Source: Synergistaceae bacterium (GTDB lineage: Bacteria; Synergistota; Synergistia; Synergistales; Synergistaceae). From it: a stretch of DNA of 64,000 nucleotides. Shown here piece by piece: positions 1 to 64,000 of this stretch (position 1 is its first letter; every line of letters begins with the position of its first letter). Location of the stretch: assembly GCA_030523725.1 (NCBI GenBank), contig JAUNHV010000007.1, positions 1 through 64,000 on the forward strand, read 5' to 3'. The position numbers and the translations under genes were made by a program. The notes under the pieces were generated by a model. The model did no database searches, had not been told where the DNA came from, and saw only the letters and a program-made list of their open reading frames with translations.

Positions 1-28
1 TAAGTTCAGAAAGGAGAGAAATTTCAAG

Positions 29-3000
29 ATGGGAAATTTCAAAAGTTTCAAAAAGGTAGTTTTATTGGTTATGCTTGTGGTGTTTACCGCAAGCTTTGGG
101 ACACCGGTGGTGACACCGGCTTGGGCGGCTGGTCTGATAAAGATAGACCAGATATTGAATATGGGGACAGGTGGAGGCACAGGCGGAGGAGCGTCAAAGG
201 TTACTCGTAGTGGTACCACAATTACCAGTGTTACAACATCAGATAATGCGAAGACGATATACTTTGGTAAATATTGGCAAAGTACCACAAGCATATGGGG
301 AGCCAAAGAAGCAATCAAGTGGAGAGTGTTATCAGTGAATGCACCGTTAGATACGAGTGGCACAAATAACAAAGGAGTGCTTCTTCTTTCGGATCAGGGA
401 TTATACGCAGACGCGTTTAACGGTTCTAAAGTTAAAGCAAACAAAAATGTATGGGGCAAGGATGCTACAAGTACAGACACTGCAATATCATCAGAAATTC
501 GCACGACACTAAATGATAGAACCATGGACGGTGTTAAAGGTAAGGGGTTTGCCGCAGATGCATTTGACCAAAAAGAATTTGACGCGATAGCAAGCACAAA
601 GCATACGGCAGGTGGGAACCAATCAGGTAATGACAATGTATCGACAGACAAGCTATTTTTGTTGAGTGGCTCCGACCAAAATGGTGTTACAGTAGGCGAG
701 ATATATAACACAGCCTATGGCTTTGCAGATGATGATAGTAGAATATCGACAGCGACAACTTTTGCAACGAAAGTGGCGATGTATGGTAACAACAGCAAGG
801 TAAATGTACAAAGTGCAGATAGTGAGTCTGCATGGTTGCGCTCGCCTGGCTCTAATGGCGATTTTGCGTTCTCTGTCAACGCTCGCGGCAAAGTCAATGG
901 GAACGGTGTGACCGGCGACATTAATGCCGTTCGCCCGGCTTTCAATCTGAATCCAGAATCGGTTTTGTTTTTAACGGCCGCAAATGCTACAGGCAAAGGC
1001 GCCTCAAAAATTGGTATGTTCAGCATTGATAATACCTACACTGGCTCTGACGGTTGGAAGGTGACACTGAAGGATACAGACATAACAGCACCTACGGTAA
1101 GCTCTGTAACACAGACAAAAGAGGGTGACACGGTTGATTCCCTTGCTGGAAAAACCAATACACTAGATCTAACAAACGGACTGACTGTAAGCTATAAGGA
1201 CGATTTGAGTGTAGCTTATGATGCCGCCGCTTCTTTTACGACAGGTGCAAATTACCTGTCAGCTGTGGTGAAGGATTCCGCTGGAAATTATGTCAACTAT
1301 GCAAAAATTGCAGAGAAATCTTCTTCTAGCCCCGCAAAGGTTGGCTTAGGCACCTTGGCCGATGGTACATACACGATGTACGTCTTTGCAGAAAAGACAA
1401 ATGGAGACAAGGAAACGGATTATGCTTCAGATTTTAGTAACGCAGAAGGTTACACCATTGGAAATGGTGACGTAACAATCTTTGCGGACAAGCTCAGTGC
1501 TACACATAAGGGCAAAGAGCTCACTGCCAATCTCGACAAGGGTTTCAACCTTTCCTTTGATGCAGATACATACAATACAAGCGTTGCCCTTGCCAACAAT
1601 GCGACAGGCAAGATAACGGCTGGCGGAACTGGCACAGAAATAAAGAACGTTTCTGTGGGAAGTGGTGCAAGTCTTGCTTTCAAGAATAAATTTACCGTGT
1701 CAGACCTCTCTGTAGGAAACGACGGACTACTACAGATTACAAGCGATGTGAATGCCAGCACTGCGGACACGATTACAGTTAAAAATGCCTTAACGCTTGG
1801 AGACTCTTCAATGCTAAAAATTCAGCTTTCAGATCCATATTTTGCGACTGCAAAAAAGAGCATTCCAGTGAATAACCTTGCGCTACTTACTGCCACAAAT
1901 GGTCTTAGCATAAAAGCAGAGAACATAACAGGTGTTGCGACAGTTGGAACATATGGCATCTTCACTCCTATATTTAGTGTAGTGGATAATAACATTAACT
2001 TAACTGGCTTTAACTTTAAGGGAGACGAACCGGGGGGAAAAGGACACATTTATAAGTTAGCCTATCTTGGAAAATATAAATCTGGCGATCCTGTTCCTTA
2101 TGGTCATGTTGTGAAGTATGACAAAGATGCAAGGACAGATATTTTATACAAGGTAAAAAATGATGACGGCAAACTATGGGGACGTGCGGGGCGCGATTCA
2201 ACAATATCTACGCGTGAGGAATTGAAGTATGATTGGGATGATGAGTCTAAGACATTAAAACAACATACTGAAGTTGGTGATGGAGATATCACTGTTATAT
2301 ATGATAATAAAACGAAAGTTTCTGGAGCGAGAACCTCTGAAGGTGTTAATCCAAATGTTACTGCATATGTTAAATCTTATGTACCTGAGCCAACTGCGCC
2401 AGGGGACGACGGCCCTCTTGAGGGTGGTGCCATTTACACCAATAATTGCAATAATACTGATATTAAAGCCGATTTTGTAGCTAATTATCTTAATGCAAAT
2501 GCAAAAAGTATTCGTTGGGGTACAGGTGGTGGTGCTATCTACAATTCTAGCAAAAATTCCAAAATAGGTGATATAACTGGAGACTTTATAGGTAATTTTG
2601 TCTTAAACCAAAACCCCACCAACGCTGATGCACGAGGAGGTGCGATTTATAACCTTCAGTCAGCTTCTATTGGCAATATTTACGGTGACTTCATAGGTAA
2701 TTTTGTAAAAGGTGCCCAATGGGTATATGGTGGTGCAATTCAAAATAGTTACCGTACTACCGGTTTTGATGTAGATAAGGTTAGCACTATAGGTAACATA
2801 GTAGGAGATTTTGTAGGTAACTATGCCGAGGCAACGTACGGTGCTGCAGCTGGTGGTGCTATTAATAACGAATGTTATTTTGACGAGCCAATGTCTGGTG
2901 CCAAAATTGGAGATATTACCGGTAATTTCATAGGTAATTATGTAAAAACCAATGCAAATACACATGAGGAGTTTTCCTTAGTGGGTGGTGGAGCAATCTC

Positions 3001-6000
3001 TAATGTAGGTTCTGTAATGGCAGAAGAAAAGACTTCAATTGGTAACATAACGGGAGATTTTATAGGTAACTATGTTGTGTTCTCAACAGATAGATTAGAG
3101 GGAGTAATAGTAGCTGGTGGTGCAATTCGTAATACGAATGCGACGATTGGCGATATTTCTGGTAACTTTATAGGCAACTATGTCCAAGTCCAAGACGGCA
3201 AAGAACGCACAAAAGCATACGGTGGTGCGATTTATAACGAACACGGTAAAATAAAGTTCCTCACGAAAGACACGGATATTAAGTTTGCAGATAACACCGC
3301 GAAAGTTGGTGGTGCAATCTATAACGACGGAAATGGAACTGTAAAGTTATACGCTGCTTCTGGTAAGTCCATCACCTTTGAAGGCAAGGCAGACGATGCG
3401 TTGGTAGACTCCGTCCACAACGAAGGCAGGCTTTACATAAATGGCGACGGGACTGATGCACCTACCACCGGCACGGTCAACTTTGCCACAATTACAAATG
3501 ACTACGACATAGGCATGATGCTCATCAACGGTGGAACGGTTAACATAAAGGGCGACGTTGCACAAAAATCTTTAACTGTTGCAGAGAATGCTTCTCTTAA
3601 TTTCACTGGCAATACAGAATTAGGAATAGGCTCAATAGTCAACAGAGGAAGTGTTAACATTGCGAAGGGCGGAGCAGTAAAGGGCAAATTCAATTTTGAT
3701 GCAAGGTCAACTAACACCGAAATTACAAACAATGGCATATGGTATGCTGTTAACAGTTTGTCTGGTGCAAATGTCACCTTGTCAGACGGTGGCACAATAG
3801 ACGTTGCCTATTCTGCCATAACGAAGGACGCACAGGGCAAATTTGCTCCTACATATAATAAGAAGACATCTTATGATACTGCAACAGTGTCAAACCTCGT
3901 GATAAACGATGGTGAGTTAAAAATTCAGAGCAATTTGGGTGCTGAAACGCCAACGGCGGATAGACTTATTGCAACCGCCTTGACGCTTGGAGAAAATGTC
4001 AAATTAAAAATTCAAGTTATGTATGATCCCCTCTTTGCAACCGCAAAGGGAGAGATTACCGGCAAATCTGCTGTGGTGCTCAGCACAGAGAGCGAAGGTA
4101 TAGTTAAAGATCTCTTGAGCAAGATAACAACAGAGACGGTGATAGGAACCCATGGTAAGTTCACCCCAATATTTGGAATTAACGCCGAGATACCTAATAG
4201 CATCCTATTAACTGGCTTCTCTTTTACTGGTGATGGTCCAATGCCGCCAGAATCTTCTCAGACGGTAACAGAGTTGAGTAAAGAGGAGGATAAAGCTTGG
4301 AAATCAATCAACGTTACAGGCGATAAAATAAAGGCCGAAACACCTGCTGCAGTTTGGCTTGTTGACAAGGTTGACTCGGAAACGGGAAAAGGCGAGTTTA
4401 AGTTGGATAGCGCGGGTGCTACAATTTCTGCAACGTCCACAGATAAAAAAAGCGGCGGTCCTTGGCTCTATGGTATATATATGAAGGAAAGTACTGCAGG
4501 CCACACCATTACCCTTAGTGGCGGTCCTGCTACAATTTCAGCTATCAATAACAAAGCTGACGATGGTGCCGGTGCAACAGGATTTCACGCAGAGGGGCTT
4601 ACTGTCAAAACTGGTGGAAAAGACCTTACGATTGACACTGTTACGTCAAAAGGTAGCGGCGGTGACCCTGCTGCTGCTTCCTATGGTGTTAACCTTACTG
4701 GTGCAACGCTAGACCTAACAAACGGTAGCACCTATGGCACATTAACAATAGGTGGAGCAGATGCTGGCAAGGGAATAATATCCACTGCTAGTGTAGCCTA
4801 TGGACTTGACGTTGAGGGTGGTGCGACAGTTAACAGTGGAAAAATAATTATCAAAAATGTGTCGACGCCAACGTCTGCCATGGCGTTTGGTGCGTATTTG
4901 GAAGGTGAGGACACCAGTGTAAAGACGAATGGTAATGATATAACTATTATCGGAATTCAGTCTAGCGGTAAGTATGGTAGTGCTCGTGGTATAGCACAAT
5001 ACAATGGAGCAGAATTAAATCTTGAAGGTAAAGATAATGTAGGTAAGCTCACTATAGATGGTGTAAAATCGATAGGTGCAGAAGGCAATGCCTTTGGGTA
5101 TAATGTCACGGCTATGACTGTTGCGCATAAAGGTTCCGTAACTATACGCAATATAGAAGCAAAAGAGGCTTTTGCAATTTTTGTGGATGGATGGCAGGGT
5201 GATCTCGCAAGTGAGCTTACCCTTGGCTATGATGGAGAAAAACTCAGCGGTGGCACATATCAAATAGAAGGTGACGTGGCGGCTGCAAAAGACAATGGGT
5301 CAGCTACTGCAAAGCTAACAATGGCGTTGCAGAATAAGGATTCCTACCTCTATGGTAACCTCTTGTCAACCTATGTACCCTGGGAACTAGTTGTAAAGGG
5401 CAATATTACGGTAGATTTGTTAGACGGTGGAAAGTGGTATCCTGCCTTTAACGCAAGCCACGAGTCAAAAGACAATAATGCGACTGTTACCCTGTCCAAG
5501 GGAACAGGAAAGGACGCAAGCGAAGGTGTGATAGACCTCGCCTATTCCGGCTTTAAGCCAAAAGCTGTAACGCCAGGCGATTTGGATCCGTATGAGCGTG
5601 ATAAAGCTGGTGCCTTAATACCGGAATATAATGAGAAGACAGATTTTGCAACGGCAACGATATCAAACCTTGTAATCAAGAATGGTCTCTTGAAAATTCA
5701 GAGTGCATTAGCAAAATCTGATGCAGCTGAAGATAGCAAGACGGACAGTATTACTGTTACAGAATTGATATTTACTGGTGAGCTAAAGATTCAGGTCATG
5801 TATGACCCGTTCTTTGCGAAGGCAACAGGCAAAGGCAAATTTGATGGAAAACAAATTGCAGTGCTAACTGCCACTAAATTTTCAACAGGTACGGTAACAG
5901 GCGTTACCACAGAGTATGATGGTAAAAAATTTACCCCAACATTTGCTTTTGATGATACTAAAGGCATCATTTACATAGCTGGTTTTGAGTTTGATGCTGG

Positions 6001-9000
6001 TGGTCCAGTGCCGCCAGATCCGCAAAAATCTACTAAGACGGTAACAGAGCTGAGCAAAGAAGGGGATAAACCTTGGAAAGAAATCACCGTTACAGGTGCG
6101 GATATAACAAATGAAACACCTGCTGCAGTTTGGCTTGAAGACAAGGTTGACCCGAAAGCGGGGATTGGCGAGTTTAAGTTGGATGAGAAAGGCGCCACGA
6201 TTTCTGCAACGTCCACAGCCGATAGCAAAAATCTTTGGCTTTTTGGTATATATATGAAGGAAAAAACTAAAGGGCATACCATTACCCTTAGTGGTGGTCC
6301 TGCTACAATTTCTGTGGTTAACACACTAAACGAAAAAGGTGCTGGAGCAACAGGGCTTAACGCAGAGTGGCTCACTGTTAAAACTGGTGGTAAGGACCTT
6401 ACAGTTGAGACAGTTCAGGCTAAGGCAGATTGTGCATACGGAATTGTGCTGGATGGCGCTACGCTAGACCTTACTAACGGTACTACCTATGGAAAGCTGA
6501 CAATAGGCTCAAATGACACAGGTAAGGGTATAAGCTCTGCTAGTGAAAAATACGTCACAGGTCTTAACCTTATAAGTGATGCGACAATTAACAGTGGTGC
6601 GATAGATATTAAAAATGTGTCGTCAGAGAGTAGTGGCACAGTGTGTGGTTTGAGTTTGTCTGACAATGCCAGTGCTAAGACGAATGACAAGGATGTAACA
6701 ATTACAGAAATTAAGTCTTCTGGTATGGCTGCAGGGCTATCACTGGTCAAAGGTTCCGAATTAGACCTCGGAAGTGGCAAACTTACAATAGATGGTGTAA
6801 AGTCGACAGGTTCGGGTGGATTTAATCTTGCCGTTGGGTATCTAGTGGATCAGGCAACTGTGGCGCATAAGGGATCCGTGTCTATACGCAATGTAGAAGG
6901 TCCAGGAGCTTTTGCAATTGCTACGATTACGTCTGTGGATGGGAATCCTGCCAAGCTTACCCTTGGATATAATGATGAGAAGGGAACAACTCTTAGTGGT
7001 GGCACATATCAAATAGAAGGTGATGTGGTGGCTGCCAAGGTGCTTGAAACCGCTACTTCAGAGCTAAAAATGGCATTGCAAAACGATGCTTCTTACCTCT
7101 ATGGTAACTTCTTGACAAAATTCGATCTTATGGGCTTAAAGGAACAAGGCAATATTACGTTAGATTTGTTAGACGGTGGAAAATGGTATCCAGTTTCTGT
7201 CGCAGACCCCAAGTTTGAAAATGATGCGACTGTTACCCTGTCCAAGGGAACAGGAAAGGACGCAAGCGAAGGTGTGATAGACCTCGCCTATTCCGGCTTT
7301 AAGCCAAAAGCTATTGTAAAGCCAGGCGATTTGGATCCGTATGAGCGTGATGAAAATGGTGCCTTAATACCGGTATATGATAATGACAAGACAGCTTTTA
7401 GAACGGTACAGGTATCAAACCTCGTAATCAAGAATGGTCTCTTGAAGATTCAAAGTAACGTGAAAACCTCTGGTAGCAAGGCGGATGCACTTGTTGCAAG
7501 TGCTTTAACGATTGGCGATGGTGCAGAATTAAAAATTCAGGTCATGTATGACCCAGCCTTCAAGGATGCTACAGATGATATTACTGGCGAGCATATTGCA
7601 GTGCTAACTGCCACTAAAGTAGTCGCTGGTACCTTGTCAAAAGATATGGTAACAGGCGTTGCCACGATGTACGGTGATAAAAAATTCACCCCAACGTTTG
7701 ATTTTGATGCTACCCACATTTACTTAACCGGTTTCACCTATGGTGGTGAACCACCAGTGCCAACGGGAGTAAAAACGACAAGCGAAGCACTTGGTTCAAA
7801 GGGTGCAGAGACGGATACCACATTTTTTGAGATGACGGCAGATGAAAAGCTCACAGAGGCATGGGGTACGTTTATAGCACGTTCAGGTGGAAAGACCACA
7901 CTTACCCTAAAGGGTGCGGGAACAAGCAAAAATACGGTAGATGGCAATGGTAACAATGGTCTTACCGTTGATGGCAAAGATCACGCCGTAACAGTTGAAG
8001 CCATTACGGTAACGAACATGGTGAATCCATTTACTGTTACTAAGGGAAGTCTTACCTTGGATGGTGTTACCATTGGAACTGGTGTTAGCGGAGATATTAC
8101 AAATGATGACATATTAACCTTGAAAGGGGTAACGACTCTTACCACATCACTAAACCTGACAGGAAGTGGAGAAACAACACTGGAAGGAACCTTGGCTGGC
8201 AGTGGTGCTCTTACAATCAAAGGCGGAAAGCTTGCACTAGACGCATCACAATACCTTGCAGATCGTCTGGTTCTAGACGAAGGAGGAACACTTAAATTTA
8301 CCGGTGGCACACTTTCAGGAGATATAAATAACAATGGCACAGTAACAGCCGAAAGCGGAGTTGTGGTGAATAGTACAATCACAAACGCAAAGACAACCTC
8401 AAAGACAGAGATCAAAAAAGGTGCATCCTTTGGAGCAAATGGCAAGATAGACGGAGGTGTAGCAAGTATCGGTGAAGATGTAAAGTTTAGCAGCAATAAT
8501 GTTGCAAACCTTACTGAGCTTTCTGCCACAAATTCTATTTATAACTTCTCTGCTACACTTGGAACAGGCACAGCAGCTTCCCCGTTCATAAAGGCAGACG
8601 ATATACTGACTGTCGGTGGTAAAGCCACTGGAACAATAAAGCTTGGCACAATTAAGCTTAGTGGCACATCATCGGACGAATGGGCAGCTGATACTTCACA
8701 GGTAATGCAATACCTTAATGCAGAAGATGGAAGCAGCCTTGAGATTGTCGGTAGCAAAATGCAGACAAGCACAGGCTATAAATATACCTTTAGTCAGGCA
8801 ATGAAAGATAATAAAGCATGGGTTGGGTATATGACTGTTCTTAAGCAAGGAGGAGCAATATCATATACCTTGAAAGAGATAGTGAATGCAAATCCAACAG
8901 AAGCCGGAGAAATAGACAGTTACATTGTTGAAGGGCTTTATGATGTTACGAAAGACCTTGGAGCGCTTAACAATCAGAAGAGAAATGGCGAATTTACGAT

Positions 9001-12000
9001 ATTCGGCAACACTGAAGGAGATGCTCCAGTGCTCTACGGTAATGGCAATAAGGGTATAACAGTAGCTGACACAGAGCAAGGCGGAAAGGCAGGAGATATC
9101 CTTAACATCCAAGACCTCACCATGAAGGACTTTGACGTTGCTCTGACAAACAAGGCAGATGGAGTTGTCAACCTCAGCAATGTGGACTTCACGAGCACCT
9201 CTGAGAATGCGGACATCATCAATGATGGAACCTTGAATCTTAATGGAGAAGTGAGTTTTGGTGCTGGAGTGGATGGCAAGGGTACAATGAATGTGGCATC
9301 TGACCAGACCTTTGCGGATGGTGTAACCATAGTACAAGCTAAGGTCAATAACGAGGCAGACCTTGAGAATAATGCACTGATAAGAGTGACAGATGTAGTC
9401 AACAAAAAGAAACTTACCACAAGCATGGAGAATCTTTTTGCTAAGACAATAAGCAATAGTGGTACGTTTGATATCACTGGTGGCACACTTTCACAAACCG
9501 TAGCGAACAAGGATGGAATTACAAAGCTTGAAAAAGGTGCATCCTTTGGAACAAGTGGCAAGGTTGACAATGGCAAGGCAGAACTTAAAGAAGATGTTAA
9601 TTTTAGCGCTAAGAACGTTACAAATTTAACAGGCCTTGATACCGACAATGCAACATATGACTTCTCTGCGACATTGGGAGAAGGTACAGCAGCTTCCCCG
9701 TTCATAAAGGCAGACGATATACTGACTGTCGGTGGTAAAGCCACTGGAACAATAAAGTTTGGCAGTATTTCACTGAAGGGTGTAGCATCTGAAGATTGGG
9801 CAAAAGACACCTCAAAAGAAATGCAGTACATGACAGCGGCAGCTGGAAGCAACTTAATAATTTCCAATAGCAAATGCTACCAAGTGGTTTCTGGTTCAGG
9901 CATAATCGATTATACATTCAGCCAGGCGATGAATGGAGAAGATGCCAGAATAGGCTACATGAATGTAGAAAAGAAGAGTTCAGCGAAACAAATACAAGAC
10001 TTGGTGTCGGACCCAGAATCCAGTGGTTTCTCAGTTGAAGAAGGAAGTGACATAGATGTAGAAGGAGGTACCCTTGGTGTGCTCGATACCTCTGGGAAAG
10101 AAGACCCAACCTATACGATATCAGGCAAAAATGCAGAAGATACATCTCTTGTTGGAGATGGAGATAGTGAAAAGACTGGAATAACCGTGGCAAACGATGG
10201 AGACACCCTCATTGTAAAAGACATAACGATGGATAATTTTGGTGTTGATATAGAAAACCAAGAAGGTGGAACAGTCAAACTAGAAGACATAGCATTCACG
10301 CGGACGCAAGGAGAAGCAGATATCGTCAACGAGGGAACAGTAAATCTTAACGGAACGGCCACGTTTGACAAAGGTATAAAGGATGATGACTTCAAGGGAA
10401 CAGTGGTGGTTGGAGCAGGTGCTACAGTTGCAGGACAGGGCACCAATGCTACTTCAATCAACACAGGTAAGCTTGAGGGACAAGGAGACCTTACAGTTAA
10501 GGGTGTAACCATAAACCTTGGTGAAACGATAGATGGCAAGGTAGCAGGTAACTTTACATTGGAAGGAGCAGTGCTTGCAGGAGCCGGCAAGGAAAACACG
10601 GCAGAGACGACAAGCTCACTTACCGTTGCTAAAAATACGAGCTCAGGCTTCAAAAACCTGTCCTTCACAGTGGTTGATACTGCAAATATTAATGGCAAAC
10701 TCACGCTTGATGCAGCAGAGCTCAATGGTGGCGATATAAACGTAAACGCTTCAGGTAGACTTGAGGCTATGAACGGTAGCACGATATCAGGTAATTTGAC
10801 GACGTTTGGTACATTTAGCGTGTATGGAAATACAACCATAGCAGGAAGCTTTACACCAAAAGGAGCTCTCATCTTCCATCTTGATGGACACAAGGCAGAC
10901 GATATCTTCCTAACCACACAAACTCCAGTTAACCTAAAGAACGCAGCGGTTGGGCTTATTCAGAATGACCCATACTACAAGCTTTCACAGGGCGAGAAGA
11001 TGACCCTTGTGACTAATATTGTTAAGGATAGCTACAGAGGACCATCTGCAATGAGCGCAAGGAGTTCAGGTGGTGTTGCGACGTACACCTATAGCGTAGG
11101 AGAAGCAGCTCTTCCCAGCAAGTCAGTAGCTGCAAGAGTAAATTCAGCGCAGTCTGTGAAGGCTGAGAACAATCACGATGCGAAGTACGCGGTAGAGGTA
11201 GCGAACGGGTTGCCGAATGCTCAGGGAATGAGCGAGGCTAAAATTGTTGACGCCACTGTGACAACAAATGACCAAGGAGGAGTTGTCCTTGGTGAAGAAA
11301 ATGCAAATGACGTTTACGCCCTTGTGCTTGGTTACCTTGGTCATGAAGCTACCAAAGAGACAAAATCCTTCAGTCAGGCAAAGCTTGCAGTAACAGCTGC
11401 AGTAAACAGCGGAAGCGACCTTATCGCGACATCTGTGATGGAAAACGCAACACCAAGTGGCAAGAAATGGGAAACATTCGCTGCCCTCGGAGGAAGCCGC
11501 AATCGCTATGACGAGATAGGCAGTAACGTAGACCTCAACATGTTCAACGTAGCAGCAGGACTTTCTGGCAAGGTGTTTGACAATCTTACACTTGGAGTGT
11601 TCGTGGAAGGTGGAGATGGCCGCTACAACACAGAAGATAGATTTGCAGCCGAAAGCGTTTTGGCAAAGGGAGATGTAAACTACTTCGGTGGAGGTTTGTT
11701 TGCAAAATATGAAGGAAAGAAAACAGACCTTGGTCAGTTCCATGGAGAAGCGAGCATGAGAGCAGGACATATAAACAGCAAATACAACAGTGCCAACTTC
11801 AACCCAGGAACCTTCACGAGCTTTGACCTTAGCGGTTCATACCTCGGAGCGCACGCAGGATTTGGTTACAAGTGGAATGTTAGTGGCAAGCGCACCATAG
11901 ACACCTATGTTAAGTATCTATGGAGCAGACAGGGCAACTCAAGCAACGTAATGGACGGTGAGACAATAGACCTTGAAGCCATAAACAGCCACAGACTCCG

Positions 12001-12280
12001 TGCAGGATTCCGCCTCAATGGACAGTCAAACGACAAGGGCTTTAACCTATTCGGAGGGCTTGCCTATGAATATGAGTTTGACGGAAAGGCAAAGGGTTCA
12101 GTTGGAACAAGCGCGATGCCAATGTCAGACTTTAAAGGCGGAAGCGGCTTGGCAGAATTCGGAGTTAAATTCGATAGACTGAACAGTGCCTGGAAGGGAG
12201 AACTTTCTCTTCAGGGTTACACAGGCAGACGTGACAGCATAGGAGCTAATCTTAGTATTTGGTATATGTTCGGTAAATAA
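29..12280 (+). CDS. Giant autotransporter adhesin, 4083 aa
   Basis: Type V secreted surface protein. Residues 1-34 form a signal peptide (basic start, hydrophobic core, cleavage near AWAA). Residues about 77-325 resemble the DUF6273 domain found in surface proteins (YFGKYWQ, WRVLSV, WLRSPG, VRPAFNLNPESV). Residues about 799-1100 carry nine GGAI-type repeats; residues about 1411-2580 hold two copies of a roughly 590-residue block; residues about 2585-3500 hold three related modules. The last 270 or so residues (from about 3811, KKWETFAALGG) look like an autotransporter beta-barrel of alternating amphipathic strands, ending in IWYMFGK. A GGAG-containing ribosome site precedes the ATG. The passenger is Gly/Thr/Asn-rich, as expected for a beta-helix. 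Adhesion or aggregation is inferred from architecture only; no catalytic motif was seen. Confidence 0.9.
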   Translation: MGNFKSFKKVVLLVMLVVFTASFGTPVVTPAWAAGLIKIDQILNMGTGGGTGGGASKVTRSGTTITSVTTSDNAKTIYFGKYWQSTTSIWGAKEAIKWRVLSVNAPLDTSGTNNKGVLLLSDQGLYADAFNGSKVKANKNVWGKDATSTDTAISSEIRTTLNDRTMDGVKGKGFAADAFDQKEFDAIASTKHTAGGNQSGNDNVSTDKLFLLSGSDQNGVTVGEIYNTAYGFADDDSRISTATTFATKVAMYGNNSKVNVQSADSESAWLRSPGSNGDFAFSVNARGKVNGNGVTGDINAVRPAFNLNPESVLFLTAANATGKGASKIGMFSIDNTYTGSDGWKVTLKDTDITAPTVSSVTQTKEGDTVDSLAGKTNTLDLTNGLTVSYKDDLSVAYDAAASFTTGANYLSAVVKDSAGNYVNYAKIAEKSSSSPAKVGLGTLADGTYTMYVFAEKTNGDKETDYASDFSNAEGYTIGNGDVTIFADKLSATHKGKELTANLDKGFNLSFDADTYNTSVALANNATGKITAGGTGTEIKNVSVGSGASLAFKNKFTVSDLSVGNDGLLQITSDVNASTADTITVKNALTLGDSSMLKIQLSDPYFATAKKSIPVNNLALLTATNGLSIKAENITGVATVGTYGIFTPIFSVVDNNINLTGFNFKGDEPGGKGHIYKLAYLGKYKSGDPVPYGHVVKYDKDARTDILYKVKNDDGKLWGRAGRDSTISTREELKYDWDDESKTLKQHTEVGDGDITVIYDNKTKVSGARTSEGVNPNVTAYVKSYVPEPTAPGDDGPLEGGAIYTNNCNNTDIKADFVANYLNANAKSIRWGTGGGAIYNSSKNSKIGDITGDFIGNFVLNQNPTNADARGGAIYNLQSASIGNIYGDFIGNFVKGAQWVYGGAIQNSYRTTGFDVDKVSTIGNIVGDFVGNYAEATYGAAAGGAINNECYFDEPMSGAKIGDITGNFIGNYVKTNANTHEEFSLVGGGAISNVGSVMAEEKTSIGNITGDFIGNYVVFSTDRLEGVIVAGGAIRNTNATIGDISGNFIGNYVQVQDGKERTKAYGGAIYNEHGKIKFLTKDTDIKFADNTAKVGGAIYNDGNGTVKLYAASGKSITFEGKADDALVDSVHNEGRLYINGDGTDAPTTGTVNFATITNDYDIGMMLINGGTVNIKGDVAQKSLTVAENASLNFTGNTELGIGSIVNRGSVNIAKGGAVKGKFNFDARSTNTEITNNGIWYAVNSLSGANVTLSDGGTIDVAYSAITKDAQGKFAPTYNKKTSYDTATVSNLVINDGELKIQSNLGAETPTADRLIATALTLGENVKLKIQVMYDPLFATAKGEITGKSAVVLSTESEGIVKDLLSKITTETVIGTHGKFTPIFGINAEIPNSILLTGFSFTGDGPMPPESSQTVTELSKEEDKAWKSINVTGDKIKAETPAAVWLVDKVDSETGKGEFKLDSAGATISATSTDKKSGGPWLYGIYMKESTAGHTITLSGGPATISAINNKADDGAGATGFHAEGLTVKTGGKDLTIDTVTSKGSGGDPAAASYGVNLTGATLDLTNGSTYGTLTIGGADAGKGIISTASVAYGLDVEGGATVNSGKIIIKNVSTPTSAMAFGAYLEGEDTSVKTNGNDITIIGIQSSGKYGSARGIAQYNGAELNLEGKDNVGKLTIDGVKSIGAEGNAFGYNVTAMTVAHKGSVTIRNIEAKEAFAIFVDGWQGDLASELTLGYDGEKLSGGTYQIEGDVAAAKDNGSATAKLTMALQNKDSYLYGNLLSTYVPWELVVKGNITVDLLDGGKWYPAFNASHESKDNNATVTLSKGTGKDASEGVIDLAYSGFKPKAVTPGDLDPYERDKAGALIPEYNEKTDFATATISNLVIKNGLLKIQSALAKSDAAEDSKTDSITVTELIFTGELKIQVMYDPFFAKATGKGKFDGKQIAVLTATKFSTGTVTGVTTEYDGKKFTPTFAFDDTKGIIYIAGFEFDAGGPVPPDPQKSTKTVTELSKEGDKPWKEITVTGADITNETPAAVWLEDKVDPKAGIGEFKLDEKGATISATSTADSKNLWLFGIYMKEKTKGHTITLSGGPATISVVNTLNEKGAGATGLNAEWLTVKTGGKDLTVETVQAKADCAYGIVLDGATLDLTNGTTYGKLTIGSNDTGKGISSASEKYVTGLNLISDATINSGAIDIKNVSSESSGTVCGLSLSDNASAKTNDKDVTITEIKSSGMAAGLSLVKGSELDLGSGKLTIDGVKSTGSGGFNLAVGYLVDQATVAHKGSVSIRNVEGPGAFAIATITSVDGNPAKLTLGYNDEKGTTLSGGTYQIEGDVVAAKVLETATSELKMALQNDASYLYGNFLTKFDLMGLKEQGNITLDLLDGGKWYPVSVADPKFENDATVTLSKGTGKDASEGVIDLAYSGFKPKAIVKPGDLDPYERDENGALIPVYDNDKTAFRTVQVSNLVIKNGLLKIQSNVKTSGSKADALVASALTIGDGAELKIQVMYDPAFKDATDDITGEHIAVLTATKVVAGTLSKDMVTGVATMYGDKKFTPTFDFDATHIYLTGFTYGGEPPVPTGVKTTSEALGSKGAETDTTFFEMTADEKLTEAWGTFIARSGGKTTLTLKGAGTSKNTVDGNGNNGLTVDGKDHAVTVEAITVTNMVNPFTVTKGSLTLDGVTIGTGVSGDITNDDILTLKGVTTLTTSLNLTGSGETTLEGTLAGSGALTIKGGKLALDASQYLADRLVLDEGGTLKFTGGTLSGDINNNGTVTAESGVVVNSTITNAKTTSKTEIKKGASFGANGKIDGGVASIGEDVKFSSNNVANLTELSATNSIYNFSATLGTGTAASPFIKADDILTVGGKATGTIKLGTIKLSGTSSDEWAADTSQVMQYLNAEDGSSLEIVGSKMQTSTGYKYTFSQAMKDNKAWVGYMTVLKQGGAISYTLKEIVNANPTEAGEIDSYIVEGLYDVTKDLGALNNQKRNGEFTIFGNTEGDAPVLYGNGNKGITVADTEQGGKAGDILNIQDLTMKDFDVALTNKADGVVNLSNVDFTSTSENADIINDGTLNLNGEVSFGAGVDGKGTMNVASDQTFADGVTIVQAKVNNEADLENNALIRVTDVVNKKKLTTSMENLFAKTISNSGTFDITGGTLSQTVANKDGITKLEKGASFGTSGKVDNGKAELKEDVNFSAKNVTNLTGLDTDNATYDFSATLGEGTAASPFIKADDILTVGGKATGTIKFGSISLKGVASEDWAKDTSKEMQYMTAAAGSNLIISNSKCYQVVSGSGIIDYTFSQAMNGEDARIGYMNVEKKSSAKQIQDLVSDPESSGFSVEEGSDIDVEGGTLGVLDTSGKEDPTYTISGKNAEDTSLVGDGDSEKTGITVANDGDTLIVKDITMDNFGVDIENQEGGTVKLEDIAFTRTQGEADIVNEGTVNLNGTATFDKGIKDDDFKGTVVVGAGATVAGQGTNATSINTGKLEGQGDLTVKGVTINLGETIDGKVAGNFTLEGAVLAGAGKENTAETTSSLTVAKNTSSGFKNLSFTVVDTANINGKLTLDAAELNGGDINVNASGRLEAMNGSTISGNLTTFGTFSVYGNTTIAGSFTPKGALIFHLDGHKADDIFLTTQTPVNLKNAAVGLIQNDPYYKLSQGEKMTLVTNIVKDSYRGPSAMSARSSGGVATYTYSVGEAALPSKSVAARVNSAQSVKAENNHDAKYAVEVANGLPNAQGMSEAKIVDATVTTNDQGGVVLGEENANDVYALVLGYLGHEATKETKSFSQAKLAVTAAVNSGSDLIATSVMENATPSGKKWETFAALGGSRNRYDEIGSNVDLNMFNVAAGLSGKVFDNLTLGVFVEGGDGRYNTEDRFAAESVLAKGDVNYFGGGLFAKYEGKKTDLGQFHGEASMRAGHINSKYNSANFNPGTFTSFDLSGSYLGAHAGFGYKWNVSGKRTIDTYVKYLWSRQGNSSNVMDGETIDLEAINSHRLRAGFRLNGQSNDKGFNLFGGLAYEYEFDGKAKGSVGTSAMPMSDFKGGSGLAEFGVKFDRLNSAWKGELSLQGYTGRRDSIGANLSIWYMFGK
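2423..3345 (+). repeat. Nine GGAI / IGDITGDFIGN repeats in the autotransporter
   Basis: Nine in-frame units begin with GGAI (mostly GGAIYN), and most continue with I-G-[DN]-I-[TSV]-G-[DN]-F-[IV]-G-N-[YF]. Unit length varies from about 25 to 45 residues because of variable linkers. The GGAI plus FxxN pattern resembles the repeats of chlamydial polymorphic outer-membrane proteins, which form beta-helix rungs. Homology to Pmp proteins is an inference from motif likeness. Confidence 0.8.
4262..7770 (+). repeat. Two tandem 1.75-kb repeats in the autotransporter
   Basis: Block one (4262 to about 6037) and block two (6038 to about 7770) encode parallel proteins: TVTELSKE, ETPAAVWL, GHTITLSGGPATIS, TYQIEGDV, YERD, LKIQVMYDP. 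DNA identity is uneven but reaches 89 identical bases at 5478-5566 versus 7224-7312. Further single copies of the LKIQ...DP...FTPIF sub-module lie at about 1815 and 4005, so the domain was copied more than twice. Confidence 0.85.
7780..10420 (+). repeat. Three related 1.1-kb modules in the autotransporter
   Basis: Modules begin near 7780, 8890 and 10010. Modules one and two share ASFG, NFSATLG, ADDILTVGGKATGTIK and YTFSQAM. A 72-base stretch is identical at 8570-8641 and 9686-9757, a spacing of 1116 bases. The third module keeps only the first half (GITVA, TVNLNG). The exact match points to fairly recent duplication or gene conversion. Confidence 0.8.
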
Positions 12281-12285
12281 AAAAT

Positions 12286-12417
12286 AAAACGAGGATTATA
12301 TACCTCATCTGCTTTGCGGTTGGGCGTAAAAGGATGCTCGATGGACGGTAAGTCCACCTGCGCTCCTTTTGCACCCAACCGCTTTGCATCTAAGGCATAT
12401 AATCCTCGTTTTTGGTT
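12286..12417. repeat. Large imperfect palindrome after the autotransporter
   Basis: The left arm (12286-12337) and right arm (about 12358-12417) are nearly reverse complements: AACGAGGATTATAT, TTTGCGGTTGGG and AAAAGGA on the left meet CCTTTT, CCCAACCGC and ATATAATCCTCGTT on the right. A small inner hairpin, TGGAC-GGTAA-GTCCA, sits at the centre. It starts six bases after the autotransporter stop codon, so it may also end that transcript; the right arm finishes in a T run. The right half belongs to the dispersed repeat at 12361-12459. Confidence 0.8.
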
Positions 12418-12459
12418 AAGTGTTGTGCTATACGGTTCAGCCGAAGCCATAAGCGCTGC
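12361..12459. repeat. Dispersed intergenic repeat, copy A
   Basis: These 99 bases match 42568-42666 with eight mismatches and no gap by my hand alignment. The match covers CGCTCCTTTTGCACCC, the AATCCTCGTTTTTGGTT block and GCCGAAGCC, and ends just inside a hairpin. Both copies lie between genes and neither shows a convincing reading frame. A MITE- or REP-like element, or a shared structured RNA, are the obvious readings. Confidence 0.85.
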
Positions 12460-12478
12460 ACGAAGCGCAGCGCTTATG
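12448..12478. other. Perfect 12-bp hairpin
   Basis: CATAAGCGCTGC (12448-12459) and GCAGCGCTTATG (12467-12478) pair completely around a seven-base loop. A second GCTTATGGCTG at 12494-12504 can compete for the upstream arm. No T tract follows, so this is not an ordinary terminator. It is the tail of the dispersed repeat. Confidence 0.75.
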
Positions 12479-12579
12479 ACTAAACATAAAAGTGCTTATG
12501 GCTGATAAAATAACTTTGTAACGAAAAGCTAATAATTTGTGGTAGAATACCAAAAAGATTCTGAATTTGAGGTGGTAAG

Positions 12580-13038
12580 ATGAGACCAAGGAAAAATCGT
12601 GTGATGCTTGTCGGCACGACCACGAGTGGAAAGACTACACTGTGCCAACGCATTGCAAAGGACGATATGTCATACAGAAAAACTCAAACGGTTAATGTTG
12701 TCGGCGGATTTTTGCTTGACACACCGGGAGAGTATTTGGAAAGGGTGCATCGTCATTCCTATCTTTTGGTTTGCAGCTATGAAGTTGATGTTGTTGTCTT
12801 TGTACAAGACCCAACAAAGCCATCTTCACTCTTCCCACCAAATTTTAACACCTTGTTTCAACCAAAACCATGCTATGGGATTATCACAAAAATTGACATA
12901 GCAACAAAAGAACAAATTGAAACAGCGCGCAAGTATCTTCTTCTTGCTGGCTGCAAGGAAATTTTCTTGCTTAGTGCTGTTACAAACGAAGGAGTTAAAG
13001 AATTTTTGACTGCCATGGGGCATGGTGACGATGAATAA
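12580..13038 (+). CDS. eutP: EutP/PduV-type small GTPase
   Basis: Small P-loop GTPase of the EutP/PduV family, 152 aa, a usual length. The Walker A motif GTTTSGKT is at residues 12-19, DTPGEY (G3-like) at 47-52, and TKID serves as the base-recognition motif. The family accompanies ethanolamine and propanediol microcompartment operons; proposed roles include compartment positioning or acetate kinase-like activity. GAGGTGG lies seven bases before the ATG. It opens the eut locus, with eutV starting inside its 3' end. No convincing promoter was seen in the 75 bases upstream. Confidence 0.92.
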   Translation: MRPRKNRVMLVGTTTSGKTTLCQRIAKDDMSYRKTQTVNVVGGFLLDTPGEYLERVHRHSYLLVCSYEVDVVVFVQDPTKPSSLFPPNFNTLFQPKPCYGIITKIDIATKEQIETARKYLLLAGCKEIFLLSAVTNEGVKEFLTAMGHGDDE

Positions 13039-13651
13039 TTTTTCAAAGAAAAAAGAAAATAATAAAATTACTGTTGCAATTGTCGATGATGAACCAATCA
13101 CAAGAATGGACCTTCGTGAAATTTTGCAAGCTGCTGGCTATTTGGTGGTAGCAGAAGCTGCTGACGGATTTGACGCAATAGAAATCTGTAAAAAACATCG
13201 CCCTGATGTTGTTATGCTTGACATAAAGTTGCCACACCTTGACGGGCTCACTGCTGCAAGGGCGATTATAAAGGATAATTTGGCAGACACGGTTATCATG
13301 CTCACGGCTTATAGTGACAAAAACTTTATAGACGAAGCAAAGGAAACAGGTGTTGCCGGATATCTTGTAAAGCCTTTTGACGAAAGGTCTCTTATCCCCT
13401 CTATAGAAGTTTTAGTTGAGAGATCACGTGAATTTCAACGAATGAGACGTGAGGCAGAAAAAACAGAACAAAAGCTCCAGGAACGCACTATTGTAGAAAG
13501 AGCCAAGGGGGTTATCATGAAGGCTCGTGGAATTTCTGAGGAACAAGCTTATATCTATATCAGAACCTTGAGCCAAAATAAATCTTTGCCTATGAAAGAA
13601 ATTGCAGAATTGATTTTATCTAGGAGTAATACCGTTCAATGGCAGGAGTAG
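13031..13651 (+). CDS. eutV: ANTAR-type response regulator EutV
   Basis: Two-domain regulator: an N-terminal receiver (acidic VDDEP, phospho-acceptor Asp in VVMLDIKLP, Lys in YLVKPF) and a C-terminal ANTAR RNA-binding domain (ERAKGVIMKARGISEEQAY). In Enterococcus, EutV prevents termination in eut leader RNAs once phosphorylated by EutW. I chose the ATG at 13031 because GGGG at 13017-13020 is then suitably spaced; 13022 is an alternative three codons longer. The gene overlaps eutP by 8 bases and eutW by 13, which implies translational coupling. The likely target here is the terminator before eutA. Confidence 0.93.
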   Translation: MNNFSKKKENNKITVAIVDDEPITRMDLREILQAAGYLVVAEAADGFDAIEICKKHRPDVVMLDIKLPHLDGLTAARAIIKDNLADTVIMLTAYSDKNFIDEAKETGVAGYLVKPFDERSLIPSIEVLVERSREFQRMRREAEKTEQKLQERTIVERAKGVIMKARGISEEQAYIYIRTLSQNKSLPMKEIAELILSRSNTVQWQE

Positions 13652-15093
13652 AAAATATTTCAATCCGCCGTCTCTGTAAGGAGAACACAAGTCTAACCGA
13701 TGCTGACATAGCAATTATTGAATCGATGGCTCTTGGGCTAAAAACCTTTGCTAACCTTGCTGACGCAGATATTTTCATAGATTGCCCCACTAAAGATGGA
13801 GATACTATTGTCGTTGCAGAAGCAAATCCGGATTATGTGGAGTCGTCATACAAAAATACTGTTGTTGGTCTTTTGGCAAAAAGCAAGGATGAACCTGCTG
13901 TGGCGCGAACATTCAAACTCGGTGTTGCAACAAAGCTGATGAAGGCACGCACGCAGGAAAACACGCATGTTGTACAAACAGTTGAGCCAATTAAAAACGA
14001 CAGTGGACAGGTTATAGCTGTCCTTATCCAAGAAAAAATGGCAGATGAATTGCAGGTTTCCCGTGAACATATACATCTTTCGCAAGACAGCTCACGCCTT
14101 GTGGCGGATGCAATTACCCACATGGTGAAGAAAGAAGAAAACTGGCTGACAGATGTTATTGACGAGGCGCTAATAATTGTAGGAAAAGACGGACGTGTTA
14201 GCGCATGCAACTCTCTTGCAGTTTCTCTTTATAAAAAATTGGGTTACGAAAGAGACTTGCTTGGGCAAAATTATTCAAACGTTATGCAAATTTACCCTGA
14301 AATGTCAAGTGTGAAAGACGAAAAAGGATTTGTGGAGTTTGAAGTGGAATTTGCTGGGGTGAACCTTGTAATCCGTAGAATCGATATAAATACGGATGAC
14401 ACGGATTTTGCCCTCATTATAAAAGATGTAACAGAAATAAAGGCAAGAGAAAAGGAACTTGTTTTGAAAGCTGTTGCAGTGGAAGAAATGCACCACAGGG
14501 TGAAAAATAACTTAAACACTATAGCAAGCCTTTTACGTTTACAAAGTCGTAGAACGCAAGATAAGGAAGCGCAAAAAATTTTGCATGAAACAATGAACAG
14601 AATTTTGTCCATTGCAATTACCCATGAGCTACTGAGCCGGGTTGGTGTTGATAATGTTTCCATACAGGAAGTAGTACAACAGATTAGAAATAATGCCCTG
14701 CGTTACAGCTCTGGTGACTTATCTGGTTTGCCGATTGATGTTGCTGTTAGGGGAGACGATTTTCTAGTCAGCTCCATGGTGGCCACTCATGTTGCAATGG
14801 TTGTGAATGAATTATTGCAAAATTCACTGAATCATGCATTTTCTCCAAAAGAAATTTTCAAAAACTCTAGACAAAAAGCTTTTGTAGATGTTATAATCCG
14901 TCGTGGAAACTTGTATTCATCAATTGAAGTTTGCGACAACGGAGTCGGTTTTGATGTAGCAAGGGCTAATGGCAACAATACGCTGGGGCTTGGCATAGTT
15001 CAAACTCTTGTTAAAGAGCGTTTGGAAGGCAAACTAAACATTACCTCAAGCAAAGATGGAACGGCTGTTATTTTTGATTTTAAAAACATCTAG
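13639..15093 (+). CDS. eutW: Sensor histidine kinase EutW
   Basis: Soluble sensor kinase, 484 aa, partner of EutV. It has no membrane segment. The N-terminal 160 residues match the H_kinase_N/GAF-like sensory region of EutW; a PAS-like stretch covers about 165-270. The phospho-acceptor box MHHRVKNNL (His285/286) is of the HisKA_2 type, followed by the ATPase motifs NELLQNSLNH, CDNGVGFD and GLGIVQTL. Known EutW proteins respond to ethanolamine. The start overlaps the end of eutV. A terminator begins 50 bases after the stop codon. Confidence 0.92.
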   Translation: MAGVENISIRRLCKENTSLTDADIAIIESMALGLKTFANLADADIFIDCPTKDGDTIVVAEANPDYVESSYKNTVVGLLAKSKDEPAVARTFKLGVATKLMKARTQENTHVVQTVEPIKNDSGQVIAVLIQEKMADELQVSREHIHLSQDSSRLVADAITHMVKKEENWLTDVIDEALIIVGKDGRVSACNSLAVSLYKKLGYERDLLGQNYSNVMQIYPEMSSVKDEKGFVEFEVEFAGVNLVIRRIDINTDDTDFALIIKDVTEIKAREKELVLKAVAVEEMHHRVKNNLNTIASLLRLQSRRTQDKEAQKILHETMNRILSIAITHELLSRVGVDNVSIQEVVQQIRNNALRYSSGDLSGLPIDVAVRGDDFLVSSMVATHVAMVVNELLQNSLNHAFSPKEIFKNSRQKAFVDVIIRRGNLYSSIEVCDNGVGFDVARANGNNTLGLGIVQTLVKERLEGKLNITSSKDGTAVIFDFKNI

Positions 15094-15142
15094 CTGCTCA
15101 CTTTTAATGGAATAATATTATCCGATGGTGGAATTAAATAGC

Positions 15143-15207
15143 AAAACGACGAAGTTTTGTAGGGTGTTTTTGTGCGCCTTAACAAGACTCCGTCGTTTTT
15201 TGTTTTT
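15143..15207 (+). terminator. Attenuator-like terminator in the eutA leader
   Basis: A long stem pairs 15143-15166 with 15175-15199 (AAAACGACG with CGTCGTTTT at the base, GG with CC near the loop) and runs into a T tract to 15207. A smaller hairpin, CAAAAC-GACGAA-GTTTTG (15142-15159), uses the same 5' arm and would exclude the terminator. This matches the layout of EutV-controlled leaders, in which a hexaloop hairpin overlaps the terminator. The loop has G at position 4, but G rather than the A expected at position 1, so the EutV site is unproven. Confidence 0.8.
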
Positions 15208-15245
15208 TAGCTTTTTAGCACAAAGCATTAAGAAAGGAAGATAAA

Positions 15246-16709
15246 ATGTGCGTTAAATCTGGGACAAGACAAGAAACCATGACAAGCGTCGGTATAGACC
15301 TTGGAACTTCCACAACGCAACTGATTTTCAGCGAAATTGTTGTTGCAAACAAGGCTGGAAGTTATATGGTTCCACGTGTTGATATCATAGATAAAAAAGT
15401 CATATATAGAAGCCCGATTTACTTTACGCCACTCCTTTCTCCAACGGAAATTGACACAGAGGCTGTTAAAAGAATTGTAACTAACGAATATAAAGCTGCT
15501 GGAATTACCCCTGAAATGGTTGATAGCGGAGCTGTTATCATCACGGGAGAAACTGCTAGAAAACAAAATGCCAATCTTGTTTTGAAGGCACTTTCAGAAT
15601 CCGCAGGGGAATTTGTCGTGGCAACAGCAGGACCAGATCTTGAATCCGTTCTTTCAGCCAAGGGAGCTGGAACAGACACGTTCTCTGAAGAGCGTCGCTG
15701 TGTTATGGCAAATTTAGACATCGGCGGTGGCACAACAAACATTGCAGTCTTCCAAAAAGGTACAATTCTTGGCGTGACCTGTCTTGACATAGGTGGCAGA
15801 CTTATAAAGATAGATCAAAATAAAAAGATTACATATATATATAGCAAGACGCAAGCGCTTGCGGAACGTCACGGTCTTTCAATTCGTGTTGGTGACATTG
15901 CAGATATTGATAAAATTTCACGCCTTTGTGAAATCATGGTAGAAATTTGTGCAGAAAGCATCGGACTTGCCACTGTAACAGACGAGCTAAAGCCTTTTTA
16001 TACAAACGATGGTAAGGGACTTCCAAAAATTCCGCCAATAAACGCTATCACACTTTCTGGTGGGGTTGCAGCAGTTTTTTACGATGAAGACAATCTCTAT
16101 TCCAACGATGTTTTTAAGTATGGCGATATTGGAGTTTTGCTTGCTAGAGCATTCAAAAATAGCAAGGCATTTCGTCAAATAGAAATTGTTCGTCCCACAG
16201 AAACAATAGGGGCGACAGTTGTCGGAGCCGGCATTCACACTACAGAAATTTCTGGTAGCACAATTTCCTACGCCGAAGGAATTTTACCAATAAAGAATTT
16301 GCCTATTTTAAATGTTGGTGACGAAAACGAAGCAGAGCCAGCAAAAATTGCAACGTCAATAAAAAATCAGCTTTCTTTATACAAAACTGATGGAAAACTT
16401 GATCAGCTTGCAATTTCTTTTAAGGGTGATGGCTACACAACCTTTAATGAACTTCAGGCTCTTGCAGACGCAATAATAGATGGTGCAAGAGAAATTATAG
16501 AAAGTATCCGTCCACTTATTATCGTAGTAGAAGCGGATATTGCAAAGGCACTGGGGCACTGCATAAACTTCAAATTGACAAACAAAAAGCCAGTTATTTG
16601 CATAGATGGAATCAGGACATTGACTGGGGACTATATAGATATTGGAGAACCAGTCTGCGGTGGACATGTCCTGCCGGTGGTCATAAAAACCTTGATATTT
16701 AATTCTTAA
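15246..16709 (+). CDS. eutA: Ethanolamine ammonia-lyase reactivase EutA
   Basis: Actin/Hsp70-like ATPase, 487 aa, that exchanges damaged cobalamin on ethanolamine ammonia-lyase. The phosphate-binding motifs GIDLGTSTTQ near the N-terminus and LDIGGGTTNIAVF near 160 are intact. The ATG at 15246 is preceded by AGGAAG at 15235-15240; the ATG at 15279 (MTSVGID) is a possible shorter start. It lies directly behind the attenuator and ahead of eutBC, the enzyme it serves. Confidence 0.94.
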   Translation: MCVKSGTRQETMTSVGIDLGTSTTQLIFSEIVVANKAGSYMVPRVDIIDKKVIYRSPIYFTPLLSPTEIDTEAVKRIVTNEYKAAGITPEMVDSGAVIITGETARKQNANLVLKALSESAGEFVVATAGPDLESVLSAKGAGTDTFSEERRCVMANLDIGGGTTNIAVFQKGTILGVTCLDIGGRLIKIDQNKKITYIYSKTQALAERHGLSIRVGDIADIDKISRLCEIMVEICAESIGLATVTDELKPFYTNDGKGLPKIPPINAITLSGGVAAVFYDEDNLYSNDVFKYGDIGVLLARAFKNSKAFRQIEIVRPTETIGATVVGAGIHTTEISGSTISYAEGILPIKNLPILNVGDENEAEPAKIATSIKNQLSLYKTDGKLDQLAISFKGDGYTTFNELQALADAIIDGAREIIESIRPLIIVVEADIAKALGHCINFKLTNKKPVICIDGIRTLTGDYIDIGEPVCGGHVLPVVIKTLIFNS

Positions 16710-16717
16710 GATTTTTT

Positions 16718-16762
16718 GCCATAAAGAACTTAAAGGTTCTGGCTTTGCCAACCGCTTATGGC
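16718..16762 (+). other. Three-way-junction-like structure between eutA and eutB
   Basis: GCCATAA (16718-16724) pairs perfectly with TTATGGC (16756-16762). Inside are two side hairpins: AGAACT-TAAA-GGTTCT (16725-16740) and GGC-TTT-GCC (16741-16749). A further hairpin at 16789-16811 (CCG...AGAAC-GTT-GTTCT...CGG) follows before the eutB ribosome site. The T-rich stretch after the junction is weak for a terminator. A processing site, regulator target or degenerate repeat are all possible. Confidence 0.55.
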
Positions 16763-16856
16763 TAATGTTTTTATAATTTTGGGATTGTCCGTTAGAACGT
16801 TGTTCTCTCGGTTATCTAAATAGACTACAAAAATCCAAAGAAAGGTGGAAGCCCTA

Positions 16857-18227
16857 ATGAAACTCAAGACAAAGCTTTTTGGTCATAACTACGAATTTAA
16901 ATCTATTCGCGAAGTTATGGCAAAAGCAAATGAGGAAAAATCCGGTGACAGACTTGCTGGTATCATAGCAGAGTCAGCGGAAGAGAGGGTAGCAGCGAAG
17001 GTTGTTTTGTCCAACCTTACACTTCACGACATTCGTGAGTGTCCAGCTGTTCCCTACGAAGAGGACGAAGTCACTCGTATCATTCAAGATGCTGTGAATG
17101 AAACGATTTACAACGACTTCAAGGACATGACAGTTGCAGAGTTTCGTGAATGGCTACTTGCTGACACGACAACAACAGAAATGATTCGTCGTGCAAGCCG
17201 TGGCCTCACATCAGAAATTGTTGCAGCAGTCTGTAAATTGATGAGCAACCTAGACCTCATCTACGGTGCAAAGAAGATGAGAGTGTCTGCACACTGCAAC
17301 ACGACAATAGGTTTGCCAGGCACATTCTCAAGCCGTTTGCAGCCAAACCACACAACAGACGATCCAAAGGGAATTATCGCTTCTGTTATGGAAGGTCTTT
17401 CCTTAGGTTGCGGCGACGCAGTTATTGGCTTGAACCCAGTTGACGATTCAGTTGAGAGTGTAGCTCGTATCTTGAAAATGTTTGACGAGTTCAAGAGAAA
17501 ATGGGAAGTCCCGACACAGATTTGTGTTTTGGCACACGTCACAACACAAACAGAAGCAGCAGACAAGTTCAATGCACCAATTGACCTTATGTTCCAATCC
17601 ATAGCTGGTTCTCAAAAGGGCAATGAAGCCTTTGGCCTCACGGCGAAGATGCTAGATGAAGGCCGCGAAATGATGCTCAAGAAGGGCACATCAACAGGAC
17701 CAAACGTTATGTATTTTGAAACAGGTCAAGGCTCTGAACTTTCAAGCGACGCACACAACGGTTGGGACCAGGTTACAATGGAAGCACGTTGCTATGGCTT
17801 TGCAAAACGTTATCAGCCATTCCTTGTTAACACAGTTGTCGGCTTTATCGGGCCAGAATATCTCTATGACTCAAAACAGGTCACAAGAGCAGGCCTTGAA
17901 GACCACTTCATGGGCAAGCTGACAGGTGTCTCAATGGGTTGCGATGCTTGCTACACCAACCACATGAAAGCAGACCAGAACGATATTGAAAACCTTGCGA
18001 CACTCCTCGTTGCAGCTGGATGCAACTACATCATGGGTGTTCCAGAAGGTGACGACTGCATGCTCATGTATCAGTGCACAGGTTATCATGAAGCGGCTTC
18101 ACTTCGTGAAGTATTTGGACTCCGCCCAATCAAGGAATTTGATGAATGGCTTGAAAAGATGGGCATTTCAGAAAATGGACATCTCACCGGTAAAGCCGGC
18201 GATGCCTCCATCTTTCTTAGCAAGTAA
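16857..18227 (+). CDS. eutB: Ethanolamine ammonia-lyase large subunit
   Basis: Large catalytic subunit of adenosylcobalamin-dependent ethanolamine ammonia-lyase, which splits ethanolamine to acetaldehyde and ammonia. It is 456 aa against about 453 in enterobacteria, and is recognised along its length (for example LKTKLFGHNYEF, GLNPVDDS, FETGQGSELSSDAHNG, CDACYTNH). The ATG at 16857 is preferred over the in-frame GTG at 16845 because AAAGGTGG at 16841-16848 then sits eight bases upstream. eutC follows after 17 bases. It is expected in the microcompartment lumen with EutC. Confidence 0.97.
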   Translation: MKLKTKLFGHNYEFKSIREVMAKANEEKSGDRLAGIIAESAEERVAAKVVLSNLTLHDIRECPAVPYEEDEVTRIIQDAVNETIYNDFKDMTVAEFREWLLADTTTTEMIRRASRGLTSEIVAAVCKLMSNLDLIYGAKKMRVSAHCNTTIGLPGTFSSRLQPNHTTDDPKGIIASVMEGLSLGCGDAVIGLNPVDDSVESVARILKMFDEFKRKWEVPTQICVLAHVTTQTEAADKFNAPIDLMFQSIAGSQKGNEAFGLTAKMLDEGREMMLKKGTSTGPNVMYFETGQGSELSSDAHNGWDQVTMEARCYGFAKRYQPFLVNTVVGFIGPEYLYDSKQVTRAGLEDHFMGKLTGVSMGCDACYTNHMKADQNDIENLATLLVAAGCNYIMGVPEGDDCMLMYQCTGYHEAASLREVFGLRPIKEFDEWLEKMGISENGHLTGKAGDASIFLSK

Positions 18228-18244
18228 TGAGAGGAGGAGCCAAT

Positions 18245-19150
18245 ATGATTTCCGAAAATGAACTCAAAACAATAATCGAACAGGTATTTCACGAAATGAA
18301 CATTGCTCCACAAGAGGGAACAGTGTCAGCAGTGAAAAAAGCATGTAACAGCGGTTGTGTGCAGGCTCAGGCTCAAAATGTAGAAGAAGGCTACTTGCCA
18401 GATATAACGCAAATAGACATCAGAACCCAATATTTGGTAAAAAATCCAGAGCACAGGGACGAATATTTCGAGTTAAAGCAGCTCGCTCCTTGCCGTCTCG
18501 GTATTGGTAGAGCGGGGGCACGATATAACACTTTGCCACAGCTTGAATTCCGCGCAGCACACTCCGCAGCACAGGACGCAGTCTTTTCACCAGTTGATGA
18601 AGCACTGATTGAAAAGCTTGGGCTTTTCACAGTCGTTACGCAGTGCGACAGCAAAGACACATATTTGACTCGTCCAGACCTTGGAAGGAAACTTTCTGAG
18701 GAAGGCGTAAAGATAATCAAAGAGAAATGTGCAAAGAATCCAACAGTTCAGATTTATGTTTCTGATGGACTTTCTTCCGCAGCTGTTGCAGCAAATACAG
18801 CAGATGTTTTGCCAGCAATTATCCAAGGACTTAAGGCACAAAACATAAATGTTGGTACACCATTCTTTGTTCAGTATGGTAGAGTTGGCGTAATGGATCA
18901 GATTACGGAGTTGACAGGAGCAACAGTTACCTGTGTTCTTATTGGTGAAAGACCTGGTCTTATCACGGCTGAGTCCATGTCAGCCTACATTACATATAAG
19001 GGAACGGTCGGTATGCCAGAAGCACGCCGCACAGTTTTCTCAAACATTCATAAAAACGGTACAAGCCCAGTTGAAGCTGGTGCACACATCGCAGATATCA
19101 TAAAAATTATGCTGGAAAAGAAAGCCAGCGGAACAGATTTAAAACTGTAA
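18245..19150 (+). CDS. eutC: Ethanolamine ammonia-lyase small subunit
   Basis: Small subunit, 301 aa, which with EutB forms the substrate and B12 pocket. The core (LAPCRLGIGRAGARY, DGLSSAA, GERPGL) is conserved. Residues 1-18 form an amphipathic helix (ENELKTIIEQVFHEM), followed by a low-complexity linker: the usual form of a microcompartment encapsulation peptide. An ATG at 18227 overlaps the eutB stop, but the ATG at 18245 has GAGGAGG at 18230-18236, so I chose it. Confidence 0.96.
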   Translation: MISENELKTIIEQVFHEMNIAPQEGTVSAVKKACNSGCVQAQAQNVEEGYLPDITQIDIRTQYLVKNPEHRDEYFELKQLAPCRLGIGRAGARYNTLPQLEFRAAHSAAQDAVFSPVDEALIEKLGLFTVVTQCDSKDTYLTRPDLGRKLSEEGVKIIKEKCAKNPTVQIYVSDGLSSAAVAANTADVLPAIIQGLKAQNINVGTPFFVQYGRVGVMDQITELTGATVTCVLIGERPGLITAESMSAYITYKGTVGMPEARRTVFSNIHKNGTSPVEAGAHIADIIKIMLEKKASGTDLKL

Positions 19151-19174
19151 TAAAATTTAAAGGAGGATTCTATT

Positions 19175-19828
19175 ATGAAAAGAGATCCAATCCCAGCAAA
19201 AGTATTGGCCACAAAAATCATTCCAAACGTTAACCCAGATCTTGCAAAAGAGCTTGGCTTAACAAAGGACCAGAGATCACTCGCACTCATCACAGCTGAT
19301 TGCGATGATGTCACCTACACAGCACTTGACGAAGCAACAAAAGCTGCAGACGTTAAGGTTGTTTATGCAAAGAGCTTCTACGGTGGTGCTTCCTGCGCCA
19401 ACACAAAGCTCGCTGGTGAAATTATCGGTATTCTTGCCGGTCCAAACCCAGCAGAAGTTAAGAGCGGTCTTGCTGCTTGCGTTGATATGATTGAGAACGT
19501 TTGCCACTTTGTTTCTGCAAACGAAGATGACACAATTGTTTACTATGCACACTGCATTTCACGTACTGGTAGCTACCTTTCCGCAGGTGCTGGCATTCCA
19601 GAAGGTGAAGCCCTTGCATACCTCATTGCTCCGCCACTAGAAGCGATGTATGCAGTTGATGCAGCCTTGAAAGCAGCCGACGTGTCCTGCTGCGTACTCT
19701 ATCAGCCACCGAGTGAAACCAACTTTGCAGGTGCGCTCCTTACTGGTACACAGTCCGCATGTAAATCTGCTTGCGAAGCTTTTGCCGCAGCAGTTGAGTA
19801 TGTTGCAGACAACCCAAGAGTACAATAA
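19175..19828 (+). CDS. eutL: BMC shell protein EutL
   Basis: Trimeric tandem-domain shell protein of the EutL type, 217 aa (enterobacterial EutL is about 219). The start KRDPIPAKVLATKIIPNVN and the central YAHCISRTGSYLSAGAGIPEGEAL stretch are characteristic. Known EutL trimers have a gated central pore that can bind ethanolamine. An AAAGGAGG site precedes the ATG, consistent with high shell-protein expression. Confidence 0.95.
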   Translation: MKRDPIPAKVLATKIIPNVNPDLAKELGLTKDQRSLALITADCDDVTYTALDEATKAADVKVVYAKSFYGGASCANTKLAGEIIGILAGPNPAEVKSGLAACVDMIENVCHFVSANEDDTIVYYAHCISRTGSYLSAGAGIPEGEALAYLIAPPLEAMYAVDAALKAADVSCCVLYQPPSETNFAGALLTGTQSACKSACEAFAAAVEYVADNPRVQ

Positions 19829-19847
19829 GCTAAGAAGGTAGAATAAG

Positions 19848-20240
19848 ATGCAAGCCCTGGGGCTTATTGAGCTTTATGGAATGGTAACAGCCATTGAAGC
19901 CCTCGACTCAGCCTTGAAAGCAGCGAATGTTTCGCTTCAAGACATGACTATTGTTAAGGGTGGTCTCGTTACTGTTACGGTGCTTGGTGATGTTGGTGCT
20001 GTCAAGGCAGCAATGGACGCAAGTGCAGCAGCAGCAGAGAGAGTTGGTCGTGTTATTTCTGTCCATGTCATTCCACGTCCACATGAATCAATTGACCTGC
20101 TTCTTGGCTCAAAAGAACAACAGGCAAATTCTGTTAAGAGGGTTTTAGGACAGGATAAGCCAAAAGAAGCTAAAGTGGAAAAGACAGCAAAAACAAAGCC
20201 TGCTGCCACCAAAAAGCCAAAAGCAACAAAGAAAAAGTAA
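19848..20240 (+). CDS. BMC-H shell protein with lysine-rich tail (EutK-like)
   Basis: Residues 1-85 form one BMC domain (ALGLIELYGMVTAIEALD, pore-loop region [17 protein letters not shown]). It is a paralogue of EutM encoded nearby. After a short linker the last 30 or so residues are nearly all Lys, Ala, Thr and Pro (ending KKPKATKKK), like a histone H1 tail. EutK of enterobacteria also has a BMC domain plus a positively charged C-terminal domain, but a folded one; here the extension looks disordered. Nucleic-acid or cargo binding is an inference. It sits between eutL and eutE with 17-19 base gaps. Confidence 0.85.
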   Translation: MQALGLIELYGMVTAIEALDSALKAANVSLQDMTIVKGGLVTVTVLGDVGAVKAAMDASAAAAERVGRVISVHVIPRPHESIDLLLGSKEQQANSVKRVLGQDKPKEAKVEKTAKTKPAATKKPKATKKK

Positions 20241-20257
20241 TTTAGGAGGCAACAAAA

Positions 20258-21748
20258 ATGCAGTTGTATGATAAAGATTTGTTGTCCATGCAGGAAGTCC
20301 GTGAGTTAGTTGGTGCTGCAAAAGCTGCACAGATGGAACTTGCCACAAAGGATCAAGCCTATGTGGACAGAATTGTAAAGTCGATAGCAGACGCTGGTGT
20401 CAGAAACGCTGAGCGTCTTGGCAAGATGGCTTGGGAAGATACAGGATTCGGCAAGCCAGAAGACAAACTTATAAAAAATATTTTTGCCTCAAAATATGTG
20501 TATGAATACATCAAGGATATGAAGACAATCGGTGAGATTGAACACGATGAAAAACGTGGACTTACCGTCCTTGCTGTTCCAATGGGAGTTATTGCAGGTA
20601 TCGTTCCTTCAACAAACCCAACATCAACTGTTTTTTATAAAGCAGAAATTTCAATCAAGGCAGGAAACGCAATTGTTTTCTCCCCACACCCAGCAGCAAA
20701 GCGTTGCATTGGCGAAGCGGTAAAGGTCGTTCGTCAGGCAATTGCAGAAGCTGGTGGCAATCCGGATTTGGTTTCTGTAGTTTCAATACCAACCATGCAG
20801 GCAACAGATGCTCTTATGAAACATCCAGATACAGCACTCATCTTGGCAACTGGTGGTTCTGCAATGGTTCGCTCGGCCTATTCTTCTGGTACCCCAGCAC
20901 TTGGTGTTGGTCCAGGAAATGGTCCAGCTTACATTGAAAAAACAGCAAATGTTGCTGAAGCTGTCAGAAAAATTTTGTTGTCAAAGACATTTGACAATGG
21001 AACAATCTGTGCTTCCGAACAGTCTGTCATCTGTGATGACGATATGGCAGCAACAGTTCAAGCAGAGATGGAGCGTCAGGGAGCATATTTCTTGAGTGAC
21101 GCTGAACGCGATCAACTTGGTAAATTCATCCTCCGTGGTAACGGAACGATGAACCCAGAAATTGTTGGTAAGAGCGTAAAAACAATCGCAAATCTTGCAA
21201 AGCTTACAAATGTTCCTGAGAATGCAAGAGTCCTTGTTGCTCGTGAAGATGGTGTTGGCAGAGGTCACCCATATTCAAACGAAAAGCTTGGTCCAATTCT
21301 TGCTTTTTATACCGGTGTTGACTACAAAGATGTTTGCAAGAAGTGTATAGAAATTCTTCGTTATGAAGGAAGTGGTCATACCTTCTCAATGCATTCACAG
21401 AATGATGAGCTTATTAGATACTTTGCAGAGAGAGTTCCTGCATCACGTATCATTGTAAACACCCCATCTTCACTTGGTGGAATTGGTGCAACTACGGGTC
21501 TTATGCCATCACTTACACTTGGTTGCGGTGCATCCGGCGGAAGTGCAACATCAGACAATGTTGGTCCAATGAACCTTATCAATAAACGCTACATAGCTAA
21601 GGGTATTAAGACTATGGAGGAAATCAAGGCAGAAGCTCCAACTTGCGTTGATGGAATTTGTGGTTATCCGCCAACAACCAGCGTTACAAATCAGAATATT
21701 GATATAGACGCTATTGTTAAAATGATAGTAGAAAAATTAAATGCCTAA
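20258..21748 (+). CDS. eutE: CoA-acylating acetaldehyde dehydrogenase EutE
   Basis: Aldehyde dehydrogenase-fold enzyme, 496 aa, turning acetaldehyde, CoA and NAD+ into acetyl-CoA. The catalytic Cys lies in FDNGTICASEQS; VGPGNGPAYIE and IVPSTNPTSTV are family motifs. Unlike enterobacterial EutE, the N-terminus lacks a clear encapsulation helix. Instead the C-terminus ends, after a Thr/Val/Asn linker, in an amphipathic helix (DIDAIVKMIVEKLNA). C-terminal targeting peptides are known from acylating dehydrogenases of other microcompartments. TTAGGAGG precedes the ATG. Confidence 0.95.
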   Translation: MQLYDKDLLSMQEVRELVGAAKAAQMELATKDQAYVDRIVKSIADAGVRNAERLGKMAWEDTGFGKPEDKLIKNIFASKYVYEYIKDMKTIGEIEHDEKRGLTVLAVPMGVIAGIVPSTNPTSTVFYKAEISIKAGNAIVFSPHPAAKRCIGEAVKVVRQAIAEAGGNPDLVSVVSIPTMQATDALMKHPDTALILATGGSAMVRSAYSSGTPALGVGPGNGPAYIEKTANVAEAVRKILLSKTFDNGTICASEQSVICDDDMAATVQAEMERQGAYFLSDAERDQLGKFILRGNGTMNPEIVGKSVKTIANLAKLTNVPENARVLVAREDGVGRGHPYSNEKLGPILAFYTGVDYKDVCKKCIEILRYEGSGHTFSMHSQNDELIRYFAERVPASRIIVNTPSSLGGIGATTGLMPSLTLGCGASGGSATSDNVGPMNLINKRYIAKGIKTMEEIKAEAPTCVDGICGYPPTTSVTNQNIDIDAIVKMIVEKLNA

Positions 21749-21776
21749 AAGGCTCAAAAAATAGGAGGAAAAAATT

Positions 21777-22064
21777 ATGGCAAACGTTAATATTGCACTC
21801 GGAATGATTGAAACAAAGGGACTTGTTGCAGCAATCGAAGCATCTGATGCTATGGTCAAGGCAGCAAATGTTACACTTATCGGCAAGGTTCATGTCGGTG
21901 GTGGACTTGTTACAACAATGGTAAGAGGTGATGTTGGTGCCGTTAAGGCAGCAACAGACGCAGGAGCCGCAGCAGCAGAAAGAGTTGGAGAGCTAATCTC
22001 TGTCCACGTCATTCCACGTCCGCACGAAGAAGTTGAATTCATCCTTCCAAAGCTAGAGAAGTAA
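21777..22064 (+). CDS. eutM: Major BMC-H shell protein EutM
   Basis: Canonical single-domain hexameric shell protein, 95 aa: [16 protein letters not shown], pore loop [34 protein letters not shown]. This is the facet-forming tile of the compartment. A strong ATAGGAGG site lies upstream. It is closely related to the tailed protein at 19848-20240 but lacks the extension. No eutS-type bent hexamer is present in the window. Confidence 0.95.
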
Positions 22065-22100
22065 TCGTTAGTGATTACTTTCGGTTAGGAGGTGAATGCT

Positions 22101-22904
22101 TTGAAGGTTATCACAGAGGCTTTTTTGCGTGACGAACTCAGAATGGAGACGCCAGAAGTTTATATCGTGCCAGATGGCAAGATATTATCCCCTGCGGCTC
22201 GTGAATATCTGATGCAACGCAAAATAAAGATAAAGCTTCCAAAACAGTTGCGATATAATCCAGAACCGTCAAAGCCAGAGCCAAATGAAGTGCAGCAAGT
22301 AGGTAAATTGTTAGAAGAAGAGGCAAAACCTGTTGACTCGTCGCATAAGTATGTGGACAATGAAACGAATGCTTTTTATGACGAAAAACCTGAGGATATG
22401 ACTGCACTTTATGGCAACTCACTCGTATTTAAGGATAATCCACGCATAGAGTTTCGTGGCAAATTGGACACCTTGCAGTCCATGGTAGTTCTTTACCAGT
22501 CCTTTATAGCGGAGGATGTAGCACACGAAAAGTTGCTTGAGCATCTAGGCTCAATAGTACACGCATTAGGAGAAATGATGAGATGCGATGTGCTAAATGA
22601 ACCATATAATATGCCGGATGTACTCGGTCTAACTCAGCATGAATTACACGACAGAAGCCATAATCCGATGAAATATTTTAAAGTGAAGCAAATGGTTTTA
22701 CCCCACTATAAATATGGAAAGGCTTATGCAATGCTTAATCGTTTGAGAACTGCGACAAGAGAGACAGAGGTAATCGCAACGAGAGCTTTCCGTGTGAAAA
22801 ATATATCTGGAAGAACAGATATAATTAAGGGCTTAAACAGATTGTCCAGTGCATTTCACGTTATGATGTGTATGTTGTTGGCTGGAGAATACGACAAAAA
22901 ATAA
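22101..22904 (+). CDS. eutT: Corrinoid adenosyltransferase EutT
   Basis: ATP:cob(I)alamin adenosyltransferase of the EutT family, 267 aa. It is recognised by VITEAFLRDEL at the start, RIEFRGKLDTLQS in the middle, and the C-terminal RTATRETEVIATRAF and DIIKGLNRLSSAFHVMM segments. The CCxxC metal motif of Salmonella EutT is absent, as in the metal-independent EutT class described from Listeria and other Firmicutes. I chose TTG at 22101 because TTAGGAGGTG (22085-22094) fits it; the in-frame GTG at 22092 lies inside that ribosome site. It supplies AdoCbl for EutBC, together with the PduS-type reductase downstream. Confidence 0.92.
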   Translation: MKVITEAFLRDELRMETPEVYIVPDGKILSPAAREYLMQRKIKIKLPKQLRYNPEPSKPEPNEVQQVGKLLEEEAKPVDSSHKYVDNETNAFYDEKPEDMTALYGNSLVFKDNPRIEFRGKLDTLQSMVVLYQSFIAEDVAHEKLLEHLGSIVHALGEMMRCDVLNEPYNMPDVLGLTQHELHDRSHNPMKYFKVKQMVLPHYKYGKAYAMLNRLRTATRETEVIATRAFRVKNISGRTDIIKGLNRLSSAFHVMMCMLLAGEYDKK

Positions 22905-22934
22905 GGCTATAGATTAGAGAAAGTTGGACAAAAA

Positions 22935-23552
22935 ATGGCTGATTGTATTGTAAAAAAAGTTATTGAATCTTTGGAGGGAGCTGGCTTTGTGCAGGTAGAA
23001 GTTTCTGCTCGCCATGTTCACCTTTCACAAAGAGATTTGGAAATACTCTTTGGGAAGGGTGCAACACTCACTCCAAAAAGACCACTTTCACAGCCTGGTC
23101 AGTATCTTTCAGAAGAACGCGTCGTCATTCGTGGAACAAAAAGTTCAATGAAAAACATAGCAATTTTGGGACCTATTCGTCCTGCAACGCAGGTAGAACT
23201 TTCAAAGAGTGATGCCGTAGCACTTGGTGTTAAAGCTCCAGTGAGGGAATCTGGAGACACTAAAGGAAGCGGTGCCATTACGATAGAGGGTCCATGTGGA
23301 ACGCTTGAATTAACCGAAGGTGCAATCGTGGCGAAACGTCACGTTCATATTACACCTGAAGTTGCGGCAAAAAATGGTTACACAAACGGACAAATTGCGC
23401 GTGTTCAGGTTTATACAGATAGACCCTTGATATTTGATGATGTTGTCCTGCGTGTTTCACCAAAATTCCGCTATAAAATGCATGTTGATTTTGACGAAGC
23501 AAATGCTGCTGGAGTGAGTGGCTTTACACTTGGAAGAATTATTACAAAATAG
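22935..23552 (+). CDS. pduL: PduL-type phosphate acyltransferase
   Basis: PduL-family phosphotransacylase, 205 aa, converting acetyl-CoA and phosphate to acetyl-phosphate and recycling CoA. It replaces the Pta-type EutD of enterobacteria. The zinc-binding motifs VSARHVHLS and AKRHVHITPE are both present. Residues 2-14 (DCIVKKVIESLEG) form a plausible encapsulation helix. The acetyl-phosphate can be used by the EutQ-type protein at the end of the locus. Confidence 0.93.
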   Translation: MADCIVKKVIESLEGAGFVQVEVSARHVHLSQRDLEILFGKGATLTPKRPLSQPGQYLSEERVVIRGTKSSMKNIAILGPIRPATQVELSKSDAVALGVKAPVRESGDTKGSGAITIEGPCGTLELTEGAIVAKRHVHITPEVAAKNGYTNGQIARVQVYTDRPLIFDDVVLRVSPKFRYKMHVDFDEANAAGVSGFTLGRIITK

Positions 23553-23560
23553 GTTTTCCC

Positions 23561-24403
23561 ATGCTTGATTTAGAACGTATAGATGCATATATGGAGCGTG
23601 TTACAGACTCGGAGACAGAGACTTTTGTTCCCGAGTCACGCACGCTAAAGTGTGGGCTTGATCTTGGAACTGCTTATATAGTCATTGTGGTTTTGGACGA
23701 ACAAAACAATCCTGTTGCCTGTGAAAAACAGGCAGCGGAAGTTTTGCGCGATGGTGTTGTTGTTGATTATGCTGGGGCATCAAGAATTGTCCGTGAACTG
23801 AAAAAAAAGCTAGAAGAGCGTCTTGGCTGCGAGTTACAGAATTGTGCAATCGCAATGCCTGCTGGAACAGAATCCAGTGTACGTACCCATAAGTACGTTG
23901 CAGAGGGTGCTGGCTTTGAAGTGACGGGGGTGTTAGATGAACCCAGTGCAGCAAATGCAGTTTACCAAATAGAAAATGGAGTTATTGTTGATATTGGTGG
24001 TGGCACAACAGGTCTTGCTGTTTTGAAAAAAGGGAAGGTTACTGATATATATGATGAGCCAACAGGTGGCACACATTTGTCACTTGTTTTGGCTGGCAAT
24101 TATCACATTCCCTTTGCTGAAGCAGAAAAAATTAAGCAAGACTATTCTCGCCACAAAGAAATTCTTCCTGTTGTTCGAGCTGTTATTGAGAAAATGGCAA
24201 CCATTGTTTCTCGTAACATAAAAAAGGAAGAAATTGAAGAAATTTATCTTTGTGGGGGCACCTGTTGCCTAACGGGGATTGAGCAGATTTTTGAAAAGGT
24301 TACTGGCATAAAAACCATAAAACCAAAAAATCCTTTCCTTGTTACACCGGCAGGAATTGCTGCAAGTTGCGAACCATTTAAGATGGAAACAAGAGACTAC
24401 TAA
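23561..24403 (+). CDS. eutJ: Hsp70/actin-like chaperone EutJ
   Basis: EutJ-family ATPase, 280 aa, with ATP-binding motifs CGLDLGTAYIV near residue 27, VDIGGGTTGLAVL near 142 and a late CGGTCCLTG segment. The family is found only in eut loci and is thought to act as a chaperone, but its client is not established. The gene starts nine bases after pduL with a poor ribosome site, so translation may depend on coupling. Confidence 0.92.
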   Translation: MLDLERIDAYMERVTDSETETFVPESRTLKCGLDLGTAYIVIVVLDEQNNPVACEKQAAEVLRDGVVVDYAGASRIVRELKKKLEERLGCELQNCAIAMPAGTESSVRTHKYVAEGAGFEVTGVLDEPSAANAVYQIENGVIVDIGGGTTGLAVLKKGKVTDIYDEPTGGTHLSLVLAGNYHIPFAEAEKIKQDYSRHKEILPVVRAVIEKMATIVSRNIKKEEIEEIYLCGGTCCLTGIEQIFEKVTGIKTIKPKNPFLVTPAGIAASCEPFKMETRDY

Positions 24404-24451
24404 AAAATTGCACGAAAAGACACATGTTTTGTGTCAAAGGAGGCGAAAGTT

Positions 24452-24757
24452 TTGGATTACGAAGCATTATTGCAAGAAGTTGTTCGCCGTGTTATGCAAA
24501 AATTAGCAGCCCTTGAGGCAACAAAAAATTGCACATCTCAAGGAACGTGCTCTTGCAAAAGCGAAATAACTTTTGAAGAACCGTGTTGTAAAACAAAAGA
24601 AAAAACAATCGCCAAGCGTGTTGTTACAGAGAAAGACCTCATCGCTGTAAGAGGTGAAGGTGTAACCTGTGTCCTCCTTGGCGAAAGAACAATAGTAACT
24701 GATGTGGCTCGTGATTATGCCACAAAGTTTTCTATTACACTAAAAAGACCTTCATAG
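24452..24757 (+). CDS. Unnamed small microcompartment-associated protein
   Basis: Protein of 101 aa that I cannot name. Residues 1-16 form an amphipathic helix (DYEALLQEVVRRVMQKL) like an encapsulation peptide. Residues about 24-47 hold five Cys (C-x5-C-x-C, then CC), a possible metal site. The last 40 residues (GVTCVLLGERTIVTDVARDY) resemble the N-terminal segment of EutT (VYIVPDGKILSPAAREY). TTG at 24452 is chosen because AAAGGAGG (24436-24443) is then well spaced; the GTG at 24431 would put that site inside the gene. It lies between eutJ and eutN on the same strand. Confidence 0.75.
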   Translation: MDYEALLQEVVRRVMQKLAALEATKNCTSQGTCSCKSEITFEEPCCKTKEKTIAKRVVTEKDLIAVRGEGVTCVLLGERTIVTDVARDYATKFSITLKRPS

Positions 24758-24769
24758 GTTGGCTTAACC

Positions 24770-25054
24770 ATGAGAATAGGTAAAGTAATTGGCAACATTT
24801 GGGCGACCAGAAAGGAAGCTCGTCTTGGTGGATTTAAGCTTATGCTTGTTCAAACAATTAACATCGCTGACGGTAGCCTAGTTGGAGAACCGATTGTTGC
24901 CACAGACCTAATAGATGCTGGGGTTGGTGAAACAATTATCTATGTTGCAGGAAGCTCTGCTAGAACTGCAAGCGGGAATTCTAGCCTGCCAGTTGACGCA
25001 ACAATAATTGCAATAGTAGATAATTATGACGCTGACTTTGGTCTCCTAAAATAA
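24770..25054 (+). CDS. eutN: BMC-P vertex protein EutN
   Basis: Pentameric vertex protein of the EutN/CcmL family, 94 aa: MRIGKVIGNIWATRKEA, LVQTINIADG, VAATDLIDAG-like centre, and VDATIIAIVDNYD at the end. Such pentamers close the corners of the shell. Twelve bases separate it from the unnamed upstream gene, and the ribosome site is weak, in keeping with the low copy number of vertex proteins. Confidence 0.95.
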   Translation: MRIGKVIGNIWATRKEARLGGFKLMLVQTINIADGSLVGEPIVATDLIDAGVGETIIYVAGSSARTASGNSSLPVDATIIAIVDNYDADFGLLK

Positions 25055-25068
25055 AGGAGATGATTGTA

Positions 25069-26424
25069 GTGAATATTTTGGAGGCAATTACAGCCGCTGG
25101 AGTCGTAGGAGCTGGTGGTGCTGGATTTCCTACACAAGGCAAATTGGGCTCAAAGGCGGAATTTTTTATTGTTAATGCCGCCGAGTGCGAGCCAGTCATA
25201 GAAACAGACAAATTCCTTTGCAGAACATTTGCAAAAGAAATTGTCTCAACTGTTGCGCTTATAGCAAATTTCCTTGAAGCAAACCGTGCTGTAATAGCAT
25301 TAAAAGGAAAATACAAAACAGAGATTGAAGCCTTGAACAAAGCAATTAAGGAATTAAAGTCTTCCGTTGAAATATGCCAGATGCCAACCTTTTATCCTGC
25401 TGGTGATGAACAGACTATGGTTCAGTTCGTTACGGGCAGAACTGTGCCGGAGCGCGGTATTCCACTTGCCGTAGGAGCAGTGGTTGATAATGTGGGGACG
25501 GTTTTTAATATTTATGAAGCTTTAAAAGGTTTTCCAGTTTGCAAAAAATATCTTTCTGTTGCATGTGATGGCCGTGATCCTGTTATGCTCCATGTACCAA
25601 TCGGAACCAGTTTCCGTGAATGCATAGAACAGGCAGGCATAAAGAAGACAAACTATGCTGTTATCAACGGTGGCCCAATGATGGGGCGTGTTCTAGCCGA
25701 TGAAGCGGCGATAGATGCAGCAGTTGTCACAAAAACAACTGGAAGCATAATTGTTTTGCCAAAGGATCATTATCTAGTTAAACGTGCAAGCCTAACAATG
25801 CAAAAGATAAAGCACCAAGCACATAGTGCTTGTATTCAGTGTCGTTTTTGCACAGATCTTTGCCCACGCTATCAGATTGGGCACATGATGCAGCCTCATA
25901 TTATTATGAGGAATCTGTGGAGAGAAGATCATGTTAAAGATGACCAAGAATTGCTTTCCTTGTTTGGTGAAGCAATGAACTGTTGCGAGTGTGGAGCATG
26001 TGAACTATACTCATGCCCCATGGGACTTTCACCGAGAAAGGTTAACGCATACTTCAGACAGAAATTCCGTGAGAAGAAACTAAATTATGAGCGTTACATG
26101 ACGCCAAAGGCAAGACCAACGATAGACCAAAGACGAATTCCAACAGAACGCCTTTGTGCGAGACTTGGAATTGCCGATTTAGCGAAAAGACATGTGCATG
26201 GCGAGGTAATTGAATACACTCCAAAGGAGGTATTTATTCCAACGAGTCAGCATATTGGTAGACCCGCAGAACCAGTCGTCAAGGTAGGGGACAAGGTTCA
26301 GGTTGGAGACCTTGTTGCAAAGGCAGCGGAAGGGCTTTCTGCTAATATTTCCACTGGTTTTGCAGGACGTGTTACGGAAGTATCAGCAAAGGGCGTGCGT
26401 ATAACAGCAGGAGGTGAAGCCTAA
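25069..26424 (+). CDS. pduS: PduS-type cobalamin reductase (RnfC-like)
   Basis: Flavin/iron-sulfur reductase of the PduS/RnfC family, 451 aa. N-terminal GVVGAGGAGFPTQGK and AAECEPVIETDK match the NADH/FMN region. Two [4Fe-4S] motifs follow: CIQCRFCTDLCP (C-x2-C-x2-C-x3-C) and CCECGACELYSCP. The C-terminal hammerhead-like domain (VGDKVQVGDLVAKA) ends the protein. PduS reduces cobalamin for the adenosyltransferase. GTG at 25069 fits AAAGGAG (25053-25059); the ATG at 25060 touches the ribosome site. The stop codon overlaps the pduT start. Confidence 0.92.
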   Translation: MNILEAITAAGVVGAGGAGFPTQGKLGSKAEFFIVNAAECEPVIETDKFLCRTFAKEIVSTVALIANFLEANRAVIALKGKYKTEIEALNKAIKELKSSVEICQMPTFYPAGDEQTMVQFVTGRTVPERGIPLAVGAVVDNVGTVFNIYEALKGFPVCKKYLSVACDGRDPVMLHVPIGTSFRECIEQAGIKKTNYAVINGGPMMGRVLADEAAIDAAVVTKTTGSIIVLPKDHYLVKRASLTMQKIKHQAHSACIQCRFCTDLCPRYQIGHMMQPHIIMRNLWREDHVKDDQELLSLFGEAMNCCECGACELYSCPMGLSPRKVNAYFRQKFREKKLNYERYMTPKARPTIDQRRIPTERLCARLGIADLAKRHVHGEVIEYTPKEVFIPTSQHIGRPAEPVVKVGDKVQVGDLVAKAAEGLSANISTGFAGRVTEVSAKGVRITAGGEA

Positions 26425-26963
26425 TGAATAATGCAATAGGAATGTTAGAATTTAACAGCATTGCTGCAGGTATTGAAACCTGTGATGCAATGGTGAAGGC
26501 TGCACAGGTTGATCTCCTTCGTGCTTGCACTTTGTGTCCCGGAAAATATATGGTGATAGTAGCTGGGGAAGTAGGACCTGTTCAGGCATCTGTTCGTCAG
26601 GGGAAAATTGTTGGTGGCGAGTTTATTGTAGATGAACTAATAATTCCAAATCTTCATAAACAAGTCATTCCTGCAGTTGCCTTGACAAATCAAATTACAG
26701 AGTTTGGTGCTGTTGGTGTTCTTGAATTTTATTCTGTGGCAAGCGCAATCGTTGCGGCAGATATGGCAGCAAAGGCAGCACAAATTACCTTGATAGAAGT
26801 TAGAACTGGCTTTGCAATTGGTGGCAAGGGCTTTGTTACATTAACAGGAGATGTTGGAGCTGTTAGGGCTGCTGTTGCAGCAGCTGAGAAGGCATCAGAT
26901 CTACTCGTTAAGTCAATAGTAATTCCACGCCCTGCAAAGCAGTTATTAGAAACATTACTTTAA
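26424..26963 (+). CDS. pduT: PduT-type BMC-T shell protein
   Basis: Two BMC domains in tandem, 179 aa: IGMLEFNSIAAGIETCD and VGVLEFYSVASAIVAAD. The first domain carries ACTLCPGKYMV, matching the PduT segment whose Cys holds a [4Fe-4S] cluster at the trimer pore; a second Cys three residues upstream is extra. PduT is known to interact with PduS, and the two genes here share a base (TAATG). Electron transfer across the shell to the PduS-type reductase is the likely job. Confidence 0.93.
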   Translation: MNNAIGMLEFNSIAAGIETCDAMVKAAQVDLLRACTLCPGKYMVIVAGEVGPVQASVRQGKIVGGEFIVDELIIPNLHKQVIPAVALTNQITEFGAVGVLEFYSVASAIVAADMAAKAAQITLIEVRTGFAIGGKGFVTLTGDVGAVRAAVAAAEKASDLLVKSIVIPRPAKQLLETLL

Positions 26964-26995
26964 GTCTTAAAAAATTTAGATATGGGGGGCTGATA

Positions 26996-28216
26996 ATGTT
27001 TAACGAAATTAAAGCAGCATGGAATCCTGAAATCTTTACAAAAACGTTTTCTGCATGGATTAACGGACTTTCCATAAACAGTGTTATCATGATGATTATG
27101 ATGATCTTCATGTTAGTTGGTGCCATTGACAAAATTCGTGGTAACAAGCTCGGCTACGGTGAAGAATTTGACAATGGCTTTAATGCAATGGGACCACTTG
27201 CAGCGGCAATGGCTGGAGTTGTAGCAGCTGCCCCCGTCTTGGCACTTCTATTAAAGCCATTCATTGTTCCAATATACAAACTTGTTGGAGCAGATCCATC
27301 AATGTTTGCCACGACGCTTCTCGCATGTGACATGGGTGGTTATCCTCTTGCAATGTATCTTGCCAATAATCTCGAATTAGGTTTCTTCTCCGGTCTTATC
27401 CTTGGTACCATGATGGGACCAACCATTGTTTTTACAATTCCTGTTGCCTTGTCAATCATCAAGGCAGAAGATAGACCTTACCTAGGTGCTGGTGTTTTGG
27501 CTGGTCTTATCACAATACCGCTAGGTTGTATTGCCGGTGGTCTTGCAATGAATATGACAAAATTTGCAATACCGTTTAAGGTCATCCTTGTAAACATCAT
27601 TCCGGTTATTGCAATTGCTGCTATCGTTTGTGCTGGGCTTTGGATATTTCCTGACAAGATGATTGCTGGCTTTGCAAAGTTTGGTAATTTTGTTACGGCA
27701 CTAATCACAGCATTTACAGCAATTGCAGTTTTTGAATACATTACTGGCATTAAGTTCCCAATCTTTAATATTATGGTTGAAGCTGATGAGGATGGTGTCA
27801 TTCCACTTGAAAGTGGACTTCTTGTTTGTGGTCAAATTGCAATTGTTCTTATTGGTGCTTTTCCAATGGTTAAGTGGATTACGAAAACCTTTGGTGGTGT
27901 ATTACAGAAGATTGGTAATGCGCTTGGTATGAATGCTGCGGCATCTGCCGGTATGGTGGCAAACCTTGCAAACAACATTGCAATGTTTAACATTATGGGG
28001 GATATGGATCCAAAGGGAAAACTCCTTAATGTAGCCTTTGCTGTTAGTGCAGCATTTGTTTTTGGTGACCACCTTGGTTTTGTTGCTGGAGCACAGCCAG
28101 AGATGATTTTCCCTGTTATTATTGGTAAACTTGTTGCTGGTGTTACGGCAGTCATTGTAGCAAATATGTTAGCTCCGGTACTTCTTTCAAAAATAAAGGC
28201 TATTAAAAAAGACTAG
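26996..28216 (+). CDS. eutH: Ethanolamine permease EutH
   Basis: Multi-spanning inner-membrane protein, 406 aa, of the EutH family, which takes up ethanolamine at low concentration or low pH. Hydrophobic segments run through the protein, with family-type stretches DKIRGNKLGYGEEFDNGFNA, DMGGYPLAM and FGDHLGFVAG. It is next to last in the cluster, 32 bases after pduT, with a GGGGGG-containing ribosome site. Confidence 0.95.
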   Translation: MFNEIKAAWNPEIFTKTFSAWINGLSINSVIMMIMMIFMLVGAIDKIRGNKLGYGEEFDNGFNAMGPLAAAMAGVVAAAPVLALLLKPFIVPIYKLVGADPSMFATTLLACDMGGYPLAMYLANNLELGFFSGLILGTMMGPTIVFTIPVALSIIKAEDRPYLGAGVLAGLITIPLGCIAGGLAMNMTKFAIPFKVILVNIIPVIAIAAIVCAGLWIFPDKMIAGFAKFGNFVTALITAFTAIAVFEYITGIKFPIFNIMVEADEDGVIPLESGLLVCGQIAIVLIGAFPMVKWITKTFGGVLQKIGNALGMNAAASAGMVANLANNIAMFNIMGDMDPKGKLLNVAFAVSAAFVFGDHLGFVAGAQPEMIFPVIIGKLVAGVTAVIVANMLAPVLLSKIKAIKKD

Positions 28217-28227
28217 GGTTTTTAATC

Positions 28228-28671
28228 ATGAATGTTAGTGAAGAGCTAATCAAAAAAATTGTTACCCAGGTTTTAGCTGAACAGGGTTTGAACCAGGGGC
28301 AAAAAGAAGATTTTGTAAAGCATAAGGACAAAAGTGGCATTATCCATGTTAAGACGGACACGGTTAAATGTGAACGTTTTGAGCAAGATGGTGTCGCTTT
28401 GAAAGATATTCTAACTCTTGACGAAGCTCCTCGCATGGGAGCTGGCATTATGGAGCTTGACCATACGAGTTTTGAATGGACATTGGTGTATGATGAATAT
28501 GACCTTGTGCTTGATGGTGTGTTAGAAATTGAAATAGATGGGCGTGTGGTAACAGGACACAAGGGGGATATTATATATATTCCCAAAAACAGTCACATTC
28601 ATTTTCAGACACCATCAAAAACACGTTATGCCTATTTTGTTTATCCAGCAAACTGGAGCGAGCTTGTCTAA
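28228..28671 (+). CDS. eutQ: EutQ-type cupin protein
   Basis: EutQ family, 147 aa. The N-terminal amphipathic helix SEELIKKIVTQVLAEQ is a typical encapsulation peptide. A charged linker leads to a cupin barrel (LVYDEYDLVLDGVLEIEIDG, GDIIYIPKNSHIHF). Salmonella EutQ has acetate kinase activity in vitro, so it could make ATP from the acetyl-phosphate of PduL. No terminator is obvious after it, and transcription may run into the next gene. Confidence 0.93.
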   Translation: MNVSEELIKKIVTQVLAEQGLNQGQKEDFVKHKDKSGIIHVKTDTVKCERFEQDGVALKDILTLDEAPRMGAGIMELDHTSFEWTLVYDEYDLVLDGVLEIEIDGRVVTGHKGDIIYIPKNSHIHFQTPSKTRYAYFVYPANWSELV

Positions 28672-28749
28672 CAGTTTATATTAAGACAAAAAGGCAATAG
28701 CAAGATTTCCAGTATGGTAAACTAAATTCATTTAGGAGGTGTTCATAAT

Positions 28750-29745
28750 ATGAACAAAAAAAAGGTAGTAACTTTTGTAGTTATAGTGTTGTTGATTGTG
28801 CTTGGTGTTTGGTATTTTAACTGCCCTTCATGCAGGTTTGGAAATGATTCACGCACTGTGACGATTACTACGGGTAGCACGTCGGGAACGTATTTTGCAA
28901 TTGGTAAAGCAATTGCCGAAGCGGTAAATAAGAGCGGAGAGCTTAATGTCACATCAGAAAAAGGCAATGGTTCTGTTGATAACATTCAGTCTGTAGCTGA
29001 TAAGGATACCGAATTGGGTATTACACAGGCAGATATTGCCTATTGGGCTTACAATGGAGAACACGTGTTCAAGAATGCACCAATCAAGAGCATCAGAGCT
29101 ATTTGTGCGCTTTATCCAGAGCAAATCCAACTGCTTGTGGCAAAAAGATCAAACATTAATAAATTGGAAGATTTAAAGGGCAAAAGAGTTGGAGTTGGTT
29201 TACATGGAAGTGGTGTAGAGGGTGACGTGAAAGCACTTTTAGATCAAGCAGGTATGTCAATGGATGATATACTTACAGGCTTCCTTGATTTCTCAACCAT
29301 AACCACCCTTTTCTCACACAATCGACTTGATGCTGGTTTTATTGTAGCAGGTGTCCCTACGGCTCCACTTACGGAGCTTTTTATGACAATTAACAAGAGA
29401 CCCGAATGTTTTGATGTTACACTATTAAACTTTGATGATGAATTTCTTTCAAAACTTCAAAAAGCCTATCCATTCATTATTCCAAGCGTTATTCCAGCGG
29501 GAACGTATGAAGAACTCGGCGAAATTAAGACTCCAGCTGTTATGTCTTTGCTAGTGGTGCGTGAAGATGCTGACGAGGAAATGGTTTACAACTTCCTCGA
29601 AGCACTCTACAAAAATATTGATATAGTTCAGAATGCCCACAAAAGTGGTGCAAATGTTAAACTTGAGACAGCTATGCAGGGTGTCACAATTCCATTTCAC
29701 CCGGCAGCTGAAAAATTTTTCAGGGATAAAGGAATCCTAAAATAA
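28750..29745 (+). CDS. TAXI-family TRAP solute-binding protein
   Basis: Periplasmic receptor of the TAXI type (TRAP-associated extracytoplasmic immunogenic), 331 aa. It has a signal sequence or anchor (residues 5-23) followed by TTGSTSGTYFAIGKAIAEAVN, the family hallmark, and later LKGKRVGVGLHGSG. TAXI proteins bind small acids such as glutamate or glutarate-like compounds. The TRAP membrane subunits are not in the window, so its partner is elsewhere. TTTAGGAGG precedes the ATG. Its place just behind eutQ may be coincidence. Confidence 0.9.
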   Translation: MNKKKVVTFVVIVLLIVLGVWYFNCPSCRFGNDSRTVTITTGSTSGTYFAIGKAIAEAVNKSGELNVTSEKGNGSVDNIQSVADKDTELGITQADIAYWAYNGEHVFKNAPIKSIRAICALYPEQIQLLVAKRSNINKLEDLKGKRVGVGLHGSGVEGDVKALLDQAGMSMDDILTGFLDFSTITTLFSHNRLDAGFIVAGVPTAPLTELFMTINKRPECFDVTLLNFDDEFLSKLQKAYPFIIPSVIPAGTYEELGEIKTPAVMSLLVVREDADEEMVYNFLEALYKNIDIVQNAHKSGANVKLETAMQGVTIPFHPAAEKFFRDKGILK

Positions 29746-29771
29746 ATCTTTAATAATTTAACATTACGGTC

Positions 29772-29799
29772 TTGACTTTTAATTTTTTACCATTATAAT
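29772..29799 (+). promoter_or_regulatory. Sigma-70-type promoter for the HAD phosphatase gene
   Basis: TTGACT at 29772-29777 and TATAAT at 29794-29799, spaced by 16 bases, about 45 bases before the start codon at 29843. Confidence 0.75.
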
Positions 29800-29842
29800 C
29801 GTTAACAGTTAGTAAATACAATACTCAAGGAGGAGTTATTGA

Positions 29843-31294
29843 ATGAAGAAGTTTTCAAAGGTTTTGTTGCTTGTATTAGCAACATTGGTAACGTTTGCAA
29901 GTGTTGCGTGTGCAACGTCATGTGGTCCTGAGCCATACACAAAGCAGCCAACGCAGTATTTGCAGTGCAAGGGTTGGGAAGCAAACACAAAGAAGGTTAT
30001 CAACCAGATGTTTGACGCTTTTGGCAGAAACAGCAAGAACTACAACCCAGAGTGCAGACCCTATGCTGTTTTTGACTGCGACAACACAATTTCACTCACA
30101 GACGTTCAAGAGCAGCTCTTCATCTATCAGATTGAATGGCTTCGTTTTGCTTTAAAGCCAGAAGAAATCTACGCTGCAATCACAGCGGATGTTCCAGATC
30201 TTGACAAGGTTTGGGATTATGAAGGTGTTAAGGGTTCAGTTTCTGACTTTGCAAAAGATGTTGCAGCAGCCTATGCAAAGCTTTATAAGAAGGGCTACGT
30301 TGCAGCAGATGCAAGCAAAGCAAAGCTTCATGACAAGTGGATGAAGGATCCAGACTGGGCAGAGTTTGCAGCAAAGCTTCGTTTTATGTATGACCTCATC
30401 GGTGACAACTATAGCGTCAGCGTTTCCTATCCATGGGCAGGTTATTGGTTTGCAGGCATGACACCAGCACAGGCTGAGCAGGTTGCTTACGAATCACATG
30501 TGTTCTATACAAACCTCGGCAAAAAGAACCCCAAGAACTGGACAAAGGCAAAGTGGACTTCACCAGCAAACTACAAGAGTAAGGTTGGACAGGTTTCTGT
30601 CGGCTTCCGTGTCTGCACAGGTGTTTCTGATGAAATGAGAGAGCTTATTAAGAAGCTTGATGCAAACGGAATTGATGTTTGGATTAACTCTGCCTCCCCA
30701 GTTTCAACAATTCGTGGTCTTATGAGAGCTTGGAAGCTTGAGGGTGTCAAGGATATCGTTGCCATGACATACAAAATCAAAGATGGTAAGTATCTTGCAG
30801 CATACGATTACGACCTCCATGCACAGACACAGGGCGTTGGTAAGGCTGAGACCATTGTGAAGTGCATAGCTCCTCTTTATAACAACCATGGACCAATCTT
30901 TGGTGCAGGTGACTCACAGGGCGACTTCAATTTCATGACGGAGTTTAAGGATACAGTTTGTGGTATCATGATCAACCGTCAGCGTAAGGATGACGCAGGC
31001 CTTTGCGCAGCAATCGCTGTGTATCAGAATGAAAAAGGTATAGACCTTTACAAGGCAATGAAGGCTGGCGAAATCCGTTTCGTTCTTCAGGGACGTCAGG
31101 AGAACGGTGGTTTCTTCTGGCCACAGACCGGCACACAGCTTGTTGGCAAGGATAAAACTGCTACCCTCGCTGAAAAAGCAGAGAAGTGGCTTGCTTCCCT
31201 CAAGAGCGGTGAGAAGACACCAAACACACTCTTGAATGATTGCACAAATCTCACAGGAAAACTTAAGGAATATATCGGTACAAAGAAGAGATAA
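29843..31294 (+). CDS. Secreted HAD-family phosphatase
   Basis: Exported HAD hydrolase, 483 aa. A signal peptide occupies residues 1-24. Motif I FDCDNT (nucleophile Asp78, acid Asp80) continues with TDVQEQLFIYQ, a pattern seen in phosphorylcholine/phosphoserine-phosphatase-like enzymes. Motif II is WINSASP and motif IV GAGDSQGDFNFM. The substrate is not determined by sequence. Release of choline or ethanolamine from phospho-head groups would suit the eut genes upstream, but that is inference. The gene has its own promoter and terminator, AAGGAGG before the ATG, and regular Lys/Ala-rich codon use typical of strong expression. Confidence 0.85.
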   Translation: MKKFSKVLLLVLATLVTFASVACATSCGPEPYTKQPTQYLQCKGWEANTKKVINQMFDAFGRNSKNYNPECRPYAVFDCDNTISLTDVQEQLFIYQIEWLRFALKPEEIYAAITADVPDLDKVWDYEGVKGSVSDFAKDVAAAYAKLYKKGYVAADASKAKLHDKWMKDPDWAEFAAKLRFMYDLIGDNYSVSVSYPWAGYWFAGMTPAQAEQVAYESHVFYTNLGKKNPKNWTKAKWTSPANYKSKVGQVSVGFRVCTGVSDEMRELIKKLDANGIDVWINSASPVSTIRGLMRAWKLEGVKDIVAMTYKIKDGKYLAAYDYDLHAQTQGVGKAETIVKCIAPLYNNHGPIFGAGDSQGDFNFMTEFKDTVCGIMINRQRKDDAGLCAAIAVYQNEKGIDLYKAMKAGEIRFVLQGRQENGGFFWPQTGTQLVGKDKTATLAEKAEKWLASLKSGEKTPNTLLNDCTNLTGKLKEYIGTKKR

Positions 31295-31310
31295 TCTTTT
31301 CTACGAAAAT

Positions 31311-31343
31311 AAAAAGGGCGGTGAATTTTTCACCGCCCTTTTT
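31311..31343 (+). terminator. Strong intrinsic terminator
   Basis: A perfect 15-bp stem (AAAAAGGGCGGTGAA with its complement) around a three-base loop, with T residues on both strands, 17 bases after the phosphatase stop codon. Confidence 0.95.
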
Positions 31344-31355
31344 ATTTCATATCAA

Positions 31356-31384
31356 TTGACATCACATTTATTGGGTGCTAAAAT
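31356..31384 (+). promoter_or_regulatory. Consensus promoter for the binding-protein gene
   Basis: TTGACA (31356-31361), 17-base spacer, TAAAAT (31379-31384). It lies immediately behind the upstream terminator and 47 bases before the start codon. Confidence 0.88.
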
Positions 31385-31431
31385 CACTAGCACGATTTAA
31401 CGCATATTATGCAAAGGAGGCATGCAGTACT

Positions 31432-32421
31432 ATGAAGAAATTTTTCACGATGTTGTTAGTTGTTGGTTTAGTTTTAGCAATCCAGGCACCTTGTTTTGCT
31501 GATGACTTTATTAAAGAAATAGGTAAAGAAATAGTAAAGGAACAGATAAAAAGACAGACAAAAGCAACATTAAAAAAAGCTATGTCTGATCAAAAAAGTA
31601 ATTTGAAATCCCAGAGTTCAAAAATGAAGAATGCTGCTAAAGAGGGAAAGTCTTTTTATAATTCCTTGCGTAGTGATAACAGAAGGAAGCCAGAAGAGAA
31701 GAAATCACTGGTGGTTGGGTTTGGTCCAGCATGTCCACCCTACAGTTTTGTAGCTGACGATGGGAGTTATGATGGATTTGATTTTGCCTGTGCAAAGGAA
31801 CTTTGCCGCAGGTTAGGCTGGGAATTTACAGCATTGCCAATCGACTGGAATTCTAAGGACAGTGAATTAAAAGCTGGTACAGTTGATTGTATTTGGAGTG
31901 GTTTTACCATTAATGGCAGAGAGGACGATTATGAATGGTCTGCTCCTTATGTTGAAAACAAAATGGTAATTGTCCTGAGATCTGATTCTCCTTGCAGGAG
32001 GCTAGAAGACTTACAGGATAGAAAGTTAGCGGTACTTGATGGCTCAAGTGCACAAGAAACAATAAATTCTCAAGAGAACCTCAAAAATTCTTTGAAGAAG
32101 CTTGTCATTGCCGTAAACTATGATGTTGCTTTTGACTATCTTGCCGAGGGAACAGTTGATGCAGTGGCAGTTGACATTGCTGTTGCCAATAACTTTGTAA
32201 AAAGAACAAAAGGTAAGTTCAAAATTATGCCGGAGTGTCTCAGTGTAGAGAAATTTGCAATTGCCTTCTTGAAGGGGAATACCACCTTAAGAAACATTGT
32301 GAATACTGAGTTAGTAAAAATGGCATATGATGGAACAATAAAAAAGATTGCTGCTGATTATGTGAAATATGGTCTCATTCTCGATGGCATTTGTATCGGA
32401 AGAGGCAGTGGAGATAGATAA
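31432..32421 (+). CDS. SBP family 3 binding protein with cationic spacer
   Basis: Amino-acid-type periplasmic binding protein, 329 aa. Signal peptide 1-23 (ends PCFADD). Residues about 24-90 form a Lys/Glu-rich helical, probably coiled stretch not usual in the family. The binding domain begins near 92 (LVVGFGPACPPYSF, YDGFDFACAKELCRRLGW, DCIWSGFTINGRE). I chose the ATG at 31432, which has AAAGGAGG 11 bases upstream, over a GTG at 31375 in the promoter region. No permease or ATPase gene is adjacent, so it is an orphan receptor. Confidence 0.87.
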   Translation: MKKFFTMLLVVGLVLAIQAPCFADDFIKEIGKEIVKEQIKRQTKATLKKAMSDQKSNLKSQSSKMKNAAKEGKSFYNSLRSDNRRKPEEKKSLVVGFGPACPPYSFVADDGSYDGFDFACAKELCRRLGWEFTALPIDWNSKDSELKAGTVDCIWSGFTINGREDDYEWSAPYVENKMVIVLRSDSPCRRLEDLQDRKLAVLDGSSAQETINSQENLKNSLKKLVIAVNYDVAFDYLAEGTVDAVAVDIAVANNFVKRTKGKFKIMPECLSVEKFAIAFLKGNTTLRNIVNTELVKMAYDGTIKKIAADYVKYGLILDGICIGRGSGDR

Positions 32422-32430
32422 TTGATGATA

Positions 32431-32466
32431 AAAAAGTGCCAACCAATAGGGTTGGCACTTTTTTAT
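32431..32466 (+). terminator. Strong intrinsic terminator
   Basis: AAAAAGTGCCAACC (32431-32444) pairs with GGTTGGCACTTTTT around a five-base loop, with a T tract on the + strand, 9 bases after the binding-protein stop codon. Confidence 0.95.
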
Positions 32467-32481
32467 TACGTATAAACAATA

Positions 32482-32510
32482 TTGCTATTAAAAAGAATCT
32501 AGAGTAAAAT
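32482..32510 (+). promoter_or_regulatory. Promoter for the first acyltransferase gene
   Basis: TTGCTA (32482-32487), 17-base spacer, TAAAAT (32505-32510), 29 bases before the start codon. Confidence 0.7.
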
Positions 32511-32539
32511 ACTGGGCATACAAAGGAGAGTCTTGTAGT

Positions 32540-33592
32540 ATGGAAGATAAAAAACTTAATGTAGATAACAGAATTTTATATCTTGATGTTTTGAGAATAG
32601 TTGCATCTTTTGCAGTAATGCTTGGTCACGCATCTGCACAAAATTGGTATAAGAGCGATATCCATTCTTTTGAATGGCAGGTGTTCAATTTTTACGGTAG
32701 CATGCTCCGGTGGTCTGTCCCTGTCTTTGCTATGATAAGCGGTGTCCTGTTTTTAGGGAGTAGAAGAGATATAAAAAAGCATATCTTGAGGATAGTAACT
32801 GCATTTGCCTTTTGGTCAATCTTATATGCCTTGATTGAAATATTACATGGGGCAAACATAGAAGGTTTTTGGATTGAAGTTGTCCGTGGTCATTATCACA
32901 TGGGGTTTTTATACAGGATAGTGGGGCTATATTTACTGGTTCCTTTTTTTGTAAAAATTGTTGAATCACGTGCCTTGACGAAATATTTCTTGCTGTTATC
33001 CTTAATATTTACCATTATCCTTCAACAGGCATCTCTAATATTAACTATTTTTGATTGTAGTGAAATTACAGGATTAGTTAAATATATCCTTGGTAGCATC
33101 GATTTTCATTTTACATTGGGGCTTTCAAGTTATTTTGTAATGGGATATTATTTGAGCAAGGTTGAAATTTCCCAAAAATGTAGGCTCGTGATTTATATTT
33201 TAAGCTTACTTGCAGTTGCCTTTACTTTTACTGCCACGTCAATTTTGTCATTGCATAGTAACAAACCACGAACTCTGTTCTATTTGGGATTTACCTTGAA
33301 TGTGTTGTTGGAAAGTCTTGGTGTGTTTGTGTTTGCTAAATATAACTTTGGCTTGATAAATTTTAGTAAAAGAGCAAGAAATTTTATTATTAAATTTTCT
33401 AATTATAGTTTTGGAGCATTTTTGGTTCATCTTATCATATTGGAGCAATTAAACGAGGTTTGTGGAATTAACACTATGACATTTAACCCGATTTTGTCAG
33501 TTCCATTACTTGCAGTAATTGTTTTTTGTAGTTCTTATGCGATTTCTTATTTGTGTCACAAGATTCCTGTTCTCAATAAATATATTGTGTAG
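32540..33592 (+). CDS. Acyltransferase-3 family membrane protein (copy 1)
   Basis: Integral membrane O-acyltransferase of the Acyltransferase_3 (OafA/WecH-like) family, 350 aa with about ten hydrophobic segments. The family opening YLDVLRIVASFAVMLGHAS, with its essential-type His, and the late FGAFLVHLIILE motif are present. Such proteins acetylate surface glycans; the substrate here is unknown. It is the most divergent of the four acyltransferases in this stretch and has its own promoter. Confidence 0.88.
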   Translation: MEDKKLNVDNRILYLDVLRIVASFAVMLGHASAQNWYKSDIHSFEWQVFNFYGSMLRWSVPVFAMISGVLFLGSRRDIKKHILRIVTAFAFWSILYALIEILHGANIEGFWIEVVRGHYHMGFLYRIVGLYLLVPFFVKIVESRALTKYFLLLSLIFTIILQQASLILTIFDCSEITGLVKYILGSIDFHFTLGLSSYFVMGYYLSKVEISQKCRLVIYILSLLAVAFTFTATSILSLHSNKPRTLFYLGFTLNVLLESLGVFVFAKYNFGLINFSKRARNFIIKFSNYSFGAFLVHLIILEQLNEVCGINTMTFNPILSVPLLAVIVFCSSYAISYLCHKIPVLNKYIV

Positions 33593-33620
33593 GCTTTAGA
33601 TACCCCTATCGTTTTTCTCA

Positions 33621-33648
33621 AAAATTGCCGCGTTTTTTGGGCAATTTT
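33621..33648 (+). terminator. Hairpin after acyltransferase copy 1
   Basis: AAAATTGCC (33621-33629) pairs with GGCAATTTT (33640-33648) around a T-rich ten-base loop. The T run is part of the stem and little follows, so it is a moderate terminator candidate. Confidence 0.55.
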
Positions 33649-33693
33649 CCCTTGATAATACAGACTTTTGCTTTTTGACTATGTGACATTTAG

Positions 33694-33722
33694 GTTACAT
33701 ATGATTACTCGACGGATATAAT
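33694..33722 (+). promoter_or_regulatory. Promoter for acyltransferase copy 2
   Basis: GTTACA (33694-33699), 17-base spacer, perfect TATAAT (33717-33722). The start codon is 95 bases on, leaving a fairly long leader. The remaining 33593-33816 spacer shows nothing else. Confidence 0.55.
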
Positions 33723-33816
33723 AAAAAACAGGGATAAACAACAGAGTCAGTGATAAAAAGCCGTATATTTTGAGCAAGGTGGTAAAATAAATTCATGGAA
33801 GCAGGAGAAAAAGTTT

Positions 33817-34869
33817 ATGAATAAGGATAGAATAATTTGGTTAGATTGTTTACGGATAGTAGCTTGTTTTGCGGTTATATTTGCTCACACTGCTTCACAA
33901 ACATTTATAACACGGGATCCAAGTTCTTTAGGTTGGAATATTTGTAATTGTTATGACGCCATGTGTTATTGGGCTAATTATGCTTTCTATATGTTGGCAG
34001 GTATTTTCTTCTTGGATCCAGAGAAAGAAATTCCAACAAGCAAATTGTATAAAAAATACATTAAAAAACTGGCTTTAGTTTTTATATTTTGGTTTTTCTT
34101 GAACAATCTATTTTTCTATTGGTTTGATGGCAAATATCTTGTCTCAAATACTACATCTACTTTTTTAAGAGAAATGACTCTGCATATGACGAAGCATCTT
34201 TGGTTTTTGCTGGCAATAATAGGGTTTTATGTTTCTGTTCCCATTATTAGATGTATAACGCGGAATAAAGACATATTGCCATATTTCTTGTTTGTAGGGG
34301 TGCTGTGGTATTTTGTGCATTTTGTTGCGAGCTCCATTGCACAACCTCTTTCGCTTAAGTTAATATCTCGCCTTGCAATACCTCTTTTGCACAACATGAT
34401 AGCTCCTTGTTTTTCATTTGTGTTGGGGTATTATTTAGCAAAATGTATAGAAAAAATTGATGTAAAAACTGAATTTGCTTGGTATTTGCTTGGTATAGCT
34501 GGCTATCTATCAATTGTTTTTGCGACAGCTTATTTTTCATGCAAGGAAGGCAAAACTGTGCTTAAATATTTTTCTGAGTCAGTCTTGGCAACTGCTGTTG
34601 CAGTTTTTGTTTTTTTCAAATGCAGAGTTGCTAAAATAAATTTTTCAGTCCAAGCAAAAAAGGCAATACAATTTCTGTCTTCCCATATGTTAGGAGTATA
34701 CCTTCTCCATTTGGCTTGTCTCAGTATGGTTGATAGATATGTCCTGCCACTAAAATCCCTTAATCTTTTGTTTTCAATTCCTCTTGTGGCACTTGTTACC
34801 TTTTTGACTTCTTTAGCAATGGCAATATTGCTTAAAAAAATCCCGTGGTTTAACAAGTATTTTATTTAG
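33817..34869 (+). CDS. Acyltransferase-3 family membrane protein (copy 2)
   Basis: 350 aa, same family as its neighbours, with the family opening IIWLDCLRIVACFAVIFAHTAS and the end LKKIPWFNKYFI. It shares start, end and flanking DNA with copies 3 and 4 (AGCAGGAGAAAAAGTTTATG before the gene, AGCAAAAGTCAGTT after it as in copy 4). The interior differs more, chiefly between residues 90 and 200. It is predicted to add acyl groups to an undetermined surface glycan or lipid. Confidence 0.88.
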   Translation: MNKDRIIWLDCLRIVACFAVIFAHTASQTFITRDPSSLGWNICNCYDAMCYWANYAFYMLAGIFFLDPEKEIPTSKLYKKYIKKLALVFIFWFFLNNLFFYWFDGKYLVSNTTSTFLREMTLHMTKHLWFLLAIIGFYVSVPIIRCITRNKDILPYFLFVGVLWYFVHFVASSIAQPLSLKLISRLAIPLLHNMIAPCFSFVLGYYLAKCIEKIDVKTEFAWYLLGIAGYLSIVFATAYFSCKEGKTVLKYFSESVLATAVAVFVFFKCRVAKINFSVQAKKAIQFLSSHMLGVYLLHLACLSMVDRYVLPLKSLNLLFSIPLVALVTFLTSLAMAILLKKIPWFNKYFI

Positions 34870-34960
34870 CAAAAGTCAGTTCCGTGCATTGTTATTGTTT
34901 TTGAAAATGCAAAAAAATCATATATTTTTAACAAGATGGTAGAAGCAGGAGAAAAAGTTT

Positions 34961-35989
34961 ATGAATAAGGATAGAATAATTTGGTTAGATTGTTTTAGGG
35001 TAGTAGCTTGTTTTGCGGTTATATTTGCTCACACTGCTATACACGCATTTATAGCACGAGACCCAAGTTCATTGGATTGGCATATTTGCAACTGTTGTGA
35101 CGTCATTGGGCAGTGGGCTAATTATGCGTTCTTTATGATATCAGGAGTTTTTTTCCTTGATCCTGATAGGGAAATTTCAATAGATAAATTGTATTCAAAA
35201 TATATTAAAAAGCTCGCCATTGTCTTTTTATTTTGGTTTATCTTGAATAACTTATTTTTTCTTTGGTATGGAGGTAAGCTTTTCTCTTCAAATATTTTTG
35301 CTTCTGGCAATATTTTTGTGATAGCAAGAGATTTTTTTCTTTTACCCACATTGCATCTTTGGTTTTTGCCTATGATAATCGGCTTTTATATTTCTGTGCC
35401 ACTTCTTCGGTGCATAACGCAAAACGAAAAAATCCTCCCCTACTGCATATTTGTAGGCATATTGGCAGCGTTACTAAAATACTTTAATGTAAAAATTATT
35501 GTAGATTTTGCCCGTTACATAGTAGCCCCATGTTTACCATTCATCCTGGGATATTATTTGATGAAGTGTGAAAAAATTAGGGGTAAAACAGAATTTGCCT
35601 TGTATGCTCTTGGCATAATAGGGTATCTATCTATGGTTTTGCCAACAGCATATCTTTCATACAAAGAAGGCAAGCCAAACATTGTGTACCTTGATGAGTG
35701 TAAATTTGCAATGGCTGTTGCAATTTTTTGCTTCTTCAAATGTCGTGTTGCTAAAATAAATTTTTCTCCTCGAGCAAAATCAATAATACTATTTCTCTCT
35801 TCACACACATTGGGGATATATTTGCTCCAAACGCCGCTTCGTTGTCTTGTTCACAGGTATCTCCTGCCAATAAATTCCATTAACCCTTTATTTTCCATTC
35901 CTGTTGTGGCAATAATTACGTTTTTAATTTCTTTGGCTGTGACGGTATTACTCAAAAAAATCCCGTGGTTTAACAAGTATTTTATTTGA
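34961..35989 (+). CDS. Acyltransferase-3 family membrane protein (copy 3)
   Basis: 342 aa, closest to copy 4 and clearly paralogous to copy 2. Opens IIWLDCFRVVACFAVIFAHTA; the shared stretch DPDREISIDKLYSKYIKKLAIVF is nearly identical to copy 4, as is the last third. The 20 bases before the ATG repeat those of copy 2. No strong promoter is seen, and read-through from copy 2 is possible over the 91-base gap. Confidence 0.88.
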   Translation: MNKDRIIWLDCFRVVACFAVIFAHTAIHAFIARDPSSLDWHICNCCDVIGQWANYAFFMISGVFFLDPDREISIDKLYSKYIKKLAIVFLFWFILNNLFFLWYGGKLFSSNIFASGNIFVIARDFFLLPTLHLWFLPMIIGFYISVPLLRCITQNEKILPYCIFVGILAALLKYFNVKIIVDFARYIVAPCLPFILGYYLMKCEKIRGKTEFALYALGIIGYLSMVLPTAYLSYKEGKPNIVYLDECKFAMAVAIFCFFKCRVAKINFSPRAKSIILFLSSHTLGIYLLQTPLRCLVHRYLLPINSINPLFSIPVVAIITFLISLAVTVLLKKIPWFNKYFI

Positions 35990-36031
35990 AGTGCTTTGAG
36001 AGCTCTTGATAGATTGCTTCAATGATAAGGC

Positions 36032-36061
36032 TTGACAACTTCAATGGAAGAATTGTAGAAT
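36032..36061 (+). promoter_or_regulatory. Promoter for acyltransferase copy 4
   Basis: TTGACA (36032-36037), 18-base spacer, TAGAAT (36056-36061), 38 bases before the start codon. Confidence 0.7.
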
Positions 36062-36098
36062 TTCTACGTCAGATTTCGCTTGGGAGGAGAAAAAGTTT

Positions 36099-37127
36099 AT
36101 GAATAAAGATAGAATACTTTGGTTAGATTGTTTGCGAATTTTGGTCTGTTTTTTCGTTGTATTTAGCCATTGTGCTGTATATATTTTGGAAGATATAGAG
36201 CTATTTTCGCTAGATTGGCATATTTGCAACTGTTACACTACTATAGGGCAATGTGTAAATTTTGTTTTTTTTATGATATCAGCTGTTTTTTTCCTTGATC
36301 CTGATAGGGAAATTTCAATAGATAAATTGTATTCAAAGTATATAAAAAAACTTGCCATTGTCTTTTTATTTTGGTATCCCTTGAATAACATATTTTTCCT
36401 TTGGTATGGAAGCAAACTTTTCCCTCCAAATATTTTTGCCTCTGGCAATATTTTTGTGATAGCCAAAAATTTTTTTCTTTTACATCCATTGCATCTTTGG
36501 TTTTTGCCTACGATGATTGGCTTTTATATTGCTGTGCCATTTCTTCGGTGCATAACGCAAAACGAAAAAATCTTATCCTACTACATATTGATAAGCATAT
36601 TGGCAATACTAGCCAAACGCACTAATATAAACGTTATTGTAGCTCTTGCTAGTTACATAGCAATGCCATGTTTACCCCCTGTCTTAGGATATTATTTGAT
36701 GAAGTGTAAAAAAATTAGGGCTAAAACAGAATTTGCCTTGTATGCTCTCGGCATAATAGGGTATCTATCTATGATTTTGCAAACAGTATATTTTTCATGC
36801 AAAGAAGGCAAGACACACATGGTGTATTTTGTTGATTTTAAACTTGTATTGGCTATTGCAATTTTTTGTTTTTTCAAATGTCGTGTTGCTAAGATAAATT
36901 TTTCTCCTCGAGCCCAATCAATAATATTATTCCTCTCTTCACACTCATTGGGGATATATTTGCTCCAAACGCCACTTCGTTGTCTTGTTCACAGGTATCT
37001 TTTGCCATTAGATTCCTTTAACCCTATATTTTCCGTTCCTGTTGTGGCGATAATTACGTTTTCAATTTCTTTGGCTGTGACAGTGTTACTCAAAAAAATC
37101 CCGTGGTTTAACAAGTATTTTATTTAG
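36099..37127 (+). CDS. Acyltransferase-3 family membrane protein (copy 4)
   Basis: 342 aa. Nearly superimposable on copy 3 apart from the first 60 residues and a few loops: shared FFLDPDREISIDKLYSKYIK, RCITQNEKIL, LLQTPLRCLVHRYLLP. The putative catalytic His is in VFSHCAV. It has its own promoter. The three copies end in the same 30 or so bases of DNA, which suggests duplication followed by local conversion. Confidence 0.88.
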   Translation: MNKDRILWLDCLRILVCFFVVFSHCAVYILEDIELFSLDWHICNCYTTIGQCVNFVFFMISAVFFLDPDREISIDKLYSKYIKKLAIVFLFWYPLNNIFFLWYGSKLFPPNIFASGNIFVIAKNFFLLHPLHLWFLPTMIGFYIAVPFLRCITQNEKILSYYILISILAILAKRTNINVIVALASYIAMPCLPPVLGYYLMKCKKIRAKTEFALYALGIIGYLSMILQTVYFSCKEGKTHMVYFVDFKLVLAIAIFCFFKCRVAKINFSPRAQSIILFLSSHSLGIYLLQTPLRCLVHRYLLPLDSFNPIFSVPVVAIITFSISLAVTVLLKKIPWFNKYFI

Positions 37128-37140
37128 CAAAAGTCAGTTT

Positions 37141-37169
37141 TTGTTATTTTACTAGGTGCGTGATATAAT
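37141..37169 (+). promoter_or_regulatory. Promoter for the glycosidase-amidase fusion
   Basis: TTGTTA (37141-37146), 17-base spacer, perfect TATAAT (37164-37169), 64 bases before the chosen start. Confidence 0.7.
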
Positions 37170-37232
37170 AGACCCGTTGCGGTTGCAAATTTTTAATTTG
37201 AGCCTATTTTATGGCGTTTTTAGGTGATTTAT

Positions 37233-39860
37233 GTGAAAAAAAAGTTTTTATTTTCTTTGATACTCATTTTTATTTTTTTTACGTGTCGGTTTTTTGTCTC
37301 GCCTGCCTCTTCACAACTTCCGCAAGAAATACGCGGTGTGTGGGTGGCGACAGTTTTCAACATTGATTTTCCCTCAAAATCTGGGCTAGATGCTGAAACA
37401 CTTAAGCGCGAGTTAGATGACATTGTGAATACGACAGCAGATGCAGGGCTTAATGCAATTTTCCTCCAAGTTCGCCCAACCTGTGATGCACTGTATAATT
37501 CAAAAATCTTTCCTACGTCAAAGTGGCTTGTAAAGCAACCGGGGGCACCGCTTCCTGGAGGTTTTGACCCATTAGCTTACATAATTAGCATAGCAAAGCC
37601 TCGAGGCATAGCTATTCATGCTTGGATAAATCCACTGCGAATAACAAATGCACAAGGAAACTCACTTGCTTCTCAAGTTGCACAAAATAGTCCGGCTTTG
37701 CAACACCCAGAGTGGGTAGTTGCCTTTGATGGCAAGTACTATTTTAATGCAGGCTTGCCAGAGGTTAGAGAGCTTATTGCGAATGGTGTGAAAGAAATTG
37801 TCCAAAATTATGATGTGGCAGGAATTGTATTTGACGATTATTTCTATCCTGCTGAATCTAAAAATGTGAAATTTGACGATGACAAGACTTTTGCTACCTA
37901 TGGAGCGGGTTTTGCCATCAGAGGTGACTGGAGACGGGACAATATAAATAGATTGATAAAACAGTGTTACGACACAGTAAAATCTGTGCGGAGTAATTGT
38001 CTCTTTGCTGTGTCACCATTTGGAATTTGGCAGAATAAGGCAGAACATCCACAGGGAAGTGACACTAAGGGGCGCAACTCTTACAGAACGTTATGCTGTG
38101 ATGCACTCGCTTGGATGAAGGGTGGCTATGTAGATTACATCTCCCCACAACTTTATTGGCAATTTACCCAAAAAAATGCACGTTATGACACCTTGTGCCG
38201 TTGGTGGAACGCACAGTGTGATGCAACTGGGATTCCCCTTGTTGTTTCCCATGCAGCATACCGCGTGGCGAAATGGCAAAGTGCTAAAGAGATAGCTAAT
38301 CAAGTTGTGTTTGCGAGACAATTGAGACAGTATGGCGGTTCAATTTTCTATTCCTACAGAGACCTTAAGAAAAACACCTTGAATATTCGTAGTGTTATAC
38401 GCAAAATCATGCAGGGAAATTATACAAAACCAGTAACTTACAATAATGATTTTACAATTAGCACTCCTAAAGATAATCTTGTTACGAAACAAAATGGCGT
38501 AATAATAATGGGGCAATCCAATTTGGATAGCCCTTTGTTTTTTGCAGAGCAACCTGTCTCTCGCACGAGGAGTGGATTTTTTACTATATATGCACCATTG
38601 GTGGTTGGAATGAATATTCTACAATTTCAACAAGGAAGTCAAACAATTGTTAAAAATGTTTGTCGTAATAATCCAGCAAATGCAAGTGTGAAACCTGCTC
38701 CATCGTCCCCTCAACCTACTGCAACGGCACAACCAGTTGTGGCTGTAGCACAAAAAATTTCAATCCCTGTTGAAGTGATAAAAGAAACAAGACTACGTCC
38801 TTCTCCAAAATCTTCACCCCACGATGATTTTTTGCCAGCCTTATGTGGTATGAAAGATATGGCTATTGACCAAAATAACACACAATACCGACTTCGTATG
38901 GGGGGCTTCGTGGCAAAAAAAGATGTAAAGACAATTGCTGGAGTTGTACCCCTTTCAAACTTAAACGATGTCGTGATTAATGTCACAGACGAGAGAACGA
39001 ATATTCAGTTAATGCGTGATATAGAATCTCCGATAGATGCAAAGATAGTTGGTAATGAATTTGTTGTTATACTTTTTAATACAAGCACAAAGTTAACAAA
39101 TTTGCAATTGCCACAAAATCCACTTTTTTCTGCAGTAAAAATTTTTCAGGTTAATAACAATGTAAAGTTACATTTCGAGCTTAAAAATGTGAGAAATTTC
39201 TATGGTTTCAGTATGCTAAAGTCCCAAAATGTTACACAAATTTCCTTGAAAAACCCGAGTGGTTTAGCAGAGGGAAATCAGCCACTTTTAGGTAAAACAA
39301 TTGTGCTTGATGCCGGGCACGGTGGAACAGATTCTGGAGCACGAGGGCCAAAAGAAGCCAACAACGAAGAGCACCTCAATCTTAATTTTGTTATGTGCTT
39401 AAAAAATAAACTTGAAAATCTTGGTGCAAAGATAATTTTAACACGTGACACGGATACTACTATCGAACTGCTTGAGCGAGAAAGTTTTGTCAAGAAGCAG
39501 TCACCAGATTTATCAATTTCTATACATCATAATTCTTTACCAAGTTCACCTAGAGCTTTGGAAGTTGGTGGATTTCTTGCCCTTTACAAAAATCCGGCAG
39601 GAAAATATCTAGCAGAAACAATTGCGAACCGTGTGCCTAATGATACTTTTATGCGCGCCCTGGGAGCAAAATTTCAACGTCTTGCTATGTGCCGTTTTTA
39701 TTCTTTCCCCTCTGTGTTGTTGGAACTAGGGTTTGTAACAAGCCCTGAAGAAGTGGAACGCGCAAATAATGATGCTGAAGTAAATAATATTTGCACGGCA
39801 ATTGCGGACTCTGTGCTTGCTTTTTATAAAAATCAAGAACAGTTTTTAATAAAAAATTGA
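37233..39860 (+). CDS. GH10-like glycosidase fused to Amidase_3
   Basis: Exported peptidoglycan enzyme, 875 aa. Residues 1-28 are a signal sequence. Residues about 30-390 match the GHL10/DigH (YddW) family: PQEIRGVWVATVFN, LNAIFLQVRPTCDALY, GIVFDDYFYP, YVDYISPQLYWQF. A Pro/Ala linker and a domain of unknown type follow. Residues about 680-870 are an N-acetylmuramoyl-L-alanine amidase (zinc motif VLDAGHGGTDSGARG, SISIHHNS, LLELGFVTSPEE). GTG at 37233 is preferred over GTG at 37224 because AGGTGA lies between them. DigH acts on glycan strands stripped by amidases, so one chain here may do both steps. Confidence 0.9.
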   Translation: MKKKFLFSLILIFIFFTCRFFVSPASSQLPQEIRGVWVATVFNIDFPSKSGLDAETLKRELDDIVNTTADAGLNAIFLQVRPTCDALYNSKIFPTSKWLVKQPGAPLPGGFDPLAYIISIAKPRGIAIHAWINPLRITNAQGNSLASQVAQNSPALQHPEWVVAFDGKYYFNAGLPEVRELIANGVKEIVQNYDVAGIVFDDYFYPAESKNVKFDDDKTFATYGAGFAIRGDWRRDNINRLIKQCYDTVKSVRSNCLFAVSPFGIWQNKAEHPQGSDTKGRNSYRTLCCDALAWMKGGYVDYISPQLYWQFTQKNARYDTLCRWWNAQCDATGIPLVVSHAAYRVAKWQSAKEIANQVVFARQLRQYGGSIFYSYRDLKKNTLNIRSVIRKIMQGNYTKPVTYNNDFTISTPKDNLVTKQNGVIIMGQSNLDSPLFFAEQPVSRTRSGFFTIYAPLVVGMNILQFQQGSQTIVKNVCRNNPANASVKPAPSSPQPTATAQPVVAVAQKISIPVEVIKETRLRPSPKSSPHDDFLPALCGMKDMAIDQNNTQYRLRMGGFVAKKDVKTIAGVVPLSNLNDVVINVTDERTNIQLMRDIESPIDAKIVGNEFVVILFNTSTKLTNLQLPQNPLFSAVKIFQVNNNVKLHFELKNVRNFYGFSMLKSQNVTQISLKNPSGLAEGNQPLLGKTIVLDAGHGGTDSGARGPKEANNEEHLNLNFVMCLKNKLENLGAKIILTRDTDTTIELLERESFVKKQSPDLSISIHHNSLPSSPRALEVGGFLALYKNPAGKYLAETIANRVPNDTFMRALGAKFQRLAMCRFYSFPSVLLELGFVTSPEEVERANNDAEVNNICTAIADSVLAFYKNQEQFLIKN

Positions 39861-39902
39861 CATGTTAGCAAGTGATACAATTGTAAAAAAGGGGGATATT
39901 CC

Positions 39903-40832
39903 ATGAAACGTTTATTATTATTGTTAATTTGTGTTGCGCTATTTGCAACAGGAGTTGAAGCAGAGAATTTGAAGACAGTCCGCATGACCTACATAAAGCC
40001 ACCGCTCAATGTTCCGTCTGTTGTGGCAAAGGCACAAGGTCGTTACGAAAAAGGCTTTAAGCCGCTGGGACTTAATCTAGAATATGTGCAAATGGAAAGT
40101 GGTGTTGATCAAACAACAGCTTTGGCGGCTGGCGAGATGCACATTTTGAATGCTCTTGGTGGTGCATCTCTCATCTTTGCTGCTTCAAATGGTGCAGATG
40201 TCAAGATTGTTGGAATGTATGGTGTGTCGCCAAAAGCCTTTTGCCTCTACTCAAAGGACAAAAAAATAAAATCTGCCAAGTCTCTCAAGGGCAAAACCAT
40301 AGCAGGACCAAAGGGCACAAATTTGCATGAATTGCTAGCCACATACCTTACAAAAGCCGGAATGAAAGAAAGTGACGTAAAATTTGTTTCCATGGATATT
40401 GTGAGTGCGTATTCTGCGATGGAAAATGGCAGTGTGGACTGTGCCTTGCTTGCAGGAGCAACATCGTATGCAGCAAAAAAGGCTGGATACAACCTCGTGA
40501 CAGATGGCACCGACCTAGTGGCAGGGGCAATAGTTACCGCCACATCACAGAAGTTTTATAACTCACACAAAGATATAATAAAAACTTTTTACCGTGTGCA
40601 GGGTGAGACACTAAAATTCATCAAGCAAAACAAGGCAAAAGCGATAGAAATAACGTCACAAGAGCTTGATTTGACTAGGGCAGATGTGGCAAACATGCTT
40701 CCTCTTTACGATTTTCATCAGGAAATTCGCGAAAGTGACATAAAGGGATTGCAAAAAACGGCAGATTTTCTTTTCAAAAACAAGATGATAAAAAATCCCG
40801 TTAAGATTAGAAAATTGATTTTGAAAAGATAA
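39903..40832 (+). CDS. NMT1/SsuA-type periplasmic binding protein
   Basis: 309 aa with a signal peptide (1-20, cleavage near VEAEN). The fold is of the ABC nitrate/sulfonate/taurine or thiamine-precursor receptor class: VVAKAQGRYEKGFKPLGL, AAGEMHILNALGGASL, SLKGKTIAGPKGTNLHELL. The ligand cannot be read from sequence. No permease or ATPase gene is adjacent, making it the third orphan receptor in this stretch. GGGGGA precedes the ATG and a strong terminator follows. Confidence 0.87.
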   Translation: MKRLLLLLICVALFATGVEAENLKTVRMTYIKPPLNVPSVVAKAQGRYEKGFKPLGLNLEYVQMESGVDQTTALAAGEMHILNALGGASLIFAASNGADVKIVGMYGVSPKAFCLYSKDKKIKSAKSLKGKTIAGPKGTNLHELLATYLTKAGMKESDVKFVSMDIVSAYSAMENGSVDCALLAGATSYAAKKAGYNLVTDGTDLVAGAIVTATSQKFYNSHKDIIKTFYRVQGETLKFIKQNKAKAIEITSQELDLTRADVANMLPLYDFHQEIRESDIKGLQKTADFLFKNKMIKNPVKIRKLILKR

Positions 40833-40850
40833 GCCTCAAAAAACCAAAAA

Positions 40851-40897
40851 GGCACAAGGTAGTCGATTTTACCGACGACCTTGTGCTTATTTTTTAT
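40851..40897 (+). terminator. Strong intrinsic terminator
   Basis: GCACAAGGT (40852-40860) and GTCG pair with CGAC and ACCTTGTGC (40878-40886), one mismatch between them, then TTATTTTTT. Confidence 0.92.
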
Positions 40898-40937
40898 GAA
40901 AATCTTAAACTTCTTGCCATGCTATCCTTTTCCTTTC

Positions 40938-40965
40938 TTGACAGCTGTAAGTTGCCATGTATAAT
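40938..40965 (+). promoter_or_regulatory. Consensus promoter for the NSS symporter
   Basis: TTGACA (40938-40943), 16-base spacer, TATAAT (40960-40965), 35 bases before the chosen ATG. Confidence 0.88.
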
Positions 40966-41000
40966 ACCTATGGTACACTTCATTGACACGAGGTAAAGAG

Positions 41001-42380
41001 ATGAGAGAGAGAGAAAAATTATCATCAAGGTTAGGCTTTATTTTAGTTTCTGCCGGTTGCGCAATTGGAATTGGTAATGTATATCGCTTTCCACTTGTAA
41101 CAGGAATGTATGGCGGAGCAATTTTTGTTCTGTTTTATTTGCTCTTTGTCATTGGGCTGGGACTCCCAATTATGTTAGCCGAGCTTGCTGTCGGTAGAGC
41201 AAGCCGCCTTAGCATTGCAAATTCCTTTGCCAAGATGGAACGTCCTGGACAACATTGGCATTTAATGAAATACATTGGCATCACGGGAAATTATCTTCTT
41301 ATGATGTTTTACACAACAATAGCAGGCTGGTTTATTGTGTACTTTGGCAAATTTCTAAATGCTTCCATTATCAAGGAAGGAGCAACACTCCCTGCAAGCG
41401 ACCTGTTTACACAGGTTGTATCTAATTCAACCCTAAATTTTGCTGCTACTTTTGCGACAATTATTATTTGCTTTATCATTTGTGGATTTGGATTGCAAAA
41501 GGGGGTTGAAAAGGCGTCAAAAGTTATGATGACAGGGTTATTGTGCCTCTTGATAGGACTTGCAATTTACTCTTGCAATCTGAACGGGGCAAGGGAAGGA
41601 CTTAAATTTTTTCTTCTTCCTTCACTCGCAAAATTCTATGCCGTGGGACCAAAAATTGTTATTTGTGAAGCTATGGCTCAAGCTTTTTTCACCCTGTCTG
41701 TGGGAATTGGTAGTATTGCAATTTTTGGTAGCTATATTGATAAAGACCAAAATTTATTGGCCGGAGCTTCTTGGATAGTTGCACTGGATACATTTGTGGC
41801 TTTTTGCGCTGGGGTTGTAATTTTTCCCGCCTGCTTCACATACCTTGGCGGTGTCGGCGTGGATGCTAACCATGTCAGCGCGTCATTTCTTTTTACAACA
41901 CTTTGCACAGTTTTCAAGGCGATGGATTACGGATTACTAATAGGACTCTTCTTCTTTCTTTTTATGATTTTTGCTTCCTTTTCAACTATTTTAGCCGTCT
42001 TTGAAACTATTACTTCTTTTTGGCTCGAGGGGACAAAGCTTTCAAGAAGGCAAATTGTGCTAATAAACATAATTCTTATTACAATTTTGTCATTGCCTGC
42101 TACCTTTACCTTTAACATTTGGAGTAATTTCATGCCATTTGGCATGGATGTCATCACCTTAGAGGATAAAATTGTATCTTCATTACTCTTACCTCTGGGC
42201 TCTTTGTTTTATGTGTTATTCTGTGTTACCCGTTATGGCTGGGGCTTTGACAATTTCTTGGCAGAGGTCAATACAAGCAAGGCTGGTGCAAAATTGCCAC
42301 GTTGGATAAGACCATACATGACATTTGTTTTGCCACTTTTACTTATTTTCTTACTGCTTGTTACATTGGGCATAATATAA
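41001..42380 (+). CDS. Sodium-dependent NSS-family symporter
   Basis: Neurotransmitter:sodium symporter (SNF/LeuT fold), 459 aa with about 11 membrane spans, the usual bacterial length. TM1 motif GCAIGIGNVYRFP binds sodium and substrate; NGGAIF is replaced by YGGAIF. Bacterial members carry amino acids such as Trp, Tyr or Leu; the substrate is not decided here. ATG 41001 is preferred over TTG 40983, since AGGTAAAGAG then lies upstream. Two terminator-like structures follow. Confidence 0.92.
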   Translation: MREREKLSSRLGFILVSAGCAIGIGNVYRFPLVTGMYGGAIFVLFYLLFVIGLGLPIMLAELAVGRASRLSIANSFAKMERPGQHWHLMKYIGITGNYLLMMFYTTIAGWFIVYFGKFLNASIIKEGATLPASDLFTQVVSNSTLNFAATFATIIICFIICGFGLQKGVEKASKVMMTGLLCLLIGLAIYSCNLNGAREGLKFFLLPSLAKFYAVGPKIVICEAMAQAFFTLSVGIGSIAIFGSYIDKDQNLLAGASWIVALDTFVAFCAGVVIFPACFTYLGGVGVDANHVSASFLFTTLCTVFKAMDYGLLIGLFFFLFMIFASFSTILAVFETITSFWLEGTKLSRRQIVLINIILITILSLPATFTFNIWSNFMPFGMDVITLEDKIVSSLLLPLGSLFYVLFCVTRYGWGFDNFLAEVNTSKAGAKLPRWIRPYMTFVLPLLLIFLLLVTLGII

Positions 42381-42390
42381 GAGTTTTTTA

Positions 42391-42430
42391 GCCATAAAGA
42401 ACATAAAGGGGATGTCGAGTAAACTCGCCA
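42391..42430 (+). other. Hairpin after the NSS symporter gene
   Basis: GGGGATG pairs with CATCCC around CGAG-TAAA-CTCG, preceded by GCCATAAAGAACATAAAGG (42391-42409). That leader repeats, with one change, the 5' part of the junction at 16718. AGAACATAAAGG can also pair with CCTTTATGTTCT near 42530. No T tract follows, so it is not a standard terminator. Confidence 0.5.
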
Positions 42431-42466
42431 TCCCTTACGTAAAGCTAATAAAATAGTTTGTATTTA

Positions 42467-42506
42467 ATTCTATGCTTTGCCTTGGTAAAGCATAGAATTT
42501 TTTTTG
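42467..42506. terminator. Bidirectional intrinsic terminator
   Basis: AATTCTATGCTTT (42467-42479) and AAAGCATAGAATT (42488-42500) form a perfect 13-bp stem with a T8 run. It should end the symporter transcript on the + strand. Confidence 0.92.
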
Positions 42507-42567
42507 CTGGCGTAGACAGCCTCTATGACCTTTATGTTCTCTAGGGCGAAGTTGTCTTTTACAAATC

Positions 42568-42666
42568 CGCTCCTTTTGCACCCAACCGCTTTGCATTTGA
42601 GGCATCTAATCCTCGTTTTTGGTTGCGTGTTGTGCTATATGGTTCTGCCGAAGCCGTAAGCGCTGC
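42568..42666. repeat. Dispersed intergenic repeat, copy B
   Basis: Ungapped relative of 12361-12459 with eight mismatches in 99 bases. The inverted left arm that makes copy A a palindrome is missing here, so this is a half element. It ends in a perfect GCTGCG-CTTTG-CGCAGC type hairpin (42663-42679). The 42381-42722 interval holds no gene, only this repeat and hairpins. Confidence 0.85.
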
Positions 42667-42688
42667 GCTTTGCGCAGCTAACATAAAG

Positions 42689-42734
42689 GCGAGAAGTTGC
42701 TGGCATAACCAGCACCTTCTCGCTAATTTTTTTC
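42689..42734 (+). terminator. Hairpin at the end of the hydroxylase large-subunit gene
   Basis: GCGAGAAGTTGCTGG (42689-42703) pairs with CCAGCACCTTCTCGC (42709-42723) with one mismatch. A T7 run follows on the + strand. The stem touches the stop codon of the - strand gene. On the - strand no T tract follows, so it best blocks + strand transcription from entering the hydroxylase genes antisense. Confidence 0.75.
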
Positions 42735-45050
42735 TTTAGTTGACATCACAATTTTTTCCGGGGTTACTGGTAGGTCTCTATGCCAAACGCCAGTGGCACG
42801 GTGAATTGCTTGAACAATTGCAGGGGCTGGGGTATTGATGGTTATTTCACCAATAGATTTCGCGCCAAATGGTCCTGTTGGTTCATAGCTACTTTCAAAT
42901 TCAACCCTCATCTTGCCAACGTCTAGTCTTGTTGGAATTTTATATTGCATCAAAGAGCTTTCCATTATTTGTCCTGCTTCTGTATAGGTCACGTTTTCTG
43001 TCAAGGTATGTCCTATTGCCTGGGCAAGTCCACCCTCGGTTTGTATCCTGCAAAGTGCAGGGTTTATTGGAGTTCCACAATCAACAACAGCACAATAATC
43101 AAGTATCTCAACATGACCAGTTGCCTTGTCAAGCTCTATTTCCACCATACCAACCATATAAGGTGGTGGGGAAATGTGAGCCGTATATTGCTCCGTCACC
43201 TGCAAAGGGTGCAAAAAGTCGTTTTGGCTTTTGTAAACAAGGTCACTTACACTCATGCGAAGATTATTTTTCTTGCACTCAACGTAACCCTTGGCGTATG
43301 TCACATCTGCTAAGTTACAATCAAACGCTTCTGCCCCTGTAAAACGGAGAATTTTCTTCAATTTTTCACAGGCAGTAACAGTAGCTTGCCCCGTAACGTA
43401 GGTTCCTGCAGAAGCGTATGAGCCAGAGTCGTAAGGCGAAAAATCTGTCCCAGGATCATACACCTGAATCCTGTCTATATCACACTCCATACATTCAGCA
43501 ACCATTTGCGCAAGAATTGTGTCAGATCCTGTACCAAGGTCTGCCACGCCAATCGTAAGTGAAAATGTTCCGTCTTCAAGTGCCTTTAAAGTTGCTCCTC
43601 CAATATCACGTCCAGGAATACCTGACCCCTGCACGGACATTGCAACACCGGCGGTTCTAACACGCCCCGACCCCATATCACGCACAGGATATTTTTCATC
43701 CCAGTTAAACATTTTTTTGCAATGTTCCATGCAACGGTCGAGGGCACAGGCATTTGCCATTTCAACATCATCGTATGACTTCATCAGCATGCCTTCTCTG
43801 ACCATATTTTTATTTCTAATTTCAACAGGATCTATTCCAAGCTTGTCTGCCAACTCATTTACAATAGTTTCTACTGCAAATGTTCCCTGCGTTGCACCAT
43901 ATCCACGATATGCTCCAGAAGATTCAAGATTTGTATATACGGCTTCAAAGGCAAAACGATAGGCTTCAAGGTTTGCTGTGTAAAGTGGAATAGATTTGTG
44001 ACCAACTAGCAATGCAACAGTGAATGTCTGTTCACTGTATGCTCCTGCATTCAAGAGTGTGTAAAGGTCTATTGCACGTATTGTTCCGTCGTTCATTGCA
44101 CCAATGCGAACAGTAACATCTGTTGCGTGACGTGGTGAACCAATCGTCATTGATTCTTTTCTTGTATATACCATTTTGCATGGACAGCCGGTCTTTAATG
44201 TAGCAAAGGCTGGATAAATTTCTGACACAACAGAGCCTTTAGCACCAAATCCACCACCAATACGGGGACGCTCAACATGCAGCTTGCTAACTGGAATACC
44301 TAGTGCTTTTGCCAAAATACGTCTGCAATGAAAAATAACCTGTGTAGAAGAAAGAACCTTTAGATTTCCCATCTTGTCAATTTTTGTGTAGGTAGTGTAG
44401 TTTTCCATTGGTGTCTGGCTAACTGCCTTCATGCTATATGTTCGCTCAAGAACAACATCACAAGTTTTGAATACAGAATCCACATCACCATCAGAATGAA
44501 CACCGCTAGCAACGAGGTTTCTTTTTTGATCCGCGCCTAGCGTTGCACCTTTACTGCTAGTGTGTGTGTCAAAGGGAACAGACCAATCCTCTTCCGGGTG
44601 AACAATCACCTTGTTGTCTTTTGCTTTTCTGAAATCAATTACTGGTTCCAAAACATCGTATGTAACCTTTATCAACTTCATAGCTTTTAGTGCAATTTTT
44701 TCTGTCTCGGCAACTATAATGGCAACTGGGTCACCAATAAAACGAAGATGTCTGTCAAGAATAAGTCTGTCATAGGCGGATGGTTCGGGGTAGGTTAAGC
44801 CGTTTGTAGTAAAACGATTCTTTGGAACGTCTTCCCAAGTGTAGATATCAACTACACCAGGGACTTTTTTCGCAATAGAAGTGTTGATTGTTTTTATAAT
44901 TGCATTAGCATAGGGGCTTTTTAATAATTTTACTGTTAAGGCATCGCTTGGAGCAACGTCATCTGTAAAGGCAGGCTTGCCGAGAAGAAGGCTTTCGCCC
45001 TGTATTTTTTTTACGCTTTTATTCACTACCTTTAATTCTTCAGTTTTCAT
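42723..45050 (-). CDS. Molybdenum hydroxylase large subunit (xanthine dehydrogenase type)
   Basis: Molybdopterin-binding subunit, 775 aa. Cofactor motifs are intact: ERPRIGGGFGAKG, SGAYRGYGATQGTF and VADLGTGSDT. The catalytic Glu is in FGAKSIGEITIN near the C-terminus. The Arg in AYRGYG is the one placed at the substrate in purine hydroxylases, so xanthine or another purine is plausible but not certain. ATG 45050 is preferred over GTG 45059, with AAAGGGG upstream. It is third in an operon after the FAD and iron-sulfur subunits. Confidence 0.92.
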   Translation of the reverse strand: MKTEELKVVNKSVKKIQGESLLLGKPAFTDDVAPSDALTVKLLKSPYANAIIKTINTSIAKKVPGVVDIYTWEDVPKNRFTTNGLTYPEPSAYDRLILDRHLRFIGDPVAIIVAETEKIALKAMKLIKVTYDVLEPVIDFRKAKDNKVIVHPEEDWSVPFDTHTSSKGATLGADQKRNLVASGVHSDGDVDSVFKTCDVVLERTYSMKAVSQTPMENYTTYTKIDKMGNLKVLSSTQVIFHCRRILAKALGIPVSKLHVERPRIGGGFGAKGSVVSEIYPAFATLKTGCPCKMVYTRKESMTIGSPRHATDVTVRIGAMNDGTIRAIDLYTLLNAGAYSEQTFTVALLVGHKSIPLYTANLEAYRFAFEAVYTNLESSGAYRGYGATQGTFAVETIVNELADKLGIDPVEIRNKNMVREGMLMKSYDDVEMANACALDRCMEHCKKMFNWDEKYPVRDMGSGRVRTAGVAMSVQGSGIPGRDIGGATLKALEDGTFSLTIGVADLGTGSDTILAQMVAECMECDIDRIQVYDPGTDFSPYDSGSYASAGTYVTGQATVTACEKLKKILRFTGAEAFDCNLADVTYAKGYVECKKNNLRMSVSDLVYKSQNDFLHPLQVTEQYTAHISPPPYMVGMVEIELDKATGHVEILDYCAVVDCGTPINPALCRIQTEGGLAQAIGHTLTENVTYTEAGQIMESSLMQYKIPTRLDVGKMRVEFESSYEPTGPFGAKSIGEITINTPAPAIVQAIHRATGVWHRDLPVTPEKIVMSTKEKN

Positions 45051-45063
45051 CTGTCGCACCCCT

Positions 45064-45525
45064 TTACCCTTTACGGCTATTCAAGAAATTTCTAATACCA
45101 CGCAGTTGCCCCTCGTAGCCAGAACAACGGCAAAGGTTACCTGCCAAATATTCTTTAATTTCTTCGTCTGTAGGATCTGGGTTTTCACGAAGAAGAGCAA
45201 TTATATTTACAACATAACCGGGGTTACAGAAACCACACTGCTCCGCTCCCTGCTCTGCAATGAAACCTATAAATTCCTTTGCTTCTTCCTGCAATCCCTC
45301 TAAGGTGTAAACCTCGTGCCCATCTGCACGAGCAGCAAGACATGAACAAGAAAGGATAGGACGACCGTCAAAAAGCACCGTGCAAAGCCCGCAGTTAGAA
45401 GTGTCGCAACCACATTTTACACTATAGCAATAATGCTCCCGTAAAAATTGATAAAGGGTTGTGTCTGGGTCGATAAAATCCGTTACTGGCTTGCCATTCA
45501 AGTTTACAGTTATTTGAAGTCCCAT
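45064..45525 (-). CDS. Molybdenum hydroxylase [2Fe-2S] subunit
   Basis: Iron-sulfur subunit of the XdhC/CoxS type, 153 aa. The plant-type cluster CGCDTSNCGLCTV plus a distant Cys, and the second cluster CGFCNPG with CRCSGYEG, are both complete. It shares one base with the FAD-subunit gene and sits 13 bases before the large subunit, so the three are co-translated. Confidence 0.94.
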   Translation of the reverse strand: MGLQITVNLNGKPVTDFIDPDTTLYQFLREHYCYSVKCGCDTSNCGLCTVLFDGRPILSCSCLAARADGHEVYTLEGLQEEAKEFIGFIAEQGAEQCGFCNPGYVVNIIALLRENPDPTDEEIKEYLAGNLCRCSGYEGQLRGIRNFLNSRKG

Positions 45526-46316
45526 TACTTTAACCCTCCTAATTCTTTTAAGCTGCGTTCAACCAAAACACCTACCAAGTGTGAACGGTATGCCGCACTG
45601 GCTCTCATATTGCCTTGCGTTGGTGTAACTCCCTCTGCGTAGGCAGCAAAATTTTTGATTGATTCTTCCGTTAAACCACCCGCTAAAAGATTCTTTTCGT
45701 CATTTATAATCATGGCACGTCCAGGTCTTGCACCAATCACAACTCTGTAATTACCAGCAAGGCAGGAAACTGCACAGGTTAGTACTGGAAGGTCTGTTTT
45801 TTGATTTCTCATTGATTTATAAATAAATTTGCCTGGTACCTTTTTGACAATGATGCGAGTTAAAATATCATTGTCGTGCTTTGTCTTGATAAAGTCTGAC
45901 ATGGGAATAATTCCGCCCTTATATAATTCCACATAAGAGTCAAGAGAGGCAAAAAATGTCATAACATCAGAAAAACCGAAGCGCGACCAAATACTGCCAC
46001 CTATGGTAGCCATATTTCTGAATTGAACGCCAACGATATTGTGAAGAGCCTCGATTACTGCACCGTTTGTGTAGTCGCAAAATGGCTTGTATGTTTCAAT
46101 TTCTCGCAAGGTCACCATTGCACCAAAAGAAAATTCTTCGTCCTTTTGCTCAATTTTATCCAATCCAAGGTCTGAAATGTCTATAGCATTTTGCAATGGA
46201 AGAGAGCTCATACGAAGCCACATCATACCAGCAATAATTTTATTTGTTCTTGCCTTATTTAGCTCGTATGCTTCATCCAGTGACTTAGCACGAACGTAAT
46301 TTTTGAAGGTAAACAT
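45525..46316 (-). CDS. Molybdenum hydroxylase FAD-binding subunit
   Basis: FAD subunit of the CoxM/XdhB type, 263 aa. FAD motifs: KIIAGMMWLRMS (a variant of the usual GGT-containing first loop) and ATIGGSIWSRFGFSD. The lost GGT in the first motif is notable. ATG 46316 is preferred over ATG 46343 because AAAGGAAA lies between them. It begins the hydroxylase operon, transcribed away from the metal-transporter genes. Confidence 0.9.
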   Translation of the reverse strand: MFTFKNYVRAKSLDEAYELNKARTNKIIAGMMWLRMSSLPLQNAIDISDLGLDKIEQKDEEFSFGAMVTLREIETYKPFCDYTNGAVIEALHNIVGVQFRNMATIGGSIWSRFGFSDVMTFFASLDSYVELYKGGIIPMSDFIKTKHDNDILTRIIVKKVPGKFIYKSMRNQKTDLPVLTCAVSCLAGNYRVVIGARPGRAMIINDEKNLLAGGLTEESIKNFAAYAEGVTPTQGNMRASAAYRSHLVGVLVERSLKELGGLK

Positions 46317-46768
46317 CTTTATATTTTTCCTTTCTTTGAACATCTATATGTTGGTAAGGTACCATAAAAAATTGCTTTGTCAAACAAAAAATTACATTTT
46401 TTATGAGGATTTCCTATGAGTTTTTTACTAGTTTTTTTCTCACTACAAATCATTTTACATTCAAACAAGATTTTGCATTTTACTAAACGGAAACACAATT
46501 TTTGTTTTCACGATATAATTTGTTTTTAGACTTAAAGTCAATTTTAGTTAAATTTTTATTACACATTTTTATTTAGTTTCCAACTAATAAAAAGTAAATA
46601 ATTAAAATTACGGCTTTACAACAAAGTTGTTGCTTTTGGGCTTAGAATTGAATTTATTGTTTTTTGCAAAATTAACTGTATACTGCTGTACCTCCTGAAA
46701 TTTCTTTGCGTGCTTACAGATAAGGTGTTATAATTTTTTGATGATAGAAACTCAAGGAGAATTTTACA
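46317..46768. other. AT-rich divergent intergenic region
   Basis: This region of about 450 bases separates the hydroxylase operon (- strand) from the importer operon (+ strand). On the - strand TTGACA (46378-46383 as TGTCAA) could be a -35 box, but its -10 is poor. I found no riboswitch of known type, no Moco-like motif and no credible gene. It is strongly A+T-rich, which suits a regulated promoter region. Confidence 0.5.
46706..46734 (+). promoter_or_regulatory. Promoter for the metal-importer operon
   Basis: TTGCGT (46706-46711), 17-base spacer, perfect TATAAT (46729-46734), 35 bases before the GTG start at 46769. Confidence 0.7.
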
Positions 46769-47791
46769 GTGAAAAAAACATATATCATAATCATTATTTG
46801 CCTCTGTGCTCTTTGTTTTGGCATGATTTTTTACACAACGCTCTCTAGTAAAAAAGATGCAGTTACTCAGGATGGAGACCAAAAGTCTGTCACCCTTACC
46901 GACCAAACGGGACGCAAGGTGGTTATAGAAAAACCAGTGAAGCGGATTATCAGCGGTTACTATGTTTCCACTAGCGCATTATTAGCTCTCGGTTTGCAGG
47001 ATAAAATCGTTGCTATTGAAACAAAAAGCCAATCCGGAAAAAGAGCATTATATGGTCTTTGTGCAAAAAGACTTTGGAGCTTGCCAGTAATGGGAACTTC
47101 AAAGAACTTTGATGTAGAAAAATGTATTGCCTTAAAGCCGGATCTTGTCATCTTGCCACAGAGGTTGTCAACCTTTGTTCCCCCTCTTGAAAAACTGGGC
47201 ATAAAGGTTTTGCTTGTCAGACCGGAAAACTTTGACGAATGTCAGGAGATGATTGACCTCATTGCTCGTGCAACTGGCACTGAGAATAGGGCAGAAAAAT
47301 TTCGTACCTTTGCAAAAAAGCAAAAAGACTTCTTAGCTACTCTACCGAAAAACGGCAAGCAGGTTTATGTAACTGCCGTTCCCTCTGTGATTGTAACATT
47401 TGGCAGAAATATGTCACAGTCAAATATGGTTGCATTGGCAGGAGGAAAAAACGTCGCAGATGAAATATCCGATTTACTCTGGGTACATATAAGCTATGAA
47501 CAACTACTTGCTTGGAACCCAGAAGTTATTGTCATTGCAGCAGACGCAAGATTTAATGAACAAGATGTATTGAATGACAAACATCTTGTTAATTGCCGTG
47601 CAGTAAAGACTGGTCAGGTGTTCAAAATGCCAAACTACATAGAAGCGTGGGACACTCCAATCCCCGCCGGAATTTTGGGTTCTCTTTGGCTTGCTTCAAA
47701 ATTGTACCCAGATAAAGTTAGTAGTGAATATTTTGAAAAAACTGTAAGGCAATATTACAAAGAATTTTACGGATTTGAATATGAAAAATAA
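46769..47791 (+). CDS. FecB-type binding protein of a metal ABC importer
   Basis: Cluster A/class III binding protein, 340 aa, with a signal anchor (residues 4-22) and the Peri_BP_2 fold: VTLTDQTGRKVVIEKPVKRII, LALGLQDKIVAIE, LKPDLVILP, VVIAADARF-like end. The family binds ferric siderophores, cobalamin or, in MolA, molybdate and tungstate. Molybdate is favoured here because the neighbours are a molybdenum hydroxylase and a molybdenum-cofactor enzyme. GTG start with AAGGAG upstream. Confidence 0.85.
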   Translation: MKKTYIIIIICLCALCFGMIFYTTLSSKKDAVTQDGDQKSVTLTDQTGRKVVIEKPVKRIISGYYVSTSALLALGLQDKIVAIETKSQSGKRALYGLCAKRLWSLPVMGTSKNFDVEKCIALKPDLVILPQRLSTFVPPLEKLGIKVLLVRPENFDECQEMIDLIARATGTENRAEKFRTFAKKQKDFLATLPKNGKQVYVTAVPSVIVTFGRNMSQSNMVALAGGKNVADEISDLLWVHISYEQLLAWNPEVIVIAADARFNEQDVLNDKHLVNCRAVKTGQVFKMPNYIEAWDTPIPAGILGSLWLASKLYPDKVSSEYFEKTVRQYYKEFYGFEYEK

Positions 47792-48746
47792 AATTTTATG
47801 CCTTATCTTTTTTATATTAACTCTTGCCCTTGCAATTTTAAGTCTTTTTATTGGCAAGTATCATTTTTCTTTTGACGAGTTAGCCAATCTTAACGCAATG
47901 CAATGGCAGATTTTTTATACCCTTCGCATTGGGCGTACCGTTACGGCTCTCGCTGGCGGCTTCGCTCTTGGGCTCTGCGGTTTTGTGTTTCAGATTGTTT
48001 TCAAAAATGCCTTGGCTTCTCCTAGCATCATTGGTGTTTCGTCCGGTGCCAGTGCTGGAGCGGCAGCAGGAATTTTGTTTTTCAGCGGAGCCTTTGCAAT
48101 AACACTTTGCTCCTTTGTCGGGGCAATTTGTGCGGTAACACTCGTCCTTTGGTTTTCTTATTTTGACAAAAACAGCAGAAAAAGCTCTATTGTCCTTGCT
48201 GGAATTGCAGTTCATGCCCTTGCACAAACAATTCTCATGTCACTAAAGCTTTTAGCTGACCCAGAAAGCCACCTTGCTTCTATTGAATATTGGATGATGG
48301 GAAGCCTTGGCAATGTTTCAATAGACAGACTCTGGTGGTCTGTTGCCGTAATGATCGTTACTTCTGCTATTCTTTTTGCGTTACACAGGCAGTTAATTTT
48401 ACTCTCAAGTGACGAGGACGAGGCACGTAGCCTTGGTGTTTCTGTCCAAGGTGTTCGGCTTGTTGTTCTGTTTCTTGCCACACTTTGCGTATCTAGCGTT
48501 ATTAGTATGACTGGACTAATCAGTTTTATTGGGCTTGTTGCCCCTCACATTGCACGCAGAGTAATAAAAAACAACAAGCTCTCTACTATGGTCATGGCAA
48601 GTGTGATTGGCGCCGCCTTGCTTTTGGGGTCAGACATATTTGCTAGGTCACTTGCCAAAAGCGAGCTACCAATCAGCATTTTCACAAGCATCCTTGGTGT
48701 GCCATTTCTGATTTGGCTAACCTTGCATCAGGAGCGTTTGAGATGA
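47781..48746 (+). CDS. FecCD/BtuC-type permease
   Basis: 321-aa membrane subunit of the BtuC/FecCD/MolB family with roughly nine to ten spans. The family segments LRIGRTVTALAGGFALGLCG, PSIIGVSSGASAG, and LISFIGLVAPHIARRV (coupling-helix region) are present. ATG 47781 lies within the 3' end of the binding-protein gene; TTG 47775 is an alternative. The stop overlaps the ATPase start. Confidence 0.93.
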   Translation: MKNKILCLIFFILTLALAILSLFIGKYHFSFDELANLNAMQWQIFYTLRIGRTVTALAGGFALGLCGFVFQIVFKNALASPSIIGVSSGASAGAAAGILFFSGAFAITLCSFVGAICAVTLVLWFSYFDKNSRKSSIVLAGIAVHALAQTILMSLKLLADPESHLASIEYWMMGSLGNVSIDRLWWSVAVMIVTSAILFALHRQLILLSSDEDEARSLGVSVQGVRLVVLFLATLCVSSVISMTGLISFIGLVAPHIARRVIKNNKLSTMVMASVIGAALLLGSDIFARSLAKSELPISIFTSILGVPFLIWLTLHQERLR

Positions 48747-49552
48747 GTTTTTCCAATTCTAAATTTTTTGAAGTTAAAAATTTTTTCGTTTCGTACGGGA
48801 CAAAAGAAATCATTTCAAATTTGTCCTTTGAAATGGAACAAAATGAAATTCTTGGAATTTTAGGAGCAAATGGCTGCGGGAAAACTACACTTTTAAAAGC
48901 TATGTGCGGTGCTTTGCCATCTCTCGGAAGCTGCCTGTTATTTGGGCAGAATTTATTAGACATGTCTATTCAAGAGCGAGCAAAGGTTTGTAGTTATATT
49001 CCACAACGCAGTGGTATATCGCTTGACATTTCCTGTCTCGACGTTGTGCTTATGGGTTTTAATCCTTATTTGGGACTTCTTGAATCCCCCAGTGAAAAAA
49101 TGAAACAAGCCGCATATGCTGCTCTTGAAAATGTTGGTTTTGCTCACCTGTGTGATGCAAATTACCAAACCCTTAGTGAGGGGCAAAAACAACTCGTAAT
49201 CTTGGCACGAACCCTTGTCTATAAAAGAAACATTATTTTTCTTGACGAGCCAGAAAGTGCCTTGGATTTTGGCGAAAGATACAAAATGCTAGCAAAAATC
49301 CGCAGTTGGGTTAGCGAGGACAGGCGAGGAGCTATTGTTACATTGCACGACCCGCAACTTGCATTAAACAACTGCGATAAGATTTTGTTTACTCGAGGTG
49401 GCAAGGTTGAAGCAGTCATTTCTCCCAAAACTACGCCAAGAGAAGAAATAGAAGAACATTTGAAAAACATCTTTGGCAACCTCAGCTTGCACCTTTGTAA
49501 AAATAAACAGGGAAAAGACCAATTCGTCTTGTTACGAGAGGAAACTCTATGA
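48743..49552 (+). CDS. ABC importer ATPase
   Basis: 269-aa ATPase of the FecE/BtuD/MolC type. Walker A GANGCGKTT, signature LSEGQKQL, Walker B IIFLDEPES and H-loop TLHDP are intact. The ATG overlaps the permease stop as ATGA, and the next gene overlaps by four bases, so all four genes are translationally coupled. Confidence 0.95.
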   Translation: MSFSNSKFFEVKNFFVSYGTKEIISNLSFEMEQNEILGILGANGCGKTTLLKAMCGALPSLGSCLLFGQNLLDMSIQERAKVCSYIPQRSGISLDISCLDVVLMGFNPYLGLLESPSEKMKQAAYAALENVGFAHLCDANYQTLSEGQKQLVILARTLVYKRNIIFLDEPESALDFGERYKMLAKIRSWVSEDRRGAIVTLHDPQLALNNCDKILFTRGGKVEAVISPKTTPREEIEEHLKNIFGNLSLHLCKNKQGKDQFVLLREETL

Positions 49553-50628
49553 GTAGAGTAACAGTCGCCGCACTCAGGCGAGCTTTTGAGGCAAGCGGTA
49601 AAAAACACATCTTGATAACCGGCTCGCATGGCATTGGCAAAACAACATTGTTTAATGCTCTGACTTCTAGTGTCTTTTGTGGTATTCTTTCAAGACGTGA
49701 AAATGACACCTGTGTCACCATGTCGAACTGGGTAGGGACAGATAAATTTCAAATCGGCACTCGGCTTGAAGCCGAAAAAAAAATGACACCCTGCATTGAA
49801 AATATAGAAACAAAAGGCGTCGAGCTAATTGAAAATTGTATTGCCTCCCCCGAAGAGCAAGTGGCAGTTGACGAAATAGGTTATTTGGAATGTGGAAACT
49901 CCGCCTACTGCAACACTCTGGAGAAACTTTTTAATATCAAGCATGTCATCGCCTGCGTACGAAAAGATGATTACAATTTTTTGAAAAAAATTCTTTCACG
50001 CAATGATGCTTTCGTTGTGGATTTGGATAAACCTGTTGGTGGACTTGGCTGCATTGTTCTTGCTTCTGGTATTTCAATGCGATTTGGTAGTAATAAGCTA
50101 ATGGCAACCTTGGCAGAAAAACCTGTTGTCGCCCACACAATAGAAAAGCTAACAAGTCTCTCTGACATTTTTGAAAATTCTGTTGTCATAACACGCTATG
50201 ACGAAATAGCAACCCTTTGCGAAATCTATAAGGCAAATTTCGTCTTGCACGATTTGCCCTACAAAAGCGACACAATCCGTACCGGTGTTGAGGCACTCGG
50301 AAAGCACCATGGCTATCTTTTTTTACAAGCAGACCAACCGCTTTTGACAGAAGAAACCTTGACGGCACTTGCACTATCCTGGCAAAATGATAAGGACTCA
50401 ATTTGGCGAGTCTCCTTTGACGGCGAGGTTTACACTCCCGTTATTTTCCCGGGAAAGTTTTTTGATGAATTACGAAATCTCCCAAAGGATAGCGGAGGAA
50501 ATGTAATCATAAAATCAAATAAGGCGCTTGTTAAAGAACTAGATGCAAAATACGAATTCGAAGTAACAGACGTGGACGAACCATCGGACATTGAGAAGCT
50601 AGAAGAAATAATAAAAAGCAGTGACTAA
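49549..50628 (+). CDS. THEP1-like NTPase fused to MocA/MobA-like nucleotidyltransferase
   Basis: 359-aa two-domain protein. Residues 18-165 resemble the THEP1/NTPase_1 P-loop family: GSHGIGKT (25-32) and Walker B VAVDEIGYLE. Residues about 170-355 are a MocA/MobA-like domain: IVLASGISMRFGSNKL, LQADQPLL and DVDEP. MocA attaches CMP to molybdopterin for xanthine-dehydrogenase-type enzymes, MobA attaches GMP. The location makes cofactor maturation for the hydroxylase likely. The NTPase role is unknown. It is the last gene of the importer operon. Confidence 0.85.
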   Translation: MSRVTVAALRRAFEASGKKHILITGSHGIGKTTLFNALTSSVFCGILSRRENDTCVTMSNWVGTDKFQIGTRLEAEKKMTPCIENIETKGVELIENCIASPEEQVAVDEIGYLECGNSAYCNTLEKLFNIKHVIACVRKDDYNFLKKILSRNDAFVVDLDKPVGGLGCIVLASGISMRFGSNKLMATLAEKPVVAHTIEKLTSLSDIFENSVVITRYDEIATLCEIYKANFVLHDLPYKSDTIRTGVEALGKHHGYLFLQADQPLLTEETLTALALSWQNDKDSIWRVSFDGEVYTPVIFPGKFFDELRNLPKDSGGNVIIKSNKALVKELDAKYEFEVTDVDEPSDIEKLEEIIKSSD

Positions 50629-50656
50629 TAAGAAATGCTCCCAATTAGTCACTGCT
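50617..50656. terminator. Terminator between convergent units
   Basis: AGCAGTGACTAAT (50617-50629, including the upstream stop codon) pairs perfectly with ATTAGTCACTGCT (50644-50656). The following T content is moderate on both strands. It lies between the + strand importer operon and the - strand glycan cluster. Confidence 0.8.
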
Positions 50657-50708
50657 TTCGCATTTTATAATATTACAATTATCTCAACTTCTACTATTTT
50701 CTAGTTTT

Positions 50709-52088
50709 CTAGTTGCTTTGCTTAATCCGTACGCTCCTTAGTGAATGTAGCTTATAATATATGGCAATCTGCCTATTATCGAAATACTCAAATTCGTCTG
50801 ACGGTACAAATTTCCATAAATCATACGCCCCACAAAATTTGCTTGTAGGAACAACTGGATTAACAACAACATCAAGTTTTCCCTTTGCTTTTGACGCTTC
50901 AATAATTTGCACATTCTCCTGCCAAGCCTCATTGTAGTAATCAATACCTTCCCTAGCCTCACTGAATAACGCCCCCATTCCAATAATAAGGATAGTAGCT
51001 ATTATTACACGAAGCTTTTTGTCTTTAAAGTCTGTGAATTCCTCTTCAAATAGGATACCTACAGCAATAATTAAGAACACAATTGGAGCAAACATGATTC
51101 GCTGGCGAATGTGTGTCATTGGTATACAAACTATACACATAACAAATGCCGATACCGCATAAAAGACAGATAAAATCTTATTCTTACTCTTGCCCCTCAT
51201 TAATAATACTGCTAAAAGTATTACCAACAACGGAGCATTTTCTATCAATGCAGCAGGATTTCTAATTAAATCTTCTATGAAGGAACCCAACGTCCTCAAT
51301 TGCTGACTATGGCGTGCAAAGTTCCCCGGCGCTACAACGAGAAGCACCGTTCCTATGAAGGTGCTAGCTAAGCCAGCAATTGCAAAAAGAGGGATTTTTT
51401 TGTCCCTAATTTTGTAAAATGCGCTAAAGCAGATTAATATAAATAGAAGGGCAGCAGACACAAGCTCATGCATCCAACCAGCAAAAAAACCTAAAATTGT
51501 AATTGTAGCAACCATGGCCAGATTCGAAAAAACTTGATAAGGTCTATCGTAATAAAGACGCCATAACATTAAAAACAACAAAGGAATTAGTATGGACCAT
51601 AAATATTGACAGCTACCACTAACCCAAAAAATGTCTTGCCCAAAAGTTGGCAGAAATGACCATAACAAAAAATTAATTCCAATAAATAGAGAAATTGAAA
51701 CTTTTCTTCTACCCAATATATTGAAATACATGAGAAAAACAAGGGCCATATAGGCTAACGTATTCAAAATGTTCACTAATGATTTTGATAGAGACAATAA
51801 AAACGCCCAGCATGCATATGCCCAAAATCGACCACACCAGGCGAAATAATTGTTATATGCAAAAGCAAAGAAATCAGAAAAAGCGGAAAATGTAAGGGCA
51901 GTATTTCGAACAAAAAAATCATCGCTAATCCATGGTGTTGCCTGGTTTAATACAAGAACCAAGACAAACATTATAAGCACTAGCAGAATAAAGAACCCAA
52001 GGTGCAACTTCTTTTTATAAAAAATCTGCAGACACTTTGCTTCAAATGATTCTTTCCACCGCTCTATATTTTCTTTAATTTCCAACAT
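50709..52088 (-). CDS. DUF6056-like polytopic membrane protein
   Basis: 459 aa with about eleven hydrophobic spans. After the first span comes WISDDFF, an acidic pair at the place used by GT-C glycosyltransferases. GQDIFWVSGSCQYLW in the middle is typical of the DUF6056-like family. It probably transfers sugars from a lipid carrier to a surface glycan, by analogy. ATG 52088 (AAGGAG upstream) is preferred over the GTG just before it. The 52089-52241 gap holds nothing clear. Confidence 0.7.
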   Translation of the reverse strand: MLEIKENIERWKESFEAKCLQIFYKKKLHLGFFILLVLIMFVLVLVLNQATPWISDDFFVRNTALTFSAFSDFFAFAYNNYFAWCGRFWAYACWAFLLSLSKSLVNILNTLAYMALVFLMYFNILGRRKVSISLFIGINFLLWSFLPTFGQDIFWVSGSCQYLWSILIPLLFLMLWRLYYDRPYQVFSNLAMVATITILGFFAGWMHELVSAALLFILICFSAFYKIRDKKIPLFAIAGLASTFIGTVLLVVAPGNFARHSQQLRTLGSFIEDLIRNPAALIENAPLLVILLAVLLMRGKSKNKILSVFYAVSAFVMCIVCIPMTHIRQRIMFAPIVFLIIAVGILFEEEFTDFKDKKLRVIIATILIIGMGALFSEAREGIDYYNEAWQENVQIIEASKAKGKLDVVVNPVVPTSKFCGAYDLWKFVPSDEFEYFDNRQIAIYYKLHSLRSVRIKQSN

Positions 52089-52241
52089 CACTTTTCTCCT
52101 TATTACTTTGTTTTACTTTTTCAATACAGGAATTTTTTTTATTGTGAATTCGTGTGACACAGCAATAGCCAAATGGATAATTGATATAACATACTCATTG
52201 TTACCAGGTACATTCACAAAAATAGTGATGCCTGTGGCACC

Positions 52242-53315
52242 TTATTCGCCCCCGATAAACTCTTCAATCTGTTTTTTGGTACACTCTGATATATTTCCAC
52301 CATGAATATAGATCATCGTCCACTCTACAATTTTCTCCATCGCATGCTCAATATTCCACCTCGGTTTCCAATTAAAAGTCGATTTTAGTTTTGAGCAATC
52401 AAGTTTTAAGAAATTTGCTTCATGAGGACCAGCATCATCAACATTTTTCCACGTAACATTGTTTTCGCCGTTTTTCTCATTCCATTTTTCACAAAATGAA
52501 CTAACAAGATCTCCTGTTGTCCAACAATCTGTATCATCTGGTCCAACATTATAACTTCCTGCAAAATCTCTATTTTCATACTGTGCCTGTGCCAACATGA
52601 GATACACTACAATCGGCTCAAGCACATGTTGATACGGTCTTATGGAATAGGGATTACGAACTATAATTTCTGTCCCTTTTTCAATAGCACGGACACAATC
52701 TGGGATAATTCTGTCTTTTGCGAAATCTCCTCCACCTATTACATTTCCAGCTCGACATGTGGAAATAGCGATATCTTTATCAGAAAAAAACGAATTTTTA
52801 TAGCTACTGGTTATAAGCTCAGAACAGGATTTTGAGTTTGAATAAGGATCATATCCATTGAGCTCTTCGCCTTCTCGGTAGCCCCACACCCATTCTTTAT
52901 TTAGATACACTTTGTCAGTTGTAACATTTATAAAGGATTTTACAGTATCACAACCTCTGATTGCTTCTAAAATATTCACAGTCCCCATCACATTTGTTTC
53001 ATAGGTATAAACAGGGTTTTGGTAAGAGTCACGTACTATCGGTTGGGCCGCCATATGAATTACAATCTCTGGATTTACTTTTGCAAACACTTTCTTTAAT
53101 TGCTCCAGATTACGAATATCGCCAATTTTTGAGTTTACTTCGTTTTTTAGCCCCAACAGGTTAAACAAAGATGGGCTTGTAGGTGGCTCCAAAGCATAAC
53201 CTGTAACAAAAGCCCCGGATAACGCAAGGAGTTTACACATCCAACTTCCCTTAAAGCCTGTGTGACCAGTTATTAAAATACTCTTTCCCTTGTAAAAATT
53301 TGAGCTAAATTTCAT
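52242..53315 (-). CDS. rfbG: CDP-glucose 4,6-dehydratase
   Basis: Extended SDR enzyme, 357 aa as in known RfbG, making CDP-4-keto-6-deoxyglucose. NAD motif GHTGFKGSW; TTDKVY, YSNSKSCSE (Tyr-x3-Lys) and RAGNVIGGGDFAKDRIIPD are family signatures. ATG 53315 overlaps the upstream glycosyltransferase by 11 bases and has GAGGA before it. Works with RfbF and RfbH encoded upstream on the same strand. Confidence 0.95.
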   Translation of the reverse strand: MKFSSNFYKGKSILITGHTGFKGSWMCKLLALSGAFVTGYALEPPTSPSLFNLLGLKNEVNSKIGDIRNLEQLKKVFAKVNPEIVIHMAAQPIVRDSYQNPVYTYETNVMGTVNILEAIRGCDTVKSFINVTTDKVYLNKEWVWGYREGEELNGYDPYSNSKSCSELITSSYKNSFFSDKDIAISTCRAGNVIGGGDFAKDRIIPDCVRAIEKGTEIIVRNPYSIRPYQHVLEPIVVYLMLAQAQYENRDFAGSYNVGPDDTDCWTTGDLVSSFCEKWNEKNGENNVTWKNVDDAGPHEANFLKLDCSKLKSTFNWKPRWNIEHAMEKIVEWTMIYIHGGNISECTKKQIEEFIGGE

Positions 53316-54255
53316 TATTTTTTTCCTCAAAATTAATCCGCTCTTCTTCTATAACCAATGGCCTATTCATAACTCTTTTGTTCATGCTTAGTATGTACTC
53401 ACCAGTTAGACCCAAAAAGATCAATTGCACAGCCCCCAAAAAGAACATTCCAATGACTATCGGTGCCATACCAGTAGAAAACATGTTCCAAAAAAGTAAT
53501 TTATAGACAAGGTAAACAGTTGCAATAATAATGCTGATAAAAGCTACTCCAATTCCCACAAATGTCGCTAGCCTTAACCCAATTTTTGTATATGATGTAA
53601 AACTTAACATTGCAACATCATACAGGGAAAAGAAATTATACTTGCTCTTGCCAGCACGACGTAGTTGCTGCTCATAAGGCAGATCCACCCTCTTAGAACC
53701 AAATTCAGCAACTATCCCCCTCAAAAATGGAGTAGGATCGTGCAAATTGCTCAACACCCTCACAAAGGAAGCATCATAAAGACCAAACCCCGTAAAGTGT
53801 TCTATCTGTTCTACCTCAGAAAGCTTTGTAATCAATTTATAATAACAGGTTCGTACGAAACGCATAACTTTATTTTCTTTGCTTGTTGTTTTTATAGCAC
53901 AAACAATTCTGTAACCTTGCTCCCATTTCTCAAGCATTTTAGGAATCATGCTTACTGGATCTTGAAAATCTGCAAACATCAATATGACACAATCGCCACC
54001 AACATGAGTTATTCCATAGTATGGGGAATTATTCTGTCCAAAGTTTTTCGCATTGAGTATTGCACGAATTTTTTTGTTGTTACCACAAAGCTCTCTAAGC
54101 TTATCTCTCGTTCCGTCCTTTGAATTGTTGTCTATAAATGTAATCGTATAGTTATACTGAGGTAATTTTGCAAACTCTGCTATTATTGCTTGACTTAAGG
54201 GTTCAACATTTTCTAACTCGTTGTATGTTGGTATCAACACAGATACAGTTTTCAT
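53305..54255 (-). CDS. Polyprenyl-phosphate glycosyltransferase (GT2)
   Basis: 316 aa. N-terminal GT2 domain (VSVLIPTYNELENV, FIDNNSKDGT, FADFQDP as the DxD-like metal site) followed by two membrane spans and a basic tail, the GtrB/DPM-like layout. It would load a sugar onto undecaprenyl phosphate or act in glycan assembly. It overlaps rfbG by 11 bases. The 54256-54517 gap behind it holds no gene. Confidence 0.88.
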   Translation of the reverse strand: MKTVSVLIPTYNELENVEPLSQAIIAEFAKLPQYNYTITFIDNNSKDGTRDKLRELCGNNKKIRAILNAKNFGQNNSPYYGITHVGGDCVILMFADFQDPVSMIPKMLEKWEQGYRIVCAIKTTSKENKVMRFVRTCYYKLITKLSEVEQIEHFTGFGLYDASFVRVLSNLHDPTPFLRGIVAEFGSKRVDLPYEQQLRRAGKSKYNFFSLYDVAMLSFTSYTKIGLRLATFVGIGVAFISIIIATVYLVYKLLFWNMFSTGMAPIVIGMFFLGAVQLIFLGLTGEYILSMNKRVMNRPLVIEEERINFEEKNNEI

Positions 54256-54517
54256 TTTCTTACCTCACTTAAATAATAATATTACTTGATCAAAACCATT
54301 AGCTATATCACAACCTAGTTACTGCAATCTTGGATGAAGACATCACATTGCAACCAATCTAATTTCTACACAATGCGTATAAGAGCTCTTCTGCCTTTTA
54401 TCTATATTTTCAATTTTCTTTCATAATAGAGTCTTAGCAATACATCTGAAACATCATCGTTATCCATTTATCCATTACCCATGTTGCCTCAGAAATACAA
54501 GCAGTAAATATACAGGT
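54256..54517. other. Spacer within the glycan cluster
   Basis: 262 bases between the SDR gene and the glycosyltransferase. I saw no frame, no clear hairpin with a T tract and no consensus promoter on the - strand. Confidence 0.4.
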
Positions 54518-55453
54518 TTACTTCTTAAGAGACTGCTCAAAGACCAGCTTCTTAAAATATTCAATCGTAATTTTTATACCTTCCTCGAAGCTAACTTCAG
54601 GTAGAAAACCTGTATCACGAGTCAACTCAAAGATGTTTACGCAGGAACTGAAAGTTTGTTTTGTCATTGTAGGTTTTTCACCAATTCCTAGAGCTAAATC
54701 AGGAGCTATCATATCACGAATCTTTTCGACATATAATCTTAATGGTTTATGACAACCAGAACCTATTCCATAAATTTTCCCCGTTTTTCCAAACTCGCAT
54801 ATTAGCCTTATGGCTCTAGCAACTTCACCAACATACAGAAAATCCCACATTTGCGTTAACCCTCCAAATGAAGGCTTTTGCCCCTGTAAGAGAGTTAAAA
54901 TGGTATATGTAATGATATTATTATCATTCCTCCTCGGTCCAAATGTACTTGGAATTATCATCCAAACAAAAGGCATTTCAAGTTGTCTGGCTCTAACCTC
55001 TAAAAAATGATGTGCAGAAGCCTTAGCTGCCCCATACATATCATTGGGAGTTTGCCGATCATATACATTCATAACATCATCGCATAGAACATATTCCGCT
55101 ACCGTACCAGATGCAACAAATTTTCGACATCCTATCTTTTGGGCAAGTTCAATTGCAGATATAGACATTGATATATTCGTTAATTGAAGTTTAACATCAT
55201 TTTTGTCTTCTGGTAAAACACCACTCCAAGCCATATGTATAAATGCATCAAAGTTTCTATCTTCTATTTTATCGACCAAAGAAGAATTTATTTCACCCTC
55301 AACTACTTTTAAATGAGAATCACATACAATTTCAGGTAACAGTTTTTGTTTATTTCTTACAATTAGTGTTGTATCGATATTATACTTAAGTAGTTCTTGG
55401 ACAAGCCAACTACCTATAAATCCAGTAGCCCCCGTTACAATTACCTTTTTCAT
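54518..55453 (-). CDS. SDR sugar-nucleotide reductase, probable CDP-dideoxyhexose step
   Basis: 311-aa extended SDR: TGATGFIGSWL at the start and YGAAK as the Tyr-x3-Lys pair. Set directly after RfbH, it is likely the 4-reductase that turns CDP-4-keto-3,6-dideoxyglucose into abequose or paratose (RfbJ/RfbS-type role). Which epimer forms cannot be told. It shares one base with rfbH. Confidence 0.75.
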   Translation of the reverse strand: MKKVIVTGATGFIGSWLVQELLKYNIDTTLIVRNKQKLLPEIVCDSHLKVVEGEINSSLVDKIEDRNFDAFIHMAWSGVLPEDKNDVKLQLTNISMSISAIELAQKIGCRKFVASGTVAEYVLCDDVMNVYDRQTPNDMYGAAKASAHHFLEVRARQLEMPFVWMIIPSTFGPRRNDNNIITYTILTLLQGQKPSFGGLTQMWDFLYVGEVARAIRLICEFGKTGKIYGIGSGCHKPLRLYVEKIRDMIAPDLALGIGEKPTMTKQTFSSCVNIFELTRDTGFLPEVSFEEGIKITIEYFKKLVFEQSLKK

Positions 55454-56808
55454 TATTTTGTTACAGCCTCTTTAATTACCTCTGCCATGTAATCAACCAT
55501 AGCATCAGTCATACCAGGATACACCCCTACCCAGAATGAGTTATTTACAACAAAATCACTTATTTCGAGATTACCTATCACCCTATATGATGTATCAGTG
55601 TTTCTAATTTCATTGAAGCATGGCTGCTTAATTATATTCCCCGAGAAAAGTAAACGTGTTTGCACATTCTTGCTTTCAATATATCTTGTAACTTCATTCC
55701 TGTCTAAACCAGTTTCTGGCCTCACCGAAATTAAGAAACCAAACCAAGAAGGGATACTATTCTCTGCAGGGACAGGAAGGATAATCTTATCTTGTATATC
55801 TTCAAGCGCCACATGTAATCTAGCCCAGTTGTACTTTCTTCTTTCAATAAAAAATGGAAATTTTTTTAATTGCTCTACTCCTATAGCCGCTTGAAGGTCG
55901 GTTACCTTTACGTTATAGCCAAAGTGAGAATATGTATATTTATGATCATATCCCTTGGGAAGTAATCCAAACTGCCCATCCCATCTATGTCCGCAAAGGT
56001 TATCCTGACCTGAAACGCAAATACAATCACGCCCCCAGTCCCTGTATGACAAAATAAGCCTATGGAGTAAAGGATTGTTTGTATACACTGCGCCACCTTC
56101 GCCCATTGTCATGTGGTGCGGTGGGTAAAATGAGCTAGTCCCAATGTCACCCCATGCGCCAGTATACTTTGTCACTCCATCGATTGTGTATTTTGTGCCC
56201 AGTGCATCACAGTTATCTTCCACAAGCCATAGATTATGCTTTTCACAGAACGCCTTAACTGCCTTCAAATCAAAGGGGTTACCCAAAGTATGTGCAATCA
56301 TGACTGCCTTAGTCTTTTCTGATAATGCCGCTTCGAGCTGTGTGACATCTATGTTGTATTGAGGTATTGTAACGTCCACAAAGACAGGAACTGCACCATA
56401 CTGTAAGATTGGGGTAATAGTTGTCGGGAAACCGCAAGCAACAGTAATTACTTCATCACCTTTTTTTATTTGTCTTACCCCAAGCTCAGGTGCTGTTAAA
56501 ACAGAAAACGCAATAAGATTTGCAGAAGAACCACTATTTACAAGATGAGCATACTCCACACCAATCCATTCAGCAAATTTTTTTTCAAATTCTCTTGAGA
56601 ATCTACCTGTAGTAAGCCAAAAATCAAGCATTGCATCTGTAAGGCTCTGCATTTCCTTTTCATCATAAACACGACTTGCATAGCTGATTCTGTCACCAGG
56701 CCTAAAATTTTCCTTGTTTTCTTTCGGTGCTTTGAACTCACGATAGAATTCACCTACCAACTTTTTGATTTGGTTTCTTGCTTCTGTCTCATTTTTCCAA
56801 TTTGACAT
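55453..56808 (-). CDS. rfbH: CDP-4-keto-6-deoxyglucose 3-dehydrase E1
   Basis: 451-aa PLP/[2Fe-2S] enzyme of the aminotransferase fold. The usual PLP Lys is replaced by His in SSFYPPHHMTMGEGG, a hallmark of E1. The cluster ligands DNC and CICVSGQDNLC keep the C-x1-C-x7-C spacing of the Yersinia enzyme. It removes the 3-hydroxyl with electrons from an E3 reductase, which is not encoded in this window. AGGT precedes the ATG. Confidence 0.95.
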   Translation of the reverse strand: MSNWKNETEARNQIKKLVGEFYREFKAPKENKENFRPGDRISYASRVYDEKEMQSLTDAMLDFWLTTGRFSREFEKKFAEWIGVEYAHLVNSGSSANLIAFSVLTAPELGVRQIKKGDEVITVACGFPTTITPILQYGAVPVFVDVTIPQYNIDVTQLEAALSEKTKAVMIAHTLGNPFDLKAVKAFCEKHNLWLVEDNCDALGTKYTIDGVTKYTGAWGDIGTSSFYPPHHMTMGEGGAVYTNNPLLHRLILSYRDWGRDCICVSGQDNLCGHRWDGQFGLLPKGYDHKYTYSHFGYNVKVTDLQAAIGVEQLKKFPFFIERRKYNWARLHVALEDIQDKIILPVPAENSIPSWFGFLISVRPETGLDRNEVTRYIESKNVQTRLLFSGNIIKQPCFNEIRNTDTSYRVIGNLEISDFVVNNSFWVGVYPGMTDAMVDYMAEVIKEAVTK

Positions 56809-56827
56809 AAACTTTACCTCACATTAA

Positions 56828-57610
56828 TCAATTCGCCCATTTTTTCCAAGGTGCCTTGCCAGCCGCCAATAATTTTTCTAGCATTAACTTTTCACGCATA
56901 TTATCCATGCATTGCCAAAAACCTTTGTGCATGTAAGACATTAACTCGCCTCTCTGTACCAAAGTTTCAAGAGGCTCTTTTTCAAAAACAGTCCTATCTC
57001 CATCAATCAGCTCAAAAATTTCTGGCTCTAGCACCATGTAACCCGCATTAATGGGAGCACCATCAACCTGATTTTTTTCTCTAAAGGACTTAACCGCATT
57101 ATCTCCGTCTATGTCCAAGATACCCTTTTGCTGCTCCTGTAACACAGCCGTTAATGTCGCAATTTTGCCATGTTTTTTGTGAAATTCCACAAGCTTGGAT
57201 ATGTTCACATCGCAGACACCGTCACCATATGTCATAAGAAAAGACTCTGCACCAATATATTTTTGAATTCGTTTTATACGCCCACCTGTCATAGTGTTAA
57301 GACCGGTATCTACCACCGTCACCTTCCATGGATCAAAATGAGATCTATGTATAGTCATCTCGTTCTTTCCATTAGTGTAATCAAATGTAATATCACTGTT
57401 ATGAATAAAATAGTCCGCAAACCATTCTTTGATAACATGTTGCTTATATCCTGCACAGATAACAAATTCGTTGTATCCATAGTAAGAATATTCTTTCATA
57501 ATATGCCAAAGAATAGGCTTGCCACCAATCTCAATCATCGGCTTTGGCTTGAATTGTGATTCTTCAGAAATCCTACTTCCAAAACCTCCTGCTAAAATAA
57601 CTACTTTCAT
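56828..57610 (-). CDS. rfbF: Glucose-1-phosphate cytidylyltransferase
   Basis: 260 aa. Makes CDP-glucose from CTP and glucose-1-phosphate, the first step of the 3,6-dideoxyhexose route. LAGGFGSRISEESQFKPKPM is the nucleotide-binding loop; YGDGVCDV is the metal-binding segment. AGGAG precedes the ATG. It is followed after 19 bases by rfbH. A hairpin lies 23 bases upstream of its start, see 57633-57673. Confidence 0.96.
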   Translation of the reverse strand: MKVVILAGGFGSRISEESQFKPKPMIEIGGKPILWHIMKEYSYYGYNEFVICAGYKQHVIKEWFADYFIHNSDITFDYTNGKNEMTIHRSHFDPWKVTVVDTGLNTMTGGRIKRIQKYIGAESFLMTYGDGVCDVNISKLVEFHKKHGKIATLTAVLQEQQKGILDIDGDNAVKSFREKNQVDGAPINAGYMVLEPEIFELIDGDRTVFEKEPLETLVQRGELMSYMHKGFWQCMDNMREKLMLEKLLAAGKAPWKKWAN

Positions 57611-57632
57611 TTTAGTCTCCTAACAATAACCA

Positions 57633-57673
57633 AAAGCACACCTACACAAGAACCTTGGGTAGGTGTGCTTTTG
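57633..57673 (-). terminator. Hairpin in the rfbF leader
   Basis: AAAAGCACACCTAC (57633-57646) pairs perfectly with GTAGGTGTGCTTTT (57660-57673), with CAAG-CTTG inside the loop. On the - strand it is followed by GGTTATTGTT and then the rfbF ribosome site, so it could attenuate rfbF. T residues are more plentiful on the + strand, so the direction is uncertain. Confidence 0.7.
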
Positions 57674-57928
57674 TGTTTTTTTGGCTATATCAACAATTGA
57701 TTTTACAAAAAGGTCAGAAATAAATTTAGAGACAACAACCCAATGAAACAAGGAACAAGCAACATAGAATTGTAACACTATACTTTTTTTACCAATTTTT
57801 TTTGTTTTTCTTGTAAAAATGCGGCAATATAATACAAATTTTTCATGGTTACAAACACATTTTTGCATAGCACCTAGATCCTTTTTTGTCACAAGGCGAA
57901 CCATCTCTACACACTTAAACACTAAATA

Positions 57929-57957
57929 ATTGTAGCATAACTTTTTATGCCTGTCTA
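57929..57957 (-). promoter_or_regulatory. Candidate promoter for rfbFHG
   Basis: On the - strand: TAGACA (57957-57952), 17-base spacer, TACAAT (57934-57929). It gives a leader of about 310 bases before rfbF that ends in the hairpin at 57633-57673. The 57611-58002 spacer contains no gene I trust. Confidence 0.6.
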
Positions 57958-58002
57958 TAAAAAATAATTGAAAGGACAGCAAGTCTGTTTCTGAATTTTT
58001 CA

Positions 58003-58980
58003 TTATAGTCCTACTCTTTCATTTATTATGAATCTTGGTCGTGCTTTTGTTTCAAGGTAAATTTTGCCAATATATTCACCTATAATTCCTATGCTTATGA
58101 ATTGCAACCCAGCCAAGAAACCAACAAAGGGTATAAGCCAAATTGTCCACTCTAATGCATCACCAAGAATTTGCTTAACAAGCAAGCAAATTGCAAAGAG
58201 AATTGATAAACATGTAATGAACACTCCACAGGATAATATTAGTCTTATTGGTTTAACGGACAAGCTTGTTATTCCATTAAAGGCAAGGGTTAGCATCTTG
58301 CTGAGTGGATAATGGCTTTCGCCTGCTATCCTTTCGTGGCGCTCATAATAAACACTCGTGCTTTTGAATCCAACCAAAGGAATAAGCCCACGTAGGAACA
58401 AGTTTACTTCGTGAAAATTTGCAAATTCACGTAAAACGCGAGAGGAAAGCAACCTGTAATCTGCGTGATTAAACACGACTTCCGCTCCAAGTTTATTGAG
58501 GAGTTTGTAAAAGCCCTCTGCTGTAAAACGCTTGAACCACGTGTCTGTTGTGCGTTTGTTTCTCACACCATAAACAATTTCTGCACCATCGAGGTAGGCT
58601 TTTACCATTTCGTCCATTGCATTGATGTCGTCTTGACCGTCGGCATCTATGGAAATTGTGATGTCACATCTGTCCTTTGCTTCCATTAGTCCCGCCAACA
58701 AAACATTCTGATGTCCTCTGTTTCTGCTGAGCGAAGCACCAACAAACAGGCTATTTTCTTTTACGATATCACAAATTACGCTCCATGTGTTATCTGAACT
58801 TCCATCATTCATTAGAAGAACTCGGCTTTCTGGTGTTATAAGATTATCTTCAATAAGACCTGAAAGTTTTGCCGCAAACATTTTCTTAGTTATGGGCAAA
58901 ACCGCTTCTTCGTTGTAACAGGGAACAACGATATAAAGACAGGGGGTTTTTCTCATCTCATTTTGCATGGTATCAATCAT
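58003..58980 (-). CDS. Polyprenyl-phosphate glycosyltransferase (GtrB/DPM1-like)
   Basis: 325 aa. GT2 catalytic domain (YIVVPCYNEEAVLP, LMNDGSSDNTW, ISIDADGQDD) and two C-terminal spans, the layout of undecaprenyl-phosphate glucosyltransferases. It probably charges the lipid carrier used by the two GtrII-like proteins encoded just upstream. The ATG overlaps the preceding gene by 8 bases; ATG 58968 is an alternative. Confidence 0.9.
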   Translation of the reverse strand: MIDTMQNEMRKTPCLYIVVPCYNEEAVLPITKKMFAAKLSGLIEDNLITPESRVLLMNDGSSDNTWSVICDIVKENSLFVGASLSRNRGHQNVLLAGLMEAKDRCDITISIDADGQDDINAMDEMVKAYLDGAEIVYGVRNKRTTDTWFKRFTAEGFYKLLNKLGAEVVFNHADYRLLSSRVLREFANFHEVNLFLRGLIPLVGFKSTSVYYERHERIAGESHYPLSKMLTLAFNGITSLSVKPIRLILSCGVFITCLSILFAICLLVKQILGDALEWTIWLIPFVGFLAGLQFISIGIIGEYIGKIYLETKARPRFIINERVGL

Positions 58981-60439
58981 TCTCCTTAAATCGATTTAAA
59001 TATCTTTTATTGATAGTTAAATATAGATAACCGTCTTTATAACCATAACGATAAAGCCCGTTATCTGAAACTTTAGCAAAGTTACTTGGCAACACTTCAT
59101 CATGTAACTCCACGTGCTTAAATCCAATTGATTTTGCCACTGGAAGCCACCTGAAATCTTCATCTAATGGGCTTGTATATTTGAGGGTTCTGTCGTTCGC
59201 CTGGCATATTATTTTCATGGACTGGGCGATCTCGGCGTTTTTACCATCCTGTAAATACACCTTCATCCCCTTATGGAGACTTGGGGCAGAGCATACAGAC
59301 ATTAACTCCGTTCGCCATGTATTAGTGATTTCGTTATACCATAGCAAATCGTTAATATTATCCTGCCAAAAAACGGTAGCAACAATAGAGAGCAGAATAA
59401 CAGCAATAATGCGAACCCTCTTTTTGTTATAACAAAATAATGCTACGCAAAACAAACCGCAATACAACGGGAAAGCGGTTCTAACCTTTACAAGCACACC
59501 AACAGGAATTTGCTGAACATAAAGTGATACAATAACAGCCAATATAAGTGCCACCCTGGCAAACATACCACTTCTGCCTCCTGTGGTCGGGTCGTTTTTC
59601 TTTGTGAGATATATAAGATCAGCCAACATACAAACAAAAACAAATCTAACAGAGCGCGTTGCAAAAAATCCCCTTAAGCCTGTGCAAAGCCAACGGTATT
59701 CGATTCTAATATTTCTAAACACATCAGCAAAAGACTTTATTGGATGAGGATCTCTCCAAATATGAACATGAATAAAAGCCCCCACCTTGGCAAAGGTTAT
59801 AGCTTGTGCAACAGCATAACCTGCAATAAAACCTAATATCCACCACAACAAGACTTGAAGGAAAGATTTTCTATCCCTCACCTCTGACAAGAAAAGTAAC
59901 GGCATCAGATTGTAATAATTAAAGAATACCCCAAAGAAAAGAATACCTGTGCAAATAAAAAATGCTCGTTCACTTAAGACTTTTTTCAATAAGGGTGCAA
60001 GGGCTAAAAGCACATAATTTGGGAATGGCGTCGCTGGCCAATGGACTAAAGTGTATATTGGATGAATTTGCATAAGTGCCAGGGCAAAAATAATTGCGTG
60101 TATCTCGTCATCAATAAAATCTTTTGCAATCTTATATCCAAAGAAAAAGAAACATGCAAAAGAAAGAGTAATTACAATATATGGCGACATTTTTTTTAGC
60201 ACGAAGAAGAACAGATAAATGATCCAGCGACCTTCGTAGGTTAGTTTTGTATAATATTCGTCTATGTAGTATAAATCGTCATTTCGCCAAGTGGTAATTT
60301 TAAGCAATGTAGTAAAATTTTGCACAAGAAGAACCGTAAGGAAAGACATAATAATGATACAGAATAAATCTTCCAATGAAAATTTGAACTTCCAAATAGA
60401 AAAATGCTTTGTAAAAAGTATGTCGTTTAGTTTTTCCAT
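58973..60439 (-). CDS. GtrII-like membrane glucosyltransferase, copy 1
   Basis: 488 aa with about ten spans. RNDDLYYIDEY and LTYEGRWIIYLFFF after the first span match the Glucos_trans_II (GtrII) pattern, an acidic pair followed by GRW. Such proteins move glucose from undecaprenyl phosphate to O-antigen outside the inner membrane. It is a tandem paralogue of the next gene upstream; both share FFGYKIAKDF and HWPATPF. Confidence 0.8.
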   Translation of the reverse strand: MEKLNDILFTKHFSIWKFKFSLEDLFCIIIMSFLTVLLVQNFTTLLKITTWRNDDLYYIDEYYTKLTYEGRWIIYLFFFVLKKMSPYIVITLSFACFFFFGYKIAKDFIDDEIHAIIFALALMQIHPIYTLVHWPATPFPNYVLLALAPLLKKVLSERAFFICTGILFFGVFFNYYNLMPLLFLSEVRDRKSFLQVLLWWILGFIAGYAVAQAITFAKVGAFIHVHIWRDPHPIKSFADVFRNIRIEYRWLCTGLRGFFATRSVRFVFVCMLADLIYLTKKNDPTTGGRSGMFARVALILAVIVSLYVQQIPVGVLVKVRTAFPLYCGLFCVALFCYNKKRVRIIAVILLSIVATVFWQDNINDLLWYNEITNTWRTELMSVCSAPSLHKGMKVYLQDGKNAEIAQSMKIICQANDRTLKYTSPLDEDFRWLPVAKSIGFKHVELHDEVLPSNFAKVSDNGLYRYGYKDGYLYLTINKRYLNRFKEND

Positions 60440-60451
60440 ACTTAAAACCTC

Positions 60452-61879
60452 TTATTGCTCTAAATATTTTTTGCTGATGGTTAAATATAGATAACCATCT
60501 TTATAACCGTAGCGGTATAACCCGTTTGGAGAAATTTTTGCAAATTCGGCAGGTAAATCTTCATCACACAATTCCGTATTGTTAATGTTAAATCCTATTG
60601 ATATTGCAACTGGAAGCCAGCGGTAATCGGCTCCCAAGTTTTGGGTGTATTTAAAATTTTTGCCAATTACTCGACATATAGCTTGTTCAGAGGCAGCAAC
60701 TTCCTCGGTATTATAGCCCTTATGCAAATATATTTTTATCCCCTTGTGAAGCGTTGGAACAGAACAAATTGATTTTAATTCAGTTTGCCATGTATTGGTA
60801 ATGTCACGAAAACAAGATAGATCGTTCATATTATCGTGCCAAAAAACAAGAGCAACAGATGAAATCAAAATAATTGTAATATAGCGAAGAGATTTTTTGT
60901 TGTAACAGCATAATGCCACAGCGAACAAACCACAATAAAGAGGAAGAGTAGTTCTGATAGCAACTTCAACACCAAGAGGAACTTGCTGAACGTAAAGCGA
61001 AATAATAACCATGAATAGAAGCAATAGCCTAGCACACAGCGTTTTTCTTCCACCTAGATGTGTCGGATTTTTTTTCACTAAATATGCAAGACAAGCTGCC
61101 AAAGAGCCAAAAGCAATTTTTACGGAGCGCCTCGCAAAAAATCCTTTTATCCCTTCACAAAACCATTGATATTCCGTCTCTATATTTTTAACAAGGTCAG
61201 CAAAAGACTTTATTGGATTAGGTTCTCTCCAATCTGCAATTTGAATGAAGCTACCCGTAATGAGAAGCGTTATAACCTGTGTTACCGCATAGCCAACAAC
61301 AAAACCCAGAATCCAAAGTAGCATAATTTCAATAAAGGATTTTATGTCTTTCACTTCTGACAGAAAAAGTAGTGGCATCAGGTCATAGAAATTGAAAAAT
61401 AGCCCGAAGAAAAGGATCCCTGTGCAAATGAAAAACGCTCTTTTGCTTAAATCTTTTTTCAAGAAAGGAGTAAAGGCTAAAACCACATAATTTAGAAACG
61501 GCGTTGCAGGCCAATGAACCAATGAGTAAATTGGGTGAATCTGCGCAAGAGCTAAGGCAAAAATGATTGCAAACAGGTTATCCTTTGTAAAATCTTTTGC
61601 AATCTTATAGCCAAAGAAGCAAAAACATACCAAAGAAAGTGCAATCACGATGTGTGGTGGCAAACTTTTCAGCATAAAGAAAAATACATAATTGATCCAA
61701 CGTCCTTCAGTAGACAATTTTTTATAGTATGTAGCTCTGTAATATAAAGCATCATGTCGCCACACTGTGGTGTCTAGCAATATTGCAAAATTTTGCCAAA
61801 GAAGAATGGCCAAGAAGCATATTACAGCAAAACAGAATACGTCTTTTAAGGAGAATTTGACCTCTCTAAGTTTTTCCAT
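60452..61879 (-). CDS. GtrII-like membrane glucosyltransferase, copy 2
   Basis: 475 aa, clear paralogue of copy 1 along its whole length, including the soluble C-terminal 120 residues and the end YRYGYKDGYLYLTI. WRHDALYYRATYY shows His-Asp in place of the Asn-Asp-Asp of copy 1, so the first acidic residue differs. ATG 61879 (GAGG upstream) is preferred over TTG 61900. Different acceptor or sugar specificity is an inference. Confidence 0.8.
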   Translation of the reverse strand: MEKLREVKFSLKDVFCFAVICFLAILLWQNFAILLDTTVWRHDALYYRATYYKKLSTEGRWINYVFFFMLKSLPPHIVIALSLVCFCFFGYKIAKDFTKDNLFAIIFALALAQIHPIYSLVHWPATPFLNYVVLAFTPFLKKDLSKRAFFICTGILFFGLFFNFYDLMPLLFLSEVKDIKSFIEIMLLWILGFVVGYAVTQVITLLITGSFIQIADWREPNPIKSFADLVKNIETEYQWFCEGIKGFFARRSVKIAFGSLAACLAYLVKKNPTHLGGRKTLCARLLLLFMVIISLYVQQVPLGVEVAIRTTLPLYCGLFAVALCCYNKKSLRYITIILISSVALVFWHDNMNDLSCFRDITNTWQTELKSICSVPTLHKGIKIYLHKGYNTEEVAASEQAICRVIGKNFKYTQNLGADYRWLPVAISIGFNINNTELCDEDLPAEFAKISPNGLYRYGYKDGYLYLTISKKYLEQ

Positions 61880-61903
61880 TTTTAACCTCGTTTTGTCCAA
61901 TTT

Positions 61904-62950
61904 TTATTTTATTCCAAGCATAAATCTTAATTTTGTTCTTCTAATAATTTCATTGCAAATTGTAATAAAAATCAAGATTATCAATAGTTGAGCAAACTTA
62001 TATGCGATAAAGACACCAAGAGGAGTCGATTCTGCGATTGAAAACTTGAAATAGCTTAATATTGTTACCGATATAGGAATCATAATCGTTTGGTGCCACG
62101 CAAAGTATAACATGGAATATCTTCCTACATACTCTATCGCACGAATAGAAGTCCATTTTGACACAATGATTACACAGGCAATTCCTGCAAAAGCTGACAA
62201 AAATGTGAGTGGTGCACAACCATAACGACCACGAATCATTGATATTGATAAATTTGATAAAGCTTGACCTGAAATTTTGTAAGTCAGATATCCGCAGACA
62301 AGATTTATTAGCGCTAAAAGAATAAATAACAGAGTCGCAGGAATTTTTCCAACTAGAAAATCATCAAACGTGTCGCAGTTCTCTTTATAAAAATGCCCAG
62401 CAAAAAAGAATGGAAATGCCATAAAACAAATATCAATATTCCACGGCAACGGTACGTTGATATATTTGTAATACATCAATCCAATAATGGCAGACACAAC
62501 GGAAAATATTGCCAAAAATTTGTTTGTTTTTAGTATTTTTTTTGCAAGAAAAAACGCAATGTTTACGATAAACAAACAAGCCAAGAACCAAATTGTCCAC
62601 AATCTTTTTTGGATAAGGAACTGTAAAAACAAGGACATGTAATCAGAATACGAATATCCACCAGTGCAAAAATAATTCAGATATTCATAGAATAGCAATG
62701 GAAGTCCCAGGCAAAAGTAAGGAATAACTATTGATTTGCATTTTTTCACAAAAAAATCGTAAAAATTGCCTTTAGGCGAAAACACGTAACCAGAAAGTAG
62801 AAAAAATAGTGGAATATGAAAAGTGTATATCCATTTATATACAACAAGACCACACCTCAAGTGCCCTATTATAACAAACAAAATGCCATAACCTTTTGCC
62901 ATATCAATCCAGGAAATTCTACCTGTTGATACTTTTGGAATGTTTTCCAC
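61904..62950 (-). CDS. Acyltransferase-3 family membrane protein
   Basis: 348 aa with about ten spans. ISWIDMAKGYGILFVIIGHL, with His, opens the family domain; FHIPLFFLLSGY follows. It belongs to the same superfamily as the four at 32540-37127 but to another branch. Probably O-acetylates the glycan made by this cluster. GTG start with GGAGG upstream. Confidence 0.87.
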   Translation of the reverse strand: MENIPKVSTGRISWIDMAKGYGILFVIIGHLRCGLVVYKWIYTFHIPLFFLLSGYVFSPKGNFYDFFVKKCKSIVIPYFCLGLPLLFYEYLNYFCTGGYSYSDYMSLFLQFLIQKRLWTIWFLACLFIVNIAFFLAKKILKTNKFLAIFSVVSAIIGLMYYKYINVPLPWNIDICFMAFPFFFAGHFYKENCDTFDDFLVGKIPATLLFILLALINLVCGYLTYKISGQALSNLSISMIRGRYGCAPLTFLSAFAGIACVIIVSKWTSIRAIEYVGRYSMLYFAWHQTIMIPISVTILSYFKFSIAESTPLGVFIAYKFAQLLIILIFITICNEIIRRTKLRFMLGIK

Positions 62951-62974
62951 AACAACTCCTCCAAATCATTAATT

Positions 62975-64000
62975 TTACAAAACCCAGTTAGGCCACCATT
63001 CTAGCACCTGTTCAATATGGTAATTATTAACAACAGTACCAGAAATTACAGGGAAGAATAATATAAATAAACCAACTGAAATTACGCCAACAATTTTTAT
63101 AATTTTGTCTTCCTGCTTGAAGTTCAAAGAATATATACTGTTGCATATCATCAGTATAAGTATATTGATGCAACAAAAATATTGGTATATAGGTGCGAGT
63201 CGAGCAATAAAAATCCAAGGAACAAGCATTGCTAGGTAACATACCAAGAGACAAACAGCCGTCTTATTTTTTTCCACAAATGAGAGGTAGAAATGGTGTC
63301 CAAGTGAAGCAATACCAAGAAAACAGATAAGTGGATTGATAAATATTGATACAACGCTTGCGTGTGTGTTGCCTATAGTTACGTATGACTCTAGTACAGG
63401 TTGCCAGTCAAACAACCATGACCACCACGGCGAAGCTAACAGATGAGATTCTGTAACACAATATTTTAAGTTGGAAATTATATATTCTATTAGCCCTTTA
63501 TTAGAATAGACGCAAGCCAAGGGAATATAGGAAAGAACATAGACAACCGCAGGAATCAAACAGAAATAAACAAGACAGAGTCCGAGCAATTTTATAAGAG
63601 GCTTGAAATTTGCTTTTTCCCCATAGGTTTCAAGCATATACCAAGCAATTATTATAACAAGGGCAAACAGTGCATGTATTGCTGTCCACTTTGTCGCAAT
63701 GCCACAGGCGAAAGCTATACCGGACAAGAACAGATATTTATTCTTCCCCTCCTGTATAAAGGCATAGATGCTATAAAACATACAAAGGATAAAGAAAGCC
63801 GCAATAATTTCAATCATTGCCATGCGAGACAAGGAGTAGTGCATAAACTCTGTAACAAGGAGCAAGGCAGCAAGCGTTGCGAGGCTAGTTTTCCTTGTAA
63901 ATCTTAATGCAAAGAGATAGATAATAGGGACCATAAGCACCCCAAAGACTAAACACATAATGCGCCAACCAAATGGATTCATGCCAAAGAGTGCAATCCC
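62975..64000 (-). CDS. PMT-family glycosyltransferase, 5' end beyond the window
   Basis: Partial gene: the frame is open to the window edge and the first in-window Met (63982) is internal, since LFGMNPFGWR is a mid-protein motif of PMT enzymes. The visible part of about 340 aa has many spans, HYSLSRMAMIEI and GIATKWTA, all typical of dolichyl/polyprenyl-phosphate-mannose:protein mannosyltransferases. The catalytic Asp pair should lie beyond position 64000. Substrate unknown. Confidence 0.8.
   Translation of the reverse strand, partial: GIALFGMNPFGWRIMCLVFGVLMVPIIYLFALRFTRKTSLATLAALLLVTEFMHYSLSRMAMIEIIAAFFILCMFYSIYAFIQEGKNKYLFLSGIAFACGIATKWTAIHALFALVIIIAWYMLETYGEKANFKPLIKLLGLCLVYFCLIPAVVYVLSYIPLACVYSNKGLIEYIISNLKYCVTESHLLASPWWSWLFDWQPVLESYVTIGNTHASVVSIFINPLICFLGIASLGHHFYLSFVEKNKTAVCLLVCYLAMLVPWIFIARLAPIYQYFCCINILILMICNSIYSLNFKQEDKIIKIVGVISVGLFILFFPVISGTVVNNYHIEQVLEWWPNWVL

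Follow-up and report, generated by a model that had tools for sequence, protein, structure and literature searches.

A small protein encoded between eutJ and eutN in a Synergistaceae EUT operon is a candidate minimal shell-to-cargo linker

The operon slot between eutJ and eutN in a Synergistaceae genome encodes a 101-residue protein, here called X, that is probably a minimal shell-to-cargo linker, or tether, of the EUT microcompartment (we put the probability at roughly 0.6). We favor this reading because X carries both of the parts that tie enzymes to the shell in Salmonella EutQ, a helix of the cargo type and a mini-domain of the shell-docking type. Throughout, the window is the whole 64,000-nucleotide stretch of contig JAUNHV010000007.1 that was analyzed.

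X is a real open reading frame, with its TTG start backed by an ATG at the aligned residue in orthologues (in one of them, within two residues). The EUT operon runs eutA-B-C-L-BMC-eutE-M-T-D-J-X-N-pduS-BMC-T-H-Q (Table 1). The phylum genome set comprised 188 genomes. Orthologues with 34-51% identity are found in 10 related genomes, in the slot eutJ-X-eutN in each, and the short X proteins of these ten same-family relatives are 90-108 aa long. A first-pass annotation, made from the window alone, had placed X between eutJ and eutN, which is borne out in the window and in all ten relatives; its concern that X might be absent from other EUT loci is answered by the same genomes. A 6-bp hairpin (GACACA/TGTGTC, 24419-24435) lies directly 5' of the X ribosome-binding site; its folding is not significant (z -1.7), and an Rfam scan of 12-33 kb in the window gave no match. 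Upstream of the eut regulators, a 4092-aa open frame encoding a giant protein (2-12280, + strand) extends past the left end of the window.

Table 1. Positions in the window of gene X, its parts and the operon genes discussed
Feature	Positions	Strand	Remarks
X (101-aa product)	24452..24757	+	TTG start; reading frame confirmed
RBS of X, GGAGG	24439..24443	+	sequence; TTG 8 nt downstream
X N-terminal amphipathic helix, residues 3-25	24458..24526	+	AF2 helix; hydrophobic moment; encapsulation-peptide type
X disordered Cys-rich linker, residues 27-48 (C27, C33, C35, C45, C46)	24530..24595	+	pLDDT about 45-60
X C-terminal mini-domain, residues 50-99, beta-alpha-beta-alpha-beta	24599..24748	+	pLDDT 94-97; hhalign; TIGR02536 C-terminus E 3e-6
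eutM	21777..22064	+	proposed shell docking partner; K53/D57 kept
eutT	22092..22904	+	first ~50 residues are the same mini-domain as in X
eutJ, upstream neighbor of X	23561..24403	+	NCBIfam EutJ E 3e-109
eutN, downstream neighbor of X	24770..25054	+	Pfam EutN_CcmL E 1.6e-28
eutQ, 147 aa	28228..28671	+	cupin plus one N-terminal helix, without mini-domain

An AF2 model of X built on a 25-sequence alignment (mean pLDDT 80) has a pTM of 0.49, a value in keeping with parts that a flexible linker connects. In this model X has a predicted amphipathic helix followed by a flexible linker, the cargo-side part of EutQ-type linkers, and residues 50-98 fold into a compact unit. The first 20 residues are modeled with pLDDT 82-86, and the hydrophobic moment of the first helix, 0.56, is the highest N-terminal value of the 17 operon proteins tested (permutation p 0.049). 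Both the modeled helix and this moment support the earlier description of the start as amphipathic and like an encapsulation peptide. The helix pattern LLxxVVxxVMxxL of X is like LIxxIVxxVL at the N-terminus of the window EutQ, a descriptive likeness, since it was derived from those two proteins themselves. Sequence searches of the PDB, run with X and with the profile of the module, found no real relative; designed TIM barrels that came up were artefacts of their repeats, each single stretch having an i-Evalue in the hundreds. A Foldseek search of the PDB gave no significant match to X (best RPB5, E 0.026).

The C-terminal mini-domain of X is homologous both to the N-terminus of EutT and to roughly residues 2-48 of E. 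coli EutQ. When the profile of this part was compared with 15 operon families using hhalign, the EutT N-terminus was the sole match (Prob 96.4, E 1.2e-9; the other 14 reached Prob 1.1 at most), upholding the resemblance to EutT noted in the first-pass annotation; these E-values refer to single comparisons and are better judged against the control families. The match to mini-domain-bearing EutQ of the enterobacterial/choline type was stronger than that to EutT (Prob 97.9, E 5.7e-13), against Prob 0.5 for EutQ of the window's type, which is without the module. Similarly, an hmmsearch with the X mini-domain HMM matched choline-type EutQ N-termini with E 8e-10 to 3e-7 and E. coli EutQ residues 2-48 with E 4e-4, the latter in a search confined to the eut region, at Z = 4300. 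X itself matched neither the cupin domain of EutQ-type proteins (PF06249) nor the adenosyltransferase domain (PF01923) that in EutT accompanies the mini-domain. In E. coli EutT a CCxxC motif lies after the module; the motif is missing in the window EutT. The first 99 residues of EutQ from Salmonella, E. coli and choline-type (GRM) loci share with X the mini-domain (H1/H2), a flexible linker and an amphipathic helix.

The same module links X to PduM, which has an N-terminal targeting helix and is reported to act, at low abundance, in core-shell assembly (PMC9132943, PMC12108088); it was described in 2025 as lacking known homologues beyond Pdu organelles (PMC12108088). The last 42 positions of the PduM model match the module in long relatives of X with E 2e-7 to 1e-6. 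X itself matches only the C-terminal part of TIGR04493 and PF15953, with 15.5 bits against a cut-off of 50 and 16.8 bits against one of 27. Because a search for the PduM family in Bacillota found no member over the cut-off, the link runs from the model to the long relatives, not through a direct alignment of PduM with X. PduM is thus like X in having an N-terminal targeting helix and homologous C-terminal residues (~42), and unlike X in having a further middle part. No description of the shared module was found in the literature searched, mostly open-access papers.

Stand-alone small mini-domain forms are present in several loci. Two helix-plus-mini-domain proteins of 74 and 78 aa, still smaller than X (L138:8412-8636 and L139:8170-8406), adjoin eutB/eutC-like genes in Intestinibacillus/Butyricicoccus, with the rest of the BMC operon not nearby. 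Other proteins, of 88-98 aa, begin with the mini-domain and continue with helices, like the EutQ N-terminus minus the cupin, and several lie beside a long X (L064:5629-5925, L067:5479-5766, L206:9902-10168, L207:7438-7728, L209:7653-7946, L214:3211-3498). The NCBIfam EutA model NF007991 matches E. coli EutQ residues 6-92 (L110:20303-21004) with E 1.6e-9; since these residues form the linker region at the EutQ N-terminus, the module seems to occur in some EutA proteins too.

Where X came from is indicated by the longer proteins that other genomes encode at this position. In other Synergistota and in many Clostridia these are proteins of 220-300 aa that match NCBIfam TIGR02536 over most of the length of the family and whose middle is a Flavoprotein domain (Pfam, best E 1.3e-9), with a UbiX/PPC decarboxylase fold (E 1e-4). 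Only the C-terminal part of X matches TIGR02536 (profile 161-203, E 3e-6), at 26.9 bits far under the curated cut-off of 152.6, which no Synergistota long form reaches either. In the alignment X equals the long slot protein minus this middle domain, which is absent from X. TIGR02536 proteins (eut_hyp, ~207-265 aa) have in common with X the slot between eutD or eutJ and eutN, the N-terminal amphipathic helix and the C-terminal module; they differ in the flavoprotein-like middle of ~130-150 aa. In a locus tree built from EutJ, PduS, EutN and EutD, short forms appear within a long-form background as a Coriobacteriia pair, as the window with an eight-genome group, and as L056/L057, joined to the long L058/L059 at 100%. 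The middle domain was lost two to four times, depending on whether regain is allowed, and both ends survive every time. Judged from these comparisons, X is a TIGR02536 homologue without the flavoprotein-like middle domain and descends from a protein of ~240 aa. The label "unnamed" given to X at first thus needs qualifying: it is a domain-loss variant of a known family, itself uncharacterized and unnamed. In the Coriobacteriia MAGs L088/L145 and L089 the short X is 83-86 aa, with a linker free of cysteine, and the locus (its neighborhood read in L145) looks diol-dehydratase-type, PDU-like, not EUT.

In the literature searched, mostly open-access papers, TIGR02536 is mentioned once, in a single paper. 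In C. difficile 630 the slot holds CD1921, a protein listed without a known function (PMC3483176); judged from position and length, it is probably a family member. "A flavoprotein" without established function is mentioned in some EUT2 and GRM loci (PMC4207490).

The EutQ proteins of the window's relatives, like that of the window, lack the mini-domain, and across loci a separate mini-domain protein and a module-bearing EutQ tend to replace one another. Counting all loci, a separate mini-domain ORF was present in 36/36 with an EutQ lacking the module vs 3/30 with a module-bearing EutQ (p 1.7e-15). Since many of these loci had been found through X, we set this count aside as biased and used samples in which loci were chosen by EutQ, blind to X. 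In Bacillota, a separate module protein accompanied EutQ without the module in 4/4 loci and EutQ with it in 2/26 (p 5e-4); with Synergistota added, the figures were 29/33 and 2/26 (p 2e-10). Three of the four Synergistota exceptions are without eutM, eutN, eutD, eutE and eutT, and in the fourth the contig ends within the locus. In the Synergistota loci L284, L285 and L286, eutA, B, C, L, H (and Q) are present but eutM, eutN, eutD, eutE and eutT are not, leaving EutL without other shell genes. Because the loci share ancestry, the p-values overstate independence, and part of the complementarity reflects a contrast among a few clades rather than many independent events. It is for this reason that we hold the linker explanation at about 0.6.

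How such a linker might work is suggested by Salmonella EutQ, whose residues 1-99 join shell and cargo: H1/H2 (9-41) lie on the shell side and H3/H4 (62-99) bind cargo peptides, and linking needs all parts, the flexible region included (PMC12487888). The EutQ N-terminus pulls down EutM via EutM K53 and D57 (PMC4827028), positions that we found kept as K and D in 88/92 scored EutM-family sequences. By analogy, X would bind both shell and cargo. On the cargo side, its N-terminal helix would pack against the encapsulation-type helices of EutC, EutE or EutQ and in this way attach to the enzyme core. On the shell side, the probable docking partner of its mini-domain would be EutM/EutL, as judged from homology with Salmonella EutQ H1/H2, and the flexible linker would bridge the two. 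Because the window EutQ has no mini-domain, X would act in trans as the 99 N-terminal residues of Salmonella EutQ act in cis. Cargo is likewise proposed to be tied to shell by short linear parts and a flexible linker in the case of CcmN, CsoS2 and PduB(1-37), a likeness of role for which no sequence relation is claimed. Besides the few clades behind the complementarity and the insignificant Foldseek result, two points count against a linker. The order of the parts is reversed, helix, linker and mini-domain in X vs mini-domain, linker, helices and cupin in EutQ. In addition EutT, an enzyme, has the same N-terminal module, which may therefore be a general docking part or bind a partner other than the shell.

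This last point leads to a reading close to that of the first-pass annotation, in which the module docks or dimerizes X with EutT and X serves cobalamin handling, not the shell. The homology of the module to the EutT N-terminus and the presence of eutT nearby in most loci would fit such a partnership. Against this, the module also occurs on EutQ, on PduM-type proteins and alone; it is present at L073, L076, L104 and L143, where no EutT-type ATR was found (some of these loci have another ATR or may be incomplete); and the complementarity tracks EutQ, not EutT, which is found in both kinds of locus. We consider an EutT partnership unlikely. Less likely again is that X is an adaptor whose module places at the shell a diffusible partner, such as a flavoprotein or EutJ, and not bulk cargo. 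In the long forms a flavoprotein-type domain does lie between the two ends shared with X, and X directly follows eutJ in all Synergistaceae short-form loci, but the flavoprotein domain is dispensable; we hold this adaptor role to be quite improbable.

The cysteines of X raise the possibility of a metal- or redox-binding lumen protein, whose linker cysteines would hold a metal or Fe-S cluster or form disulphides. Five lie in the 34-aa linker (six in the whole protein), with a chance of about 2e-4 at the operon's 1.8% cysteine, and the linkers of short forms as a set contain 8.5%, vs 1.8% in operon proteins; those of long X (5.2%) and EutQ (3.1%) lie somewhat above this level. In mini-domain-bearing EutQ (L140, L141, L142 and other loci) the linker value of 3.1% compares with 1.5% elsewhere in the protein, and positions are unfixed. 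The cysteine cluster noticed at first is thus present in X beyond chance, but it is not a family feature: short-form linkers have 0-5 cysteines with no conserved positions or spacing, none in L088/L089 (Coriobacteriia) and one in L056/L057, and a search of X for a cysteine motif of known cluster-binding type found none. Conservation of the cysteines in orthologues, on which the idea of a metal or corrinoid role had been staked beforehand, therefore failed. With the positions not conserved, the cysteines absent from the Coriobacteriia ortholog linkers, and the module at least as strong in EutQ and also present in PduM-type proteins, that role is unsupported. We know of no corrinoid role for PduM-type proteins. 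The sequences do not support a fixed metal site in the X linker, and we hold a metal or redox function to be rather unlikely, although the cysteines may have a looser role, for example in thiol chemistry or linker stickiness. Least probable of all, and in our view very improbable, is that X is a degenerate, functionless remnant of a TIGR02536 protein. Its missing middle domain, its score far below the family cut-off and, in one near genome pair, 3 synonymous vs 5 non-synonymous codon changes would agree with decay. However, another near pair has 8 synonymous vs 2 non-synonymous changes, the frame is intact in 11 genomes, the 17 invariant columns all fall in the two ends (0 in the variable linker), and both ends were retained through the parallel losses.

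Returning to X as a linker, its wider meaning concerns how EUT microcompartments assemble. Enterococcus and Listeria EutQ are without the first three helices, which are essential for shell-cargo joining, and the study that found this concluded that assembly there must differ (PMC12487888, 2025). The X family is a candidate for the part missing where EutQ lacks the shell-binding region, the question left by that study, and as a candidate linker homologous to the shell-binding part of EutQ it makes the assembly question directly testable. We give an even chance to a broader proposal, that catabolic microcompartments use the ~45-residue mini-domain as a general module for docking to the shell, one that has been shuffled between EutQ, EutT, PduM, TIGR02536 proteins, some EutA and tiny stand-alone linkers, and that the TIGR02536 proteins, in the window in their smallest form, are the missing assembly linker where the EutQ of EUT loci lacks the module. 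The module ties PduM to EutQ, EutT and the TIGR02536 family. X adds to that uncharacterized family a short variant with a testable role, and may offer organelle engineers a natural tether of ~100 residues to try.
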